From a virus: a stretch of DNA of 27,480 bases. Positions 1 through 27,480 of the stretch are shown one piece after another (the first letter of the stretch is position 1; each line of letters starts with the position of its first letter). Position numbers and translations under genes: made by a program. The notes beneath the pieces are model-generated. The model was not told where the DNA came from. It saw nothing but the letters and a program-made list of their open reading frames with translations, and made no database searches. The stretch lies in the IMG/VR virus record IMGVR_UViG_3300013104_000068, positions 1-27,480 of that record; one strand, 5' to 3'.

Positions 1-1
1 G

Positions 2-181
2 GATCCGTTCGGCGGCCTGATGACCGTGCCGTACTGCGCGATCAAGCTGGGGCGCAAAGGCGTCGGTATCGAACTGAACAACCGCTACTACCTCGACGGC
101 GCTGCGTACTGCGCGGCCGCTGAACGCGACATGTCGATGCCCAGCCTGTTCGACACGCTGCCCGAGGATATGGCGGCATGA
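2..181 (+). CDS. DNA methyltransferase, C-terminal part (5' end outside window)
   Basis: This open frame enters from the left edge and encodes 59 residues before TGA at 179-181. It begins with DPFGGLMTVPYCA and continues LGRKGVGIELN. That is the arrangement of the S-adenosylmethionine-binding FxGxG motif and following beta strand at the C-terminal end of beta-class N4-cytosine/N6-adenine methyltransferases. The usual second glycine (FxGSG) is replaced by FGGL, a variant I recall from phage methylases. The catalytic DPPY/SPPY motif would lie upstream and cannot be checked. Its place at the head of a replication operon fits a phage methylase that protects DNA from host restriction. The true start and full length are unknown. 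Confidence 0.7.
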   Translation, partial: DPFGGLMTVPYCAIKLGRKGVGIELNNRYYLDGAAYCAAAERDMSMPSLFDTLPEDMAA

Positions 182-221
182 CAACTGAGCTTGCAAAGCG
201 TTTCTGGAGGATAGGCCAGAC

Positions 222-1046
222 GTGAGTACGACAGTCATGGCAGCGTGTTGGCCACTGCAGATGCCGCCCACGCAAAAGGCGGTGCTGGTATCCCTGGCTG
301 ACAACGCAAACGACACAGGCCACTGCTGGCCGTCGATCAACAAGATCGCCGAGCGTACATGTTTTGGCCGGACTGCCGTGATGGCGGCGATTGCATGGCT
401 CGAAGAAAACGGAGCGATAACCGCTGACCGATCCAACGGTCGGCACACCTCCTACATGGTCACTCCGTCGACTTACAACCAGTCCGTTTCCCGGACCGGT
501 CCGGCAGAACAACCGGTCCGGCAGGCGGACACAACCAGTCCGGCAGGCGGACCGCACCAGTCCGTTTCCCGGACCGCACCAGTCCGGCAGGCGGACTCTA
601 ACCGTAAAGAACCATCACGAACCGCCAAGAGCAACCGTCATATACCCGCGACATCCGTTTACGATTTTTCGACATGGCCAGATGAACCCGACCCGGGAAC
701 GTTCGCCGATTGGTTGGCCATGCGGAAACAAAAGCGAGCACCAGTGACAGGCACGGTGATCCGCGGCATGGGAAAGCAACTGCACATCGCTGCAGGTATG
801 GGCTGGTCGGTAGACGAATGCCTCACCGAGTGCGCGGTGAGGAATTGGCAGGGGCTACGCGCCGAATGGCTCGAATCGAAGGTGCAAAAACGAGATGGAC
901 CACTGTGTGGCGTTCCCGGGAAAACCGTGCAATCACTGCAGAATCTTGAGGCGATGAAAAATGGATCAGACATGGATCCGCAACGAGATAGCGACCGGCT
1001 TCCAGAAGCTCGTCACGCTCAGCTTGGATCGCCAGCCGGCGGCTGA
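222..1046 (+). CDS. Phage replication initiator, lambda O-like, N-terminal helix-turn-helix
   Basis: This 274-residue protein is the likely origin-binding initiator. Residues about 15-85 (PTQKAVLVSLADNAN, then WPSINKIAERTCFGRTAV) match the winged helix-turn-helix found at the N-terminus of many phage replication proteins. A low-complexity linker (about 87-130, rich in S, R, P, Q) follows and is encoded by the iteron array at 478-596. The C-terminal part (about 140-235) would contact the loader. A GTG start at 222 is chosen because GGAGG at 206-210 lies 11 bases upstream, whereas ATG 237 is 26 bases away. It overlaps the next gene by 86 bases. Initiator followed by loader is the lambda O-P order. 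Confidence 0.72.
   Translation: MSTTVMAACWPLQMPPTQKAVLVSLADNANDTGHCWPSINKIAERTCFGRTAVMAAIAWLEENGAITADRSNGRHTSYMVTPSTYNQSVSRTGPAEQPVRQADTTSPAGGPHQSVSRTAPVRQADSNRKEPSRTAKSNRHIPATSVYDFSTWPDEPDPGTFADWLAMRKQKRAPVTGTVIRGMGKQLHIAAGMGWSVDECLTECAVRNWQGLRAEWLESKVQKRDGPLCGVPGKTVQSLQNLEAMKNGSDMDPQRDSDRLPEARHAQLGSPAGG
478..596 (+). repeat. Iteron array inside the initiator gene: candidate replication origin
   Basis: Six copies of the core ACC(A/G)GTCCG begin at 478, 495, 512, 534, 556 and 578, with spacings of 17, 17, 22, 22 and 22. Five units contain a dyad GTCCG-N5-CGGAC (482-496, 516-530, 538-552, 560-574, 582-596); the unit at 495 is a half-site. The units come in two kinds: spacer TTTCC (478, 556) and spacer GCAGG (512, 534, 578). 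In lambda, O binds dyad iterons within its own gene, beside an A/T-rich segment. Here an A-rich stretch follows from about 597 to 678. Origin function is inferred from position and architecture. Confidence 0.7.
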
Positions 1047-1407
1047 AGTCATCCCCGGCACCGTGATGACATGGCTGGAAGTGATCACGGCAGGTCGTGA
1101 ATTCACACCTGAGCGTGACCGCGAGCGTTTCCGATATGCATTCCGCACGTTGGCTGGGCGCTGCACACACTGGCCAGCACCGCGCGAGTTTCTGGACGCG
1201 CTGCCATCTCTGCCGGGCGCGCCGAAAGTGCTTCGCCTCGACAGCGACGACAACAAGCGCCGCGGCATGCAAGCGCTGAACGAGATTGCCGAGCGCATGG
1301 GGTGGATCGACGCCGATGGCGATGCGAATCCGAACAGCCTCGCCGACTGCCTGAAAACCAAGCCGGTGAAACCGTACACGGAGGTCGACGATGACTCCGT
1401 TGCGTGA
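961..1407 (+). CDS. Replication protein P-like helicase loader
   Basis: The 148-residue product resembles lambda P-type proteins, which bring the host DnaB helicase to the initiator at the origin. The resemblance lies in the N-terminal helical part and in a segment with WLEVITAGREFTPERDRERFRYAFRTLA followed by WPAPREFLDALP (about residues 38-82; second run from the tryptophan at 72). It is shorter than lambda P (about 233 residues). The start ATG 961 has a TGAGG-type site about 9 bases upstream and lies inside the end of the initiator gene. Its stop lies inside the next gene, so translation is probably coupled. The assignment rests on gene order and weak family resemblance. Confidence 0.55.
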   Translation: MDQTWIRNEIATGFQKLVTLSLDRQPAAEVIPGTVMTWLEVITAGREFTPERDRERFRYAFRTLAGRCTHWPAPREFLDALPSLPGAPKVLRLDSDDNKRRGMQALNEIAERMGWIDADGDANPNSLADCLKTKPVKPYTEVDDDSVA

Positions 1408-1591
1408 GCGTGTCGTGGGTGCATTACGACTGCAGCCGATGTCGATTAACCAGGTTGCTCGGTGCCTGTCCGTTTCCGCGGAAACGGCTCGCGAGTCGTT
1501 GCATCGCCTTGAGCGCCGCGGCGTAGTGCGCGTGCATGGGTGGGTGCAGGCCAAGCGCGGGAAGGCCATGTCGTTCGAGGTGTGGCAGTGA
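1391..1591 (+). CDS. Small winged helix-turn-helix protein
   Basis: This 66-residue protein is nearly all one winged helix-turn-helix domain: an opening helix (LRERVVGALRL), INQVARCLSVSAETARESLHRLERRG as helices 2 and 3, then a wing (VVRVHGWVQA). It would bind DNA, perhaps modulating early transcription. ATG 1391 follows GGAGG at 1380-1384 and overlaps the end of the loader gene. The stop overlaps the next GTG start. The target is unknown. Small proteins like this are common among accessory genes downstream of phage replication genes. Confidence 0.6.
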   Translation: MTPLRERVVGALRLQPMSINQVARCLSVSAETARESLHRLERRGVVRVHGWVQAKRGKAMSFEVWQ

Positions 1592-1899
1592 AAGCCATCA
1601 ATCCCTACCGTCGCCCGACCCGTCTGCCGCGTAGCATCGGTAACGCCGCCACGTCGGCCGGCGCTGATGACGCCGTGATCGTGCTGAGCGAGCGCTTGCA
1701 CGACAAGGGCCCACACCTGGTGCTGGTGTCGCCCGACGGCGACGTCTACCCGATTCCGTACCTGGACTACCGCGCGGAGTTGTTGTGGGAAGCGCATCCA
1801 GCATGGGTTGTCGGCACCTTCAACACGCAGGCGAAGCTGACCGACATCGCGGACGCGCTGGTGCATACGTGGCGCGAGCAGCAACAGGAGGTCGCATGA
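1588..1899 (+). CDS. Phage protein of unknown function, early operon
   Basis: A 103-residue protein I do not recognise. The GTG start at 1588 makes a GTGA overlap with the previous stop; a longer reading from ATG 1540 would overlap that gene out of frame and is less likely. The N-terminus is basic (NPYRRPTRLPRS). The middle has an alternating hydrophobic pattern suggesting beta strands (DDAVIVLSERL, HLVLVSPDGDVYPIPYLDY), and a helix ends the protein. No signal peptide, membrane segment or cysteine is seen. Gene order places it among replication and nin-region accessory genes. Confidence 0.6.
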   Translation: MKAINPYRRPTRLPRSIGNAATSAGADDAVIVLSERLHDKGPHLVLVSPDGDVYPIPYLDYRAELLWEAHPAWVVGTFNTQAKLTDIADALVHTWREQQQEVA

Positions 1900-1925
1900 C
1901 GCCGATGGGCCATATTCGTCGATGA
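1896..1925 (+). CDS. Nine-codon bridging ORF
   Basis: A 9-residue reading frame (MTPMGHIRR) starts at ATG 1896, overlapping the previous stop by ATGA. It ends at TGA 1923-1925, overlapping the next ATG (1922) by ATGA. A perfect AGGAGG at 1886-1891 lies 4 bases before ATG 1896 and 13 before ATG 1905, while ATG 1922 has no clear site of its own. It may therefore feed ribosomes to the downstream gene by stop-restart. Whether a peptide is made is unknown. Confidence 0.35.
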   Translation: MTPMGHIRR

Positions 1926-2203
1926 GCACGGCCGAGGAACGCCGCTGGTTCAAGGCAGTAGCCGAGCTGTCGACCTGTTGCTTGTGCGGCGCCTACGGCG
2001 TCCAAGTTGCGCACAGCAACGTCGATCGCGGCATGGGGCAGAAATCCTCGCCGTGGAACACGGCAGCCCTGTGCCCAGCATGCCATCACGAGATCGACAA
2101 CGGCCGCCTGCTGAGCCGCGAAGAGCGCCGGTCACGCATGGATCTGGCGATCAAGCGCACGCATGACCGGCTGATCAGCGCCGGAAGGCTGAAGCTGGTA
2201 TGA
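1922..2203 (+). CDS. YbcO-like (DUF1364) HNH-type putative nuclease
   Basis: The 93-residue protein has two zinc-type cysteine pairs, C19/C20-x-C22 and CPAC (51-54). Between and after them are QVAHSN (H31) and HHEIDNG (H55, H56). This is the layout of the YbcO/DUF1364 proteins of lambdoid prophages, which have an HNH-like betabetaalpha-metal fold and are thought to be nucleases linked to phage recombination or DNA processing. The start ATG 1922 overlaps the 9-codon ORF stop. Family-level identity is fairly secure; the biochemical activity is inferred. Confidence 0.66.
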   Translation: MSTAEERRWFKAVAELSTCCLCGAYGVQVAHSNVDRGMGQKSSPWNTAALCPACHHEIDNGRLLSREERRSRMDLAIKRTHDRLISAGRLKLV

Positions 2204-2205
2204 CG

Positions 2206-2604
2206 TTAGCCCGCCATCGCCTGCACGGCAGCCCTGGCCAAGAACCCGCTACGGGTTTCGCCATGCTTGGCCGCGTAGTCGTCGATCGTGCCGACGAGGC
2301 GTTCCGGCAGCGTGATGTTGAGCCGTACTGCCTTGCCGTTGATCTTGCTGATGTCCACGGTCACGACGAACCAGGTCCAGCCCTTGTACGCCTTGGCGCG
2401 GGTCAGAGCGGCAAGGTCGGACGGTTCCGGAAACGCCTCACCGCGCTCCGCGTAATCCTCCAGGCCAAGCAGGATCGCGTCTTCGGCATTGGCGATGGCT
2501 TCGTCCAGCGTGTCGCCAGCGGAGAACACACCCGGGAGATCGGGCACAGCGACGCCGTAGGCGGTCTTGTCATTGCCCATTTCGATGGCGATGGGATAGC
2601 GCAT
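2206..2604 (-). CDS. hicB: HicB antitoxin
   Basis: The 132-residue antitoxin has an N-terminal HicB partial RNase H-like domain (YPIAIEM, then YGVAVPDLPGVFSAGDTLDEA and NAEDAILLGLE) and a C-terminal ribbon-helix-helix DNA-binding segment (about 92-131, AVRLNITLPERLVGTID). It would bind and neutralise HicA and repress the operon. ATG 2604 is used because the HicB fold begins there; upstream codons of the open frame read through hicA in another frame. It lies 47 bases downstream of the toxin gene. Both genes run against the phage operon, indicating an inserted accessory module. Confidence 0.88.
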   Translation of the reverse strand: MRYPIAIEMGNDKTAYGVAVPDLPGVFSAGDTLDEAIANAEDAILLGLEDYAERGEAFPEPSDLAALTRAKAYKGWTWFVVTVDISKINGKAVRLNITLPERLVGTIDDYAAKHGETRSGFLARAAVQAMAG

Positions 2605-2651
2605 GGTCTTCTTGCCTCTCTTCGGTATTTCTTGACTGTGTTGCCGAGGTT

Positions 2652-2828
2652 TCACACCCCGGCTTGCTTTCTGATCGCGGCCACAAGGCCTTTGCCGAGG
2701 TCTTTCTTCGGGTGCGGGACGATCACGGTCACACCCATGTCGTTGCGCAGCTTGTGGTGGCTGCCGCGCACGCTGATGACAGCGAAACCGTGGGACTTCA
2801 GGAGTTTGATGAGGTCTGCGCTGTTCAT
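2652..2828 (-). CDS. hicA: HicA toxin (mRNA interferase)
   Basis: This 58-residue protein matches HicA closely: a first helix (SADLIKLLKSHGF), strand VISVRGSHHKL with the catalytic histidine in GSHHK (24-25), then VTVIVPHPKKDLGKGLVAAIRKQAG. HicA has a double-stranded-RNA-binding-like fold and cleaves mRNA. The start at 2828 fits the usual HicA N-terminus; ATG 2837 is possible. Toxin-first order is normal for hicAB. The catalytic residues are present, so it appears intact. In a prophage it may aid stability or act against other phages, which is inference. Confidence 0.88.
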   Translation of the reverse strand: MNSADLIKLLKSHGFAVISVRGSHHKLRNDMGVTVIVPHPKKDLGKGLVAAIRKQAGV

Positions 2829-2879
2829 GATGTGCATTATACACACTTTTACAGAAATGTACACATCAATACACATTAT
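2829..2879. promoter_or_regulatory. hicAB promoter/operator region, possibly divergent
   Basis: Upstream of hicA is a perfect minus-strand -10 TATAAT (plus-strand bases 2836-2841), with no good -35. It lies so close to the hicA ATG that the transcript would have little or no leader. TACACA/TGTGTA-type elements recur (2831-2834 with 2841-2846, 2860-2865, 2870-2875), giving imperfect dyads and direct repeats suited to HicB ribbon-helix-helix binding. On the plus strand, TTTACA (2848-2853) and CATTAT (2874-2879) could form a weak divergent promoter toward 2895, but their spacing is 20 bases. Confidence 0.45.
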
Positions 2880-2894
2880 TTTTCAGAGGCCGGC

Positions 2895-3119
2895 ATGAGC
2901 GACGGCGTCTACAGCCGACCGGAACGCGCCGCTGAGTTCGCCATTGCGCGCCGGCACCTCGCCGAGGTCTACCGCGACCCCTGCGCGCATTGCGTGCATC
3001 GCGAAATGGCGTTTGGCAAGGCGATCTGCCCGACCTACGGCCGCACATTTCCCCGTTGCACCAGCACACCGGGGCTGCAATTCGCACCTGATCACACCAC
3101 CTTTCGGAGCAAGCCATGA
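2895..3119 (+). CDS. Small Cys-rich, probably zinc-binding phage protein
   Basis: The 74-residue protein has four cysteines spaced as C30-x2-C33, C45 and C55, with histidines at 32 and 35: a zinc-ribbon-like pattern in the segment DPCAHCVHREMAFGKAICP and following. ATG 2895 is preceded by AGAGG (2885-2889), and the stop forms an ATGA overlap with the Q-like gene. I do not recognise a named family with confidence. Short zinc-binding proteins of this kind (NinF and similar) are common just before Q in lambdoid phages. Confidence 0.6.
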   Translation: MSDGVYSRPERAAEFAIARRHLAEVYRDPCAHCVHREMAFGKAICPTYGRTFPRCTSTPGLQFAPDHTTFRSKP

Positions 3120-3574
3120 CACGTCGAGCAACCACGCTTGAGAATCGCCTTGTCGAGTGGGGCAAGGAATACGGTGGCGGCAAATACGGCATCAAAGCCA
3201 CCATTGAGAATGGTATGGTTATGGGAGCCAGTTATGGTGATTCCCCGCTTGCGTCCATGATGAAGTGGCATGGCCGTCCGCCAGATGGGTTGGGGTATCA
3301 GTCGTCATGCACCGCTGCAGATGAGGTTGACGAGGCAGTTCGCGCGCTGGCTTCGCAGCCTATGGGCCTGCTGCCGTCCATCATCATCACGTTGGAATAC
3401 TGGCTGCCTGGCCAGTCCATCGAGTCTAAGCAGGCACGCCTGCGCAAGCGAGGCGACAACGTCGGCCGGGTCCGGTACTACCAGCACCTGAGGTTAGCGA
3501 AGATCCATATCGCGGGATGGCTGCACATCCCATTCAGTGAGCCTGAAATGGAACCGGAAGAGGGTGTTGTGTAA
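3116..3574 (+). CDS. Q-like late antitermination protein
   Basis: A 152-residue protein, tentatively assigned to the phage antitermination Q superfamily (phage 82/21 type). It has ENRLVEWGKEYGG at the N-terminus, a central helix CTAADEVDEAVRALASQP (65-82), then LPSIIITLEYWLPGQSIESKQARL and a C-terminal helix YYQHLRLAKIHIAGWL. The central and C-terminal parts look like a sigma region 4-type helix-turn-helix. Q proteins load RNA polymerase at the late promoter and make it ignore terminators. Position supports this: last early gene, followed at once by a terminator and then by lysis and structural genes. Confidence 0.6.
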   Translation: MTRRATTLENRLVEWGKEYGGGKYGIKATIENGMVMGASYGDSPLASMMKWHGRPPDGLGYQSSCTAADEVDEAVRALASQPMGLLPSIIITLEYWLPGQSIESKQARLRKRGDNVGRVRYYQHLRLAKIHIAGWLHIPFSEPEMEPEEGVV

Positions 3575-3621
3575 TTACAAAATCGGTGTTTTTATGGCGT
3601 CGTAGAAAGTTGCCCAATCAA

Positions 3622-3650
3622 AAGCCTCGCCCTCACCGGCGGGGCTTTTT
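3622..3650 (+). terminator. Intrinsic terminator after the Q-like gene (tR'-like)
   Basis: A 10-bp stem (3622-3631 with 3638-3647, one G-T pair) around loop CTCACC is followed by TTTTT ending at 3650. In lambdoid phages a terminator just past the late promoter is the target of Q. A weak promoter-like pair, TTGTGT (3567-3572) and TTTTAT (3590-3595), lies upstream but is not convincing. The SD of the next gene follows directly. Confidence 0.75.
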
Positions 3651-3667
3651 CGTTTCCGGAGATCACC

Positions 3668-3892
3668 ATGTCCGTCCGCGCAAAGTTCCAGCTCAACTCG
3701 ATCACCAGCTACGCCTACGGCGGCAAACAGCTCAAGTTTCAGGCGGTCTATGACACCTCGACCGAAGAGAACCGTCGGTTCGCCAAGGCGACACCGAGCG
3801 GCTCGATGGAGATGGTCATCGACAACCCGGAAGCGGTCGCCCAGTTCGAGCTCGGCAAGTTCTATTACGCCGACTTCAGCCCGGCCGAGTAA
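3668..3892 (+). CDS. Small conserved phage protein of unknown function
   Basis: The 74-residue product (start SVRAKFQLNSI; core FQAVYDTSTEENRRFAKATPSGSMEMVI; end FELGKFYYADFSPAE) matches a pattern I recall from many tailed phages: an AVY strand, FAK.TPS.S and a final GK.YY.DF. It is probably a small all-beta protein. No function is established that I know of. ATG 3668 has CCGGAG (3655-3660) at proper distance, directly behind the terminator T-tract. As first gene of the late operon it is cut off from early transcription. Confidence 0.62.
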   Translation: MSVRAKFQLNSITSYAYGGKQLKFQAVYDTSTEENRRFAKATPSGSMEMVIDNPEAVAQFELGKFYYADFSPAE

Positions 3893-4019
3893 CCGCTTTT
3901 CCCTTGCCGCTTCGCCTCACCGGGACAAACGTCGGACAAAGGCCACTGGCGGCGATCCGGCGCGGCATTCATCCACTGGACCCGCCGCGTGCGGGGAAAC
4001 TTGCACGCGGGAGAGATAG

Positions 4020-4253
4020 ATGAATGCTCTGGCATTGGTCATTGCCGCCGGGTCAGTCTTGATCCCGGCGCTCGGCGGCATGCTGGTCTGGCTGTGGAAA
4101 CACTCCACACGTCTCACTGGTGCCGAGGTCCGTATCGAGGGGCTGACGGCCAATCACGCCGATGCGCAGCGCCGCGGTGAGGCCCAATTCGGCCAGATCA
4201 CAGCCACGCTGACGCGGATCGAGGACAAGCTCGATCGGAAGGTGGATCGATGA
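4020..4253 (+). CDS. Small membrane protein with coiled coil, lysis region
   Basis: A 77-residue protein with one N-terminal membrane segment (about 3-26, ALALVIAAGSVLIPALGGML) followed by a charged helical tail (about 37-77) likely to form a coiled coil. This resembles DUF2730-like and haemolysin XhlA-like phage membrane proteins. Its place before the endolysin suggests a holin component or accessory lysis factor. GGGAGAG precedes ATG 4020, and the stop overlaps the endolysin start by ATGA. The 127 bases before it (3893-4019) hold no gene I can support. Confidence 0.55.
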   Translation: MNALALVIAAGSVLIPALGGMLVWLWKHSTRLTGAEVRIEGLTANHADAQRRGEAQFGQITATLTRIEDKLDRKVDR

Positions 4254-4765
4254 ACACCATTCAGACCGGGGCCGGCATTGTCGAACTGACGATGCGGCAT
4301 CTGCTGCCGGCGAAGTTCGACGGTCCAGCTGCACGCATCCAGCTGCTCGCGATCGGCATGCAGGAATCAGGCTTCGCCGTCAGGCAGCAAACCGGCGGTC
4401 CCGCCCGAAGCTACTGGCAGTTTGAGCAGGGCGGTGGCATTCGTGGCGTGTTGACCCATCCGGCCAGCAAGGCCTATGCCCGTGCGATCTGCGGCCTGAG
4501 AGACGTAGCGCCAGTCGAGTCGGACGTCTACGCTGCATTTCTGTCGGACGATCAGCTGGCCTGCGCATTCGCGCGCCTGCTGCTTTGGACCGACTCAGCA
4601 CCGTTGCCGCAGGTCGGCGATGAGAAAGGGGCATGGGCGCTGTATCACCACACCTGGCGCCCCGGCGCATTCGACCGCGGCGATGCCAGTCAGCAGGCCG
4701 ATGTGCTGGCCCGCTGGCACAACAGCTATTCAGCGGCACTGGCCGCAGCGCGAGGTAACCCATGA
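4250..4765 (+). CDS. Lysozyme-like endolysin (putative muramidase)
   Basis: The 171-residue protein has lysozyme/transglycosylase-like features: an early helix with the probable catalytic glutamate in AIGMQESGF (E39), then ARSYWQFEQGGGIRGVLTH (52-70) where the GLMQ-type strand would sit. C-terminal motifs are ALYHHTWRPGAF and ARWHNSYSAAL. It would cut the peptidoglycan glycan chain at lysis. No signal peptide or membrane segment is present, so it needs a holin. It overlaps its neighbours by ATGA (upstream) and 4 bases (holin gene). Exact bond specificity cannot be read from sequence. Confidence 0.65.
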   Translation: MNTIQTGAGIVELTMRHLLPAKFDGPAARIQLLAIGMQESGFAVRQQTGGPARSYWQFEQGGGIRGVLTHPASKAYARAICGLRDVAPVESDVYAAFLSDDQLACAFARLLLWTDSAPLPQVGDEKGAWALYHHTWRPGAFDRGDASQQADVLARWHNSYSAALAAARGNP

Positions 4766-5172
4766 GCATGACCGGAATCGGCGAGGTCGCGAACCTCGCC
4801 AGCACAATCGTCGGCAAAATCTGGCCCGATGCGAGTCAGGCACAGAAGGATGCTCTCACGCTGGAGCTGGCGCAAATGCAGGCGCAGACCGCCGCCGATG
4901 CAGCGCAAACCTCTGTCAATCAGGCGGAGGCGGGCAATGCGAGCGTTTTCGTTGCTGGCTGGCGGCCCTTCATCGGCTGGGTATGCGGAAGCGCCTTCGC
5001 GTGGACGTTCGTGCTCGGCCCGATGGTGAGCTATGCCGCCAAGCTCGCCGGCATCACTGTGGCGTTGCCCGTGCTGGACCTGTCTGAACTCACGCCGGTG
5101 CTGCTGGGCATGCTTGGCCTGGGCGCCATGCGCACGGTGGAGAAGGTCAACGGCATCAAGGCTGGCCACTGA
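4762..5172 (+). CDS. Holin, 3TM (GTA-type) family
   Basis: This 136-residue protein matches the GTA/3TM holin family: an amphipathic N-terminal helix, a Q/A-rich coiled coil (about 27-56), then FVAGWRPFIGWVCGSAFAWTFVLGP as the first hydrophobic hairpin (W67 onward). It closes with LDLSELTPVLLGMLGLGAMRTVEKVNG. The GWRPFIGW and LLGMLGLGAMRTVEK signatures are typical. It would form the inner-membrane lesion that releases the endolysin, whose gene it overlaps by 4 bases. Confidence 0.85.
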   Translation: MSMTGIGEVANLASTIVGKIWPDASQAQKDALTLELAQMQAQTAADAAQTSVNQAEAGNASVFVAGWRPFIGWVCGSAFAWTFVLGPMVSYAAKLAGITVALPVLDLSELTPVLLGMLGLGAMRTVEKVNGIKAGH

Positions 5173-5173
5173 C

Positions 5174-5332
5174 ATGTCCATCGACTCCATTGCCGCATGC
5201 GTCGTCTACCTGATTTTCGTACTGCTGGTGATCGCATGGCTGCTGTACGAGTTGCGCGCCGACAAGCGCGATCACATCGAGCCCACTGTGCCTGAACCGC
5301 TACATCGGTTGCCGCCGAGGGATGACCTGTGA
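5174..5332 (+). CDS. Small single-span membrane protein, lysis region
   Basis: A 52-residue protein starting 1 base after the holin stop. Residues about 6-25 (IAACVVYLIFVLLVIAWLLY) form a membrane helix. They are followed by a basic patch (RADKR), which predicts an N-out/C-in orientation, and a Pro-rich cytoplasmic tail. It has no lipobox and is too short to be an inner-membrane spanin. An antiholin or accessory holin role is possible, but nothing specific is recognised. Confidence 0.5.
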   Translation: MSIDSIAACVVYLIFVLLVIAWLLYELRADKRDHIEPTVPEPLHRLPPRDDL

Positions 5333-5359
5333 TGAAAAAATATCAAAGGAAATCAAACC

Positions 5360-5665
5360 GTGCGAGGCGGTAAGAGGGAAGGCGCAGGAAGGCCAGCAGG
5401 TCAGCGCAACAAGGTGACGGCAGATATCAAAGCGCTTGCGCAGGTGCATGCCCCGAGCGCCATCAAGACGCTTGCCGAAATCATGACGGGGAAAGGTCAG
5501 CCAGCTGCCGCGCGAGTCGCCGCCGCGAAGGAATTGATCGACCGAGGGTATGGGAAGGCATTGCAGGCGATCGACATCAGCAACCCTGATGGCACGATGC
5601 GTCCCATGACATTCGCAGAATTCTATGCAGGCCTTGCAGCCGCCCCCAGCAACCCCGACGCTTAA
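5360..5665 (+). CDS. Terminase small subunit-like protein
   Basis: The 101-residue product begins with RGGKREGAGRPAGQRNK (2-18), a basic GRP motif seen at the N-terminus of many small terminase subunits. A helical region follows (IKALAQVHAPSAIKTLAEIM, then ARVAAAKELIDRGYGKALQ). It would recognise the packaging site and hand DNA to TerL. The GTG start at 5360 has AAAGGA (5345-5350) at suitable spacing. Its end overlaps the TerL gene by 41 bases, as expected for a terS-terL pair. Confidence 0.68.
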   Translation: MRGGKREGAGRPAGQRNKVTADIKALAQVHAPSAIKTLAEIMTGKGQPAAARVAAAKELIDRGYGKALQAIDISNPDGTMRPMTFAEFYAGLAAAPSNPDA

Positions 5666-7043
5666 CCCCGCACTGCGCGATTTCTGGATCGCCCCCGCGC
5701 GCAACCGGGTTCTGTACGGCGGCCGCGACAGCTCGAAATCATGGGATGCCGCAGGGTTCGCGGTGTTCCTCGCCCAGCATTGCAAGATCCGCGTCTGCTG
5801 CGCGCGTCAGTTTCAGAACAAGATCGCCGAGTCGGTCTACACGCTGCTGAAGATCCAGATCGAGCGGTTCGGCCTGACCGCTGACTTCAAGATCACCGAC
5901 AACTCGATCATCCACCGCCGCACCGGATCGGAGTTCCTGTTCTACGGCCTCTGGCGGCACATCGACGAAATCAAGTCGCTCGAAGGCATCGACATCCTAT
6001 GGATCGAGGAGGCGCACAACCTCACCGAGGATCAGTGGAAGATCCTGGAGCCGACGATCCGTAAGGAGGGGTCGCAGATATGGGTGATCTTCAACCCCAA
6101 GTTGGCGACCGACTTCACGTACAAGCGGTTCGTACTCAACCCGCCACCGGATACGGTAAAGCGGCTGATCAACTACACCGAGAACCCGTTTCTCAGCACG
6201 ACTAGCCGGAAGATCATCGAGGCCCTCAAAAAGGAGGACATCGAATCGTTCCAGCACGTCTACATGGGCGTGCCGATGACGGACGACGATGGAGTGATTA
6301 TTCGCCGGTCGTGGATCGAGGCATCCATCGACGCCGACAAGGTGCTCGGATTCGAGGCTGAAGGGGCGAGGCGACTCGGTTTCGACGTCGCGGATGGTGG
6401 CGCCGACAAGTGCGCCAACGTGTTCGCGCACGGGTCCGTGGTCAGCTGGGCGGACGAGTGGAAGGCCAAGGAAGACGAGTTGCTGAAAAGCTGTACCCGG
6501 GCCTACGACGCGGCACGCGAACGGAACGCCTCCATTGCGTATGACTCGATCGGTGTCGGCGCTATGGCGGGATCGAAGTTCCAAGAGATCAACATGCTGG
6601 CGAAGGCCGCTGGATCGAACTTCCAAGCCTCCTACCAGAAGTTCAACGCTGGCGGCACGGTGCATGGGCCGGATGACACGTATCAGCCCGGCATCACGAA
6701 CAAGGACATGTTCGCCAACATCAAGGCGCAGGCCTGGTGGATGGTGGCTGACCGGTTCCGCAACACGTACAACGCGGTGCGCAAGGGCGAAATCTACACG
6801 GTCGACAAACTGATCAGCATTTCGAGCGACTGCCCGTTCCTCGAAAAGATGATCGACGAGCTGTCCACGCCCAAGCGCGACTACGACCAGAACGGGCGCG
6901 TGAAGGTGGAGAGCAAGAAGGACTTGGCGAAGGCCAACCGTCCTGGCGGCCCCGTGCCTTCGCCGAACATTGCCGACGCTTTCATTATGTGCTTCCCGCC
7001 TGGCGGCAATGCACTGGATATCTGGGCCGCTCTGGCGGCATGA
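5625..7043 (+). CDS. Terminase large subunit
   Basis: The 472-residue motor protein has Walker A-like GGRDSSKSW (32-40), Walker B IDILWIEEAH (122-131) with the catalytic glutamates, and the coupling motif FNPKLATDF (156-164). The C-terminal RNase H-like nuclease has acidic residues in FDVADGGADK (253-262), YDSIGVGA (306-313) and NIADAFIMCF (448-457). It packages DNA into the prohead and cuts it. Length and motifs fit the P22/Terminase_3-like group, which commonly uses headful packaging; that mode is inference. The start ATG lies inside the end of terS. Confidence 0.93.
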   Translation: MQALQPPPATPTLNPALRDFWIAPARNRVLYGGRDSSKSWDAAGFAVFLAQHCKIRVCCARQFQNKIAESVYTLLKIQIERFGLTADFKITDNSIIHRRTGSEFLFYGLWRHIDEIKSLEGIDILWIEEAHNLTEDQWKILEPTIRKEGSQIWVIFNPKLATDFTYKRFVLNPPPDTVKRLINYTENPFLSTTSRKIIEALKKEDIESFQHVYMGVPMTDDDGVIIRRSWIEASIDADKVLGFEAEGARRLGFDVADGGADKCANVFAHGSVVSWADEWKAKEDELLKSCTRAYDAARERNASIAYDSIGVGAMAGSKFQEINMLAKAAGSNFQASYQKFNAGGTVHGPDDTYQPGITNKDMFANIKAQAWWMVADRFRNTYNAVRKGEIYTVDKLISISSDCPFLEKMIDELSTPKRDYDQNGRVKVESKKDLAKANRPGGPVPSPNIADAFIMCFPPGGNALDIWAALAA

Positions 7044-7050
7044 GGACACG

Positions 7051-8550
7051 ATGAGCAAGCGCAATCGCCAACGCAGCGCGGCACCCTCCGCGTTGCGGGC
7101 GCCGATGGCGCGAGAGTCGGCCGGCGCGAAACGGTTCACCGCCGACAGCTTCCAGAACTTCGAGGCGCGCGTTGGCATCCAGACCAACAACCAGAGTTCA
7201 GGCGGCAGCTACGGTTTCGACTTCATCTCCCGCAACCGCGTGCAGATGGAAGCGATGTACCGGTCCAGCTGGATCGTCGGCGCCGTCGTGGACAGCGTCG
7301 CCGAGGACATGACCCGCGCCGGTATCGAAGTGACGTCCGACATGAGTCCGGACGATCAGCAGGCGTTTGACCAGGCCATGGAGCGCCTGCAGGTCTGGGA
7401 CGCGCTGTGCGACACGATCAAGTGGGGCCGGCTGTACGGCGGAGCGCTGGCCGTCATGCTGATCGACGGCCAGAAGATGGACACCCCGCTGCGCGCTGAC
7501 TCGGTGAGCGAGGGCCAGTTCAAGGGCCTGCTGGTGCTGGATCGCTGGCTGGTGCAGCCGACGCTGGAGAACCTGGTCACCGAGCTGGGCCCCGATCTGG
7601 GCAAGCCGAAGTTCTATGACGTGGTGGCCGATTCGATGGCGCTGAAGCGTCAGCGGATCCACTACAGCCGCGTGCTGCGCATCGACGGTGTCGACCTGCC
7701 GTACTGGCAGAAGATCAGCGAGAACCTGTGGGGGCAGTCGGTCATCGAGCGCCTGTTCGATCGGCTGCTGGCATTCGACAGTACCACCCAGGGCGCCGCG
7801 CAGCTGGTCTACAAGGCGCACCTGCGGACGCTGAAGGTCGACAAGCTGCGCGAGATCATCGCCCTGGGTGGCCCCGCGTTCGAAGGCCTGATCAAGCAGA
7901 TCGAGATGATCCGCCGGTACCAGAGCAACGAAGGCTTGACCCTGCTGGATGCATCCGACGAGTTCCAGGTGGATCAGTACACGTTCGCCGGCCTGGACGA
8001 CGTCATGCTGCAGATGGCGCAGCAGCTCTCCGGCGCGGCGGAGATCCCGCTCACGAGGTTGTTCGGACAGTCGCCGGCCGGCCTGAATGCCACGGGCGAC
8101 GGCGAAATGAAGCAGTACCACGAGAGCATCAACACCAAGCAGGAGCGCCGGCTGCGCATGCCGCTGACACGCCTGATCGAAGTGGTTGCCCGCTCCGTGC
8201 TTGGCCAGGCCATGCCCAAGGGTTGGAGTTTCACCTTCAACAGCCTGCAGCGCATGTCCGACACCGAGAAGTCCGCGATCGCCACGGCGACCACGCAGGC
8301 CGTGCTGGAAGCGTTCGATTCCGGTGTGATCGACCTGCCCACGTGCCTCAAGGAGCTGAAGCAGCTCAGCAAGGTAACTGGTCTGTTCACCAACATCACC
8401 GACGAGATGATCACGGAGGCCGAGAACGCACCGCCGCCGGTCGTCGAGGGCGACCCTGATGCCAACCCTGCAGTTCCGGGATCGGAAGAAGAAACGGACA
8501 CCGCCCAAAACCCGAAGGGCCGAGCTCCGCTACGCATCGCAGCTGCGTAA
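7051..8550 (+). CDS. Portal protein, DUF1073 family
   Basis: This 499-residue protein follows TerL directly and matches the DUF1073 (Phage_portal_3) family: an N-terminal arm, then YRSSWIVGAVVDSVAEDMTRAG, WGRLYGGALAVMLIDG, LLVLDRWLVQP, then GQSVIERLFDRLL and a crown-type helical C-terminus. The segment AEIPLTRLFGQSPAGLNATGDGE is a strong family signature. It forms the dodecameric DNA gate at one capsid vertex. ATG 7051 lies 7 bases after the TerL stop. The C-terminus is acidic and Pro-rich and overlaps the next gene by 92 bases. Databases may label this family Acb1-like, but no 2H phosphoesterase motif is seen. Confidence 0.9.
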   Translation: MSKRNRQRSAAPSALRAPMARESAGAKRFTADSFQNFEARVGIQTNNQSSGGSYGFDFISRNRVQMEAMYRSSWIVGAVVDSVAEDMTRAGIEVTSDMSPDDQQAFDQAMERLQVWDALCDTIKWGRLYGGALAVMLIDGQKMDTPLRADSVSEGQFKGLLVLDRWLVQPTLENLVTELGPDLGKPKFYDVVADSMALKRQRIHYSRVLRIDGVDLPYWQKISENLWGQSVIERLFDRLLAFDSTTQGAAQLVYKAHLRTLKVDKLREIIALGGPAFEGLIKQIEMIRRYQSNEGLTLLDASDEFQVDQYTFAGLDDVMLQMAQQLSGAAEIPLTRLFGQSPAGLNATGDGEMKQYHESINTKQERRLRMPLTRLIEVVARSVLGQAMPKGWSFTFNSLQRMSDTEKSAIATATTQAVLEAFDSGVIDLPTCLKELKQLSKVTGLFTNITDEMITEAENAPPPVVEGDPDANPAVPGSEEETDTAQNPKGRAPLRIAAA

Positions 8551-9208
8551 GGTCGCCGTCCAGGTCGGGCATCTGATCAACGGCTTCCCCGCCGGCGACC
8601 CGTCCACGGTACCGACGATCACCCAGCTGCTCGGCAAGTACGCCGAGGCGCTGGCGCCCTGGGCGGAACGCGCCGCGGCACAGATGCTGACGGAGGTCGA
8701 TGCGCGCGATCGGCAGATGTGGGAGCAGCTCTCGGACGAGATGTCGCGGGAGCTGCGCAAGGAGATTCGTACCGCGCCCACCGGCGCGCGGATGCAGGAG
8801 CTGCTGCAGGAACAGGTCAGCCTGATCACGTCGCTGCCCACGGACGCGGCGAAGCGGGTGCATGAGCTGACGCTGGCCGGCATCGAGGACAGCACCCGGG
8901 CGAAGGAGATTGCCAGGGAGATTGCGCGCTCCGGCGAGGTGTCGGTCAGCAGCGCCAACCTGATCGCACGCACGGAGGTGGCGCGCACGGCGTCGACGCT
9001 GACCCAGGCGCGCGCCGAGCACGTCGGCTCTGAGGGGTACATCTGGCGCACGGCCGGCGATTCGGACGTGCGGCACAGCCACAAGCAAATGAACGGGAAG
9101 TTCGTCCGGTGGGATTCGCCGCCGACGCTTTCCGATGGCACCACGACGCATGCCGGGCAGATCTACAACTGCCGCTGCTACCCGGAGCCGGTGATTCCCG
9201 AGGAATGA
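8459..9208 (+). CDS. Phage head morphogenesis protein (MuF/SPP1 gp7-like)
   Basis: The 249-residue protein carries the MuF domain signature in its C-terminal half: SANLIARTEVARTAS (165-179), YIWRTAGDSDVRHSHKQMNGK (194-214) and YNCRCYPEPV (236-245). The N-terminus is basic and the middle is helical. Such minor head proteins sit near the portal and may be injected or help assembly. The gene lies in the +1 frame over the last 92 bases of the portal gene, an overlap common in this pair. Its stop lies next to the start of the protease gene. Confidence 0.86.
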   Translation: MPTLQFRDRKKKRTPPKTRRAELRYASQLRKVAVQVGHLINGFPAGDPSTVPTITQLLGKYAEALAPWAERAAAQMLTEVDARDRQMWEQLSDEMSRELRKEIRTAPTGARMQELLQEQVSLITSLPTDAAKRVHELTLAGIEDSTRAKEIAREIARSGEVSVSSANLIARTEVARTASTLTQARAEHVGSEGYIWRTAGDSDVRHSHKQMNGKFVRWDSPPTLSDGTTTHAGQIYNCRCYPEPVIPEE

Positions 9209-9210
9209 TG

Positions 9211-10545
9211 ATGAAGACCACTGACTTCGATACGTCCGGCGCCTCGCGGTACTACACCGTGTCCAAGCTGGGTCCGAAGCGATCGCTGACGCCCGAGGGA
9301 TACCTGTTGTGCGAGGACGTGCCGGTGGCACGCACCGGCGAGATGCTCTACGCCGAGGGCGAGATCGTCGGCGGCGACGGCGAGATGATCACCGGCGACA
9401 ACACCGGCATCGTGCGTGTGTCGCGCGGGCCGGAGGATCTGTTCCGCCCGCAGACCATCGCGAGCTTCGAGGGAAAGCCGGTCACGCTGAGCCATCCGGA
9501 CGAGTTCGTGGGCCCGGCCAATATCCGCGCCTTCGCCGTCGGCACGATGTTCAACGTGCGCCGCGGCACCGGCATCGAGGACGACCTGATGCTCGCCGAC
9601 CTGCTCATCACCGAGCAGAGCGCCATCAAGGCCGTGCAGGACGATGGCATCGAAGAGGTCAGCAACGGCTACGAGGCTGACTACGACCAGGCAGAACCGG
9701 GGCGCGCGGTACAGCGCAACATCGTTGGCAACCACGTAGCGCTCGTCGAGCGAGGCCGTTGTGGCCCGCGGTGCGCAATCGGAGATGAAGACATGGCAAA
9801 GAAGACGGTCAAGAGCAAGTTCAGCGATCTGCTGATGCGTGCGTTCAAGGCGAAGGATGCGGACGAGGTCGAGAAGCTGGCCAGCGAAGCCGAATCCATG
9901 GACGAGGAATCCGAGGAAGACAAGGCCGAGCGCGAGGCCAAGGAAGAGCGCGCCAAGACCGGCGACGCCTTGAAGAATGTTCTCGACAAGCTCGCGGCGA
10001 TGGACGAGGACATCCAGGAGCTGAAGAAGGCCAAGGCCGACGACAGCGACGAGGATGACGATGACGACAAGAAGAAGACCGACGACGCCGGCGACCTGAC
10101 CGAGACGGAAACCGCAGGCAAGCTCGACGAGGCCGGCGTGAAGCTCTACACCGGCGACGCCGCGAAGCTGATTCCGTCGCTGGCCGAGATCCTCGCCCCG
10201 GGCACCAAGATTCCCACGTTCGACGGCAAAACCACCGATGCCCAGCGGGCGCAGGCCTTGTGCAGCTGCCAGCGGCGCGCGCTCGACACCGCGTACAAGA
10301 CCGACGACGGCAAGGCGGCGATCGAGCCGTTTCTGGGCGGCCAGGCGGCGGACTTCAGCAAGATGTCCGCCCCGATGCTGCACGCCGCATTCATCGGTGC
10401 CGCCAACCTGATGAAGGCTCGCAACAACGACAGTCACACCCGCGTGTCGGTGTCCGTCAAGGACTTCGGCAAGACCACGGATGTCGCATCGCTCAACAAA
10501 ACCAACCGGGATTTCTGGGCCAAGCGCACCAGCACCCATCACTGA
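9211..10545 (+). CDS. DUF2213 prohead protease fused to scaffold region
   Basis: The 444-residue protein has an N-terminal DUF2213 protease-like domain (about 1-190). Candidate catalytic residues are H95 in LSHPDE and S151 in EEVSNGYEADY, followed by NIVGNHVALVERGRCG (170-185). The rest (195-444) is a highly charged, partly coiled-coil scaffold with an acidic run (DDSDEDDDDDKKK). It would support prohead assembly and cleave itself away. Three consecutive ATGs occur (9205, 9208, 9211); 9211 is preferred because GAGG at 9200-9203 is then 7 bases away. Confidence 0.84.
   Translation: MKTTDFDTSGASRYYTVSKLGPKRSLTPEGYLLCEDVPVARTGEMLYAEGEIVGGDGEMITGDNTGIVRVSRGPEDLFRPQTIASFEGKPVTLSHPDEFVGPANIRAFAVGTMFNVRRGTGIEDDLMLADLLITEQSAIKAVQDDGIEEVSNGYEADYDQAEPGRAVQRNIVGNHVALVERGRCGPRCAIGDEDMAKKTVKSKFSDLLMRAFKAKDADEVEKLASEAESMDEESEEDKAEREAKEERAKTGDALKNVLDKLAAMDEDIQELKKAKADDSDEDDDDDKKKTDDAGDLTETETAGKLDEAGVKLYTGDAAKLIPSLAEILAPGTKIPTFDGKTTDAQRAQALCSCQRRALDTAYKTDDGKAAIEPFLGGQAADFSKMSAPMLHAAFIGAANLMKARNNDSHTRVSVSVKDFGKTTDVASLNKTNRDFWAKRTSTHH
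9793..10545 (+). CDS. Probable internal scaffold product, in-frame with the protease gene
   Basis: At the protease/scaffold junction an ATG at 9793 (codon 195) is preceded by GGAG at 9781-9784, 8 bases upstream. It would give a 250-residue scaffold alone, starting MAKKTVKSKFSDLL. This copies the lambda C/Nu3 arrangement, in which the scaffold is translated from within the protease gene. The domain boundary, the good site and the basic start of the product support it. It is not proven. Confidence 0.5.
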   Translation: MAKKTVKSKFSDLLMRAFKAKDADEVEKLASEAESMDEESEEDKAEREAKEERAKTGDALKNVLDKLAAMDEDIQELKKAKADDSDEDDDDDKKKTDDAGDLTETETAGKLDEAGVKLYTGDAAKLIPSLAEILAPGTKIPTFDGKTTDAQRAQALCSCQRRALDTAYKTDDGKAAIEPFLGGQAADFSKMSAPMLHAAFIGAANLMKARNNDSHTRVSVSVKDFGKTTDVASLNKTNRDFWAKRTSTHH

Positions 10546-10557
10546 GGAGAAGGACAC

Positions 10558-11046
10558 ATGTCCAACGCATATCTGTACCGCATGCCGTCCGGTATCCCGG
10601 GCGATGTCAGCCGAAAGCTGGACTCGACCATCGAGACCCAGTACTTCAACGCCAGCCTTCCGTTTGCCTCCTACGGCATCCCGGTGAAGCTGGTCAGCGG
10701 CAAGGTGGTGCCGTTCGCGGCTGCTGATGTGGCCACCAGCTTGTATGGCTTCCTGGTGCGCCCGTACCCGACCCAGAGCGCCCAGGAGCCGATCGGCACG
10801 GCCACGCCGCCGACCAGCGGTCCGGCCAACATCCTTCGCCGCGGCTGGATGACGGTGAAGTGCAACGCCGGCGCCCCGGCCCAGGGCGGCACGGTCTACG
10901 TCCGCATCGACACGCCGTCCGGCGCCAAAGTGGTCGGTGGCATCGAAGCGGCCGCCGACAGCACGCACACCGTCGCGCTGACCGGTGTGTCCTTCACCAA
11001 CGCCGGCGATGCCAACGGCAACGTCGAGATCGAATACAACATCTGA
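10558..11046 (+). CDS. Head decoration/structural cement protein
   Basis: A 162-residue, mostly beta protein lying between the scaffold and capsid genes. It contains TQYFNASLPFASYGIPVKLVSG, LYGFLVRPYPTQ, RRGWMTVKCN and QGGTVYVRIDTPSGAKVVGGIEA. This style is typical of the gp24-like structural cement and DUF2190-type decoration proteins that stabilise capsids. ATG 10558 has GGAGAAGG just upstream. The role is inferred from fold pattern and position; it could also be a capsid vertex protein. Confidence 0.62.
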   Translation: MSNAYLYRMPSGIPGDVSRKLDSTIETQYFNASLPFASYGIPVKLVSGKVVPFAAADVATSLYGFLVRPYPTQSAQEPIGTATPPTSGPANILRRGWMTVKCNAGAPAQGGTVYVRIDTPSGAKVVGGIEAAADSTHTVALTGVSFTNAGDANGNVEIEYNI

Positions 11047-11051
11047 TCCCA

Positions 11052-11101
11052 CCCACAAGCTGCCACGCAATGAACCGCCGACAAGGCGGTTTTTTTGTGG
11101 G
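11052..11101 (+). terminator. Nested stem-loop with T-tract between cement and capsid genes
   Basis: The inner stem ACCGCC/GGCGGT (11074-11079, 11085-11090) has loop GACAA and is followed by T7 (11090-11096), a canonical intrinsic terminator. An outer 7-bp pair, CCCACAA (11052-11058) with TTGTGGG (11095-11101), would enclose it and pair away part of the T-tract, so two structures compete. The capsid gene SD CGGAG follows at 11109-11113. Confidence 0.7.
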
Positions 11102-11122
11102 CGCGATCCGGAGACCTGCACC

Positions 11123-12136
11123 ATGAACAAACTGATCCTCCCGCGTTCCGTAAGGGGCGCATACACCCGCGACGCGGGCCTGATGACGTTCGATCAGGCC
11201 ACCCGCGACAGCGCGGGCGCCTTCCTCGTCGGTGAGCTGGAGCGTCTGGACCAGCGCCTGCACGAGCCCCTGGCCTCGGTCACCTGGTCGCGCGATATCG
11301 ACCTGCGTGAAGACGTCTCGATCGCCGACGAGGTGTCGAGCTTCACCAACTCCAGCTTCGCGGCCGCCGGCGGCGCCTCGCCGAACGGCAAGAGCTGGAT
11401 CGGCAAGGACGCGACCGCCATCCAGGGCATCGCGCTGGACATCGGCAAGACCGCCTATCCCCTGAGCCTGTGGGGCATGGAACTTGGCTGGACCCTGCCG
11501 GAGCTGGCATCGGCGCAGCAGCTCGGCCGGCCGGTCGACCAGCAGAAGTTCGCTGGCATGCAGATGAAGTACAACATGGACGTGGATGAGCAGGTCTACA
11601 TCGGCGACGGCATTCTCGGCTTGTACGGCCTGCTGAACTCGCCGCTGGTGACCGCGACCAACGTCGTGAACGGCGCTTCGGCCAGCCCGCTGTGGAGCAC
11701 CAAGACGCCGGACGAGATCCTGGCTGACGTCAACACCGTGCTGAACGCCGCCTGGGCGGCTTCCGGTTACGCGGTGGTGCCGGGCAAGCTGGGCCTGCCA
11801 CCGGCGAAGTACAGCTATCTGGTCAGCCAGAAGGTCAGCTCCGCCGGCAACATCAGCATCCTGCAGTTCCTGAAAGACAACTCGTTGGCCAACGCGGTCA
11901 ACGGCGTGCCGCTGGACATCGTGCCGATGAAGTTCCTGACCGGCCGCGGCGCCGGCAGCACGGATCGCATGGTGGCCTACTCGCAGGACCAGAACCGGGT
12001 GCGCTTCCCGCTGGTGCCGCTGCAGCGCACGCCGGTCGAGTACCGTGGCATCAGCCAGCTGACCTACTACTATGGCCGTCTGGGCGCGGTCGAGTGGGTC
12101 TATCCGGAAACCGCACAGTACGCGGATGGGTTCTGA
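11123..12136 (+). CDS. Major capsid protein, DUF2184 family
   Basis: The 337-residue protein has the DUF2184 major capsid layout: GLMTFDQATRDSAGAFLVGELERLD near the N-terminus, VTWSRDIDLREDVSIADEVSSFT, IGKDATAIQGIALDIGK, a long helix region WTLPELASAQQLGRPVDQQKFAGM, YIGDGILGLYGLLNSP and a conserved end. It would form the HK97-fold shell. ATG 11123 follows CGGAG at 11109-11113. Length is normal for the family, and there is no N-terminal delta domain, consistent with a separate scaffold upstream. Confidence 0.88.
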   Translation: MNKLILPRSVRGAYTRDAGLMTFDQATRDSAGAFLVGELERLDQRLHEPLASVTWSRDIDLREDVSIADEVSSFTNSSFAAAGGASPNGKSWIGKDATAIQGIALDIGKTAYPLSLWGMELGWTLPELASAQQLGRPVDQQKFAGMQMKYNMDVDEQVYIGDGILGLYGLLNSPLVTATNVVNGASASPLWSTKTPDEILADVNTVLNAAWAASGYAVVPGKLGLPPAKYSYLVSQKVSSAGNISILQFLKDNSLANAVNGVPLDIVPMKFLTGRGAGSTDRMVAYSQDQNRVRFPLVPLQRTPVEYRGISQLTYYYGRLGAVEWVYPETAQYADGF

Positions 12137-12138
12137 TC

Positions 12139-12474
12139 ATGGCGAACAAACTGGTCAACATCACCAAAGCGTTCACCCTCACCATCGTGCGTGATGGTGA
12201 GCAGATCCTGCAGAAGATCGAGGCAGGCATTCAGCGCCTCGAGAAGGACGTGGCCGACCACTGGTACACGAAGGCGCACAGCGCCGACGTGCCCAAGGGC
12301 GTCACTCAGACCGACGCGGAAGCCCAGCAGGAAGCTGACGATGCGGAGCTGGCCAAGATGGAGGCTGAGGAGAAAGCTGCGGCCGAAGCCAAGGCTGCCG
12401 AGGAAGCCGAAGCCGAAGCCGCGAAGAAGAAAGCCGCCGACGAAGCTGCGGCGAAAGCCGCGGCGAAGAAGTAA
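12139..12474 (+). CDS. STY1053-like phage protein with Ala/Glu/Lys helical tail
   Basis: The 111-residue product has a small N-terminal domain (KAFTLTIVRDGEQILQKIEAGIQRLEKDVADHWYTKAH, about 10-47). It resembles the STY1053-type phage-associated proteins I recall (TL..DG....., then VADHWY.KAH). A single Ala/Glu/Lys-rich helix follows from about 62 to the end. ATG 12139 is 2 bases after the capsid stop region. Function is unknown; it may bridge capsid and connector. Confidence 0.55.
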   Translation: MANKLVNITKAFTLTIVRDGEQILQKIEAGIQRLEKDVADHWYTKAHSADVPKGVTQTDAEAQQEADDAELAKMEAEEKAAAEAKAAEEAEAEAAKKKAADEAAAKAAAKK

Positions 12475-12483
12475 GGGAACCCG

Positions 12484-12876
12484 ATGGACGCCACGCAATT
12501 CCGCACGGATTTCCCCGAGTTCACGGACGCGTCCGCGTATCCGGACGGCTCGGTGAATTTCTGGTTGAACGTGGCGTCCATCTCGCTGCCTGAGTGCCGC
12601 TGGGGCGCCTGGTGGAATCTCGGCCAGGAGCTTTTCACGGCCCATCACCTGGTGCTGGCGGCGCAGGCGAAGGATGACGCATCGCTCGGCATCACGCCGG
12701 GCGGCGTCGATGGACCGGCCACCGCGAAAGCGGTCGACAAGGTCTCGGTCAGCATGGATGCGTCCGCGGTCACGCTCGAGGACGGTGGATTCTGGAACAT
12801 GACTCGCTACGGCATCCAGCTGCTGCAGTTCGCTCGCATGTGCGGTGCCGGCGGCATCCAGTTCGGCGGCGGCTGA
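12484..12876 (+). CDS. Head-tail connector, DUF4054 family
   Basis: The 130-residue protein fits DUF4054: it opens FRTDFPEFTDASAYPDGSVNFWL, has a helix WWNLGQELFTAHHLVLAAQ, and closes with VSVSMDASAVTLEDGGFWNMTRYGIQLLQFARMCGAGG. DUF4054 proteins act as adaptor/connector proteins at the portal. It follows the capsid cluster and precedes neck genes in the usual order, with a near-contiguous start. Confidence 0.82.
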   Translation: MDATQFRTDFPEFTDASAYPDGSVNFWLNVASISLPECRWGAWWNLGQELFTAHHLVLAAQAKDDASLGITPGGVDGPATAKAVDKVSVSMDASAVTLEDGGFWNMTRYGIQLLQFARMCGAGGIQFGGG

Positions 12877-12877
12877 C

Positions 12878-13369
12878 ATGGGCGTCACCATCACCAAGGA
12901 TCGCCTGTTGGGTGTTTTGCGGGACGTGCATGCCATGGCGGCGTCCCAAGTCCTGATTGGCATCCCGGAATCCGAGGACGAACGCAATCAGCGGGACGCC
13001 GATGGATCACCCTTGGGCAACGCGGCGATCGGCTACATACAGGAGACGGGATCACCGGCGAACAACCTGCCGGCGCGTCCGTTTCTGGTTCCAGGCGTCG
13101 AATTGGCACTGAAGCCGGCGACCGCCGCGCTCAAGTCTGGGGCAAAAAAGGTGCTCGATGGAGAATCAGGCGCCGGCGAAAAGGCGATGCATGTTGCGGG
13201 ATTGATCGCCCAGAACGCGGTGCGCGCGAAGATCAACTCGGGCGTCCCGCCGGCATTGGCCGAATCCACGCTGGCTGGTAGGCGTCGGCGCGGCCGCACC
13301 GGCACCACGCCACTGATCGACACCGGACAGCTGCGCAACGCGATTACCTACGTGATCCGGGAAAAGTAA
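12878..13369 (+). CDS. Neck/tail-completion protein, HK97 gp10-like
   Basis: The 163-residue protein carries features of virion morphogenesis/HK97 gp10-type proteins: VLIGIPES, NAAIGYIQETGSPANNLPARPFLVPGVE (about 49-76), a long helix, and a C-terminal TGTTPLIDTGQLRNAITYVI. The PARPFL and LIDTGQLRNA motifs are the strongest evidence. It would act at the head-tail joint. ATG 12878 lies 1 base after the previous stop. Confidence 0.74.
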   Translation: MGVTITKDRLLGVLRDVHAMAASQVLIGIPESEDERNQRDADGSPLGNAAIGYIQETGSPANNLPARPFLVPGVELALKPATAALKSGAKKVLDGESGAGEKAMHVAGLIAQNAVRAKINSGVPPALAESTLAGRRRRGRTGTTPLIDTGQLRNAITYVIREK

Positions 13370-13373
13370 CCCC

Positions 13374-13748
13374 ATGCCGTCGCTCAATGTCACCCGCGTC
13401 CTGTTCTCTCGCGAGTTCGTGGACCGGACGCTCGTGCGCCGGCGTCAGGCGCAAACCGTGGATGCCGGCGGCATCGCCAGCAACACGACCACCGATACAT
13501 CGTTCGCGGGCGTGGTGACCAATGATGCCGGGTCGATCCTGAAGCGCTTCCCGGGAGCGAGCCTCGTCACCGGATCGATGATGGTGCACTCGAAGACGCC
13601 TCTGAGCGTCGGAGCCGCGGGACAGGACGCCGACCTCGTGCAGTGGCAGGGCAACTTCTACACCGTGACCGACCTGGCTGACTGGACCACCTACGGCGCG
13701 GGCTTCACCTGCGCGCTGTGCACACCGATTCCGCTCTCCGGAACCTAA
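13374..13748 (+). CDS. Putative head-tail joining protein
   Basis: The 124-residue product is mainly beta: VTRVLFSREFVDRTLVRRR at the start, then FAGVVTNDAGSILKRFPGASLVTGSMMVHSKTPL and VQWQGNFYTVTDLADWTTYGAGFTCALCTPIPL at the end. The final part resembles head-tail stopper or joining proteins, where a strand near FYTV.... W.. YG is common. Assignment depends mainly on position between the gp10-like gene and the tail terminator gene. Confidence 0.55.
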   Translation: MPSLNVTRVLFSREFVDRTLVRRRQAQTVDAGGIASNTTTDTSFAGVVTNDAGSILKRFPGASLVTGSMMVHSKTPLSVGAAGQDADLVQWQGNFYTVTDLADWTTYGAGFTCALCTPIPLSGT

Positions 13749-13751
13749 GCC

Positions 13752-14312
13752 ATGCCGAATGATTCTTCCACTGGCGGGTATATCTCGCCGGTGGCGCCGT
13801 CGTCGGCGCTATTTGACGCTGCGCTTGACGCGCTCCTGCAGCAGGCCGTCGTAGGTATCACCGGACTCCCCGGCGAGCTAGTGCGGCCGCGTTGGCAGCC
13901 CGTGGTACCGAAACAGCCGGAGCCGAGCATCAACTGGTGCGCCATCGGGGTGACCGAGATCGACCCGATGGATTACCCCGCCGAGATCCATGACGGCACC
14001 GGCAACGGTTCCGATAAGCAGCAGGCCTGGGAAGAGTTCGCCGTGCTGGCCAGTTTCTACGGGCCGGACGGCATGGCAAACGCCGCGCTGCTGCGCCGCG
14101 GTCTCTACGTCGCCCAGAACCGCGAGCTGCTGCAGGCGCAAGGCATCGACCTGGTGGAGGCCGGCAAGGTCGTCACCGCGCCGGATCTGGTGAACCAGCA
14201 ATGGGTGCAACGCCGCGACATCCCGATCCGCCTCCGCCGCAAGGTGGCGACGGTCTATCCGATCCTGAACATCCTGTCTGCTGACGACATCCTCGTCACC
14301 GATACCCACTGA
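13752..14312 (+). CDS. Neck/tail terminator protein (LIC_12616-like)
   Basis: The 186-residue protein has features of phage neck/tail terminators: an N-terminal helix FDAALDALLQQAVVGITGLPGELVRPRWQP, then PEPSINWCAIGVTEIDPMDYP, a strand WEEFAVLASFYGPDG and helix ALLRRGLYVAQNRELLQAQGIDLVEAG. It is the last gene before the sheath, as expected for the protein capping the tail tube and joining it to the head. Confidence 0.68.
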   Translation: MPNDSSTGGYISPVAPSSALFDAALDALLQQAVVGITGLPGELVRPRWQPVVPKQPEPSINWCAIGVTEIDPMDYPAEIHDGTGNGSDKQQAWEEFAVLASFYGPDGMANAALLRRGLYVAQNRELLQAQGIDLVEAGKVVTAPDLVNQQWVQRRDIPIRLRRKVATVYPILNILSADDILVTDTH

Positions 14313-14323
14313 GGAGCCATCCC

Positions 14324-15811
14324 ATGTCGCAAGGTCTTTCCATCGGAGATGTCGTCAACGTCGACGTCGTCATGACGCCACTGGCTGCCGCAACCCGCAA
14401 TTTCGGCGCCCTTCTGGTCATGGGTTCGTCGCCGGTGATCGACACCAGCGAGCGCATCCGCCAGTACAGCACGCTGGACGAGGTAGCCATCGACTTCGGC
14501 ACTGCAGCACCGGAGTACTTGGCTGCCGATCTGTTCTTCAGCCAGTCGCCGCAGCCGTCATTGCTCTACGTGGGCGTGTTCGCCCAGGCTGCCACCAATG
14601 GCCGGCTGCAGGGCGGCGTGCTGTCGGTTGCCGAGCAGGCGATAGCCAATTTCACGGCCATCACCACCGGCGCGATCTCCATTCTGATCGACGGCGTAGC
14701 TGCCGATGAGACGGCCATCGACTTCTCCGGCGACAGCAACCTCAACGGTGTCGCTGCGACCCTGACCACGGCGCTGGCCGGCAAGGGAACGGTGACCTGG
14801 GACGCGACGTATCAGCGCTTCGTTCTGGTCAGCACGACGACAGGCAGCGCGTCGTCGGTAGGCTTTGCCACGGCGCCCGGCTCCGGCACGGACGTCGGCC
14901 CGCTGTTCGGCTTCGATGCCGCTTCCGGTGGACGTACCGCCCCAGGTTCGGCGATCGAGACGGCCGTTGCCGGCATCACCGCTTGCGCTGCCAAAGCAAC
15001 GGATTGGTACGGTGTCACGACCGCGCCGCTGACCCCGCTGGCCGATGCTGACCACCTGGCCATCGCGGCGTTCATCGAAGGCGCGAACCCGTCGCGTCTG
15101 TACGGGATCACCACCCAGGCGGGTGCCGTGATCGACCCCACGCAGACGAACGACATCGCCAGCCAGATGAAGGCGCTGACGTACAAGCGCACCTTCATCC
15201 AATACAGCTCCAGCAGCCTGTATGCCGCGGCGAGTCTGTTTGCTCGAGCCTTTACGGTGGACTTCACCGCGCAGAACTCGACCATCACGCTGAAGTTCAA
15301 GCAGGAGCCGGGTGTCGCTGCTGAAACCCTGACCGAATCGCAGGCCGCGGCGCTCACCGCCAAGAACTGCAACGTGTTCGTCAACTACAACAACGCCACC
15401 GCGATCATCCAGCAAGGCGTGATGTGCAACGGCTTCTTCTTCGACGAGGTGCACGGACTGGACTGGCTGCAGAACCAGGCGCAGACCAACATCTTCAACG
15501 CGCTATACACCAGCCCGACGAAGATCCCGCAGACCGATGCCGGCATCAACGTTCTGGTCACCACGATGGATTCGACCTGCGAGGCCGGCGTGAAAAACGG
15601 CCTGATCGCGTCGGGCGTCTGGACCGGCCCCGCGGTGGGCGCACTGTCTTCTGGCCAGACGCTCGCGAAGGGGTATTACAACTACGCCGCGCCGATCTCG
15701 ACCCAGAGCAGCGCCGATCGCGCGGCTCGCAAGGCGCCGGTGATCCAGTGCGCGATCAAGCTCGCTGGCGCGGTGCATTTCGCCAACGTCATCATCAACG
15801 TCAACCGCTGA
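14324..15811 (+). CDS. Tail sheath protein, DUF3383 family
   Basis: The 495-residue protein matches DUF3383 sheath-like proteins: opening GDVVNVDVVMTPLAAATRNFGALLVMG, a middle insert domain with ITTGAISILIDGVAAD, and a conserved C-terminal part (VNYNNATAIIQQGVMCNGFFFDEVHGLDWLQNQAQTNIFNALY split from 366 on) ending AIKLAGAVHFANVIINVNR. It would form the contractile outer tail layer, which makes this phage a myovirus. It is followed 10 bases on by the tube gene, the normal pair. Confidence 0.84.
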   Translation: MSQGLSIGDVVNVDVVMTPLAAATRNFGALLVMGSSPVIDTSERIRQYSTLDEVAIDFGTAAPEYLAADLFFSQSPQPSLLYVGVFAQAATNGRLQGGVLSVAEQAIANFTAITTGAISILIDGVAADETAIDFSGDSNLNGVAATLTTALAGKGTVTWDATYQRFVLVSTTTGSASSVGFATAPGSGTDVGPLFGFDAASGGRTAPGSAIETAVAGITACAAKATDWYGVTTAPLTPLADADHLAIAAFIEGANPSRLYGITTQAGAVIDPTQTNDIASQMKALTYKRTFIQYSSSSLYAAASLFARAFTVDFTAQNSTITLKFKQEPGVAAETLTESQAAALTAKNCNVFVNYNNATAIIQQGVMCNGFFFDEVHGLDWLQNQAQTNIFNALYTSPTKIPQTDAGINVLVTTMDSTCEAGVKNGLIASGVWTGPAVGALSSGQTLAKGYYNYAAPISTQSSADRAARKAPVIQCAIKLAGAVHFANVIINVNR

Positions 15812-15821
15812 GGAACGATCC

Positions 15822-16265
15822 ATGTCCGATACCTATAGCTTCCTCAACGTCAACGCGACCATCGTCGGCCCCGGCGGCGCCTTCAACATCGGCCAGGGCG
15901 CCGGCATCGCCGAGGAAGGCATCACGATCGAGCGCAACGGCGACAAGGGCACCATGACCATTGGTGCGGACGGCACCGGTATGCATAGCCTGCATGCCGA
16001 CAAGTCCGGCGTATTGACGGTGCGCCTTCTCAAGACCTCGCCGCAGAACGCCAAGCTGATGGCGATGTACGACCTTCAGACCGCGGATTCGCGCGTCTAT
16101 GGGCAGAACGTGGTGACCATCACCGACACCGGCAGCAATGACAGCACCGGTTGCCGCGGCGTCGGATTCAAGAAGGCGCCGACCCTGACCTACGCCAAGG
16201 AAGGCCAGATGATGGAATGGACGTTCAACGCCATCGCCATCGACACGCTGCTGGGCACGTACTGA
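15822..16265 (+). CDS. Tail tube protein, DUF3277 family
   Basis: The 147-residue protein matches DUF3277: TYSFLNVNATIVGPGGAFNIGQGAGIAEEGITI at the start, then GADGTGMHSLHADKSGVLTVRLLKTSPQNAKLM and a C-terminal KKAPTLTYAKEGQMMEWTFNAIAIDTLLGTY. It would stack as hexamers to make the inner tube. SD GAGG lies just before ATG 15822, and the next gene begins 1 base after the stop. Confidence 0.85.
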   Translation: MSDTYSFLNVNATIVGPGGAFNIGQGAGIAEEGITIERNGDKGTMTIGADGTGMHSLHADKSGVLTVRLLKTSPQNAKLMAMYDLQTADSRVYGQNVVTITDTGSNDSTGCRGVGFKKAPTLTYAKEGQMMEWTFNAIAIDTLLGTY

Positions 16266-16266
16266 T

Positions 16267-16674
16267 ATGGAATTCGAGATCGGTGGCAACACATATCGCA
16301 GCGGCAAGATGGACACCTTCAAGCAGTTTCACGTCTCCCGTCGATTGGTGCCGATCCTGGGCAACGTAGCCGGGGCGGTGAGTGGCGAAGCCAGTTTCGA
16401 GGATCTCGTGCAGCCTCTCATGGCTGGCATCGCAGCCATGACCGATGCCGACTGCGACTTCATCCTCGAGGCCTGCCTGAAGGTCGTGCAGCGCCAGCAG
16501 GGAACCAACTGGGCGCCCATTTACGCCGGCACCAACCAGGCGCTGATGTTCGATGACATCGACATGAGCGTGATGCTTCAGATCGCCGGCAAAGTGATCC
16601 AGGACAACCTCTCAGGTTTTTTTCCCGGAAAGGACGCAGCAAAGAAGCCGCCGGCGCCGACCGCGGCGGCGTGA
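16267..16674 (+). CDS. Tail assembly chaperone, zero-frame product
   Basis: A 135-residue protein lying between tube and tape measure, the invariable place of tail assembly chaperones. It opens MEFEIGGNTYRSGKMDTFKQF and contains LVPILGNVAGAVSG, MAGIAAMTDADCDFILEACLKVV and ALMFDDIDMSVMLQIAGKVI. It would coat the tape measure during tail assembly. Near its end the codons read GGT TTT TTT CCC, giving a slippery T7 run at 16617-16623. The last 16 residues after the run are low-complexity (K/P/A), typical of a zero-frame tail bypassed by frameshifting. Confidence 0.76.
   Translation: MEFEIGGNTYRSGKMDTFKQFHVSRRLVPILGNVAGAVSGEASFEDLVQPLMAGIAAMTDADCDFILEACLKVVQRQQGTNWAPIYAGTNQALMFDDIDMSVMLQIAGKVIQDNLSGFFPGKDAAKKPPAPTAAA
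16617..16623 (+). other. Predicted -1 ribosomal frameshift site T TTT TTT
   Basis: Seven Ts lie in the X_XXY_YYZ phase of the chaperone frame (third base of GGT, then TTT TTT). Slipping back one base allows both tRNAs to re-pair perfectly. The -1 frame is open from here to TGA 16848-16850. Downstream GC-rich, potentially paired sequence (16640-16671) could stimulate slippage. Confidence 0.68.
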
Positions 16675-16850
16675 AGTGGGCCAGCCTTCCCGATGGGGAG
16701 GACTGGCTGCTGCGTCCGGTGGTCAGGCAACTCTGCCGCTTCGAAAGCCTGAAAGACGGAACCGTGGATCTCTGCGATATCGCACTGCTTAACGACGCTC
16801 TCGACGTGATCGACGAAAACCGCGTGATTGCCCAAGGACTGAAACCATGA
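16623..16850 (+). CDS. Chaperone C-terminal extension read in the -1 frame
   Basis: After slippage, codons from 16623 give about 75 residues beginning SRKGRSKEAAGADRGGVKW, with GEDWLLRPVVRQLCRFESLKDG and VDLCDIALLNDALDVIDENR. The stop overlaps the tape measure ATG by ATGA. The fusion would be about 194 residues. The extension resembles a short conserved phage ORF I recall in this position (possibly the DUF6889 group). An alternative is separate translation from GTG 16671, but no SD precedes it. This copies the lambda G/GT arrangement. Confidence 0.65.
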   Translation, partial: SRKGRSKEAAGADRGGVKWASLPDGEDWLLRPVVRQLCRFESLKDGTVDLCDIALLNDALDVIDENRVIAQGLKP

Positions 16851-18610
16851 GCGTCGACATCATCAAGGAGTTCTTGGTCAGCCTGGGATACAAGGTCGAC
16901 ACGACGGGCGAGCGCAAGTTTGTCGACGGAACCAAGTACGTCACCACCGAGGTTCTGAAGCTGGGCGCGGCTACTGTCGCAACCGCGGCCGCCGTTGCGG
17001 CTGGCGTCGTCAAGATGGCAAACGGTCTCGAAGACCTGTATTTCATGTCGCAACGCACGAAGGCGTCCGCCGAGAACATCCAGACCGTCGGCTACGCAGC
17101 CAGTCAGATGGGCTCCAGCATCGACGGTGCACGCGGGTCGATCGAGGGGCTGGCCAAGTTCCTGCGCGAGAACCCGGGTGGCGAGGGCTTGCTCGCCAGC
17201 ATTGGTGTGCAGACGCGGGACGTGAACGGCGCCCTGCGCGACACCACCGACATCATGCAGGACATCGGCAAGCGCCTGCGCAACATGCCGCAGTACCGCG
17301 CCATCAGCTATGCCAACGTGTTCGGCATCGACTACAAGACCCTGATGGTGCTGGAGCAGGGCGTGGGTGAGTTCAGCGGCCGCTACCAGAAGCTGCTGCA
17401 GCGGTTCGGCCTGAGTGTCGAGGACGCGACGAAGAAGTCACACGACCTGATGGTGAGCTGGCGCGACATGAAGGCGACGGCGGGCATTCTCGGGACGATC
17501 GTCGGCACCACCTTGATCGGCGCCTTCGATGAATTGAAGCATCGCTGGGACTCGCTGGACTACACGCAGAAGGAGAACCTCAAGACGACCGTGAAATGGG
17601 CTGCCGGGATCGTCGCCGGCCTGGCCATAATTATGGGTGGCCCTGTTGTCTGGATTGCCGCGCTCGCCGCCGGCATCGTCGCCTTGTGGGACGACTATCA
17701 GGTTTGGAAGGAGGGCGGCAAAAGCCTGATCAACTGGGCGAAGTGGAAGCCGGAACTGGATCTTGCCACCGAGGCTGTTGTGGGTCTTGTCGAGGCCATC
17801 AAGCAGCTGATCCATTTCCGCAAGGTGCTGGAAGATTCGGCAGTCAGCACGATCGACTGGGTGTCGAAGAAGGCGGCTGGCTACGCGCACACGATCCATG
17901 CCGGTGCCACGCCCCAGGATGTCCGCGAACAGAACAGCCCCCTCCACAATATGCTGAAGCGCATCGCCCGATATGCCGGATACGATCCGAATACCGGAAG
18001 GCGGTACCCGAACCTCCCCGTCGATGATCCGCGCGGCGATCCCGATGCCAATCCGCAGGGTAGTGCAGGCTCAACTCGCGGTATCCGCAACAACAACCCC
18101 GGGAACATCAAGTACGGCGAGTTTGCTCGACGTCATGGCGCGACGGGTCAGGATGCTGGCGGCTTCGCGATCTTCCCCAGCGTGGCGGCGGGGCTGGGCG
18201 CCATCAACGCCAACCTGAGCAGCTACGGCCGGCAGGGCATCAACACGCCGTCGGCGATCGCGCATCGCTGGTCGGCGACCGATCAGGACGCCTACACCCA
18301 ACGCCTGGCCGAACTGTTTGGTGGTGACGCGAACAAGCCGCTCAACCTCAGCGATCCGGCGGTGCTGAACGCCCTGCGCAATGGCATCATCCTGCAGGAG
18401 AACGGCAAGAACCCGTACAGCGCGGAGATGCTGGGTGGTGCCGGTACCGCGGCAGCTCCCGGCCAGACGGCCGGAATGCAGTTGGATCAGAGTGTCACGA
18501 TCAACCTGCATGGCGTCGACAAGCCCAAGGAGGCGGCTGATGCGACCTTGGGCGCGATGAACGGTGCCAACGATCGGCTGGTGCGCAACATGAAGGGAGC
18601 GGCATCGTGA
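16847..18610 (+). CDS. Tape measure protein with C-terminal lytic-like domain
   Basis: The 587-residue protein sets tail length and sits after the chaperone. It has helical segments throughout and hydrophobic stretches at about 38-57 and 251-282 (WAAGIVAGLAIIMGGPVVWI and on), which could insert in the host membrane. Residues about 411-523 form a separate domain, RGIRNNNPGNIKYGEFARRHG to HRWSATDQDAYTQRLAELFGG and ILQENGKNPY. It matches the structural lysozyme-like domain found in virion proteins, likely to open peptidoglycan during entry. Its start overlaps the -1 frame stop; its end forms a GTGA overlap with the next gene. Confidence 0.82.
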   Translation: MSVDIIKEFLVSLGYKVDTTGERKFVDGTKYVTTEVLKLGAATVATAAAVAAGVVKMANGLEDLYFMSQRTKASAENIQTVGYAASQMGSSIDGARGSIEGLAKFLRENPGGEGLLASIGVQTRDVNGALRDTTDIMQDIGKRLRNMPQYRAISYANVFGIDYKTLMVLEQGVGEFSGRYQKLLQRFGLSVEDATKKSHDLMVSWRDMKATAGILGTIVGTTLIGAFDELKHRWDSLDYTQKENLKTTVKWAAGIVAGLAIIMGGPVVWIAALAAGIVALWDDYQVWKEGGKSLINWAKWKPELDLATEAVVGLVEAIKQLIHFRKVLEDSAVSTIDWVSKKAAGYAHTIHAGATPQDVREQNSPLHNMLKRIARYAGYDPNTGRRYPNLPVDDPRGDPDANPQGSAGSTRGIRNNNPGNIKYGEFARRHGATGQDAGGFAIFPSVAAGLGAINANLSSYGRQGINTPSAIAHRWSATDQDAYTQRLAELFGGDANKPLNLSDPAVLNALRNGIILQENGKNPYSAEMLGGAGTAAAPGQTAGMQLDQSVTINLHGVDKPKEAADATLGAMNGANDRLVRNMKGAAS

Positions 18611-19206
18611 GCATCCTGAGCGGAGCCGGCATCGCCATCGCCGGCCAGGTCGAGGATATCCTGCTCCGCCAGGGCCGCAGCATCGCCGGCATCGTGCCGC
18701 AGGTCGTGGTCGAGGAGAAGCACCGCGATGAACTGGTGATCACCAATCACCCCGTCCAGAACGGCGCCAACATCACCGACCATGCCTACAAGCAGCCGTC
18801 CATGGTGTCGCTGCGCTACGGGTGGAGCAGCAGCGGCGCGCTCTTCTCGCTGGATCTGGGTGCGCCGAGTGTCGACGACGTCTACGACATGCTGCTGAAG
18901 CTGCAGGAAAGCCGGCAACCCTTCGATGTGGTCACCGGAAGGAGGACCTACACCAACATGTTGATCCGGAGCATCGACCTGGTGACCGACCGGACGACGG
19001 AAAACTCTATCGTCGTCGACGTGCTGCTGCAGCAGATCATCGTCGTCGAAACCCAGGCGGCGACACTGAAGCCTGCGTCACTCATGTCGATGCCCGAGAA
19101 GACCGCACCGGTGGCAAATGCTGGCGTGAAGCAACCCATACCTGTTTCGCAGAGCGTGATCAACCAGTTTTATCATGTCATACAGTCCATCATCAAAGGC
19201 CCTTGA
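18607..19206 (+). CDS. Baseplate protein, Dit-like N-terminal domain
   Basis: The 199-residue protein starts at GTG 18607 (GTGA overlap). Residues 24-135 (SIAGIVPQVVVEEKHRDELVITNHPVQNGANITDHAY, then VSLRYGWSS, LQESRQPFDVVTGRRTYTNMLIRSI, NSIVVDVLLQQIIVV) follow the Dit-like phage tail domain pattern, with the typical HP....A.ITDHA. sequence. It would form part of the tail-tip ring around the tube. The C-terminal 60 residues look extended and Pro/Gln-rich. Confidence 0.75.
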   Translation: MSILSGAGIAIAGQVEDILLRQGRSIAGIVPQVVVEEKHRDELVITNHPVQNGANITDHAYKQPSMVSLRYGWSSSGALFSLDLGAPSVDDVYDMLLKLQESRQPFDVVTGRRTYTNMLIRSIDLVTDRTTENSIVVDVLLQQIIVVETQAATLKPASLMSMPEKTAPVANAGVKQPIPVSQSVINQFYHVIQSIIKGP

Positions 19207-19209
19207 TCC

Positions 19210-19524
19210 ATGGCAACGTCAGTGTTTGAGATCCCGCTAACTGGCCGAGCTCAGCGTCTGCAGATCACCCTGGCGAACGTCGTCTACCAGCTCACGGTGC
19301 AGTGGCGGAATTCAGCGGGATGGATACTGGATATTGCCAAGGTGAGTGGTGAGGCGATCATTCAAGGTATCCCGCTGGTGACAGGTGTAGACCTGTTGGC
19401 GCAGTACCGCTATCTCGGTATCGGCGGGAGCCTGGTGGTGTCCACGGATGTCGATCCCAACGCCGCGCCCACCTATGCCAATCTCGGCACGGGCAGCCAC
19501 CTGTATTTTGTGGTTACGTCGTGA
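19210..19524 (+). CDS. Baseplate plug protein (Pam3 gp18-like)
   Basis: The 104-residue all-beta protein reads FEIPLTGRAQRLQITLANVVYQLTVQWRNSAGWILDIAKVSGEAIIQGIPLVTGVDLLAQYRYLGIGGSLVV in sequence from residue 5 on (longer than one motif). The pattern IPL....Q...I.L....Y.L...WR....W.LDI..... G.PL..G.DLL..Y...GIGG.L is the plug protein known from the cyanophage Pam3 baseplate. It would close the tube end before ejection. The stop overlaps the following GTG start. Confidence 0.74.
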   Translation: MATSVFEIPLTGRAQRLQITLANVVYQLTVQWRNSAGWILDIAKVSGEAIIQGIPLVTGVDLLAQYRYLGIGGSLVVSTDVDPNAAPTYANLGTGSHLYFVVTS

Positions 19525-20468
19525 CCAAGCAGTATCTTCGCAAGGTTCGGCTGATCGTCGGCGGCAGCAACACGCCTGGCGTGGTGGCTGACCGCGACGC
19601 CGGTATTGACCTGTCGGAGCTTCACATCAAGTTCTCAGTTCGAAATACCACAGCCCAAGTGCTGAAGCGTGCAGAAATTCGCATCTACAACTTGAATCAG
19701 GACGTGGCGAACAAGATACAGAACGAGTTCACGCGCGTGGAGTTGTCTGCCGGGTATGGCGATGACATCGGCCTGATCTTCCAAGGGCAGATCGCGCAGA
19801 TACGGGTGGGCAGGGAGAACGCCACCGACACCTATGTCGACATCTTCGCGCAGGACGGCGACGCGGCATACAACTTCTCCGTGTCGAATCGAAGTCTTGC
19901 AAAAGGGTGGACGCCAGACCAGCTTTATACGTCGTTGCTGCAGGATCTTGAGCCCTATGGAATAACGGCTGGACACAAGCCGGACTTCAGCGGCGAATCG
20001 GCGTCACGTGGCATGGCCTGTTACGGTATGACGCGCGATTACCTCCGCGATCTGGCGGCACAGCAAGGATGCGAATGGAGCCTTGAGGACGGGAAGATCA
20101 ACTTCGTCAAGCTATCGAGTTTCATTGCAGGCGAGGCCGTCGTCCTTAATTCAGCTACTGGCATGATCGGCACGCCGGAAATGACACTTCAGGGCTTGAC
20201 GGTTCGATCACTCCTGAACTCGCGCATAAAGTCGGGAGGCCAGATCAAGATCGACAATGCCAGCATTGCTTCCCTTCAGCTCAATATTCCCTACGCCGGT
20301 ATTGACGTGGCGCCAGGGACTGACGCGGATGGTGCATACACGTCCCGTGTCGTGCAGCACGTCGGCGACACACGCGGCCTTGAGTGGTACACCTCGATGA
20401 TCTGCGTCGCGGTAGATGGCACTGCCCCGGCGGTCGGACCAACGATTGTGGATGTTCCCAATGGATAG
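19521..20468 (+). CDS. Baseplate hub protein (gp27-like)
   Basis: The 315-residue protein begins at GTG 19521 (GTGA overlap). It has a first barrel with LHIKFSVRNTTAQVLKRAEIRIYNLN, VELSAGYGDDIGLIFQGQI, then YVDIFAQDGDAAYNFS and LAKGWTPDQLYTSLLQDL. In the second half, YLRDLAAQQGCEWSLEDGKINFV and LNSATGMIGTPEMTLQGLTVRSLLN are characteristic of hub proteins of simple contractile tails. It would connect tube and spike. It overlaps the spike gene by 8 bases. Confidence 0.76.
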   Translation: MTKQYLRKVRLIVGGSNTPGVVADRDAGIDLSELHIKFSVRNTTAQVLKRAEIRIYNLNQDVANKIQNEFTRVELSAGYGDDIGLIFQGQIAQIRVGRENATDTYVDIFAQDGDAAYNFSVSNRSLAKGWTPDQLYTSLLQDLEPYGITAGHKPDFSGESASRGMACYGMTRDYLRDLAAQQGCEWSLEDGKINFVKLSSFIAGEAVVLNSATGMIGTPEMTLQGLTVRSLLNSRIKSGGQIKIDNASIASLQLNIPYAGIDVAPGTDADGAYTSRVVQHVGDTRGLEWYTSMICVAVDGTAPAVGPTIVDVPNG

Positions 20469-21138
20469 CCGCGAACGGTACGGCGATCAGGAGGTGATGC
20501 TTCTGGCCATGCTCGGCGGCTTGCAGCATGGGTTATGGACGGCGCTTCCTGGCGCCATCGTGTCATTCGACCCAGGCACCGTAACAGCATCGGTGCAGCC
20601 GGGCGTCGCAGGCATCGTCACGGGCCAGGACGGTTTGCCCAGAACGGTCAACCTGCCGGTGCTGACGGACGTGCCTGTCGTCTTTCCTCGGGGCGGCGGC
20701 TGCACCCTGACGTTCCCGGTAACTGCCGGCGATGAATGCCTGATCGTCTTTGCCTGCCGCGCCATCGACGCATGGTCGCAGTCGGGCGGTGTGCAGCCGC
20801 CGTCGAATACGCGCAAGCACGACATGAGCGATGCCTTCGCGATCATCGGGCCGATGTCGCAGGCCAACAAGATCAGCGGGGTCAGCACCAGCACGACCCA
20901 GCTCCGCAGCGATGACGGATCGACCTTTGTAGAACTCGACCCGGCCGGGCAGATCGTCAATGTGACGGCGCCGGGCGGCATGACGATCACCACGCCGACG
21001 CTACACATCACCGGCGACGTGAACTGCGACAAGACCGTCACGGCGACGACCGATGTCATGGGCGGAGGCAAGAGCCTGAAGACCCATGTCCATACCGGCG
21101 TCACCTCTGGCGGAGGCACCAGCGGGCCGCCGCAGTAG
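20461..21138 (+). CDS. Baseplate spike, gp138/gpV-like
   Basis: The 225-residue protein starts at ATG 20461 inside the end of the hub gene, with no need for the longer upstream reading. It contains an OB-fold region (LPGAIVSFDPGTVTASVQPGV, LTDVPVVFPRGGGCTLTFPVTAGDECLIVFA), a repetitive beta-helix stretch (FVELDPAGQIVNVTAPGGMTI) and a C-terminal tip with HVH in LKTHVHTGVTSGGGTSGPP. The HxH motif at trimer tips of P2 gpV and phi92 gp138 holds an iron ion. It would pierce the outer membrane. Confidence 0.84.
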   Translation: MDSRERYGDQEVMLLAMLGGLQHGLWTALPGAIVSFDPGTVTASVQPGVAGIVTGQDGLPRTVNLPVLTDVPVVFPRGGGCTLTFPVTAGDECLIVFACRAIDAWSQSGGVQPPSNTRKHDMSDAFAIIGPMSQANKISGVSTSTTQLRSDDGSTFVELDPAGQIVNVTAPGGMTITTPTLHITGDVNCDKTVTATTDVMGGGKSLKTHVHTGVTSGGGTSGPPQ

Positions 21139-21171
21139 TAGGATCTGTCAACTCAACGGACGGGGCTGGAC

Positions 21172-21801
21172 ATGCGGATCATCATTGCGGCGTTGTTGTT
21201 TATCGCTGTTGTTTCAGCTATTGAAGCCGAGCAATATCCATTGTCGGTGACGCTTCGAAGCAAGCAATCGTCGACATCAAAGATAATGGAAGTGCCGAAT
21301 GGATCGATATTTGGCATCAAGAGGACTCGGAAAGTAACAGGAGAAGTGCTGGCTGTTCAGCGTCAATTCCAACTTTATGCTTCCGATGGAACGCCATGCA
21401 CCGTCACCGCCACGGTTTTAGAGGATAAGCCAGTATTGGATAGTGCTCAGATCGCCGAGGCGCCAAGGGTTTGCGACGAGGCCGAAAGCCAGCGACTTGC
21501 TGCTGACGAAGTGTTGAGCAAGTCTCCCGAGCAGGCTGCCGCAGACGCTGGTGTGGAAACAGTCGCTCCGCCGCTGGAAGTTCGCATTGCCATGTACCAG
21601 CAAATGGCCTACATGACGCCGCGTGATCTAGCCGACCTGACACCAGATCAACAACGTCAATTCATGTGCGATAAAATCGGTGAGAAAATCGACATACAGC
21701 TTGATTATGAGCGGCATGGATCTCATGGAATCTACAACTTAGATACGTTGCGACACGCTGGACCTGCTTACTGCCGGGCCTACCTCATGTCGATCAACTG
21801 A
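21172..21801 (+). CDS. Secreted protein of unknown function, moron in the tail cluster
   Basis: The 209-residue protein has a signal peptide (MRIIIAALLFIAVVSAIEA, cleavage near 16-19) and no other membrane segment, so it is probably periplasmic. Four cysteines occur (in TPCTV, RVCDE, FMCDK, AYCRA) and could form two disulfides. The middle is Ala/Glu-rich. Base composition is lower in GC (28 of 60 in 21241-21300, against 37 of 60 in 22381-22440). It sits between spike and wedge genes and is followed at once by a terminator. I recognise no family. It is an accessory gene rather than a tail part; lysogenic conversion or superinfection exclusion are guesses. Confidence 0.62.
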   Translation: MRIIIAALLFIAVVSAIEAEQYPLSVTLRSKQSSTSKIMEVPNGSIFGIKRTRKVTGEVLAVQRQFQLYASDGTPCTVTATVLEDKPVLDSAQIAEAPRVCDEAESQRLAADEVLSKSPEQAAADAGVETVAPPLEVRIAMYQQMAYMTPRDLADLTPDQQRQFMCDKIGEKIDIQLDYERHGSHGIYNLDTLRHAGPAYCRAYLMSIN

Positions 21802-21823
21802 CTACATCTTCACCGAATACTCG

Positions 21824-21845
21824 ACCCCGCTCCGGCGGGGTTTTT
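21824..21845 (+). terminator. Intrinsic terminator after the secreted moron
   Basis: The stem ACCCCGC/GCGGGGT (21824-21830 with 21835-21841) has loop TCCG and T5 at 21841-21845. It ends the moron unit; the SD CCGGAGG of the next gene follows within 15 bases. The sequence after the stem is nearly the same as after the terminator at 3622. Confidence 0.78.
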
Positions 21846-21863
21846 CATTTCCGGAGGCATCGC

Positions 21864-22217
21864 ATGCGCTACCGCAAACTCGACGCCGGCGGTGACTACG
21901 TCTTCGGGCATGGCCAGGCGGACTTCTATCAGGACACCCCTGAGGCCGTTGCCCAGGCTGTACAGACGCGCCTCGGCCTGTTCACCGGGGAATGGTTCCT
22001 CAACACGGCCGAAGGAACGCCGTGGCGCACCGACGTTCTTGGCAAGAACACCACCGGCGCCTACGACATGGTCATCAAGGAACGGATCCTCGATACCGAC
22101 GGCGTCATTTCGCTCGACAGCTACGGCAGCACGCTGGACCGCAACAGCCGTTCTCTCGCGGTGACCGCAAGGATCACTACCGTCTATGGCGCGACCACCC
22201 TACAGGCCAACCTGTGA
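21864..22217 (+). CDS. Baseplate wedge protein, gp25-like
   Basis: The 117-residue protein reads YRKLDAGGDYVFGHGQADFYQDTPEAVAQAVQTRLGLFTGEWFLNTAEGTPW near the start (beyond one motif). The pattern of a QAV.TRL.L..GEWF.....G.PW segment, then VIKERIL and SLAVTARITTVYG, is the gp25/W-type wedge of contractile tails, which anchors the first sheath ring. The start ATG follows CGGAGG. The stop makes a GTGA overlap with the J gene. Confidence 0.8.
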   Translation: MRYRKLDAGGDYVFGHGQADFYQDTPEAVAQAVQTRLGLFTGEWFLNTAEGTPWRTDVLGKNTTGAYDMVIKERILDTDGVISLDSYGSTLDRNSRSLAVTARITTVYGATTLQANL

Positions 22218-23389
22218 TCACCACGACCGCACCCACCATAAGCGCCACCGGCATCACCGCGCCGAGCTATGCCGACATTTTCGCCTACCTGCAGGCGCAG
22301 TACCGCAGCATCTACGGCGCGGACCTGTACCTGGAAGCGGACTCGCAGGACGGCCAATTCCTCGGCGTGCTGGCCGCGGCGATCAATGACGCCAACGCCG
22401 TGGCCATCGGCATCTACAACAGCTTCAGCCCGTCGACGGCCACCGGTGCGGCGCTCAGCAGCAACGTGAAGATCAACGGAATCGCGCGCGAGGTTCCAAG
22501 CTTCTCCACGGTCGACCTGACACTCACTGGCCAGGCCGGCACCACGATCAACAACGGCGTGGTCTCCGACATCGCCAAGAATCGCTGGAGCCTTCCAGCC
22601 ACCGTCACTATCCCGTCCGGCGGTACCATCACGGTCACCGCCGTGAGCCAGGCGCTGGGAGCGATCGCTGCCGCCGCCGGTACCGTCACCACCATCGCCA
22701 CGCCCACGCTGGGCTGGCAGTCCGTCACCAACCCGGTCGAGGCGGCGCCGGGTGCGCCCATCGAATCGGATGCGGAACTGCGGACGCGTCAGACCATTTC
22801 CACGGCGCTGCCCTCGCAGTCCATCCTCGACGGCATCGTGGGCGCGGTGGCCGGCGTGTCCAACGTGACGCGCTACGTGGCCTTCGAAAACCCCACCGAC
22901 ACCACCGACGCCAACGGCATCCCTGCCCACAGCATCAGCCTGGTCGTGGAAGGCGGCGACGTGGCGGCCATAGCCAGCCAGATCGCACTGAAGAAGACGC
23001 CCGGCACCGGGACCTATGGCACCACCTCGCAGATCGTCAACGACGCCTACGGCCAGCCGACGACGATCAACTTCTATCGTCCGACCGACGTGCCGATCAC
23101 GGTGAACATCACGGTCAAGGCGCTCACCGGTTACAGCTCGGATATCGGTGATCAGCTGAAGCAAGCGCTGGTCGACTACATCAACGCCCTGGTGATCGGC
23201 GGCGATGTGCTGCTGACCAAGCTCTACCTGCCGGCCAACTTGTTCGGCAGCGTAGCCAGCGGCAGCTACGAGGTGACCTCCTTGCTCATCGCGCGTGATG
23301 GCGGTACGCCGGCCAGCGCGGATCTGGTGATGGCATTCAACGAGGTCGCGGTTGGCGACCTCGCCCTCGTTACCCTGACGGTGGCTTGA
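22214..23389 (+). CDS. Baseplate J-like wedge protein
   Basis: The 391-residue protein is read from GTG 22214; this GTGA overlap makes longer upstream readings unlikely. Family features include YADIFAYLQAQYRSIYG, GQFLGVLAAAINDANAVAIGIYNSFSPSTATGAAL, NPVEAAPGAPIESDAELRTRQTISTALPSQSILDGIVGAVAGVSNV and a C-terminal EVTSLLIARDGGTP. J-type wedges (T4 gp6-like) form the dimeric frame of the baseplate. Length is normal for the family. Confidence 0.87.
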   Translation: MITTTAPTISATGITAPSYADIFAYLQAQYRSIYGADLYLEADSQDGQFLGVLAAAINDANAVAIGIYNSFSPSTATGAALSSNVKINGIAREVPSFSTVDLTLTGQAGTTINNGVVSDIAKNRWSLPATVTIPSGGTITVTAVSQALGAIAAAAGTVTTIATPTLGWQSVTNPVEAAPGAPIESDAELRTRQTISTALPSQSILDGIVGAVAGVSNVTRYVAFENPTDTTDANGIPAHSISLVVEGGDVAAIASQIALKKTPGTGTYGTTSQIVNDAYGQPTTINFYRPTDVPITVNITVKALTGYSSDIGDQLKQALVDYINALVIGGDVLLTKLYLPANLFGSVASGSYEVTSLLIARDGGTPASADLVMAFNEVAVGDLALVTLTVA

Positions 23390-23393
23390 ACCG

Positions 23394-24035
23394 ATGGCTG
23401 ATGTCACCGCCTATACCGGCCTGATCACTGCCGAACATGCCGACAAGCCGAAGTTCATGGCGATGGTATCGGCCGTGTCCGGTTGCTTCGTCGATCAGCA
23501 GAACTTGCTGCTGTCGCTGCCGGCGGCCTTCGATATCGATACCGCCATTGGGCGGCAGCTCGACGTGGTCGGCGAATGGATAGGTCTGGCGCGCGCGATA
23601 CGCGTGCCCATCGAGAACGTCTACTTCTCCTGGGACACGATCAACGTCGGCTGGGACGAGGGCGTGTGGAAGCGCCCCAGTGATCCGGATGCAGGTATCT
23701 CCGATCTCGACGACACGAACTACCGTCTGCTGCTGCGGGCGAAGATCGGCGCCAATCACTGGAACGGTTCCATGCAGGATTCCGTGGCCATCCTCGACGG
23801 GATCTTCGCGCCGGAGAACCTCACGCCGCTGCTGACCGACAACCAGGACATGACGATGACCATCAGTCTGTCCGGCGGCCAGCTCTCCGCGTTGTCGCGG
23901 GCGCTGATCAACGGCGGATATATCCCGATCCGGCCGGCCGGCGTGCTGGTGAATTACGTCTACAACATCTACACGCTGCTTCTCAACGGCACCTTCGAAC
24001 TCGACGGGTCCGAGACGCTCGACGGCTATCGCTGA
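23394..24035 (+). CDS. Tail/baseplate protein, DUF2612 family
   Basis: The 213-residue protein opens with YTGLITAEHADKPKFMAMVSAV, then AAFDIDTAIGRQLDVVGEWIGLARAI, YFSWDT with NVGWDEGVWKR, and LDDTNYRLLLRAKIGANHWNGSMQ. These are the marks of DUF2612, the last wedge protein and the attachment point for fibres in simple contractile tails. It ends just before a terminator and the fibre genes. Confidence 0.8.
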   Translation: MADVTAYTGLITAEHADKPKFMAMVSAVSGCFVDQQNLLLSLPAAFDIDTAIGRQLDVVGEWIGLARAIRVPIENVYFSWDTINVGWDEGVWKRPSDPDAGISDLDDTNYRLLLRAKIGANHWNGSMQDSVAILDGIFAPENLTPLLTDNQDMTMTISLSGGQLSALSRALINGGYIPIRPAGVLVNYVYNIYTLLLNGTFELDGSETLDGYR

Positions 24036-24062
24036 CACCCCACATCCGCACCCCATCACGAC

Positions 24063-24083
24063 GGCGCCTTAGGGCGCCTTTTT
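24063..24083 (+). terminator. Intrinsic terminator between wedge and fibre genes
   Basis: The perfect stem GGCGCC/GGCGCC (24063-24068, 24073-24078) has loop TTAG and T5 at 24079-24083. The SD CCGGAG of the first fibre gene follows at 24089-24094. It marks the edge between conserved baseplate genes and variable fibre genes. Confidence 0.78.
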
Positions 24084-24104
24084 CTTGCCCGGAGTTTCTG
24101 CCCC

Positions 24105-25049
24105 ATGCAAAACGATTTCCTGACCTTTGCTTGCGCACCAGGGGCCAACGTGCTGACGCAGGCGGCGTATGCCGCGGCATCGGCCACCGCCACCGGTTAT
24201 GTGTCGGGCACCGCCTCATCGTCCGCGGTGAACAAGTCACTGCGCCAGACGTCGATCATGTCCGGGATGCTGGCCGCGTTCATCGCCGCCCAGACTGGCC
24301 AGGACGTCATCGACGACGGAACGATCACCACGATCGAGGCGAACTTCGTCACCGCGATCGCGAACGTGGCCGGCAACCGCATCATCCAGATAAGCGATGT
24401 CGTCGGGCTGACCACCGCTCTGAACGGCAAGCTCAGCACCACCGGGAATGCCGCATCGGCCTCCAGGCTGGCCACGGCGCGGACGATCACGCTGGGCGGT
24501 ATCGCCACGGGTTCCGGATCGTTCGACGGGTCGACGAATATCACCATCAACACCAGCATCGCCGATGGCGCGCTGTCGATCGCCAAGACATCAGGATTGC
24601 AGACGGCCCTGAACGGCAAACAGGCGGTTCTGGGCTACACGCCTGTGCGCCAGGGTGGTGGCTCCGGGCAGCTCACCAACACCGTCTACATCGGCTGGTC
24701 AGCCAGCGGCCTGAAGGCGCAAGTCGACAACACGGACCTCGGGCCCATCACGTTGGCGAGCCAGTTCACGTCGCTTCGTGCGACCAACGGCTGGCGGCGA
24801 ACACCCGACGGAATGATCGAGCAATGGGGCAGCGTGGGTGTCGCGGGCAAGTCGACAGCGACCTTTTCGTTCCCGATTCCTTTCCCGAATGCGGCGCTGA
24901 ACATCGTCGCCTCCAAAGGTTCGTCCATCAATTTGTCGGGTGAGGGCGCTGTGGGTGCGGATATCGCCAGCAACTCGACTTTCACGGTCAGAAACTCCAG
25001 CGATTTCACGTCCGTGCTCGGCATCTACTGGCGCGCCATCGGTTACTAA
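24105..25049 (+). CDS. Tail fibre with gp53-like C-terminal receptor domain
   Basis: The 314-residue protein has an N-terminal attachment part, a middle repetitive fibre (LTTALNGKLSTTGNAASASRLATARTITLGG, GSFDGSTNITINTSIADGAL, LQTALNGKQAVLGYTPV) and a C-terminal globular domain from about residue 228. The C-terminal domain has GWRRTPDGMIEQWGSVG, FSFPIPFPNAALNIV and a final IYWRAIGY. That ending is the hallmark of gp53-like receptor-binding domains. It would make trimers that bind the host surface. Confidence 0.83.
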   Translation: MQNDFLTFACAPGANVLTQAAYAAASATATGYVSGTASSSAVNKSLRQTSIMSGMLAAFIAAQTGQDVIDDGTITTIEANFVTAIANVAGNRIIQISDVVGLTTALNGKLSTTGNAASASRLATARTITLGGIATGSGSFDGSTNITINTSIADGALSIAKTSGLQTALNGKQAVLGYTPVRQGGGSGQLTNTVYIGWSASGLKAQVDNTDLGPITLASQFTSLRATNGWRRTPDGMIEQWGSVGVAGKSTATFSFPIPFPNAALNIVASKGSSINLSGEGAVGADIASNSTFTVRNSSDFTSVLGIYWRAIGY

Positions 25050-25063
25050 GAGGAAACGATTCC

Positions 25064-26830
25064 ATGTCCAACCTGACACCGACCGCGAGCTTCGACGACG
25101 TCGCCCAGCTTGAAACCACGACCGTCGCACTCGGCGGCGCGGGCGCGCCGATGAACGTGCAGGCGCAGGCACTGCTCAACCGCACCCAGTACCTCTATGT
25201 GCGCCTGAGCAGCCTTGCGGCTGTCGCCTCCACCGGCGACTACAACAGCCTGATCAACCGGCCAGCGCTTGGCAGCGCCGCCTACCAGAGCTCGTCCGCG
25301 TTCGCCACCGCGGCGCAGGGAGCAAAAGCGGATGGTGCCGCACAGGCCAGTGCGCTGGCGGCCGTGGCCACCAGCGGCTCCTACAACGATCTGCTCAATC
25401 TTCCACCCATCTATAGCGGCGTGTTCACGCAGACGCCGCAGTTTGAGAAGGGGTGGACGGCCGGTGCCTTTGGCGCATCGTCCTACAGCTGGTACGGGGC
25501 CTATCCGAATAGCTGCTACCTGACCCTGAGCAAGCCGACCGAGGAAGATGATGCGAGCTTCGTTTTCTGCGAGGGCGGCGTCGCGCAATGGGAGATGGGC
25601 GCCACTACCGAGGTGGTTGGGTCGGAAAACAACTTCCACCTGAAGCGGGTCATCGCCGGCGGCACAACCTTCGAAGATGTGTTGATGGTGGACCACGCCA
25701 CCGGTGGAACCTGGATTCCGGCACCTTTCCAGCTCGGCATCGGTTCGATCCCGGCGCCGGGTTATCCCCTGTCCGTCGCCGATGTGTCAAACGGCCATAC
25801 TGCCAGTCGCCTGGAAGTTCTGCTCCAGAACTACAACACCAGCGGATCCGGCTCGCAGTCCTCGGGGATTCTTTTCGGAGGCAATGGCACCTCCTGGCTC
25901 CTGGCAAACGACTACGGCTTGAATGGCAATGACAACTGGTTTCTTTCCGCCGGGTCCGGAGTGCTCAGCCTGTTCGGCAACAGCAACGGTGTCATCGTCG
26001 GGGCGAGCAGCGGGTACAACGAACCCACGGAGGTTATGCGGTTCGAATCCAGCGGCAGCAAGGGCATCATTCCGCCCAATCTGACCACCGCCCAGCGCGA
26101 TGCCATGGGCGGCAAGAACTCCAGCTTGCTCATCTACAACACGGACGTGAAGAGTTTGCAGTGGTGGGATGCCAATACGGGGTTGTGGCTGGCTCCGACA
26201 GTGCAGCATGCTACGGCGTCCCTTGTCGCGGTCGATACGCAAAACGCCATTGGCTGGGGTGACTCGCTGACGGCGGGACTGGGGCAGGTACCGTGGCCGT
26301 CCGCGCTATCGGAGCTGATGGGTACGGGAGCGATCGTCAATCAGGGTGTGGGCGGCGATACGTCCACCCAGATCAAGACGCGCTTCCTTGCTGCAACGCC
26401 GGCGAACTTCAACGGCGTCCAGATCATCTGGGCGGGGCGCAACAACTTCGGCGATCCAACGACGGTGAAGAGTGACATAGCCGCGATGGTGGCGGCGCTG
26501 TCGCACACCCGATATTTCGTGCTGGGCATCCTCAACTCTGCTGACTCGACCGAATGGTCAGGAACGGCGTTCTACACCGACATCACCACGCTGAACAGCG
26601 ATCTGGCGACCACCTACGGAGCCAAGTTCATCGACATCCGGTCCATCCTGGTCAATGACGGCCTGGCCATGTGCGGCATCACGCCAACCACCCAGGACAC
26701 GACGGATATTGGCCACGACGCCCCGCCCCAGAGCCTTCGGGCGACCGGCGACACGCTGCACCTGAACAGCTTCGGCTATGCCGTCGTGGCTTCCGTGCTG
26801 CGCTCTCGCTGGCCCTTGGCCTACGCGTGA
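25064..26830 (+). CDS. Tail fibre/tailspike with C-terminal SGNH (GDSL) hydrolase domain
   Basis: The 588-residue protein has an N-terminal fibre part with repeats SLAAVASTGDYNSLINRPAL (50-69) and ALAAVATSGSYNDLLNLPPI (97-116), a large beta-rich middle, and a connector with PPNLTTAQRDAMGG (337-350). The C-terminal part (about 384-588) is an SGNH hydrolase: block I GWGDSLTAG (nucleophile S401), block II NQGVGGDT (426-433), block III WAGRNN (456-461), block V GDTLHLNSFGY (D563, H566). The triad appears complete. It likely removes acyl groups from host surface polysaccharide. SD GAGGAAAC precedes ATG 25064. Confidence 0.85.
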   Translation: MSNLTPTASFDDVAQLETTTVALGGAGAPMNVQAQALLNRTQYLYVRLSSLAAVASTGDYNSLINRPALGSAAYQSSSAFATAAQGAKADGAAQASALAAVATSGSYNDLLNLPPIYSGVFTQTPQFEKGWTAGAFGASSYSWYGAYPNSCYLTLSKPTEEDDASFVFCEGGVAQWEMGATTEVVGSENNFHLKRVIAGGTTFEDVLMVDHATGGTWIPAPFQLGIGSIPAPGYPLSVADVSNGHTASRLEVLLQNYNTSGSGSQSSGILFGGNGTSWLLANDYGLNGNDNWFLSAGSGVLSLFGNSNGVIVGASSGYNEPTEVMRFESSGSKGIIPPNLTTAQRDAMGGKNSSLLIYNTDVKSLQWWDANTGLWLAPTVQHATASLVAVDTQNAIGWGDSLTAGLGQVPWPSALSELMGTGAIVNQGVGGDTSTQIKTRFLAATPANFNGVQIIWAGRNNFGDPTTVKSDIAAMVAALSHTRYFVLGILNSADSTEWSGTAFYTDITTLNSDLATTYGAKFIDIRSILVNDGLAMCGITPTTQDTTDIGHDAPPQSLRATGDTLHLNSFGYAVVASVLRSRWPLAYA

Positions 26831-26841
26831 CCGGTACCGCT

Positions 26842-26988
26842 TCAGGCGATGAAAACCCGGAGGATGGCCAGCAGGGGCGTGACAACGATGATCTTCACGA
26901 AGAAGACGCCCCAGATGGCGGCGTAGACCTTGATCACCAGCCAGTGGTAGTTCCGCTCGAACGCGGCGTCGATCAGGCGCCGCATCAT
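26842..26988 (-). CDS. Small membrane protein at prophage right end
   Basis: The 48-residue product (MMRRLIDAAFERNYHWLVIKVYA, then AIWGVFFVKIIVVTPLLAILRVFIA) has one or two hydrophobic stretches from about 16 to 47. Its ATG at 26988 forms an ATGA overlap with the stop of the gene before it on the minus strand, so the two are translated together. It converges on the fibre gene with only 11 bases between the stops and no visible terminator. I recognise no family; similar tiny membrane proteins at phage ends can alter superinfection. Confidence 0.5.
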   Translation of the reverse strand: MMRRLIDAAFERNYHWLVIKVYAAIWGVFFVKIIVVTPLLAILRVFIA

Positions 26989-27197
26989 GACGGCACCCTC
27001 ACGAACTCCAGGCCGCAGGCGGCCGGGAACCACTCGTGTTCGGTGCCGGATTCGTCGCGGCACCTGATGCGCCCCGGGTCCGCCCCGTGACGCGGGGAGG
27101 TGCAGCCGACCAGGGTGACCGCCTCACGGTGCATCGTGAAGACGATATTTCCGGTGGGAACGGTCTCACCCGTCGCTTTGTCCATCAGCTTGTACAT
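26985..27197 (-). CDS. Small soluble protein of unknown function, prophage right end
   Basis: The 70-residue protein starts at ATG 27197, preceded on the minus strand by AAGGA 8-9 bases upstream; this makes it more likely than ATG 27236. It opens MYKLMDKATGETVPTGNIVFTMHREAVTLVGCTSP and contains GRIRCRDESGTEHEWFP. That looks like a small beta-sheet protein with three cysteines and no signal peptide. It overlaps the downstream membrane gene by 4 bases. No family is recognised. Confidence 0.5.
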   Translation of the reverse strand: MYKLMDKATGETVPTGNIVFTMHREAVTLVGCTSPRHGADPGRIRCRDESGTEHEWFPAACGLEFVRVPS

Positions 27198-27233
27198 GGC
27201 TATCCTTGAACCTCGATGTTGCGGAGTTCGAGC

Positions 27234-27328
27234 CATCCACTATCACCGCCAAGTTGACGTGGGAATGCGGGTTCCCAGCCATCATCAAGCGAAGATAGTG
27301 GATGTCGTCAAACGCCCGATTAGCGTTT
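27234..27328. repeat. Inverted repeats near the attachment site
   Basis: A perfect 11-bp inverted pair, CATCCACTATC (27234-27244) with GATAGTGGATG (27294-27304), spans 49 bases. Inside it is TGGGAA/TTCCCA (27260-27265, 27272-27277). TTGACG (27254-27259) pairs with CGTCAA (27306-27311), and AAACGC/GCGTTT lies at 27310-27315 and 27323-27328. These may be recombinase arm sites, an RNA structure, or upstream control of the minus-strand genes. No gene is supported in 27198-27340. Confidence 0.55.
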
Positions 27329-27356
27329 AAGTTCAACGCATTACATCGGTTAGGCA

Positions 27357-27407
27357 GACTGATTTGTAATCAGTAGGTCGCGGGTTCGATTCCTGCTGCC
27401 GGCACCA
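27357..27407 (+). tRNA. 3' fragment of tRNA-Thr (TGT): probable prophage attachment junction
   Basis: The anticodon arm ACTGA-TTTGTAA-TCAGT (27358-27374, anticodon TGT at 27365-27367), variable loop, T-arm GCGGG-TTCGATT-CCTGC (27380-27396) and acceptor strand TGCCGGC plus ACCA (27397-27407) are intact. The expected 5' acceptor strand GCCGGCA is absent around 27332, and no D-stem pairs, though ATCGGTTAGGCAG is faintly D-arm-like. It is therefore a 3' part only. Integrases often use tRNA 3' ends, leaving such a fragment at the far junction. Bases 27408-27480 would be host DNA; I see no gene in them. Confidence 0.72.
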
Positions 27408-27480
27408 TGAAACGCCGGGGTCGCCTTTCAGGCTGACTCGCACGGCCTTGGCTGAACGCTTCACACCGGTCTTAACGCGA

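Follow-up and report, generated by a model that had tools for sequence, protein, structure and literature searches.

A probable lambda-like replication origin, built of dyad iterons and AACC boxes, inside the gene of an HTH_36-type phage initiator

Positions 478-640 of the viral record analyzed here (27,480 bases, referred to over its full length as the window) very probably constitute a phage replication origin that is embedded, in the manner of lambda, within the linker of its own initiator gene and is bound by that protein's own winged helix. This reading is based on DNA-level selection, a conserved geometry, covariation between recognition helix and iteron, and a 3' element that follows the initiator family. 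Binding and origin firing at 478-640 are what we infer, and the helix-iteron covariation lends indirect support to binding of the dyads by the initiator. The gene and its parts are laid out as follows:

222 to 1046, plus strand: O-like replication initiator, 274 aa, GTG start, with PF13730 and phrog_391/phrog_678 profile matches
222 to 461, plus strand: winged helix-turn-helix domain, aa 1-80 (AlphaFold2 pLDDT 93-97)
462 to 671, plus strand: linker disordered by pLDDT, aa 81-150, holding the dyad array and the AACC boxes
478 to 496, plus strand: iteron 1, GTCCG-TTTCC-CGGAC at 482-496, frame 2
495 to 508, plus strand: iteron 2, degenerate, retaining just the left arm, GTCCG at 499-503
512 to 530, plus strand: iteron 3, GTCCG-GCAGG-CGGAC at 516-530, frame 0
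534 to 552, plus strand: iteron 4, GTCCG-GCAGG-CGGAC at 538-552, frame 1
556 to 574, plus strand: iteron 5, GTCCG-TTTCC-CGGAC at 560-574, frame 2
578 to 596, plus strand: iteron 6, GTCCG-GCAGG-CGGAC at 582-596, frame 0
600 to 640, plus strand: second element, four AACC boxes (AACCGTAA, AACCATCA, AACCGCCA, AACCGTCA), the proposed strand-opening element
672 to 896, plus strand: C-terminal helical domain, aa 151-225 (pLDDT 90-97 over most of the domain)

Profile searches place the protein among the PHROG "replication initiation O-like" families over the full family (phrog_391 at 6.8e-28, its best profile match, and phrog_678 at 2.7e-22) and assign its N-terminal winged helix to HTH_36 (PF13730, E=1.8e-11, 44.1 bits against a cutoff of 25); no match to PF04492 (Phage_rep_O) was found in the initiator by the same means. 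In the AlphaFold2 model the N-terminal domain has helices at residues 39-46 and 50-62 and wing strands at 66-69 and 77-80, and we assign the recognition helix to residues 50-62 (about nt 369-407). The modeled fold resembles DNA-binding winged helices, such as those of the CodY, MarR and ArsR types; a sequence search of solved structures returned winged helices of a generic kind and several designed proteins, and no solved relative of this initiator. Confidence falls in the linker to a mean pLDDT of about 50-66 per ten-residue block (residues 81-140), and the C-terminal helical domain, which has a weak YuA_Gp49 profile match, presumably contacts the helicase-loading machinery. Two neighboring loci are also of note. 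An ORF at 961-1407 (plus strand) that overlaps the 3' end of the initiator gene encodes a 148-aa protein, to which the phrog_8159 match (6.1e-30) assigns no function; it occupies the place of lambda P and is a candidate helicase-loading partner. Further on, at 2206-2876 (minus strand), a HicB-like antitoxin (PF15919, 2e-46) adjoins a small HicA-like ORF (2652-2876), likely a HicAB toxin-antitoxin pair that lies immediately beyond the replication genes on their downstream side.

The original prediction, made from the letters of the window, had described six ACC(A/G)GTCCG units at 478, 495, 512, 534, 556 and 578, and these positions are all right, as are the unit steps of 17, 17, 22, 22 and 22 bp. 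Five units carry the exact dyad GTCCG-N5-CGGAC (at 482, 516, 538, 560 and 582), as had been stated, and within the 27,480-base record the exact dyad is confined to this array; unit 2 (495-508) retains only the left arm, such that the array comprises five dyads and one half unit. Two details need amending: the spacers, supposed to alternate, run TTTCC, (GCAGA), GCAGG, GCAGG, TTTCC, GCAGG and so alternate only loosely, and the end given for the array, 596, is too short, as the AACC boxes at 600-636 are part of the same element.

The claim that the dyads exceed coding needs was borne out by two null models, one of 20,000 synonymous-codon permutations with the protein held fixed and the other of 20,000 resamplings from the codon usage of the window. 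Permutation reached a maximum of four dyads (once) and resampling a maximum of three; the observed five were never attained in the 40,000 synonymous versions. The exact dyads also lie in gene frames 2, 0, 1, 2 and 0, using all three frames, and the 15-mer with the GCAGG spacer is translated as VRQAD and as part of SPAGG (the TTTCC version as SVSRT). Since the synonymous nulls fall short of five and identical 15-mers are translated differently, selection acts at the level of the DNA, and a repeated peptide cannot explain the dyads. A repeat in the coding sequence, or plain expansion of a linker of low complexity, with no role at the DNA level would fit the disorder and tolerance of this region, and we regard it as practically negligible: the peptide-repeat reading was rejected on the three frames and the failure of the synonymous nulls, AACC chains in homologues always occupy two or three frames, and iteron identity tracks the recognition helix.

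Downstream of the array, the four AACC boxes start at 600, 610, 620 and 633 (frames 0, 1, 2, 0), the first of them 3 bp past the last dyad. Three or more AACC boxes in a chain (accepted steps, 9-14 bp) are present in 82 of 94 non-redundant homologues chosen without reference to DNA pattern, against about 6.5 of 94 expected from synonymous shuffling; the steps are mostly 10-12 bp, every chain spans two or three frames, and the consensus in these 94 is GAACC(G/A)T(C/A)A, that is, (G)AACCRTMA. Across homologues, A+T content has a local peak on the AACC block (0.60 and 0.49 in two 20-bp bins, which is not very high in absolute terms), compared with 0.28-0.34 in the upstream array and about 0.40 elsewhere; in the window itself the values are 0.55 and 0.40 at 600-639, and those of the array are 0.2-0.35. 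The iterons are directly followed by a locally A+T-rich element, and by analogy the boxes may serve in strand opening. A DNA-only scan for AACC chains was uninformative at 43 of the 118 loci listed because it also caught AACCNT hexamer repeats and fragments at contig edges. Long AACCNT hexamer tracts unrelated to initiators were seen in viral contigs (L317, L319, L336, L353, L366 and others).

The overall layout is conserved among homologues. Because exact-dyad scoring misses the degenerate arrays of class C, spacing was measured with a mismatch-tolerant scan, which covered three iteron classes (36 class A, 19 class B and 52 class C genes, the class C dyad calls being partly mismatch-based). 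Upstream, the dyads are about 17 bp apart; close to the AACC boxes the distance is 21-23 bp, and in all three classes the boxes usually begin after a gap of 3-4 bp. The 17, 17, 22, 22, 22 series of the window, whose gene carries both dyad iterons and AACC boxes in its linker, is typical and recurs in far relatives (L023 and L053). The change from 17 to 22 bp noted in the original prediction is therefore a spacing rule conserved across iteron classes, and it may, as was suggested there, reflect cooperative binding. The comparison of homologous linker DNA that the prediction had suggested gave a consistent outcome: a 99% identical relative (L005) retains all five exact dyads, and in a 48% identical one (L006) the layout persists, with three exact dyads and further, degenerate units. 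Repeats followed by AACC-type boxes, some less regular, are likewise found in the HTH_36 initiators of named phages that infect Vibrio, Psychrobacter, Aeromonas, Aggregatibacter and Pectobacterium; the AACC chain is absent from the initiators of Acinetobacter phage IME284 and of the Klebsiella KpF5/E. coli 733R5 type. Five HTH_36-like initiators that are more distant and also contain GTCCG arrays (L023, L036, L053, L056, L068) have GAAC- or AGAACA-type repeats in place of AACC boxes, possibly a third type of 3' element.

The sequence of the dyads changes with the recognition helix. Helices with GR[TS] pair with GTCCG-N5-CGGAC, those with R54 pair with GGCA-N5-TGCC and those with Q54 pair with CGCA-N5-TGC. 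Among homologues gathered by protein similarity, and not chosen by their DNA, the GRT helix accompanies GTCCG in 8/8 cases and other helices do so in 0/63; for ER helices, R54 accompanies GGCA-N5-TGCC in 17/17, non-R54 in 0/39. With the helix columns left out of the alignment, the tree contains one or two well-supported independent pairs in which the helix changed, all concordant and too few for significance. Because the N-domain tree yielded so few supported independent events, we relied on a clustered, DNA-first test (clusters at <40% identity outside the helix; the IMG/VR sets are redundant and so were clustered, and their host ranges are uneven, with Pseudomonas and Burkholderiales dominating). 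Among the matches listed, triple GGCA arrays fell inside HTH_36-like ORFs at 110 of 120 loci. After clustering, and again among the matches listed, R54 occurs in 18/22 GGCA-selected genes vs 3/23 others (p=4.1e-6) and [RK]50[TS]51 in 8/9 GTCCG-selected genes vs 2/33 others (p=3.3e-6), where the iteron classes had been defined after inspection of the first gene set and the DNA-first scans provide an independent check that pools differently gathered sets.

Natural swaps illustrate the same relationship. Outside the helix, the N domains of L221 and L052 are 79% alike; their C domains agree to 88% and their box DNA to 91%, yet their helices differ and their array DNA is only 50% alike. Conversely, L221 and L009 have the helix in common, and their array DNA is 84% alike, with C domains only 37% alike. 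Exceptions exist, including a few R54 helices with non-GGCA arrays (e.g., L376, L383 and L384) and FGKTAV genes (L153, L157) with GTCCG-like but degraded dyads. Further iteron classes with helices of their own (GTGTCA-N3-TGACAC, GTGAC-N5-GTCAC, GAAC-N3-GTTC and GTAAAG-N3-CTTTAC; L155, L278, L394, L170, L369, L370, L397) have too few members to extend the helix-dyad code. Helix residues 49-54 and the array probably change together while the boxes and all other parts of the gene are retained, as part of a self-annotating recognition code for HTH_36 O-like initiators in which each gene holds the sites of its own helix, the spacing grammar (17-bp then 22-bp) is independent of site sequence and a new, family-specific (G)AACCRTMA strand-opening element follows at helical steps.

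Genes of the lambda-O type bear on which parts of the element belong to which partner. At least nine loci with GTCCG-N5-CGGAC arrays encode PF04492 proteins (L019, L027, L035, L038, L044, L051, L061, L073, L087), and like lambda and P22 they have ACACAAAAGACAACCTTCCAAAAGAC-type repeats after the array, without AACC boxes. Because these genes have the same dyads and yet keep lambda-type repeats, it is the recognition helix that the iteron follows and the initiator family that the 3' element follows. The presence of GTCCG-N5-CGGAC in both PF04492 and HTH_36 initiators is apparently a convergence on one site, and the tie between 3' element and family would be accounted for if the initiator's partners, or a conserved region of the initiator itself, used this element in strand opening.

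Iteron plasmid origins of the RK2 and R6K type have directly repeated initiator sites beside an opening region, as proposed here, but there the iterons are not within the rep gene and the Rep proteins come from other families, unlike the in-gene array of the window. The closer parallel is lambda ori in gene O (PF04492) and the origins of Stx phages, which combine an N-terminal DNA-binding domain with four to six in-gene dyad iterons and have A-rich or AT-rich repeats directly downstream, in the place matched here by the A+T peak of the AACC boxes. The window likewise has inverted-repeat iterons inside an initiator gene, and the likeness to lambda ori within O, with a recognition sequence of its own, that was claimed originally is supported by the O-like profile, the position of the array in the linker, the retained layout and the dyads that follow the helix. 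The differences are an HTH_36 rather than a PF04492 domain, another iteron sequence, iteron steps of 17 then 22 bp against 20, 24 and 23 bp in lambda, and (G)AACCRTMA boxes instead of ACAAAAGAC-type repeats, which were not found downstream of the iterons in the window. Phage P22 gene 18 is similar in having an annotated rep_origin within an O-like gene, with repeats and then ACAAAAGAC-type repeats, and differs in this lambda-type 3' element and in its unrelated iteron. In-gene origin function is proven for lambda, with a plan of iterons followed by an AT-rich tract (PMC7466680). HTH_36 proteins, sharing the Pfam domain of the window initiator, occur in Stx-phage replication types Eru5, 6, 8, 11 and 13 (PMC8951638), and the word "iteron" does not appear in that paper.

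On this basis, dimers of the N-terminal winged helix would use helix 50-62 to recognize each 15-bp dyad, with half-site centers 10 bp, or about one helical turn, apart. Five to six occupied units at 17-bp and then 22-bp steps would form a nucleoprotein complex ending 3-4 bp from the AACC boxes, which, with their 10-12-bp steps and local A+T peak, may be the site of strand opening or single-strand capture; the C-terminal domain would assist in helicase loading.

Other functions for protein-bound repeats have to be weighed against this origin. The dyads could form an autoregulatory operator at which the protein shuts off its own synthesis by road-block or looping, replication starting elsewhere; winged-helix dimers on dyads are typical of repressors, as the fold matches attest, and binding within the gene could block transcription. 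We nevertheless consider this unlikely, as an operator rarely needs five to eight units under a fixed spacing rule together with a second element at an A+T peak, the HTH_36/phrog_391 family is annotated as replication initiators, and initiators of the lambda-O type that share the GTCCG dyads retain the element that follows the iterons in lambda. Autoregulation may accompany origin function. The fold matches also include the centromere binders AspA (pNOB8) and TubR, which raises the idea of a partition or centromere-like site where a winged helix on repeats segregates or anchors DNA; profile searches found no partition gene among the adjacent genes examined, and named relatives have helicase, replication P or NinG genes as neighbors, making this very unlikely.

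An action in the transcript is extremely improbable. GTCCG-N5-CGGAC is able to form a boxB-like hairpin with a 5-bp stem and a 5-nt loop, but spacing and covariation track the DNA-binding helix. Such RNA hairpins were rejected on the class B and C units, which occupy the same positions with only three or four complementary pairs; stable stems are not expected, as the pairing in GGCA-N5-TGCC and GCA-N5-TGC (CCC flanking both sides) spans too few bases.

In-gene iteron origins are already known, mainly from lambda-type O proteins. The search of the open literature, to which our claim of novelty is limited because it covered open papers, returned no report of this array type, the spacing rule, the helix code or AACC boxes in HTH_36 initiators. 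The origin proposed here extends the same in-gene principle to a separate and large family of initiators, marked by a strict geometry and by a second element. A DNA-reading helix and its own sites stand together in each gene, so that large numbers of phage sequences amount to paired protein-site data obtained without a binding assay, and such pairs make winged-helix specificity, prophage origin incompatibility and a minimal grammar of initiator complexes testable. The layout also offers a simple way of marking origins in uncultured phages.
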